In this document: positions 1-64,000 of the stretch, one piece after another | How positions within the stretch are numbered: the stretch's first letter is position 1 | Layout of the letters: every line of letters begins with the position of its first letter | Assembly: GCA_039545355.1 (NCBI GenBank) | Contig: BCJJ01000021.1 | Coordinates: 372,001 to 436,000 of the forward strand | Reading direction: 5' to 3' | Length of the DNA: 64,000 bases | DNA from: Trichosporon coremiiforme | Lineage: Eukaryota > Basidiomycota > Tremellomycetes > Trichosporonales > Trichosporonaceae | Made by a program: the position numbers and the translations under genes | Notes under the pieces: model-generated | Seen by the model: the letters and a program-made list of their open reading frames with translations, nothing else | What the model was told of the DNA's origin: nothing | Databases searched by the model: none

Positions 1-3000
1 GATACCCTGGCACCACTTGTACACAAGCAGGGGAGGGGGCTCCGAGTCGGCAGGCTTGATCCACGCTGGGAACAGGTGGCGCTTGTCGGCCTCATACCAC
101 AGGAACTGGTCAAGGTAGGCATCGGTAATCTTCTCGACGGGCTCGATGTCGTAGCAAGGGATGAGCTTTTCGTACGTGTCAAAGAACTCGATACCGGCCT
201 CCTTGAACGCGCGCTGCGTCAGCAGAAGACGCTTGATACGCGAAAGACACTCGTGCGGGTTGTCGTACGCCTGCTCCACCAGCGCGAGCTCTTCACGCTG
301 CGACTGATTCAGACGACCATGCACACTGTACGCCTCCTTCAGCTTCTCGAGCGCAAGCACGAGCAGCTTGGTGTCATGCTTGTACGACAGAGGCGGGAAG
401 GGGATCGGCGCAAACTTGCGGCTCTCCAGCCAGTGGACGGTGGAGGTATAGATCGCGACGGCCTCCTCCGATGAAATATATGGTCCGTCCTTGAGGTATG
501 CGTTCTGACGCTCCTGCTCAGCCTTGAGGTAAAGACGCGTGAGACGGCCGAGGTTCTTGCGCACGACAGCCTTGTCGACAGTAGCACCGCGGCGAATACG
601 CTCGCGGTTGAAGTGCGCCACAGAAGTCCACCAATCCGCCTTGCTCTTGACGTAACGGAGGATGATGTTCTCGATCGCAGCAGGCATTCCTGGCACACGC
701 CACGGGATGTTCGCCTTCCAACTTGACGTCAGCTCTGATCACAAAAACATTTCACTCACCAGCGCCAAGCCTCCGAAAGGTGCTGCAGAATGGTCTTGGC
801 CTTGTTCTGCTTGATGCCCTCGGGCATCATGTCGAGAATGTCGTGCATGACGGCGGCACGAAGCTCAAGGTCGAAGTGTGACTCGACCCTCTGTTTCGTC
901 ACGGTCGAGGCCGGACCCTTGGAGTTTCGGCCCTCGAATTGACGCGCCAACAAATTGCCGAGCCAGCGCTCCAGGAGCGGGATGATGCCGCGCATGAAGA
1001 AGAGCCAGACACGCCATCCGGGCTGCCAGAAACCGACACCGGGACCCTTTCCGACGGGACCGGTGTTGAAGCGGTAGTAGATGAGGTGCTTCAGATCCTT
1101 GGTCATACGGATCTGGCGCATGAGCTTGTACTTGTATCGGTACATGCCGGTCAGCTGACCGACGTGCGCGAACATGTACTGCAGACCATCGGCGAGCTGG
1201 AATGCGTCGACGTTGCCGAGGCGGAACTGGACGTGGGCGTCGACGATGAGCTTCGTGAGACGGAGAATTTCACGGATCAGGTGGAACGCGTTACCGAATC
1301 GCGACTTCTTGCGCTCCTTCGTCGTCAGAGTCTTGATCGGCTTCAGGTTCAGGTTATAGTCGAGGTGAAGGTAGTTAAGGTTCTTGCGGTGGATGAGCAG
1401 ATTCAGCATGTTGTAACCCTGTCTGCACACCTGAAGACCGGCTTCCACCCAGTCCAGCGTCGTCGACTGGAAGAACTTGGTGTTCTTCAGCGAGCGGAAC
1501 AGGTTGCGCTTCAGACCAGACTTCGGGCCCTTCTTGTGCAGCTCGTTCAGGACGTAGACCTTGAGGAGCTTCTGATAGGAGACACGAACCTTCACCGGCT
1601 GGTCAGGGGGGCAGTGCTCCAGGTAGAAGTTCTTCAGCATCGCCACGTCCTGGGCGCGACGCATGCGTCCACTGCGCTGGTTGTACGGGTACGGGGCCCA
1701 GTAGAGTGCGATTGAGTCGGCCGTGTATTCGTTCTCGAGCTCCTTCTCCGCCAGGAACGGCTCCAGCTCGTCTGGGAGCTCAAACTCGTCATCGTCCTCG
1801 TCGTTGCCGTAGCCGAACACGCGGTCCTCGTGCGGGACGAGCTCCTTATGAGCCTCGGTCACGACACGCTGCGAAATCGGGTTGATCATCGGGTCAAAGT
1901 AGAACGCTGGGAGATCGGGGTCGTCCGTCTTGATGTACACATTCTTGGGCTCGTGGTAGAGGTCGATGTGGACGGATCGCGGAAGCGAGTTGTACAGGTG
2001 CGGGTACGCGACCTTGTATTCAGAGCGGATGAGACCACGGATGATAACCTTGTTGATGTCGTTGAACTCGTTCCAGTCCTCATCATACGGGTCAGTGTCG
2101 CGGTACAGCGGCTCAAACTTCGGTCCTCCCGGGAGGGCGATGTTGAGCGCCTTGGCGGTGAAGAACGCCTTCTTGTCGAAGAGGTAGAAGGCGTTCCGGT
2201 CCGAGTAATCGCTCGTGAGCTGACGTCCGATGCGGTACAGGTTTGCCATCTGCGGGAGGGTGACCTGGTAGAACTTGTAGCTCGGTCCATTCACCTGCGG
2301 AGTGTCGACGAGCGGTCTCGGGTCGTAGAACCAGTCGATGATCTCCTTATCGTCGTCCTCGTCCAGCTCGAGTTGGATCGCCTCGAGCGGCTCGACGTCC
2401 AGTACGTTGTCGCCGTAATCCATGGGCTGCTCCTCGTCATCGAATGGGGGGAATCGCATACGCTTGAAATGCCTACGATCGCGCTTCTCGCGACGCATCG
2501 CCAGCCACATCGACGACCACTGCGCATGGTACACCGGCTCGATCACACGGGGGATCTCGTTCACGAACGTGATCGCGCCGGAAACATGGTACAGGACCTT
2601 GACCTCTCGAACCTGCTCCCAAGGGTTGGGGATGTTCTCGAGGAGCTTCATGACCGCGTGCGGCACGTACTTGAGCGCTCCGAGGTGCGCACGCTTGTCG
2701 TTGCGAAACTTGCGGTTCGACATGTCGCCGTGGTCCTTCATAATCTTGCGGATGTGCTCGGGGGGCAGGTCCTGCAAAAGAAAGATTGCGTCAGCACGGG
2801 CGCACACACCAAAACATCACTCGTCCCTCGAGTAAACATCCACGCGCGCTCGTTACTGCTTAAACAACATCACGTCACCGCGATGCAGCTCATATGCAGC
2901 TCCAAAGCGCTGCGGACGCCTCCGGGGATGAGCCCACTCACAGCCTTGCCCATGTCGATGCCCGCGCCGCCTCCCCTCCTGCGCTTCTCGTTGAATCTCC

Positions 3001-3139
3001 GCTTCTGGGACTGCCTCCACTTCTTGGCCTTCTTCTCGATCTCTGCGGGCGAAAGCGTTCCGAAGAAATTGCCCTCCATCCTGGACTCGCCATTGGGCTG
3101 GAAGCCCGGGGGCGCGCCGAATCCTGGAGGCGCAGACAT
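1..3139 (-). CDS. PRP8: Pre-mRNA splicing factor PRP8, N-terminal part (partial at left edge)
   Basis: Core U5 snRNP scaffold that cradles the spliceosome active site in the nucleus. Exons on the minus strand are 3139-2942, 2771-760 and 721-1 (continuing beyond the window), giving 977 codons without a stop. The proline-rich start ([13 protein letters not shown]) is followed by a basic stretch ([11 protein letters not shown]) and then the hallmark PRP8 N-terminal core: [53 protein letters not shown] and [22 protein letters not shown]. The first splice joins GKA to DLPPEH. The second, a 38-nt intron, restores SEAWRCWKANIPW. Both junctions match the family exactly. A complete PRP8 is about 2,300-2,500 residues, so roughly 60% lies outside. 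It is divergent to the SurE-like gene with 501 bp between the start codons. The identification is certain; the first intron boundaries are very likely. Confidence 0.97.
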
Positions 3140-3640
3140 GCTGGGTCGCTTGTCGATGCCGGTCGGGGAGTCGGAGATGGATGGAGCTGTCAGCTTTTGG
3201 TTTCGGATTCGAGATGTTCAGTGGCGAGTGGTGACCAAGCCTGCAGCGAACAGACGCGTGAGGCTCACCATGCGGACGATAAGGCCGAGCATGTGGCACA
3301 GACGACTTATATGTTAATGGACCCAGTTAACAAGTTGAAATGGCTGGAAATCGCCCCAATTAGGCTCTAGTTGGCCATCTCATTAGCGCAGTTTCTAATC
3401 CAGCCTAATGTGAGACGTGAGACCTGCTAAGGTGTTCTGGACCCTGGCGGCGCCCTGCGCCCTGCGCCTCTGCGCCACGTGGGGTTCGGGATTCAGCCGG
3501 TGTCTGTGTCCGGCAGAAGACGAGCCGATTCCTGGCGTCTGGCTGGGTCCTGGCGGACGGTGTCACTGCTCGCTCGACATTACATCTGTCACCTATCCGT
3601 GCTCCCACCCTCTCCGCCTCCCTCCTTTCCCCACTTCACC
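3140..3640. promoter_or_regulatory. Shared divergent promoter, PRP8 / SurE-like gene
   Basis: This 501-bp gap separates two start codons pointing away from each other. The half nearest the + strand gene ends in a pyrimidine-rich leader (about 3600-3640), with the ATG at 3641 in a CACCATGCC context. I see no convincing TATA box and no RNA gene. Confidence 0.55.
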
Positions 3641-4866
3641 ATGCCCCCTCTTCCTACCTACGGCAAGCGTCCGGTCGTCCTACTGACGGTAAGCTGTATT
3701 AGTCTCGTAAGCTGACAGTACAGAATGACGACGGACCGCCCGCCGAGCACTCACCGAATATCTACGCCTTCAGCAAGCTGCTCCGGGAGAAGCTCGGATG
3801 GGACGTGCGCGTCGTCGTGCCGGACGGACAGAACAGCTGGTAAGCTTCTACGCGGCAGTTTGAGCTGACACACAGGGTCGGTAAGGCGTACGCGATCCAC
3901 CGCATCATCGAGGCCCAGTTCTTCTACCCGCAAGGTGAGCTGCAATTACCTCTCTGCGGAGCTAACGACAGAACCGGACGGACTGACGGGCGAGATTACG
4001 ACGAAGCGGCGGCCGCTGAAGGAGGGAGAGACGTCGGAATGGGTGCTCCTGGGCGGGGTGAGTTCGACGATTTGGAATCTGAACTGACCACCAGACACCC
4101 GCAACCTGCACGAACATTGCGCTGCACAATCTTTACCCTGGGGAGATTGATCTGGTGATCTCTGGACCGAACCGTGAGTGATACCTTCTTTTGCGATGCT
4201 GACGTGTGCGCAGATGGACGAAACTCGTCTGCGGCCTTCGCCATGTCGTCGGGCACGATCGGCGCTGCGCTCGCCGGCGCGCTCAGTGTGCCGATCGAGG
4301 GCCCGCCGTCGCACGCCTCCCTGCACGCGCACAACATGCCGAGCATTGCCGTGTCCTACGGCGTCGTGACGCGCCCAGTACCGGAAGGGTGTATGGAGAT
4401 GGCGGCCGACATTGCGGTCGAGGTGTGCCGGCGGCTCTTCGAGGACTGGGGCTGGGAGGATGCAGAGCACAAGCGGCCCGTGCAGCTGTACAGTGTTAAC
4501 ATCCCGCTGGTTCCCGAGCACCTGGCGCCGGAGAACAGGCGCGTGTGCTTCACGACGCTGTACCGCAACACATATGGCAAGCTGTTCGAGGAGACGGACA
4601 AGATCACGAACGACGTGTACAACCCGACGCAGCACCGCCGCCCGCAGCCTGAGCGCCACGACGACCAGCTTCGCTTCGAGTTCAAGCCGAGCTTCCAGAA
4701 GATCCTGAACCCCGACCCGAAAGACGTCCCCAATGGCACTGACGCGTGGGCGTTCCAGAACGGATACACGAGCGTGACCCCCCTGCGCGCGGCGTACGGC
4801 GAGGTCGGCGCCGAGGGATCAGGCTTCGGAGACAAGAAGAACATCGGCCTCTTCTGGGACCTGTGA
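3641..4866 (+). CDS. SurE-like phosphatase/5'-nucleotidase
   Basis: Metal-dependent phosphatase of the SurE family, which removes phosphate from nucleoside monophosphates or other small phosphomonoesters. Exons are 3641-3688, 3724-3839, 3876-3934, 3972-4057, 4095-4173 and 4214-4866, giving 346 residues. All five introns are 35-40 nt. The metal-binding NDDG motif is residues 17-20 and is created across the first splice junction. The second signature, SGPNHGRNSS, lies near residues 126-135, followed by the SSGTIGAALAGA helix typical of eukaryotic SurE proteins. In ascomycete yeasts the SurE domain of Pby1 is joined to a tubulin-tyrosine-ligase-like domain. Here the frame stops at LFWDL, so this is a stand-alone SurE protein. 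No signal peptide is visible, so it is probably cytosolic. The substrate cannot be told from sequence. Confidence 0.9.
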
Positions 4867-5001
4867 GTGGCCCCGGATAGAAGCAGGGAGTTGATGGGCA
4901 GCTCGAGGAGGTCGCAGCTGTAGCTGCGGCAGCACACCGTATACCAGTCATTCTAGCAGTTTCTAAGATGCATACCAACAAAGCAACAACCAGTCTAAGC
5001 T

Positions 5002-5891
5002 CTAGTTGGTGGGGTAGAGGACGTAACGCTGGAAGATGAAGATGAGGTCGAACCCGAGCGTGAGCAGCGAGAGGCCAAGCTTGGCAGGGTTGGCCCAGAT
5101 GCCCGCGGGCTGGCCGTCGATGAAGACGGCCTGGATGACGAGCTGGAAGAGGGAGAACATGCCGCCGGTGAAGTCGCAGAAGATGGCGCCGATGCTGAAT
5201 CCGCGCGTGCTCTTGATGAAGAAGTGCAGCGCCATCTGGGGCAGGTACTTCAGGACCGTGATGACGAGCTTGATGCTCGAGACGTAGTACAGGAAGTCGA
5301 GGAGTTGGATGCGGCCGAGGTTCAACGCGGCCAGCTCCCAGAGCGTACTGATCGTGATGAGCGCGAGGCAAACGCGGCCGGCCGCGCTCATCGTCGTGGG
5401 GGCACGGAGCACGCCGTCATCGACGTCCTCGGCAGCGAGCAGGGGCGTCTCCTCCTCCGGCCCTTGCCAGCGAACCTCACCGACGGCGGCGGGGCCGACC
5501 TTCAGCTTCTGCGTCGAGCGATGGTAGTACCACACCTGGAGGAGCGTGATTGTGCTGAGGAGCACAGCGTGCGTGCTGAACACGAGATCCGAAATTGAGA
5601 TCTGCGGGTAGTGCCCCTCATGGCGCTCGGCGTACTCCCGCCTCGCTGTCGGCGAGAAGTGAGCACCCCAGTTCCATACCGCCAGGCAGAGGAAACCTAT
5701 CGGGTTCACAACGACAAAGTCCGGCGACAGGCCCAGCGTGCTGCTCGTTAGCTCACGAAGAAAGACTGCGAAGCTCACTTCTTCCGCTTGTAGTTCTTGA
5801 TCAACTGCGGGTAGAAGGACGCACTCCACGCCGTGAAGTAGATGACGCCGCAGGCGGCGCTGGCGACATGCCAGAAGTCCCAGGTCCCCAT
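5002..5891 (-). CDS. Cystinosin-like PQ-loop lysosomal/vacuolar transporter
   Basis: Seven-helix PQ-loop membrane protein of the cystinosin (CTNS/Ers1) family, which exports cystine from the vacuole or lysosome with protons. Exons are 5891-5779 and 5743-5002, giving 284 residues. The 35-nt intron has its branch motif GCTAACGAG at the acceptor. The start at 5891 opens with a membrane segment (VASAACGVIYFTAWSASF) followed by the first PQ motif at residues 28-29 (FYPQLIKNYKRK). Then comes GLSPDFVVVNPIGF, the cystinosin-type second helix. The second PQ motif is in VLKYLPQMALHF and precedes GFSIGAIFCDFTGG, characteristic of cystinosin rather than of other PQ-loop proteins. It ends YVLYPTN. A longer frame reaches upstream to 6006, but it uses a different phase in the first exon and loses the first PQ loop. 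The family is secure; cystine as substrate is inferred. Confidence 0.9.
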
Positions 5892-6434
5892 GCCGCGGGT
5901 GTGCTGATGCTGAACTCAGAGAGCTCAGCAATGCAAGAGTGTGAGTGTAGAGAAATGTACAGTGTTGGTGGGCAGATAGGTCGTTATCAAGCGTCGAATT
6001 GGCCACCCAGGCGAACCAAACGAGGGGCTGATAAACAAGCCAATCGATGGCGCAACGGAGCTATTTGGAGCTCATGGGGGCGGACATGAGCGAACACTCG
6101 GTCACACCATCTGCCTCCGTGATGATACTGGGGCCGGCATGTGCGCCGCCCACTGGCGCTTATCAAATACCCGATATCAATCGGTAACTCTGAATGGCAC
6201 TCTTGTCGATTGAAGCCCGCCATCGACGAGTCGTGTCATTGACCTGCACGAGCAGCTGATTGAAGCTCCCCGAAATACAAGGGCCGAGGACGCAAAAAAG
6301 CTGGAGACGGGCGCCGAAACAGGCAAGCAGACCAGCGCGGTTAGTACACTCGCAGCTGTTACATAGTCATTTCTGATACATCTTCGCTTTCTTCTTTCGG
6401 GCGCCGATGTCCCTGGGAAATCACGGTTAAACCA
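5892..6434. promoter_or_regulatory. Intergenic region upstream of the cystinosin-like gene
   Basis: This 543-bp gap lies between the 3' end of the GST-like gene and the start of the cystinosin-like gene, both on the minus strand. Several GATA/TATC cores are visible (for example CTGATAAAC near 6030 and CTTATCAAATA near 6160). They could be GATA-factor sites, but this is only a motif impression. No ORF with coding character was seen. Confidence 0.35.
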
Positions 6435-7693
6435 TTACTTGAGGCCGACCTCGTTGAAGGAAGGGCGCTGCCTCCACTGCTCCCAGTATTTGCCGATGAG
6501 GGCGGGGATCTCGAGCCCGTCAGCCTTGAGGGAGATGAGGCGCAGGACATCCTTGGAGGGTGCGCCGGGAGAAGCACCGGCGTTGGACGCGATGCGCGCA
6601 AGCCACGTGATGAAGTGGAAGTCGGCCTCGTTGGGCTCGTCATCGCCGCCGAGGAACTTGCCTTCGCCCGCCTTCTTGAGCAGGTGGTGCGCCTGGCCGC
6701 GGAGCAGCTCGCCGGCCGAGCGCCACTCCTCGTTCGCCTTCTGATAGATTTTCGTCTGCTCGTCCTGCGACGGAGAGCCCGTGATGAAGTCTAGAATCTG
6801 TTTGTTCGCCGTCTGTTTCTGCTTCAGGAACTCCTTCAAGTCATCGGGCGCAGAGGGCGCGTACCTGAAAGAAATCAGCTACGTGACCAGAAATGATAGC
6901 TGAAAAGACATAGCCTGAGGGCGGTTCGCACTTACTTGTCAAGAGCCTCCTGGCGACCCCTCAAGAACCCGCCGACCATGCCCTCGGCCTTGGTCTTGCG
7001 CTCCTCCTCGCTAGTGGGGAGGATGAAAAGGTCATTGGGGTCGTGGCCGTCCTGGTGGATCAGCTCGATGAACTTCTTGAGCTCGTGGTGCTCGCTCGAC
7101 GCAGTCTTGGGTGGCTTGGGCGCGTCCTTAGAGATCTGGTGCGTCGCTTCCGCACTGTCGAGGTACCTGCTGTTAGCTAAATCCTACAAGATAAAAGCTG
7201 CAAGCCAGGTTGTTCGCGGAAGGAAGAACCAAATGGGGAAGTCATAGTGCGCGACTCACTTGTGCGGGCTGTGGCCCGTGTCGTCGACAAGCGTAGGGAC
7301 CGTGCCGCGCGGGTTGATCTTGAGGTAGTCGGGGTTGAAGTTTGCGCCCTCGGCGAGGTTCACCTCCTTGATCTCGATGGCATCGGGTGCGTAGTTGCCC
7401 TCAACTATGGCGAGGCGGGGGACCTGGGCCCAGGCGGAGCCAGCGAAGGAGTAGAGAACTGCTGTTAGCAGGACAGATCTGCAGTCGGCGGCAAGCTGAT
7501 GGTGACAATCAAGCCCTGATCGCAATCCTATGGGGGACAGAATGCCAGGGAAGACCTGAGAACAGGGTGGGAAAGGCCTCAGTCGCCGATGATAGAGCTT
7601 GCAGCAACCCTCTCTCGCTGAGATGGGGTTGCATATCGCGGTGTAGAGCCAGAACAACCGCCCACTCGCCGACTCACCAGGCTTCTTCGACAT
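6435..7693 (-). CDS. Glutathione S-transferase-like protein
   Basis: Exons are 7693-7678, 7461-7260, 7166-6936 and 6864-6435, giving 292 residues. The first exon is only 16 nt (MSKKP plus one base), and the 216-nt first intron is long for this window. The N-terminal part has a thioredoxin/GST fold pattern: a strand AVLYSFAGSAWAQVPRLA, then KEVNLAEGANFNPDYLKINPRG and TVPTLVDD, where VP is the cis-proline that contacts glutathione. The C-terminal helical half runs to the stop at 6435 and contains FHFITWLARI. The protein is somewhat longer than typical 210-240 residue GSTs because of an insert around HHELKKFIELIHQDGHDPND. The catalytic residue and subclass are not clear. A role in glutathione-dependent detoxification is inferred from the fold only. 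Confidence 0.8.
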
Positions 7694-8367
7694 GTTTGCT
7701 GTTGTCGTCAAATGTGGGAAGACAAGGTGCGGCAGAGGAATACCGCTTTATCACAGTGCGAATCGGCATAACGCGCCCTCGATCCTCATGAGAAACATCC
7801 GTTGACGTCACATGGTCGCTCGTCGCTCCGTGGTATGGCACTTTCGCTAGGACTCTATGTTCTATACACACATCATCGTACGTAAACACGGTCCGGGGGA
7901 TGCCGGAACGCCTAGCGCAGGGTACTTCGTATGCTTACATTTGGTTCTCTCGTACCTCTGGAAGCACGTCAGCTGCGGCGCAGAGAGGGAAGGCTCATAT
8001 CGGCCCGATACATCGCGTGAGAACGCCTCATACATCACTCCGTCCCAGACTTAACCCCACCCACCATCGGACCCCTCTGTCCGACCTGGTCACTCTACGT
8101 CAGGGAGCAGCCAGAGTCGAGACAGCCACCAGATCTGGGCTGACAAAGAAGCAGTGAATGTTAACCACGATGCATCCATGCTATGATTTGACAGAATCGG
8201 AGACCACTACGTTTGAATTGATACAGGGCGGAAATGAACGAGAACAGATGAGTGAGCTTGATCGTTGCGGGCAGTTGATGCGGATATGGTGTGGGGTAGG
8301 TGTGGGGTAGGTGTGGGGATGGGGCATGAAGGGGAATTGTAATGTTTGCTTAAGAGAGTTCGTGTAT
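7694..8367. other. Intergenic region, GST-like promoter and TRP-like 3' flank
   Basis: The 674 bp include the likely promoter of the GST-like gene and the 3' flank of the TRP-like gene. A short imperfect direct repeat of GGTGTGGGGTA units lies near 8287-8322. No gene is supported here. Confidence 0.4.
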
Positions 8368-11300
8368 CTAGTCATCGTCCTTGAGAGGCACAAACATGTT
8401 GGGCGTGTAGCCCGAGGGGTTGTACGAGACCTCGCCGTGGTGCACGGCGGCGGGCTCGGAGACCTGCGGCGTCTGGCGGGGGCGCACGACGCGGAAGCTG
8501 CCGTCGGCAGGCACCATGGGCGTGTTGAGCGACATGGGAGTGGGCGGCTCGGTCGCCTGCGATTCGGGGCGGGGTCGGTCTTCACGCGGCTCTGGGCGCG
8601 CCGAGAGGAGTAACGGCTCGGCACTTGTGCGCTGCTGCTGGCTGGGGCGCTTGTGGTGGACGCGGAACCCGCTGCCGGTAGCAGCTGTGCTCGTCGAGGT
8701 TGCAGACGCCGGGGTTGCGATACCAGCGAGCTGGGCGGCGTTCTTGTTGACCTGTGCCGCCTTGCGCGCCGAGCTCTCGTCTCGTTCCCGGTCGTCGAGC
8801 GTGCGCCGCTTGCGGAAGATGTTCCGCCAACTGAGCGCCGGCTCCTGCTGCGGTTCTGGCCAGTCGTCGTCCACGAAGTCGTCGTCGTCGTCTGAGTCCT
8901 CCGCGTTGTTGCGCCCGGGTCGCCCGAACCATGAGCGCCGCTTCTTCTCACGTCCCGTGTCGGCGGGGATCTCGTTTAAGCTATTGCGGCGGCGCGGGAT
9001 CGTCAGCGGCGGCGGGCGATTGCGCTCGTTCAGCTGTGGGTGGTAGGCTCCCTGCGCGTCAAACGAGGGCGGGTAGCTGTCCAGCGGGCGCGGGGACGTC
9101 GACAGCGATCGGAACGTCGGGTGGCCTGGTGACGAAGCCTGGCTGTTGCTTCCGCCCTCAAGGACTTGGGGCGAGGACTGCGTTCGTCCGTGTCCGCGCC
9201 AGTCGTCGCGCGACGACACCGACGCGCCCGTGACATAGATGTCGGGCGGCGAGGCACTGCGGAACTGGCGCTCGATCTGCCGCGGCGACATCAACATCTC
9301 GCTCTTCTCCTCCGGTGGCAATTGCGGCGGCACGACGTCGTTGTAGTGCGTCGTCTCGTACGACGTGCGTGGCTTCCAGGCGTCCATGATACGGCTCTCC
9401 ATGACGCGGCTCTCGTCCGAGGAGTTGACGCTAACACTACTAGCACCCTTGCCTGGGACGGGGAGATAGGCGCCACGGTGGTCGGAGTCGCTGGCGGGTG
9501 ATAAGATCGGGTACCCTTCGCGATCGACACCGCGTGAGTGTCGGTCGAGGATCATCTGCGTCGTGAGGGATCCGGCCATGTTGACATTTTGCTGCAGCGC
9601 CTGAGAGTCCTGTTTGCGGCGGCGGCGCTCGGCAGCCTTGCCTCCGCGGTCACCGTTGAACATGTCCAGGTCCATGATGGCGGCAAAGATGCCGCCGTCG
9701 ATCGGGTGCTTCGACTCATCGAACGGCGCGCGTCCGAACAGGCGGATGAGACCTTCCGTAATCTTCGTGATGAGCATGAGAGCGAAGAAAACAAACACAA
9801 TCGCCTGGATCAGGAGCACGATGTATGCTAACCACTCGCGCGAGACCTCGTCGAGGTGCACGGCGTGGGAGCACACGATAGCGAGGACGACAGAGGCGAT
9901 ACGTGCGATCGAGATCAAGGTGATCGGGGCACCCATGCTAGCTCCCTGGGCCCAGGGAGACCAGAACGTCGTGGCGAGGAAGATGCAGAGTTCGACGACC
10001 ACGATGACGATAGCCTGAGCCAGGCCGCTATCCTGGCCAGCACCGATCGCAATGCCGGACACGAGACTCGCCAGGAGAGGCAAGACGCGGTACATCTGCT
10101 TCTCCTGCTCATACTCGTTGTACACTGTCCCGAGGGACAGTAAGGTGCGCGCGGCATCATACAGTTTTCGGGTCGGCGTGCGCGAAATCTTGTACATGAT
10201 CGCGGCCGGGAGGAGGACGGAAATGAAACCGAATGCCAGGCCCGCGAACACGCGCGACACGATCGAGGCGTGCGTCAGCGTGAGCTGGTACATCGAGAAG
10301 GCCGTGATCGGGAAGTGGAACGAGAACAGCAGCCGGAGCAGGTTGCCGTACAGCGCCGCAAAGTGGAAGGCACCGGCCTCGCCCCTGAGTGAGAAACGAG
10401 TCCGGATACGATGCCACTTGGACGGGCCGCTGAGCTTCTTGGCGGGGATCGCGCGCGGTTGGGCCTGGGCCTGTGTGTGATACGCTTCGGGTAGATTCAG
10501 ATTCGCGTAGTCGGTCGACTGCGATCGCCGACCATCAAGCCACTCCTTGCTGCTAGCAGAGGTCGCGGCGGTGCTCTGGACGCTGTTGCGGTACAAGGCA
10601 CGGGCAGCCTGGTCCGCCTTGTTGCTCTTGCCGAAGAACTCGGTGATCAGGTGCGCGAGCCACAGGAACAGGTGCACGACGATAATTCCGGCTCCGAGGC
10701 AGAGGAACAGCGACAGGCAGGTTCCGAACAGGTCCTGCGGGTATAGGCCCACAACACGCGCGAAGGATTCCATGCCGTCCTTCGTTCCCTTCAGATCGAG
10801 AATGTGGTCCGGAGCAGAGTTGTTCAGATAAAGCGGGTACTGCGGGTCGTTGATCTGAGCCGCGAGAGCCGGGTCGGCTGTGAAGTTGTTCGGCGGGTAG
10901 ACGTCCTGGAAGCTGTTCGCAACGAGAGTCGTGTCTGTAATGTCAGTTAGTCGAGAGAGCCTGGTAACTCACTCCACACGAGGTCTGCCCAGGCGCTCTT
11001 GCCGACGATGGGGTAAAAGAACTTGGGCCAGTGCACGGCGAGCATGCCGAGCATCGTGACAAACTGGATGTGATAGATGATGTCGCGGAGTCCAGGCGTA
11101 ACGAAGCGGATTAGCGCCGCACTAACACTGAAGCGCTCGCCACTAAGTCCACTGATAAGCATGGTCGCCCACTTGATCATGGCCGTTTCACGCCTTCCGG
11201 TGCCGGCGCGATCGACGCCGATGACCCAGCCGGCGGCGAAGCGGGCAGCCCAGGTCACGACGAAGAAGCCGATAGCGAGCGCAGCCGGGAACCACAGGAA

Positions 11301-12008
11301 GAGACGGTACGGCCATGACTCGGCCTCGTACGGCGTGACGCGGACGTTGTAGCAGCCGAGCGTCTGCGTCAGAGGAAAGTCGCGGGTGTCGACGATGCGG
11401 ATGCGGGTCGACAGCGTCGTCAACGCATGCACGTTGTAGAGCGGGACGGTGACGTTGAGGCCGAACGGTCCGGCGTCGATCGGGCAGTACGTCGCCGCGT
11501 TCTCGAGTGGGTAAGGCTTGGGCAACTTGCCCGGCCACATGGAGGCACACACCCATGAGGCAGTCGTCCACTGCTTGACGCCGGCTTCGTATGTCTCGAC
11601 GAACAAGGTAGCTATGCATTAGTTTGACAAACACTAAAGGCAAAGTGTGGGTGGTGTGGATTGCACTACCACTCTAGCGAGTGAATGTTCACACAGATCC
11701 ACGATCCACGGGTGAGACTCACCGACTCGATTGTTGGACTCGTTGTAACCGTTCAGCTCGGAGCCCAGGGTCCCCACGACATCGAGGCGAAGCGTGTCAT
11801 GGTCATCGGCGAGATTGCGGGACGCCGTGTCCTTAGAGGGGACAATCTCGGCGTAGACTTGCTCAGCCTTGAGCTGCTCGTTCTCTGGGGCGACCGGCGA
11901 GTAATTCTTGAGACAGTTTGTCCACTCGGCGACATAAATTGTAGCGTAAGCGAGCCGGGTCTGCGTGACCGCGGCGGCCAGGAGGCCAACGAAGAGGGTC
12001 GCCCGCAT
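8368..12008 (-). CDS. TRP-like/Flc-Pkd2 family integral membrane protein
   Basis: Large polytopic membrane protein of the fungal TRP-like family (ML-like lumenal domain followed by TRP-like helices, as in Pkd2 and the yeast Flc proteins). These proteins are linked to calcium flux and cell-wall or FAD homeostasis. Exons are 12008-11723, 11611-10973 and 10934-8368, giving 1,163 residues. The N terminus (MRATLFVGLLAAAVTQTRLAYA) looks like a signal peptide. A lumenal region with NVT and NFT glycosylation sequons follows, then many hydrophobic helices, for example LFLWFPAALAIGFFVVTWAARF, TCLSLFLCLGAGIIVVHLFLW and IVLLIQAIVFVFFALMLITKI. The last roughly 440 residues are a Ser/Pro/Arg-rich presumably cytosolic tail, including the acidic run EDSDDDDDFVDDDW. 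The family is fairly secure. Channel activity and the exact orthologue (Pkd2 or Flc) are not determined. Confidence 0.8.
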
Positions 12009-14032
12009 GCTCCTCGATGCGCGTTGCGAGCTGAACGAGCTGGCCCGATGCCGGAAGGTGCACCGGTGATGGTGGGAAGAAGAATCGCACTCGAACGGAG
12101 GGAAAAAGCGAGACGAGTGGGGTTCCGGGCGCGCACTTTGACTGGGTTGAGGGGATCGAGGTTATATTACTTTTTCAGTGAGGGGAGGCAATCGAACAGT
12201 CGGAAAAGGCGCTAGTGCAGTCTGTGGTCTTCAGTCCAGGCGGAGTGGTGGGCGGACAGCGGACAGCGAGCGACATGAAGCACGTCTCCGCGAGTGCTTT
12301 TCGCAGTTTGTGGTTTGCGCCGATGAGGAGTGTGGAAGAGAGACTGTGGAGGGACGGTTGCAGCAAGATTCGGTCGTCGTTGTGTCATGCATGCTACAGA
12401 CAGGGAGGCAGGCAGGCTAGCAATCGGTCGATGCGCAGGTGCGGTGGACGTTGGGCTGAGTGCGGCGAGCCCTTAGCCTTAGAACCTAGAGACGTATGTA
12501 CGCTGAACCCTTTGGACACAGGAGACGCAGGACCGAGCGACGAGCGACAATCGCCAGGGACGGCACAGCATCGAATGCCAGGAATGCCAGATTGCCAGGA
12601 TCGCAGGAGCGAGGCGACGCCAGCGTACGACAGAACGCCGGCTACGCCAGCAGGCAGTGCTCCGCTTGGCACGGGGGAAGTGGCTGGCTGCGCTATGGTT
12701 GGTCCGTGCTTGTGCATGCAGCCAGTTTGGTGCACAGAGGATGGAACGCACGACACTCGACGGCCGCGGGGGAGGGGCAGGTTCCCTTCGTCCTGGTGCG
12801 TCAGTGTGATACGTGGGAAAGGGGTAGACAAGGGACGAGTAAGGAGAGCAAGAAGAGCAGGGCGAGCAATGTCTGTCCCAGTACCAGCTCGACGACAAGC
12901 TCAGGAGGCAGCAAGGCCAGCAAGGGACCGCTTTAGGGCTCATCGACAATGCCGAGAGAGAAGAGCGACGTTGCGTCACTATCTAGGGTCTAGGACCTGG
13001 AGTGTACGTTTCAATTCTCGGCCCTGGCAGCCCTCGTCCAAGCCACTACACTCACTTCCTCAACCTTCTCACCCCCTCTGGCCACCTGTTTCTAATGGCA
13101 GTCTTGGTATCGCACTCTCCATCCACTTCCACTGGATCCGCTGTCCGATCCGCACCCGCCCGGGGGCCACCGTTCCGCGCATTAGACAGATGTAAACAAA
13201 GAGTCCGGCTTCAAACATTTAGCGAGCCCGTCGTACTCCTCGGAACCGGACTTTGAGGAAGGCGACGGAGCCAGCGGTGCGGCGATGCTATAATAGTTTG
13301 AGTAGTGTAAAAGAGTCATACCTCGTCAACTTCAACCCTATATCCTGACGAGAATAGATGGAGGGAAGCGGGCGCTACCGACTCCCAGCGAACTGACTCC
13401 CAGCTTCCCCGCTTCCCAACACTCCAGTTTGGCTGCCCCCGACCGCCGCTTTCGGGATACTCGGGGTCCTCGGGGTCGTCAAGTCGCGGGCGCTTCGGGG
13501 TTGTGGTGCAGTGGCGCAAATCGAGGACACCTTTAGATTGCAATCCTGCACGTCCACCGTGCCTAGCCATCTCTAGGATTCACTAGGATCACTAGGAACC
13601 GTGCACCCATACTACTGATTATCCTCCTGCCGTTTCGGCCTGGCGTGTGCTGTGAGCGCAATTCACCAATTCAAAAGCCATGTCGCCCATGTTATCAGCC
13701 CCGTCCAGCCCGGCCAGCCCGGCCAACCCCGTCTACGGCCGAACGCAGATTGGAGAGCTCGAGTGGGTGCATTTCATCCCACTGTTCAACTCCCATCCAT
13801 TGAGCCATCCCATTCTGACTCGAAGATTGCGACGAGACCTCCGAAACGCACATGACCATAGATGCAAAGCAAGGAGAATGGAGTAAGTTCAAACTCCTTG
13901 GCTGCATTGAGCCTCATGAGCCTCATTCAGCCTCGTCGAGCATGCGTCGGTCGAGACAGATCTCCGGCGGCAGATACCCAGACAATGCGTGCAATATATG
14001 CTCCATATGCTCTACCCGGCCACAGCCATCAA
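12009..14032. other. Two-kilobase intergenic region
   Basis: It lies between the start of the TRP-like gene and the 3' end of the NUP2-like gene. Open frames up to 326 codons exist, but their products are low-complexity, lack recognisable motifs and appear in several overlapping phases, as expected by chance in GC-rich DNA. The first several hundred bases next to 12009 are the probable promoter and leader of the TRP-like gene. I see no tRNA, 5S rRNA or repeat family. Confidence 0.5.
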
Positions 14033-16391
14033 TCAGCACTTGGCAGCCTCCTCTGTCAGCATCTTCGCCAGCTCCTCCGCGACGTCCTTCGTCTTGACTT
14101 TGAGCAGGTACGGCTTCATGTTGCCGTCGTTGTCAAAGCCGGGGAACTTGATGTTGTTGCCCTCGACCGTCGGCTTGAATGCCTTGTGCAGCATCATGTT
14201 CTGGTCTGTCAGCTTTCCATCTGCTGCAACAGTAGTTTTCAACTCACGAGAACAACAGTGCCGCTTCCGTCGGCACGCATCAGGAGACGTCGCTTGTCCG
14301 TCTTCGTGTTGTGCTTCAGCTTGAACTGTCCCAGACCGACGACGGTGTACTTTCCGTCCTCGAGCTTGTGCAGCTTGCCGCGCTGCTCCTTCACCGTCTC
14401 CTCGTCCTCCTCACCTGCTCCGCTTGCCTCGGCCAGGTTCTTGGACGGCTCAGCGTCCTGCGCCTCACCCTCGGCAGGGGCCGGTGTCGTTGAGGAGGAC
14501 GTGGCCGGGGCAGGGGTAGAGGCTGCTGGCGTCGTGGAAGATGACGCGGGAGCTCCGAAGGAGAAGCCAGACGAGGAAGGGGCAGACGATCCGAACGGGA
14601 GCGGCTTGGCTGCTCCAGCAGCGGGCTGAGCCGACGTCGTGCCGAACGAGAATGCCGGTTTTGACGCTCCAGAGTCTCCCGAGGGAGTAGAATTACTGCC
14701 AAAGGAGAACGAGGGCGCGGACTTGCCGGCCCTGTCAGCCTTGGATGGGGACGCTCCGAAAGAGAACGACGGCGCCGAGGAAGAAACTCCCTCCTTCTCC
14801 TTCTCCTTCTCTTTCGAAGGAGATCCGGATGCGCCGAAGCTGAACGACGGCGAAGAAGACGACGAAGCACCAAAGCTAAATCCCTTCGAAGCGAGGGGAG
14901 CGCTGGGCGATCCCTTCGCTCCGCCGAAGGGCAGCTGCGGCGTCGTACCGTCAGGTCCGAACTTGCCCAGCTTGGCTGGCGGCTCGGTCGACGACGAGGT
15001 AAACTTCTTGCTCTCGGGCGTCGTAGCAGCCAGCGGTCCAGAGGGAGCAAAGGAGAAGAGCCCGCCGGAGGCAGGCTTCGAGCCGAACGAAAACTTCGGC
15101 GTTTCATCCTTCTCTTCCTCCTTCTTGTCGTCCTTCTTTCCCTCCATCTTGTCATCCTCAGCAAGCACGTCCGCGACGATCTTGTTCACGGCGTCCGAAG
15201 ACTTCTTCGGCGTCTCCGCAGGAGTAGCAGCTGCAGGCGCAGTCGTCTGAGGAGCAGGGGCGGAGAAAGAAGGAGGCTTGGCAGCCGTCGTCGATGGTGC
15301 AGCCAGGGAGCCACTGTTGGACTTGGTCGCCGCAGGGACGGGTTCCGGCTTCCATCCCGCCTTCTTCTCCGCCTCCTGAAGGTATTTCTCGTACTGCGAC
15401 AACAGGTCTGGCACCACCGTCGTCAGGTCCAGGAACTCATTCGTGTTGAGAGAGTTGGACAAGAACGAGAGGAACGACGTGTTCAGGCCACGGAGCGAGG
15501 TGTAGTAAGAAACCTCACGCGAGTCAGGAGGCTTCTGCTGGGAGGGGCCAGAGCCTGAAGTAGCGCGCGCGATAGAGGCGGCAGGAGCAGCCGGGGCTGG
15601 TCCCTTCGACGCCGGTACCCGCTGAGGCGCGGCCGGCGTCGGCTTCGGCGCTCCAAACGAGAATCCTCCGAAGGGCTTCGGGGGCGCGGATGATGCGCCG
15701 GCAGATGAGGACTCGGCTGCCGGGGCGGCAGGAGTTGACGCCGCAGCGGTTGACGACTCGCCGTTCTTCTGACCGAAAGAAAATCCGCCGAACGCAGCCT
15801 TGGAGGCCGCAGGGGCGGGGGCAGCCGCCGGCGTCTCCTTCGATGAGTCAGCCGGCTTCGCTCCGAAAGAAAATCCACCGAAGGGAGCCGCCGGGGCAGG
15901 GGTTGAGGAAGATGTGGACGGCTGAGCATCAGTCGAAGCAGGCTTGCCAAAGGAGAACCCCCCGAAGGGCGAGGGGGCGGCTGGAGCAGCGGCACCGACA
16001 GATGAGTTAGCCCCGAAGCCACCAAAGGCTGGCGCTGCTGATGATGTGCCAAACGAGAAACCTCCTGAAGTGTCAGCTGCCAGAGGGGCAGGAGCCGGGG
16101 CAGCCTGAATTGTTAGATTTCATCACCTATCACAACAATAAATGAGCATTCGACACTCACCGCTGTCAATCCCTTCCGCTTGGGCATGCCTCGAATCCTG
16201 CCTTGTCAGTAACGAGCGGCCTGTTTAAAACCATTCAACTCACTTGCGTCCCTCTACAGGAACGAGAGCCGCTGTGCGAACGCCGGGCTGAAGTCAGCGC
16301 ATGAATATCGATGGGGTAGTCATACATCAACCTCATCGCCATCTGAGACATCGTCCTTTGTGAGCTGGTCGTCGGCTCCGCGCTTTCCCAT
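14033..16391 (-). CDS. NUP2: Nup2/Nup50-like FG nucleoporin with Ran-binding domain
   Basis: Mobile nuclear-basket nucleoporin that helps release importin-alpha and cargo with Ran-GTP. Exons are 16391-16326, 16287-16244, 16197-16161, 16104-14248 and 14200-14033, giving 723 residues. The first three exons encode the importin-alpha-binding N terminus, with KIRGMPKRKGLTA rebuilt across splices. The long fourth exon carries about a dozen FSFG or GGFSFG repeats in Ser/Ala/Pro-rich spacers. A non-FG block occupies its middle (SREVSYYTSLRGLNTSFLSFLSN, the usual position of the Nup2/Nup50 conserved helix). The C terminus is a RanBP1-type domain: EQRGKLHKLEDGKYTVVGLG, then FKLKHNTKTDKRRLLMRADG, split by the last 47-nt intron. 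It is head-to-head with the deubiquitinase gene (491 bp between starts). Nup2 versus Nup50 naming is convention; the architecture is clear. Confidence 0.93.
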
Positions 16392-16882
16392 TTTTGCGTT
16401 GATCCGGGTTGAGGGGTCTAAGTGGTCCTCGTCGGTGGATGCAGGTGTGGAACAAAGAACGGACAAAGCTTCAGTGTCGTCGCTCAGGCCTAAGATGGTG
16501 GCTGGAGATCGAGTGTTGAGGAACCACAGAAATGATGGAGATCAGGCCACGTGGGATTGGATCCGCTGGTAATGACCGAATGGTCGCGGACGTCTGAGCG
16601 GCAATGTGGTGACGACAGTGACGCTGAGACTGCGATAACTGACAAAGCGGTCGACTGTGTCAGTGCCCGTCCACACCGCGTTCACCACTCCATCAACGAC
16701 GCGTAACTCCAGGTCAGCAGGCTTGATAAGAGCCGATCGAGCGCTCTCGACCATCTCCCTCTTGCACTCTGTTTCTCTGATCTGGGAAGCAACTGGAGAG
16801 CGGCAGCGCACGTCACCCCCCCATCATTCCCCAACCCAACACTGAACGTCGCCCTTTGATCGACGTTGAGTAGAGGCGGACC
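16392..16882. promoter_or_regulatory. Shared divergent promoter, NUP2-like / UBP2-like
   Basis: The 491 bp separate two outward-facing start codons. One perfect CACGTG E-box lies at 16548-16553. A pyrimidine-rich leader precedes the + strand ATG. No other feature was recognised. Confidence 0.5.
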
Positions 16883-19800
16883 ATGGCTCACAAAGTGCCA
16901 GGAGGGCCGGATCAGCCCATGTCCCCGCCATCTAGAAGGTCATCAACAGTCTCTCCAACATCTGCGCCGTCCAGACGCGAGTCGGTGGCGTCGGTCTCTC
17001 AGCAGTCAATCGCGAGCTCTCGCCCATCTTCATCTGCGTCCAGACGTCCTCTGCCTCCTCTTCCGACAGGTGTTTTGCGCCGCACTAGTCACTCGGACAC
17101 TCCCGGAAATGCCGCCTCCTCCCCGCTCCCAGCATTCGACACTTCAGCGGCATCGACCTCGACGTTGTCGTCGGTCGATAGCGTACCGAGTACGATCGTC
17201 TCCGGAAACCAATCGCCTGCGCCCACGCTGATCTCTGGTGGTGGGGTTAGCCGCCCTTCGACATCTGCATCGAGGCCGCTGTCCGGTGACATCCTTCCTC
17301 CCTACGAATACCGGTCACCGGAGGCGGTCGTCGAGCATTTTGTGGAACCCAGCGACTCGAACCTCCCTCCTGGTGTTCTCGCCGAGCACTTGGGAGAAGA
17401 CGACAGCATTCCACCGTCTGAATGGAATTCTGACTGGTCGTTTGGAGAAGTGCCGCCAATCAGCAGGAGCGACTCGAAGATGGACATCGAGCCAAGCACT
17501 CCCATCGTGCCTTCGGTGCCGGACGTGCCCCGGCGTCCACAAATCGGCCCCGGTGTCCTCCCCAAACTCTGGTTGGATCAAATCCACCCTCACAAGCTCT
17601 GGCGGCCGCTGATCGACGAATTGCCTCAGCCCAAGGACCCGAAGTCTCCCAGTCGACAGGCATCTCTCCAACACCCCGTTGAATCGATGACAATTGCTGA
17701 AGAACCAGAGCCCGAGATGCCTCCACCTTTCACTTTGGAACAAGTGTGGGAATCTCTTCCGGGAGGAAAAGATGATCATCAGAACTGGTACTTCTGCCCT
17801 CAATGTTGGGGCTGGATTCGTGTCCTCGTCGGTAAGGGTGATTTACCGACGATGACGTCCTTCGAGGAGTGGGAAAAAACCGTGAACTTCCGGACACTAG
17901 AGGAGAAGGAGGCCGCGCGCGCACACAGGGAGAAGACGATGAAGAGATTCGAGAGCATGGAGGAGTCTCGATCTAAGGCGGAGAAGACTGACCACCATCT
18001 TCATGCCTTTGAGGGCCTCATCCCGGCCACGACGGAGCATCGACTGGAGCGCGTGAAGGTCCCCTCACACCTCGACGCATTCTCTTTCCACGACCCGAGC
18101 TACGGAGAGTCTCCCCCAGCGTTAACTCGTTACGTCCACGACAGCAATCGCGACGCTGTATTGTACATCAGCTGCGCATCGGACGTCTGGATTTTTGTGG
18201 ACAAGGGCCCCATTTCCGGCCAAGTACCGGTCGGGCTCGTGAAGGGATTCACAGCGGAGAAGAAGGAGAACCCGAACGTCGGCGCTACCGGTGATGATAG
18301 TGTTGTTACGGCGTGGAATCTCATGCTCACGTAAGTTTAACCTGTAATGTATCCTGACGGTCCCAGGCTCCTTCAAAACCCTCTGTTCCGCAACCAGCGG
18401 GGCTGCTTCAAGCTTGACAGCAAGACGTTTAGCAAACAAATCGGCGCATCTCTTTTATCGTGAGCTATCTTCATCCCAGCGTGGCTGACGGCGAACCAGG
18501 TCTCATCTCCTTTACCGACTTGGCTTCATCTGCAAAGAGAACGAGGATGGGTACCTTGTCGGGCCCCTTAACCCTAGCGACGCTTCTGCAGATGACGTCC
18601 ACCACATGAACCAGTACCTCGCACGAGCCTGGGTCGAAATCTCACTCGGACTTATGGAGTACCGTATGCGAGCCGGTGAGCAGTCGGGAGGCTGGCTATG
18701 CTGACTTGACAGCGGCTTCGGGTTGGTCCCCCATGGAGTCAAAGTTGTTCGTTCGAGGTCAGACGCTGGGCGAGATCTTGGAGGGATTCTTGCATGTCAC
18801 CCAAATCCCAGAGCGTGAGTGCCCACATATACGTGAAGCTGATTGTAGTATATCCACCCTATTCCCTCGACAATGAAGCAGCCCTGCACGTTCTCGGAGT
18901 GTCCAGATTCGATACACCCGCCACCGTTGAAAAGGCATACGACCTGCAAGTCTCCGACGATCTCGCCAACTGCCCTGTCTATCTGAGCGCTCTGACTCAA
19001 CTGTCTCACGTCCTAGTCCCGGGTCATGAAATTCTGCAGATCAAGGTTGCTACGGAGAAATCACTTGATCGTTACACTGCATGTGCGTTTGCGGTGCGTA
19101 ACGACCACTGACGGCAGATGACCTAGATTCAGCGTATGAGAAGATCGGCCTGGGACGAGCTGAGGTCGAGGCAATTGCGGTGCCTCGAGAGGACATTCCG
19201 ATCGAGTACATTTTGTCCCAGCATCGCGAGGCGATGAACAAGGTGTTCGATTCCACATCTCGCTCTGAGCTAAGCCGCGCACTCCTTCTGATCGGGAGAG
19301 AACGTAACAATGAACAGCTTATGGAACTGGGGCGTTCTGGTGAAGCTTTCATTTCTCTGGACGATGCCTACAAAGAGTTTGGACTCAGCCGGGATAGCAA
19401 CATTGACGACGAGCTTCTCATTTTGTGAGTTCATCATCGTCGACGGTTATAGGTACGGTGGCGGCTGACGTCAGGCAATATGAGACCTGGATCCAAGATA
19501 GGCCATCTCGCAGTGATCACTACCGCCGAGCCATCTCAGTGATCGCCACCGCCCCAGGTGAAGAACGACCGGCGCTTCGTGCCTATCTCGAAGGCAAAGA
19601 CAGTGAGTCATTGACTGAAGCTGGCTCTAACATTAGTCTCTGAATTCCAACCGCCACCTAGATCGGACATTCCGGTCGGCCTACGCAACATCGGTAACAC
19701 GTGCTATCTCAATTCGGTTTTGCAGCTTCTCTACGCGCTGAAGCCGGTTCGGGAAGCTGTAATGTCTTTCGCGGACGATGGCTCCACACCAGCCTCGGAC

Positions 19801-21734
19801 GCGTCCAACGAGTCTGAGAGCGTGGCAGAGAGGAAAGTCAAGCTGCAAACGTCGAAGCATTGTGAGTGGACAGGCACCGAGTTCAATGACGGGAGCTGAC
19901 ATGCAGTTGTTGTTCTTCTGCGAGAGCTCTTCGACGAGATGTACAAGACCACAAATGCCGCCGTTACTCCCCGGGAGGAACTGGCACGACTTGCCATCTT
20001 GCCGATCGATCTGATGTCGGAAAGGAAGGACTCGATAATGACCCCCGAAAAGACGAGGGTTACAATCGATTCGCTCCCAACAATCTTGTCCCTGGCCTCA
20101 TCGCCTGGCTCGTCCGGGGCTGCGACCGCAAACGACACGGTTCCGAACACTCCGGTGCTAGCTGAGTCGCCCCCTTCCACAACAACGCCGCTCTGGTCGG
20201 AGCGTCGAGGATCAGTGCTGGGCAAGCGAGCCAGCGAAGACCGAGACTCAGTCTTTGGCAGCTCCGAGGAGCGCACGCGTCGGCCTACGGGCATGTCTGA
20301 AAACCTGATCGACCTTGACGAGTCTGGTCCGCCCACTCCAACGCGCTCTCAAAGTGCTCCGACTAAGGGTCGGGATCGCGAAGATAGTGAACTCACGGCC
20401 CCAGCGGTAGATCTGTCCCAGCTCGATCTTGCGTCGCCGATAACGAGGCCCCAGGGCGTGTCTGATGAGACGCCGTCCTCCCCAATCAGGGAGACTCGTG
20501 CCGCCAATGAGCCTGTGGCCCCATCAGCTCCACCTCCCCTTCCTCCGAGAAGGAAGTCTATGGCTCTTGTCGCCGCTGAGAAGTTCGGTGAGTGCTGAGC
20601 CTTCAAGGCATGGCTGACGCGACAGGTTTGCAGCAGGACGCCGCTGAGATCCTGATCAACGTTTTGGCTCAACTGGAATACGCCTTTGATCAGCCCACCG
20701 AGGGTGATTCTAAGGGAGAGAATCTGATTCAAGAGTAAGCTGCTCGTTGAAACGTCAACTGATGATCCAGATTGTTCTCTTCGAAGTTCCAGCAGCAAAT
20801 GCTTTTGCATAATGCCGACGGTACCCCTGACAAGGCTCATCCCCCGGTCGAGTCTGTCTTCGTGCACCCCATTATTGGAGTGGAGGAGGACGGCAAGGAC
20901 TTGTACGACTGTCTCAGCGAGCTGTATCTCGGTGGCGCAGAGATTGAATACGATGGCAAGAAGGGCTTCAAGATGGACCTGATCGAGAACCTTCCGCCAG
21001 TGCTCTACATCCAAATGCGCCGATCACAGTATGACCCGGTGAAGGGTCGTCAAGTCAAGATCAACACTCATGTTCCGTTCGAGCGATGCTTGGCCATGGA
21101 CCGTTTCTTGGCGAATGCTGACCCCGCGAAGCGCGAACGATCCATCGCTCTAACTCGCGAGATCATGAAGATGAGGACTCGACGCCACGAACTGAAGAAT
21201 CACAAGCCCATGTCCATCCCTGATACCTTCCGCTTTGTTCGGGATGCTCTGGCCACAGAGCAAACCGCGAAAGCTCTCTCTGAGCAGCCCGAGGAAGGGG
21301 ATGTCGACCTTACCTCGGAAGACATTACTCCCGATCTACTCGATGCGCTCACGAAGGAAAGCGAGGACGCCGACGCCGAGATTGCCGCGCTGGAGGCAGC
21401 GATGCCTCGCACCAAGGAGGAGCTGGAGGCGATCTGGTCCGGCTGTAACTCAGTTGAGTACGAGTTGGTGTCTGTGTTCGTCCACGGAGGAACTGGAACT
21501 GGCGGCCACTACTGGACGTACCAGGCGGACCTTCCCAAGGACGGCAACAAGTTCTTCTACTATTCCGATGACATGGTGAAGGAGGTACCATCTGACGACG
21601 TCTTCTGCGATAAGGCAGCACAGGGAGTCAGCCCCGCGCTGCTGTGTTATGTCAGGAAAGACAAAGATCTGGTCGATACCCTGCATCGAGAACCGACCCC
21701 AGAGGGAGAGGAGGTCGCTCTCTCATCGCGCTGA
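16883..21734 (+). CDS. UBP2: Ubiquitin carboxyl-terminal hydrolase, Ubp2 (USP25/28-like) type
   Basis: Cysteine protease (C19) removing ubiquitin; yeast Ubp2 trims K63-linked chains with Rsp5/Rup1. Eleven exons: 16883-18330, 18367-18459, 18500-18675, 18713-18814, 18849-19082, 19118-19424, 19475-19602, 19637-19861, 19907-20587, 20626-20734 and 20771-21734, giving 1,488 residues. All ten introns are 34-50 nt. The Cys box GLRNIGNTCYLNSVLQLL places the nucleophile at about Cys852, and the His box GGHYWTY places the catalytic histidine at about His1414. The N-terminal half has a WYFCPQCWGWIRV zinc-finger-like segment and long helical parts preceding the peptidase, as in Ubp2. About 220 Ser/Pro-rich residues interrupt the peptidase domain after the Cys box, and a charged helical insert precedes the His box. 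All splice phases were checked against the motifs. Confidence 0.93.
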
Positions 21735-21800
21735 TAACTTAGAAGTCATACCACAATTGTGAAATAAATGTACATGATAGAGTTCCTACACTCATCTAAT

Positions 21801-24115
21801 CTACTTTCTTGAGCGCTTACGATGCCTTCCGCTGCCCTCGGCCTTGCGCTTGACGCTCTGAACAAGGTCGCCGAGGCCCTTGCTCTCTCCTCCGTCGGTG
21901 CCGTTGGTCGCCCCTCCACGCGCGGCAGAGTGCGCCTCACGGGTCTTCTTGAGAATCTCACGGTTCGCCGGGATGTCGGTGAACTTGGAGTGTGTCGGGT
22001 CCAGAGCGAACGCGGGCTCAGAGTACATGGCAGAGAAACGGGGGTCCGAGACGTCGACCTTGAAGCCATCGGGGCCAAGCTCCGGAACATGATCGGGCCC
22101 AGCCTTGCCCTTGCGTTTCCTGCTGCGCTTCTTGCCGGCCGTCTTCTCCTTCTCGGCGGCGAGAACGTCCTTCATGCTGAAGTGGTGGTGGACGTCATCC
22201 TCGACGATGCCGTCCATGCCGTTGCCGTCGTCCTCGACGGGCTTCTCAGCCTTCGCCTTCGACTTGCCCTTGGCGTCCTTGCCCTTCTTAGGCTTGGTCT
22301 CGACCTCGACCTCGCTCTCCGAGTCGCTGTCTCCGAAGAAATCGTCTTTGGGCTTGGACTTCTTGCCGTCATCCTTCTCGGCGCGCTTCAGCTCCATCTT
22401 CTCCTTCTTCTCGCGCTTCTTCTCCTTCATGCGGAGCTTATACCGCTCGAGACTCGTCAGGTTCTCGTCCTCGGCGTCCTTGCTGAGTCCGGGCTTGAAG
22501 GTGATCTCGACAGCCTCCTCCTTCGCGGCCTTGTCGCCCTTCAGATCCGCGAGCTCTTCCTGCCACGCCGTGCCCTGCTTGCCCCAGATGTCGCCGTTCT
22601 CATCGTCAGCCTCCAGCAGCAGCGAGCGCAGCTTCTCCTTGCGCTCCTTGGCCTTGGCCTTCTTCGACTTCTTCTCGGCAGGCATCTCGTCCTCGGGCTC
22701 GTCCTCTTCAACCTCCTCGTCACTCGAGGCGGCGACGAGGTTCCCGAAGTCGGCGTCCTCTATCTCCTCACGCGTGAGAGCACGGCGGGTCATCTTGGCA
22801 CGGTTCGGGTCGTCCTGGTCCCAGGTAAGCTTAACCTTGGAGTGGCGCAGAGCGTCAGTCACGAAGTCGTTGCCCTTGTAGGACTTGGACTCCTTCGTCG
22901 CCTCGTCATGGACCTCGTCCTCGGCGAAGGTCATGTCCTCTGGCACGTAACTGAGGTCCAGAATGTTGGCGGTACGCTCGAACTCGGAGCCGTTCAGCTC
23001 ATCGTGGACCGCCTGGGCGGCCTCAACAGTCGAGAACGTCGCAATGGCGTAGTAGTAGCGAAGTCGCTCAAGCTGGTACTGGCGGAGCTTGTCCATGTCG
23101 ATGTCCTCCTCTCCGTTGTAAGACTCGACATCCGACATGATCTCGAGGTTGTCGATCTTGGCGTCCAGTCCATCATCCTCAAGCTCCTGATCGTCCTCCT
23201 CCTCAGAGCCCTCCTCATCCTCGCTCATCTCCTCATCATCCTCATCATCCTCGTCGTCGCTGTCCTCGTCGTCCGAGCTCTCAGCCTTTGCTTGGCGCTG
23301 CGGCTTCTTGCTCTTCTTCTTCTCAGCGACCTTGAAGATACCGCCGCCAGGTCCAGCCGCGTCCTCCTTAGCCATGCGCTGCTTGCCGAACTCGGAGGGG
23401 TAAATTTTCACGCTGAGAAGCTTGCCGGGCGGCGGCGAAGCGGCCTCTCCCTTGCGGACGACGGGCGTCAGGAACGAGTTGAACAAGATGAACAGGTCGT
23501 CGGCGCGCATGTTGTCCCAGTCAAGGTTGACGGCAGCGAGACGCGTCGTAGGGTCAACGCCGGGTCCCTCATCCTCCTCGTCCTCCTCTTCTTCCTCCTC
23601 GTCCTCGTCAAGATTGATGCCTCCCTCGTCCTCCGAGAGGTCAATCTTTAGCTGGTCGTCGTCCGAGTCAGAGTCGCTGTCGGCCGGACGCTGGTGTGGC
23701 CGTAACCGCTGCTTGCCGCCGATCTCGATAACGTCCTCCTCGAACTCGGACTCCTCGTCCTCGCTGTCCTCGTCTTCAGATCCGGAGGAAGAAAGGTAAC
23801 CTTCTCCACGGGCGTAGTCGATGGGCTTCTTTTCCTCCTCGTCTCCGTCCGGGGACTTGAGGCGGTAGAAGCGCTTCATCTCGTCGGCACCGCTGGTCGA
23901 GGCAAGGGCGCGTCCACGCTTGTCAACGCGGGCTAACATTAGCATTATGCCTCCTGTCAAAACTTCGCTCCCTACTCACCTTTGCCCTTGACCTTGCCGA
24001 AATCCTCGGAGAGGACATCCTTGAATCGCTCATCAATTTCGGTCTTGAGCTGCTTCTGTTTGGGGCGCCTGAAGCGTGGGTCTGTCTGTAGTCGAGCAAA
24101 ACGCGGGTCGCTCAT
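21801..24115 (-). CDS. ESF1: ESF1 homologue, nucleolar pre-rRNA processing factor
   Basis: Nucleolar protein needed for 18S rRNA maturation in the small-subunit processome. Exons are 24115-23980 and 23932-21801 (47-nt intron), giving 755 residues. The family N terminus MSDPRFARLQTDPRFRRPK and the KARVDKRGRALAST segment are joined by the splice. Very acidic Asp/Glu tracts follow. The central domain contains LAAVNLDWDNMRADDLFILF and IYPSEFGKQRM, and the pair VEAAQAVHDELNGSEFE and ANILDLSYVPEDMTF resembles an RRM-like fold. The C-terminal NUC153-type motif DPRFSAMYSEPAFALDPTHS is complete and ends in a basic tail. The acidic tracts produce a long antisense open frame that is not a gene. It is divergent to the tethering-complex gene (369 bp). 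Confidence 0.95.
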
Positions 24116-24484
24116 TTTGTCTGTCTAGAAACTTTCCGTCTAATGTGAGTGGTGTCAAGTTGCAAGCAGAAGATCCCGAGATCTCCCAATGTTATTGCTC
24201 TCTGCGCAAGATAATTCTGGGCTCCAGAAATCTCATGATGAGCGGCAACTTTTGCCGTACACGTCATAAAACCACGTGGCCTCCACTTCAACCCCGCTCT
24301 TATCAGCGCCCCTGGCCGGCGCCTAAGCCTTAGACGACCGACAAGCGCCTGGGCTCATGCGGTGACGTTGATGCGCATGGCGTGAGCTCGATCTCTGTTG
24401 AATCCTCCATCCTTTCTCGTTTCCTCGCAGCGCATTGACTTGGACGAGGTCTTCGAGATAACACCCGAAACGAACTTTGGCGAC
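24116..24484. promoter_or_regulatory. Shared divergent promoter, ESF1 / VPS3-like
   Basis: The 369 bp lie between divergent start codons. A CACGTG E-box lies at 24273-24278 and a TTATCAG GATA-type core at about 24300. Nothing else was recognised. Confidence 0.5.
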
Positions 24485-27400
24485 ATGTCGTCCCAAGGGG
24501 ATCCCTTCCAGATCCAGCCGATGCTCTCCGATCTCTTCGTCTCCCATGACTTGCTCGATCTCACATCCTGTGAGTTGACCGTTTGGTGCAACCGCTAATC
24601 CGCAGCCTCGCCGACACAGACGACGACCCACACGGTAGCCAGCAACTTATTCTCGTCAGTGACCCAGCTCGCGGCTGGTGTCACCCATCGGGCACCCCTT
24701 TCATCAGGCGACAGCACTCCGCTGTCGTCATCTCCGCAGAAGAAGGCTGGTGCACCTCAGTCAGGCTCGCCAAATCGGACGGCACCGACTAGCCCCGAAG
24801 AGCATAAGCCCGAGGTCCGATGTGTTGAAGGCTATTCCAACAACCTTTATGTCGGCGGTTCAGATGGCGTGCTGGAATGGTGGGTGTACGACGGTTCGCC
24901 CGGCACTAGCGAGGTGAGTTAGACGTCTTTGAGGGCCTTAACTGACGCCAGAACCGCGGATGGAAGCTTCGACATAAGCAAACAGTGAACCCGCGACGAT
25001 CTATTAGCAAGATTATGCTCCTGCCGAAGGTGTCGCGGGCCCTCGTTCTCGCTGAAGGCATCCTGCATCCTCTCAGTCTTCCGAATCTGGAGCCGTTGCC
25101 TCCGAGCGTTATTTCCCCAATTCGGGGCGTCGTTTCGATTGTTCTCAACGATGACGAGCTTGACCTAGCAGGGAAGGATGGAGATGGAGTCACAGACATG
25201 ACCGTGGTCGTCGTTCGACGCAAGGGCCTGGCGATCTATCGACTTGGTTCACGGATGATACTCGTCAAGGAGATTCCGCTTCCGGCGCCTCCACGCTACC
25301 ACGCCCTATTCTCGACCTTCCTATGTGTGGCTGCCCCGTCAGAAGGAGGCGGGCTCACATACAGTCTGATTGACATTTCCGACGCCTCCATGACGGAGGT
25401 TCTACCAGTAACGCAAGTTCCGCCGGAGGAAGGAGATTGGACACCGAACCCGAACGTTGTGGTGATCCCGGGAGAGAATCAGTTCTTGGTCACGAGTTAC
25501 ACAGGCTCCAATACCATGGGAGTGTTCCTGAACGGCCAAGGTGATCCAGAACGAGGCACCATTGAGTGGCAGAGCCATCCCGTCTCGATCAGTGAGTGGA
25601 ATTTTACCCTATATGGAACTGACGTTCAGCTGTTGAGTCTGGATTCATTATTGCACTCCTCCGCAATAACACGATTAGTATCCACTCTTTGAATGATCTT
25701 GAAGAGCCAGCACAGACGATGACTCTCGACCCCGCACTCGACATTCGCGCGCTTAGCTATTCTCCATACGGTATCTCGATCCGCGACGTCATCCGAGATG
25801 AACGGCTATCGACGTCGCCGTTCACTTTACTGAGCAGTAAGTTGACGTCGCCGCATGCAGACAAGAGCCCCGCAGGAAGCATCAAGTCTCCGGAACCGAG
25901 GTCAGATACCCTGCCTGACGTTGCTCGACCTGAGATTCAGCTGGCGGAGCCTCCAAATGAAGAACCAGAAGCAGGATCGGGTCTTACTCCACCATCCTCT
26001 CCGAAGTTCCAACGGCAGCCGATCGTCGCTCCAAAGAACTCCTCGCTGTTGTCACAGGCGGGTGCTGCCAGAGGCTCTCAGTTCTCTTCAGCTATCGCTG
26101 AAACACTGCTGATTGGGCGACACACTGTTTGCGGCCTTACCCCGACGCCAGCGGTCATCCGGCTTGAGCAGTTATGCGCGGAACGGAGAATGGACGAGGC
26201 CATGTCCCTAGTTGATGACGAGCGCCGGCAAGGTAGGCGCGGCGAAATCGAAGCCGACAAGGTGAGCTCGGGTTTGCTTGAACGACAGCTAACATCAGGC
26301 TACACACACATTGACGATGAAGCTGCTCCATGGTTATCTCGCTTTCCATCTCTTATTCGAGACGGTCTTTGAACGAGCTGAGGACTACTTCCTTCGAGCG
26401 AAGATTGATCCCCGTCTCCTCGTCCGGATATTCCCGAGGTATAGAGGGAAGCTGATCGGGACTGCGGAAGAGGTTGAGGTTTTCGACGGGCTCCGGTCTA
26501 CACTGGAGAATATGAGCTCCATTGAAGACATCAGTGAGTTTAGTTTCGTAACATTCAATACGGCGAGCTAACCGGTCAGTCGCCGACTTCATTGCCCGCA
26601 GCGCAGAAGGCGGCGCAATCGACCCTGGAGTAAACGACGCGCTGTATGATAGTGCCAAGGAAGTGTTCATGGATTTCCTGAAGAAGACGAGAAACACTCG
26701 GCTGGACAAGGGCGCCTCGTCGACAATCGATGCCCGCAAGGTGGACATGGTTGTGGACACGACGCTCGCGAAGTTGCTGGCTGAAGACGGCACCACCGAC
26801 GAGCTGCTTTCGCTTCTTGGATCAGTGAACGATGTCGTGTTCTCGGAGCTGGAGCCGTTCTTGCACAAGCGCAAGTACATCCTCTGTACCGTGCTATTAC
26901 AGCAAGGTCGTCTCGACCGTGTGCTGGAGCTTCTCAAGGAGTGGGTTTGCGCCACCTGTCAGAGCTGACCTCAGAATTGCAGAGGATCCCACTCCGGACC
27001 CTCTGTGTCCTGACCCTGTTGGGGAGCTCGTCCAGCATCTCAGCAGCATCGACGACCCAGAGCAGCTACGAGACTATACGCTGTGGCTGATCCGCCGCGA
27101 TCCTGACAAGGGTCTGAATGTGAGTTATAGCCTCTATGCGGAACTGACGACAGCTTCTTCTCTCCAAGGGGGCGAAGCTCAACACCGATGACGCGCAGAT
27201 CGTGCAAGACATTGCCACCATCAACAAGGAGGCTGCCAACAGGTACTTGGAGCACGTCGTCATTGAAAAGAAGTCGACGGATCCGGAGCTTCACGAGGCT
27301 CTGTTGAAGTGGCTGTTAGACAGCGTCGAGGAACTCCTGAAGGACGACGGCATTAAATACCACTTAGAGGAACTCGGTAAGCCGCAGGCCGTGTGTAGCA

Positions 27401-28370
27401 GGAGCTGACATCAGACGCTGAGTACCGACTGCAGGCTGGTTCCCAAGCCTACGCAGTATTCTTCGCCGATATCGCTCCGGAAACGCCGTTCAAGTCATTC
27501 CGGCTGAAGCTGATGATGTTCCTGCAGACGAGCACGCACTACAACTTGAACATCACCCTCGCTCGTCTTGAGGAATGCCTGTCGCTGACACTGGAGCGAG
27601 CGATTGTCCTCGGTAGACTCGGCCGTCACGAGGGAGCCATGAGAGTCCTTGCCTCTGAGCTCGCGGACCCCATGTCTGCGCAGACATACTGCACACAGGG
27701 CGGCGAGATCGTGCCACCCAAGGTTGCGCATGTCATCGCGTCCAAGGTGCCGTCGCTTGCGGCGTGGACCGACTTGTACACTGGTGATCGCCAACCTGTC
27801 GACGCAAAGACGCAGCACAATTTGGTCGTCGAACTTCTGCGTGCTTACATGCGCACTCCCGCTCCCAGGGGGGAGAAGGTGACTGGCATATCTGATGGGG
27901 CTGCCCGGGCGCAGCAGCTGCTGTCTGCGCAGGGCGTGCATCTTGACGTCAAGGGGGTACTGGACATGGCGCCGAAGGAGTGGCCGCTGGACGCCATCAA
28001 CACCTTCTACACGCGCTCTTACCGACGCTTGCTCCATGAGCGCGCCACATGGCAGGTTCTGAAGGCTGCCTCAGCTGGTCAGAACTTGGGGGTGAGTTTC
28101 GGGTTCTAGAAGCTGAACTGACGTCAGACCTCAGCGCGCTATCTCGAGGCCATGTCGAAGATTCCGCCTGTCATCGTGGACGAGGAGGCAGATCTTGACG
28201 AGAAGTTGAGCGATCACGAGCTGGACGAGAAGGAGCCGATGGCATCGGACCCGGCGGACGCCGGAGACCCATTAACCGAGAAGCCGGAGCAGACGGCGCC
28301 GCCAGAGTCGCCATCGAAGGAACTGCCGCTGCCGCCGTTGCCCGACACTCCGAACGAAGCGACGACCTAA
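24485..28370 (+). CDS. CORVET/HOPS tethering subunit, Vps3/TGFBRAP1-Vps39 family
   Basis: Endosome or vacuole tethering protein acting with Rab5/Rab7 GTPases. Ten exons: 24485-24569, 24606-24913, 24952-25591, 25630-26261, 26299-26533, 26580-26940, 26975-27119, 27154-27376, 27415-28091 and 28128-28370, giving 1,182 residues. All introns are 34-46 nt. A citron-homology (CNH) beta-propeller starts near residue 90 with VRCVEGYSNNLYVGGSDGVL and contains the blade-like VVVVRRKGLAIYRL. The C-terminal half is helical, with the Vps39-type region YLEHVVIEKKS (about residue 832) and ARLEECLSLTLERAIVLGRL (about 925), then LDMAPKEWPLDAINTFYTRSY. This order is shared by Vps3/TGFBRAP1 and Vam6/Vps39. I favour Vps3 because of the long Ser/Pro insert after the propeller, but Vps39 is possible. 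An upstream in-frame TTG exists, so the ATG at 24485 is preferred. Confidence 0.85.
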
Positions 28371-28489
28371 CGGATAGCGGAGCGACACCAGTTGTACTTG
28401 AAATGATACGATCTAGATACAATACCCTGCATATAACAACAATAAGGCATGCACAATCATCTATAGTTCTATCTTGTTGGTCGACCGGC

Positions 28490-29599
28490 TCACTCGAGCT
28501 TCCAGACCTGCTTCTTGTCGAGGCCTAGCTCCTTCAGTGTGCCGGTCAGAGGGCCCTGCTCGAGCGTCGGCGTGAGGGGACCGCAAAGCGGCCCCATGAA
28601 CTTCGGGGGCAGGCAGACGAGGACGCACACACGGCCGGCATCGGCGAGCGCATCAGCCACGTTCTCCTTCTGCACCTGTCCCTGGGGGATACGGTTCACG
28701 TCGAGCTTGTCGCCGTACTTCTGCTGGTGCTTCTTAATGAGCTTTGCGCTCCAGTCGTCACCCTCGGCCGCCTGTGCCTGGAGGAGCTTGTACTTTGTGT
28801 TTCCGACCTTGGCCTTGTCAAGGAGCTGGAGGAAGGGCGCGACGGCCGTGCCAGTGGACACCATGACGACCGTATCGTACTCGTCGGGCTTGATCGAGAA
28901 CGTCGTGATGGGGCCACGGAAACCGGCTTGGTCCCCCTTCTTCAGGCCAAACACCATCCGCCCGAGCTCGCCATTGCGCACTTTCTTGATGACGAGGTTC
29001 ATGCGTCCGTCGCGCGCCACGTCGTTGACGGGCGTGTAGTGCCGCTCGATCTGGATCGCGGGATTGCGCAGCATGACATGCTGGACGACGACAGACCCGT
29101 CGTCGGGCGTCTCGTCCTGCGTCTGCGCCACGAGCGCCTCGTACATCTGCGGCGAAACCGAGTAGATGCTCCCCGTGTACCCGACGTAGGGGAAGGGGAA
29201 GGCGCCCTTTGCGAACTGCCTCGTCTCGGCCGGCAGCAAGCGGACAGAGAGCTCGGCGTGCCGCGGCGACAACAACGTCACGCTGTCGACAGTGTGTTCG
29301 GAGTACTGCGCCGGATTCAGTACCCTCCGCTGCGGGAAGAACCAGTACCCGATGATCGGGAGGAGGGACGCCCACATAATCGTCTTCTGGATACGCGTCG
29401 CGCGCCGCCGCGAGTCCGACTCGTTCTTCTGCCCGCCAGAACCCCCGGACTCCCCGCTCTTTCCTGTCGGGACGGCGGAGCGCGGGAGGGCCCCAAGCGG
29501 TGTCGATTGCGAGAACGCTCGGGCACTGATCGTGGGGCGAACGGCAGATCGGACAGCAAGACGCGCCGTGGCCGTGCTGGGGCCGCGCAGGGAAGGCAT
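28490..29599 (-). CDS. Mitochondrial FAD/NAD(P)H oxidoreductase, Cyc2-like
   Basis: Single-exon gene, 369 residues. The start MPSLRGPSTATARLAVRSAV is a typical Arg/Ser/Ala-rich mitochondrial presequence ending near ARAFSQS. One membrane helix (about 73-88, MWASLLPIIGYWFF) follows. The remainder is a ferredoxin-reductase-type module. RHYTP at 186-190 is the FAD-binding motif, GFRGPITTFS replaces the usual phosphate-binding stretch, and STGTAVAPFLQLL at 248-260 is the NAD(P)-binding loop. The N-terminal anchor plus divergent NAD loop resembles Cyc2, which reduces haem for cytochrome c maturation, more than Mcr1-type cytochrome b5 reductase. Outer-membrane b5 reductase remains an alternative. 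The stop is at 28490, and the convergent upstream neighbour ends 119 bp away at 28370. Confidence 0.78.
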   Translation of the reverse strand: MPSLRGPSTATARLAVRSAVRPTISARAFSQSTPLGALPRSAVPTGKSGESGGSGGQKNESDSRRRATRIQKTIMWASLLPIIGYWFFPQRRVLNPAQYSEHTVDSVTLLSPRHAELSVRLLPAETRQFAKGAFPFPYVGYTGSIYSVSPQMYEALVAQTQDETPDDGSVVVQHVMLRNPAIQIERHYTPVNDVARDGRMNLVIKKVRNGELGRMVFGLKKGDQAGFRGPITTFSIKPDEYDTVVMVSTGTAVAPFLQLLDKAKVGNTKYKLLQAQAAEGDDWSAKLIKKHQQKYGDKLDVNRIPQGQVQKENVADALADAGRVCVLVCLPPKFMGPLCGPLTPTLEQGPLTGTLKELGLDKKQVWKLE

Positions 29600-30607
29600 A
29601 GGTGGTGCGTGGTGTGATGATGCGGAGCGCAAACTGTGCCTCGCAGGCGGGATGGATGATCGTCGAGTGCCCGAAATCTCAGGCCAAGCGCGGACACCCG
29701 CCCAATCTCCACTGACACCCACTCCCCGCACACTGCACGCGCACGCCAAGAAGAGCCAAACTTTAATCCGAGTCCTATAGCCCCGAACCCGTGCCCACCA
29801 CCGCTCGCTTCGCCTGTCTGGCTATCTGGGACTCGTGTAATCACGGTCCTCGCTGAGGCGAATGGCCCGCGACTTATTTGTACGATTGCATACATGATGC
29901 GGGCAAGTCTGGTGCTCCATGCTGGCTCGTGTGCGCGTGGAATGCATGCATCTCGCTCTGTGTCTGTCTGTCTGGTGCCGTAATCGCTGCCCAGTGCGCT
30001 CTCGCCCGCGCGCTCCACGCCGCTACACATCCCCCCTGCTCCGTTTGCGGCCCGGCGCCCCAGCGCACACGCGTTCGCTCCGTTATCTTGGCAACGATTG
30101 CGTTGTCGTGCTCAGAGCTCGGGTCTCGGTTTCTTGCAGTTCCTTGCACTTGCCGCCGGCACGCTCCCCCCGAGCCGAGCGGCATCCCCATGCATTCTAT
30201 CAATCCGAGTGCGTTCCAGAGCCGTGACGCCGTAGTTTAAACCGATCGACTGTGCCTGTGTCCCTTGTGAACTTTGGAGCTGGGCGAGCTGAGCGTCGGG
30301 AACAGTCGGAGATGATAATTGATGGACCCATTCCTCGGGCCTTGCGGCTGGCTTGCGGCCTCGCCGGCCTGGTGATGCCGGGTTAGAAACAATTTTGACG
30401 AGGTACAACCCCCGGTCAGTCACTCCGAGTCAGCCACGCGTACCCGTACCCGTACCCAGTTTTTTGTTGATCCGTTTTCGATTCCGTTCCCCCCAAACCA
30501 AAAGACATGGTCTAATATGTACATCTCGTGTAGGCACGCAATGCAGTTCTACAAGGACAACAGGAGAGGTCCCATGGGCGGCGACCTCGTCAAGCCGAAT
30601 GCGGCGT
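29600..30607. other. Intergenic region
   Basis: About 1 kb between the start of the oxidoreductase gene and the 3' end of the NDUFA4-like gene, both on the minus strand. It includes the oxidoreductase promoter. No coding, RNA or repeat feature was recognised. Confidence 0.45.
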
Positions 30608-31110
30608 TTAAGCAGAGGCCTTGGCGGCCTCCTCCTTACGCTTGGCCCAGAAGTCGGGGTTGTAAGAAAGCTGGAGGGGTTAGCGATCTGTGTGACAAGC
30701 ATTGCCAGACTCGGCGCCACTGATACTCACGAACTTGATGTTCTCGTGCTGCTTGATCTTGTCCCAAGGGCGCTGGTCACCGTGGCGGTTCCAGACGACC
30801 TCAGAGCCCTGCGAGAGGCGGTAAAGGTAGTAGCCAGCACCGACGACGGCACCAGTGACAATGGCGACGATAGGGATGGTCTCGGTGGGGACGTTCTTCT
30901 TGATCCTGGCGAAGACAGACTGAGCTGGTCAGATATATGCGAAAACAAAGCGGAAGGCAGGAGGGAGGCGAAGGTCTGGGCGGCGTGTCGAACAGTGAAA
31001 AGGGGACGCGAAAAGCTTCAAGTCGAGCAAGTCGATGTCGTCGAGAAGGTCGAGGTCGTCGAGAAGGTCGAGGTCGTCGATATGTGGTGGTGGCAGTAGA
31101 CACTTACCAT
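30608..31110 (-). CDS. NDUFA4/MLRQ-type respiratory-chain subunit
   Basis: Small mitochondrial inner-membrane protein of the NDUFA4/MLRQ (B12D) family, associated with complex I or cytochrome oxidase. Exons are 31110-31108, 30919-30731 and 30670-30608, giving 84 residues. The first coding exon is the ATG alone; GTAAGTG follows immediately. The 188-nt first intron ends CTGACCAGCTCAG, and the second intron is 60 nt. One membrane helix is present (IPIVAIVTGAVVGAGYYLY), followed by SEVVWNRHGDQRPWDKIKQ and a charged C terminus ending AKASA. The first intron contains a short tandem repeat. It is head-to-head with the tRNA-synthetase fusion gene, 615 bp apart. The family assignment comes from size, the single helix and the NRHG/PWDKI region. 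Confidence 0.83.
31037..31080. repeat. 18-bp tandem repeat inside the first intron of the NDUFA4-like gene
   Basis: The unit GTCGTCGAGAAGGTCGAG occurs twice in tandem, with a partial third copy (GTCGTCGA), entirely within the 188-nt intron. It accounts for part of that intron's unusual length. Confidence 0.8.
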
Positions 31111-31725
31111 TGTGGCTAGATTCTACTTTTACTTTTACACGACTACACGAGAGAGTGGGGAGTGTGGGGGGTTGAGAAATCACAAAGCTGGATTTAAGTA
31201 GAGAATGGACAGCGGTATGCTGGACGCAGGGGCTCAGGCTCAGCAAGCGGAGGTGCGGAGAGGGGGTCTGAGGGGAGGTTGAGGACCAGTCAAGGGGGGC
31301 TTGCCGCAGCGAATGCTGGCAGCGGGCTATCGGCCGTCCATCGGTCCGTCCCAATTCACCAATGGCGCGACTCGCTCAAAACTTCCAGGCACGCCACTGC
31401 TAACGGTGTTAATGCGCGGCTAAAGGGCAAACGCTTAAGCGGCGGCTTTGTTCAGGGAAACGCTGCGTGCGAGCCATGCATGCCTCACGCTCTGGTTCTG
31501 CTCAGGCACGCGCGAATCGAAATGTTGGAAGTCGAAGCAGAGCCACCGCACGCCCTTGTCCGAGTGTCAACGGCTGACTTGCGATAACTTGCATCTCATT
31601 CACGCTCGCCTCGAGCAAACCGACTCCAGCACCCTCGCAGCAGCTGCTCGACAGGATCGTTACCGCGAAGACCTGAACACCTCCGACCTGTACTACTCCT
31701 TCCTCCGCCCACCTTCAAACTAAAA
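31111..31725. promoter_or_regulatory. Shared divergent promoter, NDUFA4-like / TyrRS-SAICAR fusion
   Basis: The 615 bp lie between divergent start codons. The end near 31725 has a CT-rich leader and an AAAAATG start context. No RNA gene or clear TATA box was seen. Confidence 0.5.
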
Positions 31726-34106
31726 ATGTCTGCTGCTGAGCTCGCGTTTGCTCAGGTCCAGGAGGACAAGGCTCCCGCCGTTCCTCTCTCGCCTGAGGCC
31801 GAGGAGCGCTTCAACCGCATCACCCGCAACCTCCAGGAGGTCACCAGCGGTGACATTATCCGCAAGGTCCTCGCTGATGGAGAGACCCCCCGTCTCTACT
31901 GGGGTACCGCGACCACCGGTCGTCCCCACATCGCGTACTGCGTCCCGCTCATGAAGATCGCCGACTTCCTGAACGCTGGCGTCCACGTCAAGATCCTCCT
32001 CGCTGACCTGCATGCCTTCCTCGATGCCAACAAGTCGACCATGGAGGTGCTCCAGTACCGTGTCCAGTACTACTCTCACCTCCTCCACGCCGTCTTCACC
32101 ACCCTCGGTGTCCCGACTGACAAGCTCGAGTTCGTGACTGGTACCAGCTACCAGCTCACCCCGAAGTACACCATGGACATGTACAAGTTCCACGCCCTTA
32201 CGACTGTCAAGGCTGCCGAGCACGCTGGTGCCGACGTCGTCAAGGAGTCTGAGTCGCCCCTCATGTGCTCGCTCCTCTACCCCGGTCTCCAGGCCCTTGA
32301 CGAGGAGTACCTTGACGTCCACATTCAGTTCGGTGGTGTCGACCAGGTAAGCCATTTAGCACTGACCCCAGCTAACAGAAGCGCAAAATCTTTATGTACG
32401 CTGCCCACTTCCTTCCTCGCATGGGTTACGCTAAGCGTGCCCACCTCATGAACGCGATGGTTCCTGGACTCTCTGGAGGCAAGATGTCGTCATCGGACGC
32501 CAAGTCGAAGATCGACTTCCTCGACACCCCCGCCGAGATCAAGTCGAAGCTCAAGGCTGCTCTCTGCACCCCGGGAGAGGTTGAGGGTAACGGTGTCCTT
32601 GCTTTCCTCAAGACTGTCCTGATCCCCGTTCAGGAGCTGCGCGAGGAGCAGGCTCGTGCCCGCGGAGAGGACCGCTACAAGGGCGAGGGCAGTTTCGCCA
32701 CGGCCGACTCGCCCGTCGGAACTCTCTTCTCGATCCCCCGCCCGGAGAAGTACGGCGGTGACATGCACTTCTCGTCCTACCAGGCTCTCGAGGACGCCTA
32801 CGCCAAGGAGGAGCTTCACCCCGGAGACCTCAAGGCCGGTGTCACCGCGGCCCTCACCAACCTCCTCGCTCCTATCCGCAAGCTCTTCGAAACCTCCCCC
32901 GAGTGGCAGGAGGCCGAGAAGCTCGGATACCCCAACGCCTCCGTCGCCGCCGGTGCCGCCCCCGCCAAGAAGGAGCCCAAGGCTAAGAAGCCCCAGAAGA
33001 GCAACAAGCCCCCCACCGAGGAGGAGCTCATCAAGCTTCGTGCCGAGAAGGAGAAGCAGAAAGCTGCTAAGGCTGCCGCCAAGGCCGCCGCTGCTGGAGG
33101 AGCCGCTGGTGCTGCGGCTGGTGCCGCCACCGGCCCCAGCCGTGCCATCCTCAACACCAACATGCCCAAGCTCAAGCTCCTCTCGAAGGGCAAGGTCCGT
33201 GACATTTACGCTCTCCCCGACGCCAAGGATGCAGACAAGCTCCTCTTCGTCGCGACTGACCGCATGAGCGCCTTCGACGTGATCATGAACAACGGTATTC
33301 CCCAGAAGGGTGCCACTCTCACCGAGCTGTCCCTCTTCTGGTTCCACAAGCTCCGCAACGTCATCCCCAACCACGTCCTCACCCCCAGCCTCGAGGGTGC
33401 TTCCCCCGCTGCCCTTAATGGTGTCACCGCCTGGGAGGAGTTCCCCCGCTCTCTGGACGAATACCGTGACCAGCTCGAGGGAAGGAGCATGATCGTCAAG
33501 AAGTGCGAGGTCGTCAAGATCGAGGCCATCGTCCGTGGCTACATCACCGGATCCGCCTGGTCCGAGTACAAGAAGAGCCAGACTGTCCACGGCATCCCCA
33601 TGCCTGCTGGTCTCGTCGAGAGCCAGAAGCTCCCCACGGCCATCTTCACTCCCTCGACCAAGGCTGACCTCGGTGACCACGACGAGAACATCCACCCCGA
33701 CAAGGTCAAGGACATCTGCGGTCCCGAGCTCGCCGCCGAGATTGAGCGCGTCGCTCTCGCCCTCTACAACGAGGCTGCCGCCTACGCCCTCGAGCGCGGC
33801 CTCATTCTCGCCGACACCAAGTTCGAGTTCGGTCTCCTCGACACGCCCAACGGCAAGCAGCTCATCCTCATCGACGAGGCGCTCACCCCCGACTCGTCAC
33901 GCTACTGGGCCGCTGCTGACTACGTGGCCGGCAAGCCCCAGCCCTCCTTCGACAAGCAGTACCTCCGCGACTGGCTCATCAAGGAGAACCTCAAGGGCAA
34001 GGAGGACGTCACCCTCCCCGAGGACGTCGTCTCTGAGACCAAGTCGAAGTACGAGGAGGCGCGGGATCGCGTCATGGGCCGCGGCAAGTTCGCTGCCAAG
34101 AAGTAA
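31726..34106 (+). CDS. Fused tyrosyl-tRNA synthetase / SAICAR synthetase (Ade1)
   Basis: Two enzymes in one frame. Exons are 31726-32346 and 32379-34106; the 32-nt intron joins FGGVDQ to KRKIFMYA, and the product has 782 residues. Residues 1 to about 395 are a complete cytosolic-type TyrRS (tyrosine + ATP + tRNA-Tyr). They show YWGTATTGRPHIAY with the HIGH-equivalent at 67-70, LLADLHAFLD, and KMSSS at 242-246. A Lys/Ala/Gly-rich linker (about 396-468) follows. Residues 469-782 form a complete SAICAR synthetase (purine step: CAIR + aspartate + ATP). It shows KGKVRDIY, ATDRMSAFDVIMNNGIPQKG, the signatures EAIVRGYITGSAW and LADTKFEFG, and LIDEALTPDSSRYW. There is no stop, frameshift or intron-like sequence at the junction. 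The second domain begins MPKLKLLSKGK, like a former stand-alone start, and its length matches free Ade1 (about 306 residues). Animal SAICAR synthetase is fused to AIR carboxylase instead. Confidence 0.95.
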
Positions 34107-34296
34107 GCCGGCGTTATTGTATTGAGTAAGAGCATAGGTGCACTTTAGGCATATCTAGATGGATCATTTTTTCTATATGACAAGAGGTCGTAATGACATG
34201 CTAATGTAGTGGTGATGTGTCTAATTACAAGAGGTACAACTGTGATGGCAAAGGAAACGGCATATGGTACAAGACGTCTGCGTTGTTGTGGAAACT

Positions 34297-34862
34297 CTAC
34301 GCTGGCACTCCCTCCCACTCGTACACTGCGTAGGCGTTCATCTGCCCACGTCCGCGAAGACCCTTAGCCTTCTTCCGCTTCCACCACGGCCGCTTCTCAG
34401 TCGCCGCGTTCGGGAACACGGGCGCCTGGCCTGGAGTATCAGACCAGGCGGCGGACTCGAAGCCGCGCTTCTTCTCCTCTTCCTCGAGCTGCGCCGATAA
34501 GATGGTTTCTCGACGCAGCCGCTGGTGGTATCTGAGCCATCCGGAGATCTGCCATCAGCTACCACTTTAATGTCTATAAAGCTACGCACCTTCAAGAAGA
34601 GGATGATGACGAGCACGACCATGACAATGATACCGGCAGCAATGGCGACGCGGACGATTAAGCCCGAGTTGTACTTGTACCCGAATCCCTCGGTGGACGT
34701 GATCGTCTCCTTGGTTGCTGGGATTGTGGTCATTGCCGTCTTCTTTCCGTTCTCGGTCTGGTACCCCTTGTCCTGGACTGTGGTCTTGGACGGCTCCTGC
34801 GTCGATGTCGCGGCCGCGTCCGTGACCTGCGACATGACTGTGGAAGCTACGGTGGACGACAT
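34297..34862 (-). CDS. Single-pass membrane protein of unknown function
   Basis: Exons are 34862-34590 and 34548-34297 (41-nt intron with donor GTGCGT and GCTGATGGCAG at the acceptor), giving 174 residues. The first 65 residues are Ser/Thr-rich, without a signal peptide. A strong hydrophobic helix spans residues 67-90 (IVRVAIAAGIIVMVVLVIILFL). The C-terminal side continues ISGWLRYHQRLRRETI, an acidic helix (LEEEEKKRGFESAAW), and a basic patch RPWWKRKKAKGLRGRG before the final YAVYEWEGVPA. The layout suggests a type III or signal-anchor protein with a basic cytosolic tail. I do not recognise a family. It is divergent to the NDUFB11-like gene, 346 bp apart. Confidence 0.75.
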
Positions 34863-35208
34863 TGCGGAAAGACGGTGAGAGTGATGTCGCGCCGGCCGAC
34901 AGAGCTAGCTGATAATCGAAGAGCTAAGTGGGAGCGAGCGCGTATGCTGGCGCATCCGGCGACTTAGAAACATGGACCAAAGCCCCGAGGAATCCAAGGA
35001 GCGTGCCTGATCACCTCCACCCGGTGGCAACACAGTGACAAGGCAATGGGACCGCCACACGGCATTTCGCCGTCTGGTTCCGCCTGCCTGGCTGAGCGGA
35101 GGCAATGCCCTGGCTCTGGCTGGCTGCGGCAGCACCATCCCGTAGCGCTCGGAGTTGACAGTTGGTGAGCCCTCATCGAGCCTCATCGTCAAGCACCACT
35201 CAGACACC
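34863..35208. promoter_or_regulatory. Shared divergent promoter, orphan TM protein / NDUFB11-like
   Basis: The 346 bp lie between divergent start codons. The + strand ATG at 35209 lies in a CACCATGC context. No further motif was recognised. Confidence 0.45.
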
Positions 35209-36434
35209 ATGCTCGGCAAGCCAGCACTCCGACTCGCCCGCCCCGCCCTTCGGGCACAGCGCCGCTACGCCTCCCACGGACCCACCTACAACCAGCCGTC
35301 CGGCTACGTCTTCGGCGAGCAGGTTAGTGATCTCGCCTAACTTAAGCTCGACGGGAGGATCGGAGGATCGTTATGCTGTACCGGTCTCGGAATCATTGGG
35401 GTACAGCTGCAGGAGCACGACACGGCGACGACACACGGAAGGAAAGCGATGGAAGACAACGAGAATGCGAGGGCGCGCTCGGTGTTCGGTCGTGGCCATT
35501 GTGGACAGTCCGGAACGTGCTCCGTTGTACGGGCAATTGTGTAACGCACACGTTCGCCGGCCCACATCAGCCGAAGCGCCGCCCCATCAGCCACACCTCG
35601 CCGCCCACTTGCCATGCGCTCGCTTCGACGGCATCGGAGATTCTCGAGGACGAGGATTTCGATGTCATTGAAGTGCTGACCCGGTTATTGGAGGGCGGAC
35701 TGCCCGGTATGGAGTACAACTGCACTGCATTCGCTCTCGCCCTCGCCCTCGCCTGCACCACTTCGTTACCGTGTCCCTCTGCCCCTCGACAACCTCCCCA
35801 TGCGAGCTTCGAAGATCTGTGTTGCTTGAGCTAACTTCAGATCCCCAAGGGCCAGAAGCGCCAACGCGAGTCGTGGGAGTGAGTATACTGCGAATGAATA
35901 GCGAACGTGCGGCATGTTGGGGCCGGGTAACACGTTTGGATCGAGTTGCGAATGCCCCAGTGTGCACAGCTACACGCACAGCTGCGCGGAGACAGACTTC
36001 TGCTTCGCCAAATTGCGGCCTGTGTCATCTCGACAAGGCTGCATGTTGTGGGGCAGACATCTTCCGATCGCGACATGCTGTTACCGTGCCTCGGTCGACC
36101 TTGGCGGATGATAAGCGAGTCTCTAGCTTCCTTATCGTTGCACGGTCGAGATCATGGAATCAGCTAAGGCTGCGAGGAAGTGTCAACCACACACGCCAGT
36201 CCTAGGAGGAATCGTCTGTTGTTCGATCGATAACGTCCCTGAACTGTTTGTGTCCGTGAAGCTGACCTCCATAGGACCCTCTTCTACGTCGGCATGTTCG
36301 GTGGCATGGCCCTCGCCACTGTCGTCTACATCTACAAGCCCGACACGAGCATCCAGACCTGGGCCCTCCAGGAGGCCAAGGCCCGCATGGACGCCCGTGG
36401 TGAGAAGTACGAGTACAACAAGCCCCCCCAGTAG
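35209..36434 (+). CDS. Complex I ESSS/NDUFB11-like subunit
   Basis: Small mitochondrial membrane protein. Exons are 35209-35322, 35841-35878 and 36275-36434, giving 103 residues. The N terminus MLGKPALRLARPALRAQRRYAS is a canonical mitochondrial presequence. After it come YVFGEQIPKGQKRQRESWE, one membrane helix (FYVGMFGGMALATVVYIY), and a hydrophilic tail ending NKPPQ. The P-x-G-x-KR-x-x-E-x-WE motif just before the helix fits the ESSS (NDUFB11) subunit of NADH:ubiquinone oxidoreductase. The two introns (518 and 396 nt) are by far the longest in the window, but both end in the local consensus (GAGCTAACTTCAG and AAGCTGACCTCCATAG). The 38-nt middle exon keeps the frame. The family is likely, not certain. 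Confidence 0.78.
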
Positions 36435-37193
36435 AATTTTTGCATGCCACCCGTAGATACCAGATACAGCAAGAGAGCAGCGTGCGCGCGTCACTAGAGC
36501 AAACACCTGCTAAGTGATAGACCCAAAGCAACTTAGAAACGGATACGAGAGCAGAGAGCACTTGCAAGCGTTGCACGAAGTGGCAATTGAAACAACAGGT
36601 GACATCACAATGAAGATAGGATAAGGGGAGTAACTACGGACCGAAATATGGAACTGGAGATTGGTGGGATGGCCCTCAGCATAACTGTCAAACAGGCCGA
36701 CACTCAACAACACCTGGCTACGTATAGCAGGTTTATGAGCTTGACTCTAATTGTGTTGGCAATTCTCATCATAGGGAACCCGGTAGGAAAGAGTGGAAGA
36801 AAGGAGGGAAGGGGAGGGGAGGAGCAGTGTAGAGCTAGCAGCCCGAAAGCAGCTGCGTGTCAGAAGTGACGTTAGTAGGGGGTCGACGGTCAACGTCCTG
36901 CATGTCGATGTCGAACGTCGAGCTCACGAAGAGCCATTGATGAATGAGAAGAGATGATGAGTTCAGAAAAATCGCAAGATGCACACAAACTTTGGTAACG
37001 GCAGCTGAGTGCGAGGGGCGAGTGATAGCCGGAAGTAAATTCCACGTATGACTTTGCACCCACAACCTTCCCACGCTGGACGCGGTGCTACATTCTCCCA
37101 CGAGCTCACAACCTTCCATCCTCTCAACGTCACCGCACCGTGGGAGAATCACCTCCATCCTCGAGGTCCACACGCCCGACAGCAACAACCACC
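36435..37193. promoter_or_regulatory. Intergenic region upstream of the CSL factor gene
   Basis: The 759 bp cover the 3' flank of the NDUFB11-like gene and the promoter of the CSL gene. The last 60 bases form a C-rich leader ending CACCATGAC. No gene or RNA was recognised. Confidence 0.4.
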
Positions 37194-40100
37194 ATGACAG
37201 ACCTCCCGCTGCTAGACGACAATCCGTCCACAACGCCTCTGGATCTCCTCTTGAACGCGATCTCGGGCACAAGCAACCTCTTCCCCCAGGCTGATGAGTC
37301 TGCGGACGATCCAGACTATCTGGGCGAGAATGGCGGGGAAGGCAATGCATCCACCGCGAATGATGGCATCAACAACGAATCCACCTCTGGCAACGGCACC
37401 GACGGCAATGCGAACAAAAAACGCGCTCGTGACGACCTGGATGGGTCCGGGGAAGGCCCCCAACGCCTTTCGAAGATTACGCGCACACTCTCATCCCACT
37501 TTAGCAGTCACACACGTGGACGCGCCTTCTCCACCGTAGAGGTCTGGCACCCCAAGACTGGGCAGAAGAGTTACGGAAAGGAGAGACGGTAAGCTGACTT
37601 TGTTGTGCGCTGCAGCTGACCATCCCAGTATCATTCAGCCGCCGCCCACGCTCCGTGTTTCTGGTCCGCTGCTTCCGCAGCTCACTCAAGTCACCCTCAG
37701 CACCCACCCGAACCCGGACCCTCTCACTGGCAGCATCACGTTCTCGTCCCAGTCGCATCGCCTGGCTTTGAACGATGCCCCAGCTGAAGAATCCTCTCTT
37801 CCCAAAACGAAGAAGGCGGAGCGAGATGAGAAGCGTCGCCAGATGCGTCAGGCTGCCTCAAAGACTGGCTGGGGAGGTTCGCTCCCGTGGGAACGCAGCC
37901 GTAGCGACACCCGCGACCGCTCCGAGCTTGCCACCGGGTTGACTTTCCCCGGACTGTGGATTGGTGAAGAGACAGGGAAGAATAAGGAGTTCCGTCTCGA
38001 GCTCAGTGTCGGCATCCCCGGTGTCGAGACCGACCCCACAACCGGCGCGCCCGCTGAGCACAAGGACGTCGAGCCCATCGACGAGGCCGCGCTGCGCCGT
38101 GTTCTCGCCGCTGGCGTCGAGCCTCTCATGGGTTTAGAGTCAGAGGACAGCAAGGATCGTCTTGTTGAATTGGGGCCGTCTATAGAGCAGACGCTGGAGT
38201 CGGCCACGGAGACGCAGCAGACGCAGCAGAACGACACTCAAACCCAGCAGCACACACAGCCGCCTGAGCCTCCCAAGCCCTGGGCGACGTTCGTTTCCGA
38301 GCCCCTCACCATTGTGTCCAAGCCCTCGCAGAAGACTGCCAAGGCGCGTTCGATGGCCAGCTGCCTGTCAACTGCCGACGCCTTCGCTCTGTATGTCCGC
38401 GTCAACGCTCAGACCGTCCGCACCAAATACATGAAGATGGACGAGGTCGACGGCGCTCCCATCCTCACTGCCAGGACCGGCAAGTGGTCGCCCTTCCGCT
38501 TCCACGTTATCTCTCGCGCGTCGCCGCCCGAGCCCGAGGACAAGTCATCTCGCGCTCGCTTCAAACTTGACAACGACAAGGAAGCCGGTATCATCACGTA
38601 CGGTTCTATCGTTCAGCTCGTCGACGTCAATACCGGCATCCGTTCGGACCCTGTGCGCCTGGTGCGCGTTGATAAGAATGAGGCCGTCGTTGGCGAAGAC
38701 GTGGGCCATCCAGTCAGTGAGCTCCAGCGCATCGGCCTCGTTCGCGTCGTCGACGGCGTCGATGACGAAACTGGTGGTGCGCGTTGGTATCTTTCGGCCC
38801 CTGGCGCCGTTGCCGGCGCAGGCGAGGTGGGCGTCACCAGAGCACGGCCCGGCTCACGCAATGCCGCCAAGGACACTGCAGGCAACGACGGATCTGTGCC
38901 TGAAACCCTCGGCGGCCTCGATTCCCTGGATAACGGTGGGGACAGCACTACCAACACGCCTGTCAGCGAATCGAAGCGCAAGCGCAAGACGAAACGTCAC
39001 TCTCTTGCGCGTGCTGCGATCAACGAGGAGGAGAGCGGAAGCGCGGCCGCGGGGCTTGTGTGGCACCAGGCAAAACGTCGCCAGGGTACGCACATTGTCA
39101 CCGAGGGCAAGGTTGCCACCGCTCGGCCTGCCAGCATCGAGACGGTCGATGATTGGATGAGCTGGACGCTTGGTGGTGTTTGTGAGTAAACCAGTCGCGT
39201 ACGACTTGCTGACCGCCAGGGTGCTTCTCGTACTCGTTCTTCAACGGCCTGGGGGACGCGGAGGCGTTACCGAAGGCGGTCGTCGATCCCGTTCCTCGCC
39301 TGCTCGTCGACCCAACGTTCAAGCCTGACCAGAACACTCTGGACTTGACGCTGTCGTACTTCTTCGTCGATGACGACCAAGCCCAGCCTCAACCCCTCAG
39401 TGTCTACATCGGTCCCATCGGCCCCCTGCGTGTTACCACCTGGCGCTCAGTCGCACCGAAGGAGAAGTACTTCGACCCAGGTGCCCTCTACCCCGCTGTT
39501 CCTTACAATGGAACCAATGAGGAGCCGCCTCTGCCTGAGGGCCAGCGCGTGTACAGCAACTTCCCCTTCAACGTCCCTCACACCATCGCTAAGGTCGAGC
39601 TTCCGGGCATGGAGGAGATCCTGCGAGTCATGAAGGAGTGTGCGAAGGAGGCACCTCTTGAGACTACTACTGTGCAGGAGCCCGCTGGTGAACAGGGGCC
39701 GGTCGCCGAGTCCAGCGAGCATCAGCAGCCTGAGACCGGGGACCAGACCAACGCCGATGACGCATGGCTGGGAGCCATGGGCCCTGCCGGTGAGCTCACC
39801 ATTCAAGAGGCCCTCCAGAATGCTGGCAAGAACCATGCACCCGAGCATAACATCTCAGAGGTGCTCGGATCTCACGTGGGATCTGCGGAGATTCCCAAAG
39901 TCGGAGACGAGGAATTCAAATTTGAACAGCTCCCTAGCACCCTTATCGACAGATCTCTCGAGGAAGCAGCTGCGGTGGCGGCTGCCGCTGGCGATAACCA
40001 CGTCTTCTCGCCCCCCGGTACGCTCCAGCTCCACAAGCCCGAAGTTGCTCCGAAGAAAGTCCTCGCCTCGCTGCCCGTGCTCCTCGTTCGCCCGGACGGA

Positions 40101-40403
40101 GTCGGCTACGGGCTGGGGTGGAGTCTCGAGGCGGAACGTGTAATCCAAGGTGACGAAACCGAGGGCGCGGGGCATGGCGGCGTTTCGGCAGTGGGGAGCT
40201 CCGGCTCCGGCACGGACAATCGTGAAAGTTCATCTTTGGCTCCTGGTTCCGGCGGCATCACCAGCGCTGGTATTGGCTCCGGCGCTCCATGGGGTGAGTG
40301 GCTACGGCCTGGGCGCGAGTTCTTAATCAGGGCTGACATTGCGGACTTAGGGCTGCGAGTTGTGCAGACCAGCGCGCGCGGACAGAGCCTGCGGACCTGG
40401 TAG
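37194..40403 (+). CDS. CSL-family (CBF1/RBP-J/Su(H)/LAG-1) transcription factor
   Basis: DNA-binding factor of the family that mediates Notch signalling in animals; fungi have CSL proteins (such as cbf11 and cbf12 of fission yeast) without Notch. Exons are 37194-37588, 37629-39181 and 39220-40403, giving 1,043 residues. The N-terminal Rel-like DNA-binding region includes VEVWHPKTGQKSYGKERR (about 113-132), joined by a 40-nt intron to PPPTLRVSG; QKSYG and PPP are the invariant core. The beta-trefoil domain begins near residue 362 with SKPSQKTAKARSM and continues NAQTVRTKYMKMD, GSIVQLVDVNTGIRSDPVRLVRVDK and PVSELQRIGL. The third exon carries the C-terminal Ig-like part (LTLSYFFVDDD, PLSVYIGPIGPL). 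Long acidic and Ser-rich inserts make it about twice the size of animal RBP-J. It probably binds GTGGGAA-type sites, which is family knowledge. Confidence 0.93.
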
Positions 40404-41479
40404 ACCACTAACAAGGGTCTGGGTCAGGGACGGACAAATTGGTACACAGAGGATCCGGATACGTGTGCGCGTGAGTGAGTGCAGACAAGGGCATCGGGCC
40501 TGAGGGGCGGTGCAGGGTAAGCCTACCAGGCGCAAGACCCGAGGGCTTGAGATCCCATCTGCTTTTGTTCGTGCGTACGCTTAGCGGGTCCCAAGGTGAA
40601 CAAGGAGAGGTTGTGCATGACTCAAGGCGCCCCGCCCGTGCCTCGGTGCCTCCGAGACGACCGGGTCGCTGAGGCGCAAGGCGCGAGGTGATGAGCGAGA
40701 TGAGCCGTATGGTTTAGGGGAAATTGGAAAAGGGGGGTATGGTAATGTATTTGGCAGGTCGGATGGGCGCGTTTATGCCGATTGAGGAAAGTAAATATGG
40801 TAGGAAAGGGAACGAAAAATTGCTTCCTTACGCAGTTGTAATGTGTGCATTATGTAATCAGAAGTAGATCCATTTGACCAAATACAGGTTAGGGTGAACC
40901 CAGGAAGAACACGGCCGTGACCCGGCTCAAGGCTTGTGCCAGGCCGCCGAACACGCACCCCGTGTACGGCTCACTGGGTCGCCCCTGGGCTCTGGTGCTG
41001 TGCCCTGTGGGTTCCTACGTGATTGTCCTGGGTTCATGCGCTATTGGGACTACTCCGAGCGTTTTCCGGGCCTGACGGCTTGTCGTTCCCTGTACCTGCC
41101 GTTTTCGAGAGTCATTTGTGTACACCAATCCTCCAGTCAACTGCCACAACGGATCAACCTTACCTTCAAAAGACGGTCGCAACCTCGCCAACCGTCTTCT
41201 TCCTTCCTCCCCTACCAACCACCGACAACCCCACTTTGGTCACCGACTCACCTCGTCGACTTCTTCACTTCCACTTCTCATTCATCTTTCCTTTCTACCG
41301 CCCGTCGGCAACTGTTCGTCCCTTCATCACCACCACCTTCGATTTCGCTGTCGCGCACGACCGCGACTAACTCATCTTTTACTATCCATCGCGTGCCTGT
41401 CGATCGACCTGGCGTCGACTCGTCCGACCTCATCATAGTGCTCTGCCCCCCATCGCATCCATCAACCGCATCTATCACC
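40404..41479. promoter_or_regulatory. Intergenic region with long pyrimidine-rich leader
   Basis: It lies between the CSL gene and the next + strand gene. From about 41130 to 41479 the + strand is very rich in C and T, consistent with a promoter or 5' leader for the gene starting at 41480. No coding or RNA feature was recognised. Confidence 0.4.
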
Positions 41480-42268
41480 ATGGCCACCTCCGCCTTCATG
41501 ACCTACGCCCCTCAGCAGGCCCCCCAGCCTGTCGCCTCCACCTCTGGCTACAAGCCCAAGCGCAAGCGTGATGCGTCCGTCGACATGGACGACGAGGCTT
41601 TTGAGAAGGTAGGTCAACAAAAACACATACCTGTCATATGACGCGTTAGAGTACAGCAGTTGCTGACATACGCGCAGCACATCCGCACGCTTCCCCCCTC
41701 CGTCGAGGGCCCGAACGGCTTCGCGTTCCCTCCCGATCTCATCCCCTCGTCAGCCACTTCTGCCTCTGTCTCCGAGTCCGACCGCATGGACAACGACATG
41801 GACTTTGAGATGGACGACGCGAGCTACGTTCCACCTCAGAAGCAGTACAGCTACGCCGAGGGCGGCTCTGGTGGGTTCGGATTCGGCCCCGGCGCCGATG
41901 AAGACGAGCTTACTGACGACGATGACTTCTCATCCTCGTTCTACCCCTCCATGTATGCCCATCCCACCAATGCGCCGAACACAGCCTTCCCCTCTAGCGC
42001 GTCTGCCCCCGTATCTCCGACGGCCTGGAACGCTCAGCCCTACGCCCAGAACCTCGGAGCTCCCAAAAGTGCCGGCCTGATGCAGCCTACCGTCTCTGCC
42101 CCCCTGGCCGACGACGCAACTGCCGTTGAGCGCGCGCGTGCCCAGCACGGCCCTCACTGCACCAGCATCCCCAAGCTGCGCATGAGCGACTACCCCAACG
42201 CGATCACTGGCGAGCGGAGCCTCTGGACCGTTTGCCAGGATTGCGGGGCAATGGAGATGGCCAAGTAA
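41480..42268 (+). CDS. Uncharacterised protein with C-terminal Cys/His cluster
   Basis: Exons are 41480-41608 and 41678-42268 (69-nt intron ending TGCTGACATACGCGCAG), giving 239 residues. The start lies in a CACCATGGC context. The protein begins with a basic KPKRKRD patch, possibly a nuclear localisation signal. A Ser/Pro/Asp-rich, probably disordered middle follows, with acidic blocks (DMDFEMDD and DEDELTDDDD). The ordered-looking part is the last 37 residues: HCTSIPKLRMSDYPN, then ERSLWTVCQDCGAMEMAK. His203, Cys204, Cys229 and Cys232 could bind one zinc ion. I do not recognise the family. The nuclear signal plus acidic regions plus a possible zinc site suggest a transcriptional or chromatin role, which is speculation. 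Confidence 0.8.
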
Positions 42269-43671
42269 TCTCGAACTCGACGAGCGTAGCTGGACTCTAG
42301 CTCGAAAAAGACGAGCTGGACCCGATCTCTCGCACATCTATCATCAACCAATCCTCCATCATCCCCGCCCTTGATCTCTGCGTGCAAGCAGTTCAAGCGA
42401 TATCCCGACCCAGACGAGCGGAGGCAGCGTAGGTGTGCGCCCTCTGCTGCGGGCAGCTTGCGAGCCCCCGCCGGCCAAGGCATCAATAACGACCGCCAGC
42501 CAAGAGCCATGTATTGTAGTTTTGTATCGAATGCATCAAATTGAGCACACTTGTCCATTGTTCGGTTGAGCCTTGTTCGCGGGAACGGTGAATGCATGGG
42601 AAGGTCAATTGGTGGTGGAGCAAGGAGCAAGAGAGGGGAAGAGCAAGCGCCCGTCAGTCGCAGTCAGTCAGTTGACGGATGCAACATGCATGAAGGGGAT
42701 GGGAGCAAAGTGAGTCGCACGAGGTGAGCTTGCTGGGAAGGTGGGAGTGAGGGCGACATTGGCAAAAACAAATCACCCAACTACCACAGGCGCTGGCGTC
42801 CGAAGCGAGCGTCCTCCACCGTAGCGTCGATACACGCGTGCAGCCGAGGGCGCGCAGGCGCGAAGGGTCGCGCTTCACTACGACCAGCCACCACAAATCT
42901 GCTACCGCACGCGTCTGGGCCAATCTTGCAGCCTGGGTGGGCTAGCTGCTGAGCGGGACCAAAATGCTGGACGGTCGGTCAGCGGTCATGCGGTCGAGAT
43001 GAGCGCCGGCGGAAGGCTAGGCGGATGGGTAGGTTGACTCAGATCCAGGTAAGCGAGCGAGGCGACCGGTCAAGGGCCGTAGGCCTGGAGCGTCAAGGGA
43101 GGCGGGAGCAAGTGATTTTCGAATTTTCTGCAATTCCCAATCTCCCCGCGTGAGAGTCGCGTGATGTTTCACCTGAGCGATAGGCCGACCGCCGGCTCAC
43201 TGCTTAGGCATGCGCAAGGCACTTGGCGTTCGTTGAAACGCCTAGTGTGAGCTCTAGTCACGTGCAGAGATCAAGCGCGATCACCTTTGTGCTCCCTCCG
43301 GATAAGAAGGTCTGTCCCCCGCCAGATCATGTGACTTGTCCACACGTGGTGACGGACCTCCACCTCTTGTGACGCGCAGAACGTCGAGATTTTGGAAGTT
43401 TCGGATGCGAGGTCTGAGTCGTCAACAACAGCCAGCTGCGACGTCTACATAACCCCATTCCTGCACTGCCTTCCTCGCCGTTCAACGCTAATACTCCTTT
43501 GGTGTTCGGTAACCGACCTGGACTATCGATCGGCAGGCAACAACGCTCGTTAGCCCAGTGGAGCTATCACCCCACCATCCTCCTGACCTTCCCTCACCAC
43601 ATCCCCCATCCGCTGCGATCAACGCAGTTGCCTTGCTCCACCTATAATCACGACAGGAAGTGGAATTTACG
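42269..43671. promoter_or_regulatory. Intergenic region upstream of the C1D/Rrp47 gene
   Basis: The 1.4 kb contain no supported gene. Two perfect CACGTG E-boxes lie at 43259-43264 and 43343-43348, about 330-410 bp before the start codon at 43672. The final 200 bases are C/T-rich, consistent with a leader. Confidence 0.45.
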
Positions 43672-44880
43672 ATGGAGGACCCCTCGGCCGCCCTCAAGTC
43701 GTTCGACACGACGCTGTCCGCGCTCGAGACGGCCGTCGCGCCCCTGTTCGACCAGAGCTTGAACTCGCTCCGCGATGAGCTCGGCGGTATCGACCGCGCC
43801 AAGCTCAATGTGCTGCTTGCGTACACTATCAACAACCTTGTCTGGAGTGAGTATCTCGTACACCTGATAGTGGTGCTGCAGTGCTACCTCTACCCTGCTG
43901 TGCAGATGGCGAGAGCGACTACGCACTCCGCTCCTGGAGTACGTCGCTGTCGACTTGCGGTTACTCGCTGGCACCCAGTCAGGCAGCTACTTGTTTGGAA
44001 TCGGCCATAGCTGACATGCAGTGTACCTCAAGACGAGAGGTGTCAACCCCGATGACCACGACGTGACGAAGGAGCTTGTGAGTGTTGCGAGCTGTGGAGG
44101 AAAGGATGTGATCGCCGTGCGAAGGCGCCTGTCATTCGCACTGGTGACATTGCGTAGGGCAACAATCATGGCCTCTTCATTCATCCTTCCCTTCCTCTGA
44201 GCTGCATATCCCCTGGGCTTTGAAGCTGACATCTAGGACCGTATCAAGACGTACTACGCCAAGGTCCGCGACGCCGAGTCTGGTATATCGACTCGTAAGT
44301 ACTGGTCTTCCTTCCAGGGAAGGCTAAGCCGAGTGTCTGCAGTATCTGCAGCTGTGCCTCCGCTGAAAGACGCTGCAGTCGGCCCAGCTTACATTCATGT
44401 ACTGGGAAGTCTAGCTGACATCCAGGCCGCTCCAAGATCGACGCCGACGCCGCGCACCGGTTCGTCATCGGCAACCTCCCGCATCTGCAGAAGTCCAAGT
44501 TCAAGGCACAGCCCTCTGACGAGGCTGAGGCGAGCACGTCCGCCGCTGCTGTCGCGCAGCGCCAGGCCGAGGCTGCCATTGGACGGCCGAGCCAGTTCAA
44601 GCACATCGCCAAGGAGACGGAGCGGATAGTCCCCGGTGCCGCCGCCGACGAGGATGAAGATGATGATGAAGACGAGGAGGAAGATGACGACGAGGAAGAC
44701 GATGACGAGGACGACGAGGAAGACGATGACGAGGACGACGAGGAGGAAGGCGAGGAGGGAGGCTCCGGAGAAGACGTCGAGATGGCGGACGCCGAGGCGC
44801 TGCTCGCGTCCGTGGACCAGCAGATCGACTCGGGCAAGAGCGAGGGCCGCAAGCGGAAACGAAGGGCTGCGCTCGAGTAA
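43672..44880 (+). CDS. LRP1: Nuclear exosome cofactor C1D/Rrp47 (Lrp1)
   Basis: Nuclear protein of the Sas10/C1D family that binds Rrp6 and structured RNA and assists exosome 3' processing of rRNA and snoRNA. Exons are 43672-43846, 44022-44077, 44237-44294 and 44426-44880, giving 247 residues. The introns (175, 159 and 131 nt) are longer than most here. The C1D domain covers the first half: SFDTTLSALETAVAPLF, LLAYTINNLVW joined to MYLKTRGVNPDDHDVTKEL, then DRIKTYYAKVRDAE. Next comes SKIDADAAHRFVIGNL, typical of the Rrp47 end of the domain. The C-terminal part holds an Asp/Glu run of about 40 residues (encoded at about 44650-44760) and a basic end GRKRKRRAALE, matching the lysine/arginine-rich tail of Rrp47. 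The splices were chosen so that the C1D motif is continuous. Confidence 0.9.
44650..44760 (+). repeat. GAC/GAG/GAT-rich low-complexity tract coding the acidic run of C1D/Rrp47
   Basis: Purine-rich trinucleotide tract with near-identical 21-nt units (GACGAGGAAGACGATGACGAG pattern, imperfect) encoding consecutive Asp and Glu. It is prone to length change. Confidence 0.7.
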
Positions 44881-45095
44881 CGTCCGACTTGCTGTACTTC
44901 TGGGTTAATTGGTTTGTAACATGCATCTTTTATTCTGTATCGCGGGGACGTGCTAACTGCTTGTTGACGGCCATGTCAACATCTTCTCTCTTCTGCTGAC
45001 AACGGTTCTACCTGCGAAGTCCTGCGCGTCGCTCCAGCCTCTCCCTTCCTCCTAGCGGCACGCAAAACATCCAAAAGACAGGCGTTGCGGCCTCA

Positions 45096-45204
45096 TTCTC
45101 CGCCAGGGAGTCGAACCCTGCTCTATCGCGATCACTGGAGGCTGACAGGAGCCCAGCTGCTCTCTCTTGAGAGGCGATTATACTAACCGATATACTAGCG
45201 AAGA
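45096..45204 (-). tRNA. tRNA-Glu (anticodon CTC) with a 37-nt intron
   Basis: Read on the minus strand, the 5' half is 45204-45168 (37 nt) and the 3' half is 45130-45096 (35 nt), 72 nt after removal of the intron at 45167-45131. The acceptor stem TCTTCGC pairs with GCGGAGA (one T-G wobble), followed by discriminator A. The D arm begins TAGTATATCGGTTAG. The anticodon stem ATCGC pairs with GCGAT around the loop C-T-CTC-A, placing the intron at the canonical position after nucleotide 37. The T arm is CAGGG-TTCGACT-CCCTG, containing the B box. Short T runs for pol III termination follow at 45073-45076 and 45064-45067 (read as T4 on the minus strand). The CTC anticodon reads GAG, a preferred Glu codon in this GC-rich genome. 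Confidence 0.9.
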
Positions 45205-45727
45205 GACACTGTTTGATGGCGAGCAATCCCCCCGGGGGCGCCGAGGGCGCAATTGGCGCGTTTGATGCTCGCGTCGGTGAGAGGGCCGGATTACTGAGCC
45301 GCTGACGGCAATGGTGACGAGTGCCGCGAGCGTAAGGGTCAGTGGGGTTAGAGTCCTCTCGTACTTTCACGCTTGACATATCACGCCAGCACTCTAGACG
45401 CTGTTGAAGGTCACTTCTTTCCGATCCTCACCAGAAACACTCTCGCCTTCGTTTCGTTGCAGCACTTCCTGTTTCGTCGCAGAGACACTAGGGCTAGGTG
45501 GATGTGCGTGCCAGGCTGGCAGGATGCTGCCACGGGCTGACCGAAACAGCGAAGACACGTGTGGCCCACATGAACAAGACAATGAACCACCGGCATCAGG
45601 TCGCGCCATTCATCAACTGTGCGGGTAGAGTCTGAACCGCCTGTCGTTTCAAATGAAGGCCATGCATTATATGTATTGGGGACTCCCAGTCTGCCCCGTC
45701 TGCCAGACATCACTCACGCCTTCGTCT
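45205..45727. other. Gene-free stretch next to the tRNA
   Basis: About 520 bp upstream of the tRNA gene. I see no coding region with recognisable motifs and no repeats. Confidence 0.4.
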
Positions 45728-45802
45728 ACGGTCACATCTATTTCTCGGAAGCGGCCGGCGCCTGCGGCTTACCCCCGTCGCCCGAGAAATAGATGTGACC
45801 GT
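45728..45802. repeat. Perfect 21-bp inverted repeat with 33-nt loop
   Basis: The left arm at 45728-45748 and right arm at 45782-45802 are exact reverse complements (ACGGTCACATCTATTTCTCG begins the left arm). The GC-rich loop at 45749-45781 contains GCGGCCGGCGCCTGC. A transcript would form a 21-bp uninterrupted stem. It lies just beyond the 3' end of the decayed F-box-like gene. It could be a small inverted-repeat element, the tip of a palindromic duplication or a hairpin RNA; the sequence alone does not decide. Confidence 0.85.
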
Positions 45803-45867
45803 TGACTCGTTGACGTATAGCAGCCCCGGAGTGACCCGGTACCAGTAGTAGGCGAACCGGCTTCTGC

Positions 45868-46628
45868 TTAGAGGTCGTGAGGGAGGTTTGATCTCGATCC
45901 CTCCTTGACGAGGAACATATGGCTCTGTAGGTCCTTCCTTGCGTCTTTGCCGTTCAGACGTGCGAGGGCGTTCTTGGCCGTGTCGAGGCTCGGCGTCCTG
46001 ATGCGCAGCTGCTTCACGTCCGGCCCTAGCAGCGCCGCGACGACAGGGCACCGCGCCTCCGTGTGGGATTCGTATCTCTGCCGGCGGGGGATTTGGTAGT
46101 GGCTCAACCAGCGCTCGCGCAGCGTGACGCACACATACGTCGCGCCGTGCACGGACGCACCGCTTGGGGGGGCACCTCGCAACGTCCGCGCAGTTACACC
46201 ACCGGTCCATGACGAGATCCAAGCGCCGCAAGGGCGGAAGGCGGAAATTGCACACAGCGTTGCGGCCGTGGCTCGAGCGTGCCGTCTGCTCCCGCCGAAA
46301 CATGCGCCAGCAGAGCGTTCAGTCGCTTCGAGGGAGCGACCTCGGCGTACACGATGACCTTGCGCGCAGGCCGCATCGCGTGCACTTGCAAGGGGGGTGG
46401 GATGGCCAGCGCCTGCCGGAAGAACGGCAGGCAGCCGTGCTCGGAAGTAAACACCAGACGGCCGCCGAGCTTCATAACCGCTAGCTCGTCGCCGGCCATG
46501 AACTTATCAGCTATTTCTATCATGCAGGGGCTGGCCAGTCGGGAAGAGAGCAGGCCACCATACTCGAGGTGCTGCAGGATGCACTCGACGATGTGCGGGT
46601 AATTGCGAGAATGCATGCTTGGTGCCAT
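45868..46628 (-). pseudogene. Decayed F-box-like gene with frameshifts
   Basis: The reading frame opens with an ATG at 46628 (MAPSMHSRNYPHIVECILQH) and runs 144 codons to a stop at 46194. The first 45 residues resemble an F-box (P-x-IV-x-x-IL-x-x-L, then LLSSRLAS). Coding-like sequence then continues in two other frames. One runs from about 46250 to 46170 (LPPLRRLDLVMDRWCNC, then ARCPP). After a run of seven G at 46166-46172 the frame changes again, to YVCVTLRERWLSHY, then CPVVAALLGPDVKQLRIRT and SLDTAKNALARLNG, ending at 45868. A 22-nt gap is too short for an intron even here. The simplest reading is a formerly single protein broken by at least two indels. Sequencing error in the G run could explain one of them. 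The family and function are unknown. Confidence 0.5.
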
Positions 46629-49600
46629 TGTGGGGTGGATGGCGGCGTGTGGCGGTCGGTGGTGGGTGGATGGACGTGGAGGAGTGAGTGTTGACGAAAT
46701 TCAGTCGCGCCGGCGTGTCCGAGGTTTTCACTCTTTGACTCACGCGAGCGGAGCTCCGATTGTCTTGTAGCTATAGCAATGGATATCTATCCATATCCAT
46801 ATCCATATCCATATCCACATCCATATGGGATATGGGATATGGGATATGGAAAGCTATGAGAAGGGATATGGCGAGCCACGGCATGATGGCGGTCGAAATT
46901 GTCAAAGTTTCTGATAGAGACCGACTCGCAGGACCTGAAACGGGGCGAATTCTCAGCGTTCGGGCTGTGCAGAGCTAGGTATTGCGGATATATTGACAGA
47001 TATCGGCAGACATCAACAGATATGGACGAGATAATGGGAGAATATGGAAAATATCATACAAACGACGCGAGCGTAGGTGAAAATGCTTCCAGTTTCTGCT
47101 TGTCTGATATTCGAAGGCCCGAAAACTGCCGCTGGCCGTTGCCGGGGTGCAGTCAGCTTTTGCAGTATTAAGCGTGCCAGCGAGTGGCAGAAGAAGGTGG
47201 CAGGGTACAGTTGTCCCGTCCCAACACTGGCCTTGAATCGGGCCCGCCGTGGCACTATGTGCCCTGTCGATTGCAGAGTGTTCCGTCTGCTTGCTAAACG
47301 GGTGGAGCTCGAGAGAGCTCGAGTGTCCGCCAGACCAGTGGCATACTTCTGCCAAGTCGCAGGCGATGGCCACGCAAAGCTACCTGGTGGCTATGGTAAG
47401 GAGCCGCGGTGTGACGCCCGGCTAGGAAGTTACAGTTGCCACGGAATCAGGTAGACCACGTCGCATAGGTTTACCGTCTCGTAGCTATGAGAGTACGGAT
47501 GAGCATATGATCAGAGCAGAGGGCCGTGATCTTCTGTGCGAGGAAGGCGCCGAGTGTCTGCTGTGCATCGCAGTACATGGGCCTCGCAGTGTAAGTTCTT
47601 TCCGGCACAGACAAGTCTCCCACAGACTGAATTGTCCTTGAGTTGAGCGAGGCTAGGCGCAGCAAGCAAGTGTCATCGCAACATCCTGCAGGCGGACACA
47701 TCAATTTCGCACTGCAGACGATTTCTCTGGCGAGTGCCACGCTCAGGTCGTCGTCCAGTGTTCCCAGATATGTGCGGCGACCGGCGACCGGTCGACAATC
47801 TATACTCTGGGACGTGCAGAGCTCGATCGATATGTGCTGATAGATCGAAAGTGTCCGGGTAAAGAAGAGTCGTCTACCAGACCCAACGGGTCCCTATCAA
47901 GTCCGCACTACAAATCATACACACCATAGATGTGATTGCAGCGCATTCCTTCCCGCCACGGACAAGCACAGCAGCGTGTGATCCTCCAACGCAAAAGAGC
48001 GTCCATCGCTTTGATAGCATTCCAGCGCTCCGACGGAGTCAGGTGCCACTTGGAGTTCGGTCACATGTGTAGCCTTTATAGCATGGTAATCAAGCGAAAC
48101 GGGGTAGCGGGCCCTGTTCGGTTCTCGGAGGTACTCCGGAAGCAGAGCACCGACGGCCCACGGCGTCCGAACCCCGTATAGAGTCGGGGGATATGGGCCC
48201 GCAGTAAAATCGGGCATGGTGATACCTCACGATCGCTGTCACTGGGCGACCGCCTAGGGCCCTTTCATTGAGCCCCAGAAGGTCTGGAACGTCGGCGTGG
48301 TATATTGCTGCGGTGTGACTGAAACCAACGACTGTGACTGAGATCCATCCAAAGACCTGCTGCCGAGCACTCAAAGCAGCACCGCACGCAGTCAAGCTGC
48401 GGCGCAAGATCTTGTGTGACTGCCAGTGACGAGCCCTAGAAAACAGCTGGGCGAAACTGATTAAGTGTCGGTCAGCGGCCCAGCTGGCTCGCAATCTTGA
48501 GCGGCCGATGGGCTGGCGGCGGCGGTCATGGTGTCCGCTCCACCGCCGCGATGTGCACTGAACTCTGCCTCTTCCTAACGAACCCGCTGATCGGCGGGCA
48601 TACAAGCACAGCGCCGTGCGCCAATGTGTGCAGTAAAATTGTCTGACCCCCACCAGTCTCAGCCCACTGTTGACGCCCGCCCGCGATTCATGGCCGGACC
48701 GGCGGGTACGACCGTGGGGGAATTGTGACGGGAATCAGCTTGCCCATCTGCTCATCAGCCCTCCGGCCCATCGATCTGGGATCTAGGAAGCACCGCGAGG
48801 CGATGTTGATCGTTTATTGAGACTGACGCATCGTCGCAGAACCTCTTCGAGTTCTCACGCAATCGCCCGGATGGGCGATGTCCTCGTCACCCACTGCAAT
48901 CGACGGAGGAGAATGTACGCCTGGCACATGTCTGACGGGCGGGCAGGTCAATTGCAAGCGGAGTGAGCGGCGCAGAGTGTATGAGCTCACCTCCGCGCCG
49001 ATGCACTGATTGTCGTCGCCCTGTATGCCCTACTCGCCCTGCGTATTCGTGCTCCAACGATCGGCGGCGGGCAGGCACTTATGAACGCCATAACTGTGGG
49101 CCGTCTTGTGTATCGTAAGCGCCGTCACCATTCACTGCATCGTCGCCCATATGCAACGGAAAGTAAAGTCTGTCACCGAGAAACGAAGTCGCCATGCGTA
49201 TGCCATGAGCTCATGTGACCCACCAACCAACAGACAGGGTTGTCAACTGACGATGTCGTCGAACACCGGCATCGAGCGACGAAGCAAGGTGAGGCGTCTG
49301 GCTCCGAGCTCCGCTGCAAACACAGAAGGCTGAGGCTTGTATGCTCCCTCCTCGTGCCTCCTTACTCCCCTCTGGTTCCTGTACTCCATCGCCGTCGTCG
49401 GCGCCCACTCGCAGAGTTCCCAGGACTCGCTGGGGAGCACGCGATGCGCAGGACTCGCCAGGACTGGCAAGGACTTGTCCAAGCGACACCCGATTAAACG
49501 TCGTCGCATGTCCGTGGAGAGGCGGGTTGTGCCTCTTTCATGGCAGCCGAGCGCCAAGCTTGGCATAACGCTGCCGGAACGAGCAACAGCAAGTGCGAAT

Positions 49601-52600
49601 AGGATACGACTTGTGCAGAGAAAGGTCGATCTGACAATAACGGTGTAGGCATTCAAGGTTGATTCAATGGCACCGTGCTCCGTGAAGAAGAGTACGCAAT
49701 GCCATCGATTCGGACCGACTGCCACTCACGTCGTACTCGTTACCACATCGAGAGCGAACCATGTTCTGGATGAGCAAACACCCGCCAGTACACAGGGGCC
49801 TGTTTAGCCCTGTATGAAGCCTATATGACTATAGGTGAGGGTCGGATGCGACCAATCTCTCCCAAGCTCACGAAAGAAGACGGGAGCACGTGGAGATTGA
49901 GCGCAAAAACATCGACAAACCCAACTTGAATTGCTCGGTCCACACCGCACGAGATACGAGCTGCACTTTAAAGCGACTCGGGTTGAGACGAGCTGGCATG
50001 CCTCGATGCTCCAGCCACAGAAGCACATGATTTGCGGCAGAGAAGGTTCCGACGTGGACGTTTGAAGTTGTCGAAACCATGTCTAGTATGTCCTGAGCGG
50101 GTACTGTGTTCGTAGCTCTGCTGGAGTACGTTCGGTGCGGGAACTCTCGTAAGGGCTGCGCTGGAAGCAGCAAGGCGGCGCAGCCGAGGAGTGACAATTG
50201 TCAACACGAAACATGTCCTCATTCCAGCTGCATTCCAACGAGGCTACTCTACCCCCTTCTCCTGGCTCGCTGTTGCTCCCTGCAACATCCCTTTCCTGCC
50301 GCTTCCAGACTCTGACCGGCCCTCTTCTGGTGCCTGCTGCCCAATTGCTGGTACTCGGGCAGCAGCTCGTCAGGCCCTCAGGATCGCCCTCCCACGCACC
50401 GAAACGCTGAAAATTAAGGAAACACTTTTGAGACCTCTCGTATTCTGGAGGTCCTGCGCGTTCCTGGAGATACTGCACCGAATAGTGTGGCGTTACAGTT
50501 ACAGTTCATGGGTCCGAGCATAAAAAGTGCCTGGGGCATTTGCGTCCACTTAATCCGTTATCGCGTTTTTCTTTTTCACCGTGCCTGAATTCCCTGGTCG
50601 CTGGTGGGGCCAGAACCAAGTGAGCCTGAAAGCTCGCAGACGGCAGGTCGGCAGATCGGCATGTACTCCGCTTCGCTATCGGCGGCGTCGATACGGGGCC
50701 ATGGTAAGGGTGCGCTTCGGATCGAGTTCTAGCGCGCCAGCGCACGCCTCTAGCCAGCATTGCGCCGCTGTGCCGAGCTGCATGCGCACTCACATGACGT
50801 GCATGAAATACACCAACGGCGCCACCTGCGCCGGGCTCTGTGGAGTGCTGCGGTCCAAACGCGCTAGGTGCGTAACTCGATTAGCCATTCACGGGTATAT
50901 CTGCAACGCATCGCGCCATGCTGCAGCACGCTAGTTTCGGTGCTCCGACAGCCGGCGTGTATGTCCGATTTCAGTCTTAATCTCGACAAGGAATGTCTCA
51001 ATGTCGATCTGGCTTGCACACATACAATGAGCGGTAAACGGCCGCCGCGGCGGATCTGTGTCCAGACCCCCAAGCCATGCAGGGCTAGCATGATTATGCA
51101 GGACACAGGTCAGAGCCGCTTGCAGGACACCTGACTCGCAGAGTTGCAGGAAGTGCGGCTGTCAGGTGTACCGAGTTGGACGACGACGCACTCCCAGATC
51201 GCAATAGAGGGCGAGGTGGGAAGAGAACAGGCGCGAGGTCCGAGGCCTGAAGGCGCTGTTTGGAGGTTGATTTCTTTTCGCACGCCTGTGAACCGCCGAC
51301 TTTTGGGGGTGAGGGCTCGTGAGGGTCCCCATCGAGGGTCGTCCATTGTGTCCTGGTTTTCGCTCCACCCACCGCCCTGGTAATTTGACCGGTGCTGATC
51401 GGCCGAACCAGTCGCCGGGACACTTGATAATCTACATGCGATTGCGATGTGTGCGAGCTCCGGTCGCGCATGCTCACGCAGGCGTACGCAGGCTCTCGCA
51501 CGCTCCCAGGACTCGCTTGCTCGGCGAGCGCCCAGCACGCCAGCACGCCCATTACGCCAGCCAACGCCAGCTCCAGCTCCATCTTGGAGCTAGTTAGCCC
51601 TAAGGTTTCTCCCGATATGGGCCTGGCGGTCCTGGGTTCATCCTCCGCCCTCCGCCCTAAGTCGTTCACAAGGCTTAACGCCGTACCATCCTGTAGTGAA
51701 CCCAATACCAAGGAACGGCGCCGGACAAAGTTGAAGATCATGCAGAGCCTTCAGAGAAAGATGCACTCATGCTGCAAAGCTCTCAACGAAAAAGCAAGAC
51801 GGCAGCCCGGCACGCCGTGCGGAAGTGGGCTGTGTACTTCGACCCGTGGAACTGGAGCACGACGCCAGTCCACAACCGGTAGCTTCGTAGCTTCGAGGTA
51901 AAGCAGGTAAAGCTTTCTCTCCTGTGTTCTCTCCGCCGCCCTCGCTGGCGTCCGTTCCGAGACGGTCTTCAACAGACGCGAATCAAATGCATGCGCTGTA
52001 TGACAAGGCGGAGCAAGTGAGAGTACGCGAGCATTCGAAGCGCATCGAGCCTTGGCGGGGAGGAGAGAGTTTTTGAGGTAGCGAATAGCGTGCGTGGTAC
52101 ACTGCGGGGTTACATTGCAATGCTAGGTGCTGCCGCAAAACCCGACGACGGCTGGCGGCATGGCGCCGCCGCCGTTATGTTTCTGTTACCCGCCTGTCCC
52201 CCGCCGGAGTGCGTGCTGCCCGTCTGCTGCGCGCCATTCAGTGAGTGAGAGGGTAGTATGTATGCTGCCGGTGTGGCCGTTGTGGGTGTGGCCCTTCCCT
52301 CACCCTCTGCGCGACCGCGCAAAGGGAAAGCAACTCGTGGAAAGGTACAGCAGCGCAGGAGTAAACCGCCGAGCAGGTTTGGTTACGAGTGGATCGCATG
52401 GAATTGCGGATCGCGAGGAATCGATGGAAGCAAACTCTCTTCAGTTACTTCCTCGTACCTCCTGTAGGTTCTGATAGGTCCAGAGGGGGCAAGGGGAAGG
52501 GGGACCAGAGAGGGGGCCAGACACTGACCCTAAGCAAACCTAGGCTCCGCTACCGACTATATCTAGACAGCGGGCAATGCGCGCTGGCACTCTGGTAACT

Positions 52601-55600
52601 CTGGCTGCCTGACATGAGGATGCTATCATCCAAAACTTCGTACTCTGTGTCTAATTGAGCGACTGAAAATCCGGTCTAGTTTCCGGGCGGCTGCAGACTT
52701 CCTCTCCATGATTAGGGTTCGCAGGAAAGCGTGACATTTTGGTAAATTTTGAAACCTTTTCTTGATTCCCACGGCAGTGAGGCCCGCTGTCCAGCATGGC
52801 GAGAGCGGTCTGTACGGTCTGTACGGCAGTCACGGCTGTGTACCGTGGCGGGGAGGCTTCGCACGACAGAGGGCCCAGAGTAATTTGGTCTAAGCCAGTC
52901 AATCATGGCAAGTACCCGCATTGTCTTAATCCTTTGATCGTTCATTAGGCTGGAACACATTGACCAACCACAGTCCTTTGCGACAGCAATTCTCCGTCCT
53001 GCTGACCCCATTCTCTTGAAACGGGTAGCCGGCCAACCCCTGATATGGAATCGGTGTAATGTAGCGCACGGCCTTCCTGAAGAGTCGCTAGGGGTAACGC
53101 TTCATTTCGCATGCTCATATCGACGGCATTCGGGCGTCTTCAGCGCAGGGGACAACCGGCCATCGCTGTAGTGACAGCGCGATGACAGCGCTGCACGGAT
53201 TATCCCCTCGTCCCAAGGGTGCCTCGCACACTCGTCCGCTCCGCGAACTGTAATCGCGAGCTGTACGCAGCCGAATAATCGTTTTGATGTTGATTTTCTG
53301 CGTGTATGCGAGCGAGAGCGGGTGTTAGGCTCAACTGAATGGCCGCGGTTGCAGTGCAGCATGCCATGCGTTATGCCGATCAGACGATTTTCACTGATTG
53401 CTGGTGGTCGGCTCGTCTCGTCCGTACGCCCTCTACGTCACGGCTGGGCACTTGATTGATGCGCTCGCATCTGTTGAACGTTCAAACAGCAGGGAGCACC
53501 AGGGATCTCCCCGCTGACCCTGGAGCGCCCTGGGACCCTGCAAGTCCCGTCGCGGTCATGGTTGATTGGCAGTGGGTCGGTTGTCAAGGAGAAAGCGACG
53601 CGAGCAGGACACGAGGATGATTCCAACGATGTGATCGAATAATATTCACGCAAACCAAATTCCTTCATGGGTTTCAGGTCCTTCGTTTCTCCATCTCCCT
53701 TGCCCTCCCCTGCCCCGTCCTTTAGCTTGACTAGCTCCTCTGCTAGCTGCTCAAGCTAGGACAGCTCGCTCTGCGCACGCAACCAGGTACATGAGGTACG
53801 TTCGACACTAGTTAGGCACCACCACACAAACATTAACCGCTGATCTAAATGACCCTTAGTTTTGATAAACCCCGATCTATTGCAGGGATTAGCCCAGCAC
53901 GCCAGGACGCCAGCGCGCCAGCGCCCATCGCACACTCAACCGCTCAACCGTTCAGCCTAGGGGTCGGCCGGCGCTTGGGCGCTTACGCTTAGCCGCAAGC
54001 GACCGTTGCCGCTGAACCACCCAGGGATCGAGGTCTGGGGCGGAAGGACCCGCGCTTGTCTTGCAACTGCGCCCTCGACAGTGTCTGTCGCTTGCGTCCG
54101 AAGCTTCCTTGCTGTTCGTCTGACGGGCCCACGGTTGCTATGCCGCGTCCTTGCTGTTCTGGGTGTTCTAGCTGTCTGCGATGCGGTGCGAGCGCAGTGC
54201 GACGCCCATCAAACTGTCTGTGATCAGTGAGACATGTCTGTATGCATACACAGCTGCTTCGACCTAAAAATGATCCCACGGGGCGGGCCAAGCGGACCAG
54301 CGCTCTGAGTCTCGGTCGACGCCATTCAGTGTCTGGTGGGCTTACTACCGCTGGGCGGTGGGAGGGCTGGCCAATGCAGCCACGCGATGCCGAGTGGTGG
54401 GTGTGGGAGGGTGATGGGACGTGGGCGGGGGATCTAGACGCGAGTACTGGTGGACGCAGAGCGCCAGCAACAGCGCAGCTGAGCAACAGCAGCAGCGTGC
54501 CCCTGGCCGGCGTTGCTCGCGCCCTCGCCTCCGTGCTCCCGTCCTGAGACTGCTCGCTCCTGGGTCCTGCGTCCCAACCCTTGGACGGCGCCCTGACCAG
54601 CGCGACCTGGCATCCTGCGTCTGTCCACTCGACCCTGATCAGACCTTTCCTGAGCCGCCTGGGCTGCTGCATGGCGCCAGGCGTCCTGGGGCGCTGCGCG
54701 TCGCATCCCTCTTTCCTCTCGCGCTCGGCCCACACCGTCCAAAGGCCAACACGCAGAGGCTCGGCTCACATGCGTCCAACCCCAGCCCAGCCCAGCGGGC
54801 GTAGCGCATCCCAGCCAGACTCAGACACACCCGCACCCAACACACCCCATACCGCACCCCTCACCCTACACCACTGAGTGACCTGGCTGTCTTCCTCGTC
54901 CACCTTCATCTTGCAGTGTTTCCACCTCTCTTCTTTCTTCGTCGCCCTTCATTCAGCTCCCACTCTTCTTACGAGGTTATCAAAAGCACAAGAGCGCGGC
55001 AGGCCCACGTCTCTTCACTGTTCTGTTAATCTCTGTTCATAGACTCCCTTTCTTCGTTCTACCCCCTTCGATACTTTGCTCAGCTCAGCTCGCATTGCTG
55101 CTACAACCATCCAGCACTCCGGCAGACGACAGCTCGACGCTACCCCCCGCCGCGCGCAACAGTACGAAACTTTCTTCTTCTTCGTTACCAGCGACTCTCA
55201 CCTCGCCATCGCCGTCTAGTAGAGCTAGAACCGCGACTTCCTTCGACGACCGCAACACGAAGCGAGGTAGTCACGACGCCCCGTCGGTCCAACCCCACCC
55301 ACTTCCGTCACCCATCAGCACCCCCATCACTCCATCACCGTCAACCGCCATCAACCGCTTTACATCATCTTCCCCTACCCAAAAGTCAATTGCGGTGTTC
55401 TCTAGCATTCTTCACATCGCAAGCTGAAGCCTATCAACAGAGATAACGGGTACGTAGAGTTTGAAATTCTAGCCCCTTCATGAAATCCAACACGCACGGA
55501 ATGGGGTTGTAGCACGAATGTGCCTGAGACCGCCTTTCGGTTTCCTTCGACAACGCCAGTTGGTTTGGGTTGTAACGCTTGCTGACATTATGCTTGTAGC

Positions 55601-56162
55601 GCTGCCCAGACACAACCGCCATCAGTCCCAGTCCACGGCTGATTGAATTCATAGAAAGTGAACGTCTCAGCACCGCTCTAGGCGTTCAGTCGTAGCATCC
55701 TAGCGGTCAGATCACGGGTTGAATCGATCGTCGGTGAGTCACAGCGACACCTCTGCACCATACCTCTATCCCGTCCGACTCTACCTGTTCTCTCATGTAC
55801 TCGCGTTTCCAGCTGTCCGCTCACACCCGTCCAGAATCGCTTGCATATCACAGCATCGACCCAATCGACAAGCATACAACACACTCTCTCCCATCCTGCG
55901 GTCTGTTTACGCACCTCATCGCACTCACACTCGCGTCCTTTTGGCACCCCGCACCTCGCAATCAGTCTTCGGTTACTGAGGTCCTCCAAATTGCAATAGC
56001 TCAATCACGATTACCCTTCCACGAATTGTTCGTACATTCGACTCGGCGAAGCTCTCGTCGCTCACACCTTCCACAGCAGGTCATCTACCCTACGACTCTG
56101 CATTGACCAACGAATTTTCGATCGCCGGTCGATAGTAAATTCGTGTATCCCAATCCTTCACC
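46629..56162. other. Gene-poor region of about 9.5 kb
   Basis: No protein gene, tRNA or 5S rRNA could be supported. Open frames up to about 250 codons exist on both strands, but they overlap in several phases, use scattered starts and have no recognisable domain. No reverse-transcriptase, integrase or transposase motif was seen. The DNA is less GC-rich than the neighbouring genes. From about 54880 the + strand becomes strongly C/T-rich up to the start codon at 56163, which suggests a long promoter and 5' leader for the CENP-B-type regulator. A stretch TTGCTGACATTATGCTTGTAG near 55587-55607 has the form of a local intron end, so a leader intron is possible. Confidence 0.5.
46791..46850. repeat. 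Palindromic hexamer/heptamer microsatellite
   Basis: Six CCATAT-type units (one CCACAT) are followed directly by three GGGATAT units. The two halves are largely complementary (ATATCC against GGATAT), so the tract can fold back on itself. Confidence 0.8.
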
Positions 56163-57887
56163 ATGGCTTCCGCTGTCTACTACGCCGCCGCTCCCAAGGA
56201 GGAGGTCGACTTTATGGCCATGTTCACCAACCAGCACGAGGAGTCGCTCGTCGACACCAAGCCGGCTGTCCAACAGCAGCCCGCTGATACTGCTTCCATT
56301 TCTTCCGAGCAGCTGCAGGTCTACGACGTGTGCACCTCTGTTCCTTACGACACCACCATCCCTTCGGCCGCCGCCGTCCCCCAGTATCTCGAGCCCGCTC
56401 TCGCTATTCAGAGCACGTCTTCGAACCAGTCGCCGGAGGCTGGCCCTTACGGAACCGTGGCCCCTTTCGACCCTTCCGCGACCTACAGTGAGGCGCAGAA
56501 GATCAGCGGCAGCGGAACCCTTAGCCCCACGGCTGTCACGGCTTCGCCCACCCTCCCAGCCTCTGGCGGTGCCACCCCTCCGGAAACCGCCGTTGCCACT
56601 GCCGACAAGGCCCAGATCCGCCGCAAGCGCAAGCTTACGCCTGACGACAAGCGTCGCATCTGTGAGATCTACCGCAACTCGCAAGGCAAGATCCGCCAGG
56701 AGGATATTGCGAAGGAGTACTCTGTTGACCGGAGTACCATCTCGAAGATCTTGAACCAGGAGGACCGCTGGCTCGACCCCCAGCAGCCCAACGCTGCCGC
56801 CATTCTTGCTCGTCGTCCTGGTGGCCGCTACCCCGCAATCGAGGAGGAAATGCACCGCTGGCTCGATGAGGCAGTCATGCAGGGCCGCGATGTCCGCGAC
56901 TCTGAGGCTCGTGAGGAAGCCCTCAAGGTCGGTCTCCGCCTTGGCCACCCCCACTTCCAGGCTTCGTCCAAGTGGTGGGACGGTGTCAAGCGCCGCCGTA
57001 TTGAGGAGGGTCGCCCCATGCCCAACACCCGTCGCCCGCACACCTCCATGCCCCCGCTCATGCCCGGTCTCATCCGGTCATACTCTACCATGACCATGGA
57101 CTTCCCTCGCGAGGCTTTCCCTATGGCTGGTCCCAGTCACCACCCATACATGATCGACCCCGCCATGATGCACCCTGGCGTCATGGGCATTCCTCTGCAG
57201 CACGCTGGCCTCCCCATGGCTGTCCGCGCCCGCTCGCAGTCTTCCCCGCAGATGTTCAACCCCTACTCGGCGCAGCAGCAGCCTTCTTTCGGACCTGCTC
57301 CTCGCCAGCGCCAGAGCCCGGGTCGCCCCTCGCCCGTGACGCCGTTGAGTCGTCACCGATCTTACCAAGGATCGAACGGTGGCTCGCCCCAGCGTGGCAG
57401 CCCTCTGCACCGTGCTGGATCGACCCACGGATCGCGCCCTTCGCCTCACATCCGCCTCGGTGCTTCCGCCTTCGGTATCACCCCCTTCCGCCCAGAGGAC
57501 GCCCCTCCCATCGGCACTCCTGTTTCCGGAGGAGCTATCCCGACCGAGGTTACTCCGGCCGGCAGTTCTACTTCCGCGCCCGCTTCCACTGCTGGCGGCG
57601 CGGCTCCTCCTGTTAGCCTTTCGCCTCTGTCCATGGCTGTCTCTGACACGCCCTCGGAGCTGTCTGGCAACTCGCTCGGCCTCAGCCCCAGCACCCCGTG
57701 TACTCCTGCGCAGGCGTCCTTCCCTCAGGTCCCTGAGTACATGGCTCCGGCTGTCGGCCCTGACATGATGGCTTGCCAGCAGCAGCAGGTCATGATGGGT
57801 CAGCCCGGTTTGATGCAGTTCCAGCCCGTCCCCATGTACACGACCCTTGTGTACGGCGGCGAATTCCAGCACCAGCAGTGGCAGTAG
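56163..57887 (+). CDS. CENP-B-type helix-turn-helix DNA-binding protein
   Basis: Intronless, 574 residues. Start context CACCATGGC. Residues 1-150 are low-complexity Ser/Thr/Ala/Pro. A basic patch RRKRK at 153-157 precedes a Psq/CENP-B N-terminal HTH at about 156-202 (LTPDDKRRICEIYRN, then IRQEDIAKEYSVDRSTISKI). A second CENP-B/Tc5-type HTH follows at about 222-280 (RYPAIEEEMHRWLDEAVMQG, then FQASSKWWDGVKRRR). The rest (about 300 residues) is Pro/Ser/Gln-rich with no DDE transposase domain. This is therefore a domesticated pogo-type DNA-binding module, probably a transcriptional regulator or centromere-like binder, rather than a transposase. It has the longest upstream gene-free region in the window. 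Confidence 0.88.
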   Translation: MASAVYYAAAPKEEVDFMAMFTNQHEESLVDTKPAVQQQPADTASISSEQLQVYDVCTSVPYDTTIPSAAAVPQYLEPALAIQSTSSNQSPEAGPYGTVAPFDPSATYSEAQKISGSGTLSPTAVTASPTLPASGGATPPETAVATADKAQIRRKRKLTPDDKRRICEIYRNSQGKIRQEDIAKEYSVDRSTISKILNQEDRWLDPQQPNAAAILARRPGGRYPAIEEEMHRWLDEAVMQGRDVRDSEAREEALKVGLRLGHPHFQASSKWWDGVKRRRIEEGRPMPNTRRPHTSMPPLMPGLIRSYSTMTMDFPREAFPMAGPSHHPYMIDPAMMHPGVMGIPLQHAGLPMAVRARSQSSPQMFNPYSAQQQPSFGPAPRQRQSPGRPSPVTPLSRHRSYQGSNGGSPQRGSPLHRAGSTHGSRPSPHIRLGASAFGITPFRPEDAPPIGTPVSGGAIPTEVTPAGSSTSAPASTAGGAAPPVSLSPLSMAVSDTPSELSGNSLGLSPSTPCTPAQASFPQVPEYMAPAVGPDMMACQQQQVMMGQPGLMQFQPVPMYTTLVYGGEFQHQQWQ

Positions 57888-60800
57888 AAGATATAAACAT
57901 CAATTTTAGAGTCGGGCGGGCCCCGACGATAGCAAATTCGTACCACCACCACCCCGCATATCAACTCAACAGTATTACAACTCTAGCATTAGTTTCCCGC
58001 TCTCTCGTCGACAAGTGTCTCTTAGTTTCCTCAAGTTTTGCATCATGTCTCGCTCTCAATCCACGTATCTCATCTGGTAGTTGGTTAACGACCTGCAATG
58101 TATATGATTATGATCTGTTACGACGTGTTGCCATGTCTAGGCCACTGGAACTGGTGTAGCGGAAATCTGGCTGAAACTGGCTGAGACGGGTTTGGGCCAG
58201 ACTCGCGCTGCGGAATGTGACGTTTCGAGTCGGAATGCTGGAACCGGCAGAGGAATGTGGAGGACCACGTTCGGTGAGTTGGTGATGTGTCAGACTAAAA
58301 CGTGTTACGTTGTTCCGTGGCGCGTGCGCGCTTTCGGCGGTCGCGAGCAGTGTGCTGGAACCGTGCTTTTCGGAGGAGAGGTGAAACGGTCGATCACGCG
58401 GGGTCAGTCCTTCGTGTATGCATCCTGCCAGAAGAGGCAGGGGGATACTTCGGGGCGCTTCTGGCAGTTGCCGGAAGGAGTAAGAGCGTTCAAAAACTGG
58501 GCGTGTGGGGGCGTTCGAGGCCATGGTCTGGCGCGCTGGCGCAGCTGGCGTCTCGGCAGGCTCGGACTACCAGAAGCGGAAGTCGGCGGAAAAGGGGGTT
58601 GTCGCGGACGGAGCATATGACGCCCCCCGCTCTGACGCCCCGCGGAGGGCGGAGGACGGGGGTGCAAGCGGGGCGCATGCATGAAATGCATGATTGTCTG
58701 GGACGTCTGGGCCGCTGGGTCGCGGGTCTGAGCGTACGTGCGCCATGTTGGTCATGGGCGAGAGACCACACGTTAACACGTTAGTGCATGCAAGGGGGTG
58801 CGTCAGTGCGATAACGGCAGCGGCTGCAACGGCAGGCGGAATCGAGAACACCGAGATACCGATCTGACACTAGAGCAGTGCACATAGCGGGGAATAGGCT
58901 GTACGTAGACTGTGCGTGCCTGCGCGCCACTCTGCCGCTCGTAATGACACTAGGACTGGCGCCGATACGAGCGGCGAGCGGACCGACGTCGGTACGTCAG
59001 AGCGCCTGTGCCAGTGCCCCAGCAGTGGTGAGGTATAGACTGCGGCTGGCCGCGGCAGCAGGACGGCGGATGACGCTGCCATGACACCAGTGCTTTGACA
59101 GAGTGACAGAGTGTACAGCGCGGCTACTCGTGCTACGCGGCTGCAGAGAAGCCGGCGAGGAAGGTCAGATGGCATGGAGAGATGCGCGCATACACCTTTC
59201 GCAGCATGTGCAGAACATGCAGGTGCATGAGGAGGAGTGAAGGGCGCCGATGAGCAGACGAGATCACGAGATTCGAGTGGGAGAGCTAAGTGGCCGAGTG
59301 GGGTGGATCGTGGATCCGTTGGAAAGAGGATGGGGCGCATGTGCTTCCGCGTCTGGCTGGCGTCTGGCGTAGCTGGGGTAGCTAACGCAAAACTTACTGC
59401 GTGGGCGGTGAGGCGCTTTTGGGGCTGATCAGCGCCGCAGGGTATGGGGTTGCAGAGGGTAGGGTCGTGCACATGCATGTCAGACACAGCCCGTGTCAGC
59501 GTAACGCAGTGCAGCACATGGTGCATTTCCTTCATGAATTGGGCGATGCAGCGGCCAGGAGCCCGAGGTTAGGAGATGGCCGACGTGCAGAGGTATCGAT
59601 GGAGATCTGAGGTCGAGGTGGAGACGACTCCGACTCTGCATCGGTGGAGAACCGAGGACCCCAACGAGGCGATAAGCCGTATCAGAGTTGAAGCTTTTGT
59701 CTCTGATGGGAGCCTGACGCTGTTAGACTGCGCCGTGCGTGTTCTCTAGGCGTTATCAGAGTTGACCCCGGCGCCGCCCCGGCGTCGGTGCGTCGTCTTG
59801 TCAGAAGCATAACGCTCTATGCATTACTCCTGGCGATCCTTGCAACTGTGCTTGCCTGCCAGCAGTATGCCTCGTTACCCCCATCTGTGCCGTTGTTGTA
59901 GCTGCCTTTGAACCCCGCAGCGCGTCGCCAGTCAACGGCAGTTACCGAACGGCACTGCCCGCAAGGGCCAGAAGATGCGTAGGCCTTATCGTTATCCCCG
60001 CGCGCAGGTGCCTTTGATTCCGAGCGACAACCCGTACGACCCGTACGACCCTTTGCGCATCACATCTTGTCCTAATCCTGCAATGTACTGCACGTTCTTC
60101 CGCTCTGTCAAAAGCTCCGTAAGCTCCGCGCATAACCTCCGCATAGTAACGCCTGTTTCAAGGGGTAAGGCGCTTGCCCAGCTTGTCCAAGGCTCGTTTC
60201 AGGCATGTCAACGATGAAGAAGAGGGGAGAGGAGAGCTCGTTTCAGATAAGGTTGGCTTCGAAACCCTGCGAAGTTCTCGGAGCAGCTTTCAGTACGGCA
60301 GTCTGGATGGTTCCTTAGCGACTTCCACCTGTCTACGCATGTGTTTACACGCGCCTTCTTACGGTGCCGTTTACGATAAAGAGCACCGCCAAACGGCCGG
60401 GGCTACCGGGCCAACGGGGTGGTCGATTCGGCGGCTTCCATGACCTTGTCTTCGGTAAGTTTGCGGGATGCGGGATCCTCGCAAAGCCGACGCGAAGTCT
60501 ATGCACAGCCTATGGACGATAAACATCACTAGCTCATGTTCTTCTGCCTTCTCTGACTCTCTCAGTGCCACTGATTGAAGACGGTGGCCCATGTGCATCC
60601 AACCGTCACGTTATTGACATCCGCTGCGTGACTGCCGCGGCCACCATTTCAGACCTCGAATGCTGATCTGCTAATTGTCGCCGCATAATGCCCATTTGCG
60701 CCTGCTGCTGACTGACAATGTCAGCCTCGTAGCCTCATGCATTCATTACGTTCTGGAAATCCTAACTCTGATCTGTCTCTCTCGTCACCGTCTCCACTGA

Positions 60801-61015
60801 CCTCGTCGGTCTGATTAACTCAAGCTCTATGTTTCTCGCCTACTCCTCTATGACACTGATACTGATGCTAGTGCTGATGCTCATACTGGTTCTGATTCTG
60901 ATTCTGATTCTGGGGTCGGGCGCGCAAGTTCTGCTGATTGACACACAAGTTGACCGCGCCTGCGTGCCCTCACTGGACGACCTCGCCTCGCTCGTCCGCT
61001 GCACTCACGCCGCGC
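57888..61015. other. Gene-free region between convergent genes
   Basis: About 3.1 kb between the 3' ends of the CENP-B-type gene and SEC16. The longest open frame (58870-59535, minus strand, 221 codons) gives a composition-biased peptide without motifs, and I do not call it. A short (TTCTGA)n-type microsatellite occupies about 60890-60913. Nothing else was recognised. Confidence 0.5.
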
Positions 61016-64000
61016 TCATTCCTTGTTGAACACGTCGACGTAGCGGTTCGCGCCACGCTTCTTCTTCGCGATGCCCGAGGCCGGGCGGCCGCTTGGCGGA
61101 CGGTTCAGGAGGTCGTCGAGCGATGCGATCTGCGGCTTGGCGCCGGGCGTGGGCGTGCCGCTGCTAGGCGGTCCGCCCGTGGGCGGGCGCGAAGGGCCAC
61201 TGCTGTGTGGCGGTCCACTGGGTCCGGACGGGGACGCCGTCGATGTGGGGGGCATGCTGCTGCTGCCGGCGGGACGGTCGGACGACGGCCGGCTCGCGGG
61301 GGACGCGGTGCTGGCTCGCGGGGGCGGGGGCGGGGCCGCAGCGGCAGCAGAGGGCTTCTCGGCGCCCTTGACGAGCCAGCGCTTAAGCTCCGGGTCGTAG
61401 TACATCTTGCTCTCCTCGCCGAGGTTGGCGCGGACAGGGCCGCTTGACTCGCCGTCCTTCTTTCCGCCGAACCAGCCGCCGAACCACCCTTTCTTGCCCT
61501 GCTGATCGGCCTTTTTCGGCTCCTCCTTCGGTGCGGGCTTCGGTTCCTCCTTCTTCGGCGGGGCGTAGGCGTCCTGCTGCGCTGAGGGCTCATCGGCGAC
61601 CTTGGGCGTGCGATCGCGAGACAGCGCAGAGTTGCCAAAGCCAAGGTCCTCGTCATCGTCGTCCCAGGCAGGCTCGGACTTCTTCGCTGGCGCGTAGTTC
61701 TGCGTCGGGGCCGCAGGCGTGATAGGGGCTGGCGTGAAACCGGCCATCGGCGAAATGAAGCCAGCGTCGTCGCCACCAGAAATGTCCGTCGGTGCCGACT
61801 GACTCTGGTCATGGGAATCATTCAAGCCTTCCCAAGGCGCGTAGCTGCCTGATGCAGCAGAGGCAGGACCACCGTATGGCTCGTAGCCAGTGCTGGTGCT
61901 GGTGGTGTTGCCGGTGGACATGGGATTGAATGAGCCCTCGCCTTCAACGGTTGACGAAGCACGAGACACGCCGGCCGAGGGGTTCGGCGAGATGGCGCTG
62001 AAGTGCGAGAACGGACCGACGGGAACAGTGGATCCGGTGGACGTCGGGGCGGTGGCCTTCTTAGGGGCCGCTTGGCCCTCATCCTCACCGGCAATGAACT
62101 TGGTGAGGCGTCCCTCGATCCAAGACCCGATCGTCGCGCCACCCTTCGACTTGCTCCGTCCGAGGCCGCGAGACGGGTTGGCGGAAGGCGTTCCGGTCAG
62201 ACGCTCGAGAAGGTCCTCCATGCCCGCCCTGAGATGAGGCGGGAGGGTGGTCTTAGCACCCTTCGCCGTCGGCTTGGCCGCAGTCTCAATGGCCTCGCAG
62301 TAGCGCTTTGCCTGGTCCGCGTCTCCGAGCTCGGCAGCGCGCCATGCACGCTGCAGCTTAAACGGCAGCAGCTCCGGAAGCGTGACGTTCGGTGCCTCCG
62401 CGCCCTTGGGAACGGGGACGAGGCTGCGCGCGTACTCGGCGATCTCGGCAAAAATGGTGCCGTCCTCGTCGCGGGCGTCCTCGACAAACTTGATGTGGCG
62501 CGTCATGGCTGCCGGCGACATGTCGCTGAAGGGCGAGTTGGGCGAGAGGAGGAAGCAGACCTGGGCGACACTGCGAAGACCAGCACGCTCGAAGCGCGCA
62601 CCGAGGTCGTCGAGGCAGACAAGGTCGGTGGGCTTTCCGTTCAGGAGGACGCCGGCGATGACCTCGCGCCACTTGTCCGTTGTGGGGTCATCGGTGATGT
62701 TAGCAGCCGAGAACAGCCCTTCGACGGTGGACGGGTTGAGGCCAGCGTAGACCATGTACGTCGCCTTGATACCGGCGGAGTGTGGGTCGTTTCCAAGCTC
62801 GGCGGAGCTGAACTTGGTGACCATCTCTCGCCAGAGATCGGGGCCAACAGAGCTGGCGATGAGCAAGGCGTGCGACCAGAGACCGGCCGCGGCGGCCAAC
62901 TGGGCCGCTTCACGCTTGTCACCCGCCAGGAGCATGGCCGACAGCTGGCTCAGCTGAGAGGCGCTGGCACGGGCTCCGCCAGGAGCGTGCGTAGCGCCCA
63001 GGCCGTTGGCGTGAGCGGGAGTGGCAATGTCCGACGCAGGAGACTGCAGCGCATCGCGGATGGCCTCCTGTGCCTTGGGGGTGCCGAAGAAGCGGCCGTC
63101 ACCCTCGACCAAAGCGGTCAGAAGCCTGAGGATGACAAGCTTGGCCTCCTCGTCACGACGCTTCTTGTTAGCCGAGGTCTTGAGATAGGGCAGACCACGC
63201 TCAATCTCCTCCGCCCGGGACGTGAGGTACGACATGACAGCGTCACGGCGCTTCTTGTCGCCCGCTGCACCCTTCGGAGTTGAAGGGTCGTGAACAAGGG
63301 GACCGGGGAACTGGACAGTGCTGGTGGTAAGAGCGCTGGACTCGACAACCTCCGGAACGGGGCGAAGCGTCACGAGTCCGCGGTGCGAAGCGTAGCCGTA
63401 CGACGGGGCATCGACCGAGTCGTCACCCGTACCAGGGAAGGCGGTAACGAGGAAGCCGCCAAAGCCGAAGCGGGCGATGGGCACGTTGCGAGCCGTGGGC
63501 GAGCACCTTCCAAGAAGGTCCTCGGACACTGGTCGCTGCTCCAGGACCTGCTGAGGGACGTAGGTGGCGTCAATGGAGCCGGCGCGACCGAAGTAGTTGT
63601 TGGTCGGCGGGGTCGCAGTTCGAACATCGTCGTACGGATTCATCGGAGAGAACGTGGGGTCCGCAGACTTCTGTCCCGCGTAAGGCGATGGCTCATAAGG
63701 CGACGGTTCATAAGACGCTGACCGGTTCAGAGCAGGAGGAGCACTGGGACCCCCGCCGCCAAAGCCGTGAGTGCTCTTCTGCGGCGACGTAGAGAGTCCA
63801 AAGGGGTTATAGTCAACGCTGTGAGATTGCTTCTTCGGTGAGGCTGATAAACCGTAAGGACTGTAGTCGACATTTTGAGACGCTTTCTTGGGCGAAGTCG
63901 AGGGGCCGTACGGGCTGTAGTCAATACTCTGCGACGGCTCCTTCGGCGACGCCGAAGGGCCGTAGGGGTTGTAGTCAGAGGTAGCCTGCCGGGACGGCGC
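61016..64000 (-). CDS. SEC16: SEC16, COPII/ER-exit-site scaffold (partial at right edge)
   Basis: Peripheral ER scaffold that organises COPII coat assembly at ER exit sites. The minus-strand frame is open from 64000 to the stop at 61016 (994 codons) without an intron; the start lies beyond the window. The first visible part holds four 18-residue repeats (DYNPYGPSASPK type). A central conserved domain follows, starting ARFGFGGFLVTAFPG (the region before the ACE1 element). The helical ACE1/Sec23-binding segment contains QLSAMLLAGDKREAAQLAA, LWSHALLIASSVGPDLWREM and WREVIAGVLLNG. The C-terminal part is disordered and Pro/Ser-rich with GKKGWFGGWFGGKK and EESKMYYDPELKRWLVKG, a known Sec16 C-terminal signature. 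It ends RYVDVFNKE. Long antisense frames here are shadows. Confidence 0.95.
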   Translation of the reverse strand, partial: APSRQATSDYNPYGPSASPKEPSQSIDYSPYGPSTSPKKASQNVDYSPYGLSASPKKQSHSVDYNPFGLSTSPQKSTHGFGGGGPSAPPALNRSASYEPSPYEPSPYAGQKSADPTFSPMNPYDDVRTATPPTNNYFGRAGSIDATYVPQQVLEQRPVSEDLLGRCSPTARNVPIARFGFGGFLVTAFPGTGDDSVDAPSYGYASHRGLVTLRPVPEVVESSALTTSTVQFPGPLVHDPSTPKGAAGDKKRRDAVMSYLTSRAEEIERGLPYLKTSANKKRRDEEAKLVILRLLTALVEGDGRFFGTPKAQEAIRDALQSPASDIATPAHANGLGATHAPGGARASASQLSQLSAMLLAGDKREAAQLAAAAGLWSHALLIASSVGPDLWREMVTKFSSAELGNDPHSAGIKATYMVYAGLNPSTVEGLFSAANITDDPTTDKWREVIAGVLLNGKPTDLVCLDDLGARFERAGLRSVAQVCFLLSPNSPFSDMSPAAMTRHIKFVEDARDEDGTIFAEIAEYARSLVPVPKGAEAPNVTLPELLPFKLQRAWRAAELGDADQAKRYCEAIETAAKPTAKGAKTTLPPHLRAGMEDLLERLTGTPSANPSRGLGRSKSKGGATIGSWIEGRLTKFIAGEDEGQAAPKKATAPTSTGSTVPVGPFSHFSAISPNPSAGVSRASSTVEGEGSFNPMSTGNTTSTSTGYEPYGGPASAASGSYAPWEGLNDSHDQSQSAPTDISGGDDAGFISPMAGFTPAPITPAAPTQNYAPAKKSEPAWDDDDEDLGFGNSALSRDRTPKVADEPSAQQDAYAPPKKEEPKPAPKEEPKKADQQGKKGWFGGWFGGKKDGESSGPVRANLGEESKMYYDPELKRWLVKGAEKPSAAAAAPPPPPRASTASPASRPSSDRPAGSSSMPPTSTASPSGPSGPPHSSGPSRPPTGGPPSSGTPTPGAKPQIASLDDLLNRPPSGRPASGIAKKKRGANRYVDVFNKE
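63761..63976 (-). repeat. Four tandem 54-bp (18-residue) repeats in SEC16
   Basis: Consecutive copies begin DYNPYGPSASPK, DYSPYGPSTSPK, DYSPYGLSASPK and DYNPFGLSTSPQ, each 18 residues. The array may extend to more copies, since the window ends only 24 nt before the first visible copy. Two shorter YEPSP units follow. Confidence 0.85.

Follow-up and report, generated by a model that had tools for sequence, protein, structure and literature searches.

Structure of the gene and its reading frame

The window, a stretch of 64,000 nucleotides, corresponds to C21:372001-436000 of a 42.04-Mb genome assembled into 134 contigs. One gene on its forward strand encodes, in this order, a tyrosyl-tRNA synthetase (TyrRS) of the cytosolic eukaryotic type, a linker rich in lysine, and a SAICAR synthetase (Ade1). 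Its start codon is the ATG at 31726, and its stop codon ends at 34106 (Table 1). Translation of the unspliced sequence meets stop codons, the genomic DNA containing an intron inside the TyrRS part. Based on the window alone the exact splice sites are ambiguous, with four in-frame splits within the scanned range. A second copy of the gene, which is described below, has the donor at the same place, and only one of its two scanned AGs is in frame, resulting in the junction GGVDQ/RKIF. The relatives also show VDQRK in the region of the splice site. Therefore, the intron is placed as given in Table 1, and the spliced product comprises 781 residues with a predicted mass of 85.5 kDa.

Table 1. Features of the TyrRS-SAICAR synthetase gene (positions refer to the window).
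Feature	Position	Strand	Description	Basis
Exon 1	31726..32346	+	Start codon and first 207 TyrRS codons	Translation, splice model
PF00579, class I tRNA synthetase (W and Y)	31882..32867	+	Residues 53-369, split by the intron	174.9 bits (cut-off 21.1); matched by solved structures of cytoplasmic TyrRS
Intron	32347..32381	+	Sole intron, 35 nt, GT...AG, within TyrRS	Homeologous copy and VDQRK in relatives
Exon 2	32382..34106	+	Remaining TyrRS, linker, entire SAICAR synthetase, stop codon	One open frame
Linker	32934..33158	+	Residues 392-466	Limits drawn by us; calculated pI 10.2
Conserved linker segment PTEEELIKLRAEKEKQKAAKAAAKAAAAGG	33012..33101	+	Residues 418-447	Probable helix
In-frame ATG (Met468)	33162..33164	+	Possible internal start just before the SAICAR synthetase domain	
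PF01259, SAICAR synthetase	33180..34010	+	Residues 474-750	245.5 bits (cut-off 20); solved structure 1OBG/1A48 at 1.8e-89

The original prediction had described a continuous frame of 782 residues without stop, intron, or frameshift between the domains. Concerning the junction this is correct, because a single frame is open from 32394 in the middle of TyrRS through the linker to the SAICAR synthetase stop codon, and splicing between the domains is therefore not required. The TyrRS part, however, is interrupted by the 35-nt intron and the product is one residue shorter. That resequencing would reveal a stop codon or frameshift in the linker is improbable in view of the second copy and the relatives.

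The surroundings of the gene contain a tandem array at 31022-31080 with a period of 18 and 3.3 copies of the unit GTCGAGAAGGTCGAGGTC. Further upstream, an open frame of 419 codons on the minus strand (28490-29749) encodes an oxidoreductase FAD-binding domain (PF00970).

The two enzyme domains

At E <= 0.001 the spliced protein matches two Pfam families, PF00579 and PF01259, and no third one. The TyrRS part matches two structures that were deposited as cytoplasmic TyrRS, 1N3L (2.2e-111) and 2DLC (6.7e-111). The predicted HIGH-like motif PHIA is found at residues 67-70 and aligns to PHVA of 1N3L. The KMSSS motif is present as well and aligns to the KMSSS of 1N3L, but it is located at residues 241-245 and not, as had been stated, at 242-246. 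PF01259 is matched almost over its full length (profile positions 2-230 of 233), and the SAICAR synthetase part aligns to 1OBG over 303 of 314 residues (query 4-306). Its motifs KGKVRDIY, EAIVRGYITGS, and LADTKFEFG start at residues 476, 588, and 683, respectively. 1N3L is the human enzyme, and 2DLC, 1OBG, and 1A48 are yeast proteins. Judged by these alignments, both domains appear complete, and the protein would be expected to have both enzyme activities.

A second fused copy in an apparently duplicated genome

The second fused copy is encoded at C13:1438011-1440394 (L011:3512-5895) and has the same open frame. The two proteins are identical at 758 of 781 aligned residues, and about 9.7 kb around the gene are collinear between the two contigs at 84.7% identity. 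The dN/dS ratio between the copies is 0.048 overall, 0.066 for TyrRS, and 0.035 for the SAICAR synthetase; for the linker a ratio of 0.022 was obtained, which is a rough figure given only one nonsynonymous and 13 synonymous differences. Both halves of the protein and the join between them thus look to be under purifying selection.

The remaining synthetase matches in the genome also fall in contig pairs (C5/C17 and C9/C10), and the genome therefore appears to be duplicated. It is probably a hybrid of the kind found in Trichosporonales, of which three species are reported in PMC12820176 and two are described in PMC6642101. The window copy would then be one of two homeologs.

Free copies of the two enzymes had been proposed as the counter-evidence to look for, and the genome was searched with profiles exon by exon and the best candidates were scored; the assembly of 134 contigs is possibly incomplete. 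A free SAICAR synthetase was not found in this search, PF01259 matching the genome at two places, which are the two fusions. PF00579 has twelve matches: each of the fusions accounts for two, C5 and C17 have a single match each, and C9 and C10 have three each. The C5 and C17 matches are tryptophan--tRNA ligases scoring above the TIGR00233 cut-off. On C9 and C10, the one piece scanned per contig narrowly passes the TIGR00234 cut-off (tyrS; 115.5 and 114.1 against 113.8 bits). TIGR00234 represents the bacterial or organelle type of TyrRS, and the enzymes on C9 and C10 are presumed to be mitochondrial. A further TyrRS of the cytosolic type was not detected in this search. In addition to the fused TyrRS, which is of the cytosolic eukaryotic type, the genome thus has a TyrRS of the organelle type encoded elsewhere. 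Separate paralogues of the fused enzymes were not found among the candidates scored, and the view that both functions depend on one locus is supported to this extent, with the qualification that this locus is present twice.

Distribution and origin of the fusion

A search with the whole protein resulted in 1184 matches, of which 120 were listed. Both domains are present in 29 of the matches listed, while the other 91 are TyrRS without SAICAR synthetase, a few of them with further domains. Because 29 of 120 listed homologues have the two domains in the same order, the fusion is not a chance event. An error of the assembly or the gene model that connects two adjacent genes is rejected, since the second copy has the same open frame and the 29 proteins listed from other records have both domains. 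Nothing was found in favour of such an error, and it is regarded as practically impossible.

The double-domain matches comprise 22 named and seven unnamed sequences. All named ones among the matches listed belong to Tremellales or Trichosporonales, namely Kwoniella (8), Cryptococcus (7), Cutaneotrichosporon (2), and one each of Vanrija, Tremella, Naematelia, Saitozyma, and an unnamed Tremellales. The suggestion that the fusion is a lineage marker is borne out to this extent.

The search with the SAICAR synthetase domain resulted in 8000 matches, of which again 120 were listed, and a length limit excluded full-length fusions. The matches listed include the 491-residue P0030 with both domains, four short unnamed sequences that resemble fragments (P0121, P0123, P0126, and P0171), and free SAICAR synthetases of 312-322 residues from Naganishia friedmannii (73% identity), Phaffia rhodozyma (66%), and Mrakia frigida (62%). 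Naganishia belongs to the Filobasidiales. The TyrRS of Naganishia, Phaffia, and Mrakia are absent among the 120 matches listed in the search with the whole protein and among the 120 listed in a further search.

Two trees were computed. The SAICAR synthetase tree has 41 rows, which comprise 19 of the 29 fusion matches, both genome copies, and 20 free enzymes chosen from the domain search, and all fusion rows are found on one side of a branch with support of 48/78, which is present in 52% of 200 bootstrap trees. In the TyrRS tree with 35 rows (14 of the 29 fusion matches, both copies, and 19 sequences without SAICAR synthetase, none from Filobasidiales or Cystofilobasidiales) the fusions are grouped at 100/100. 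The free SAICAR synthetases of Naganishia, Phaffia, and Mrakia suggest that the fusion arose near the base of the Tremellales and Trichosporonales. A single origin at this point would be the simplest reading of the sequences, although it is weakly supported.

The linker

The linkers of 27 relatives were compared with that of the window, P0009 and P0016 of the 29 fusion matches being left out. The core PTEEERAALR..KE.EKAAK is better conserved than the tracts flanking it, which vary in sequence and length. The core pattern, which was written post hoc, matches 28 of 28 linkers and is thus shared by the window protein with the fusions of Cryptococcus, Kwoniella, Tremella, and others; PTEEER is exactly conserved in 25 of the 28, the linker of the window protein having PTEEEL. 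In this genome, a source of the linker was not found beyond the two fusion copies, with nothing below E 0.14 (three matches at E 0.14 to 0.15). The AlphaFold prediction for the relative P0001, for which 24 other alignment rows were used, is a poor model (mean pLDDT 64.6, pTM 0.46) that contains a helix at 422-443 with low confidence. Spacer, tRNA-binding tail, and regulatory element are all possible roles of the linker.

The linker profile matched only three of 133 TyrRS matches without SAICAR synthetase domain. These three are unnamed and fragment-like, resembling pieces of fused genes, and their sequences diverge from that of the fusions directly after GPSxAV. Unnamed fragments (P0240, P0242, P0243, and P0126) suggest that some relatives might have an intron at the junction, which the window gene does not have.

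The conservation of the core and its near restriction to fused genes raise the question whether the linker couples the two activities, so that charging of tRNA-Tyr or the TyrRS dimer would modulate the SAICAR step, or the reverse. With such a coupling the translation status would tune purine synthesis, or purine synthesis translation, across the Tremellales and Trichosporonales. The retention of the fusion in both genomic copies would fit this idea, and a remote analogy might be seen in Bacillus subtilis, where, going by the title of a 1992 paper cited in PMC10912719, adenylosuccinate lyase reportedly regulates glutamyl-tRNA synthetase. However, a spacer or a tRNA-binding tail would be just as likely to consist of a conserved basic helix. 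In addition, losing the fusion needs a fission, which is a rare event, and its persistence can be explained by this rarity and thus does not require any regulatory benefit. Regulatory coupling is therefore considered unlikely.

It could also be imagined that a free SAICAR synthetase is made in addition to the fusion, either because translation also starts internally at Met468 or because the linker is cleaved. The ATG of Met468 has an A at -3, and the junction intron suggested by the fragments for some relatives would also be compatible with a free product. However, the site is Met in only 12 of 30 linker rows, Leu in 17, and missing in one, and a start of the Met468 type can therefore not be general. 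The transcript of the homologous Cryptococcus neoformans gene, according to PMC4301749, matches the whole predicted protein, which argues against a free product as well. Two papers on alternative starts (PMC7049704 and PMC11302930) do not mention the gene in the passages searched. It is thus very doubtful that a free SAICAR synthetase is produced.

A probable bifunctional housekeeping enzyme

The best explanation, to which we assign a probability of roughly 80%, is that the gene encodes a bifunctional cytosolic housekeeping enzyme in which TyrRS and SAICAR synthetase are connected by a basic linker. The N-terminal class I TyrRS would charge tRNA-Tyr with tyrosine, and the C-terminal domain would convert CAIR, aspartate, and ATP to SAICAR in de novo purine synthesis, both being produced from one mRNA as a single polypeptide with a mass of about 85 kDa. 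The fusion would have originated, probably once, near the base of the two orders, when an ancestral TYS1 was joined to an ancestral ADE1, and would then have been inherited vertically. TyrRS enzymes are dimers, and each dimer would accordingly carry two SAICAR synthetase domains. ATP is the only substrate common to the two sites, and independent work of the two activities is therefore the default assumption. The main consequence of the fusion would be a fixed 1:1 dosage of the two enzymes and the dependence of both functions on a single gene. The anchoring of a purine-synthesis enzyme on the translation machinery, as suggested in the original prediction, would be a speculative further effect. 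A deletion made in order to obtain a purine auxotroph would also eliminate the cytosolic TyrRS. The gene unites an enzyme of translation with one of purine synthesis and is a marker of the two orders, to which Cryptococcus and Trichosporon belong.

Comparison with known systems

Animal PAICS resembles the window protein in having a SAICAR synthetase inside a bifunctional protein. Its partner, however, is AIR carboxylase, another enzyme of purine synthesis, while the partner here is TyrRS. An AIR carboxylase domain was not found in the window protein at Pfam E <= 0.001, and the protein is thus not a PAICS. The free Ade1-type enzymes (yeast 1A48/1OBG; Naganishia, Phaffia, and Mrakia) correspond to the SAICAR synthetase domain of the window protein almost from end to end but are without TyrRS in the proteins listed. 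Eukaryotic cytosolic TyrRS are similar in both the catalytic and the anticodon-binding regions, which align at 22-291 and 319-418 to 1N3L and at 24-418 to 2DLC. Human TyrRS has a different C-terminal domain at the place where the window protein has the SAICAR synthetase.

The closest system is a fusion of the same kind, and the assumption that TyrRS-SAICAR synthetase fusions had never been described does not hold. Datt & Sharma reported in 2014 that CNBA1270 of Cryptococcus neoformans, a protein of 819 residues, consists of TyrRS and a C-terminal SAICAR domain, and they named homologues in C. gattii, Trichosporon asahii, and Tremella mesenterica (PMC4301749). The fusion is therefore of a known kind, including a Trichosporon species. 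A later passage of the same paper names the mitochondrial CNBJ0260 as the fusion, which contradicts its Table 3 and its earlier text, and the discussion of the ELR motif there may concern the wrong protein. We found no other description of the fusion in the open-licence literature, nor a functional study of it or of a mutual effect of the two activities; the words "fusion" and "bifunctional" are absent from the searched text of a 2017 review on fungal purine synthesis (PMC5488104).

CNBA1270 and the window protein agree in having TyrRS followed by SAICAR synthetase in one polypeptide, a predicted cytosolic location, and a separate TyrRS, which in C. neoformans is mitochondrial and has 478 residues (PMC4301749) and in the present genome is presumed to be mitochondrial. 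The other Cryptococcus fusions are 69-73% identical to the window protein. The differences are in length, 819 against 781 residues, and in copy number, the window gene being present as two homeologs. Compared to the earlier report, the present analysis adds that both genomic copies are fused, that no free copy was found besides them, and that the linker contains a conserved segment.
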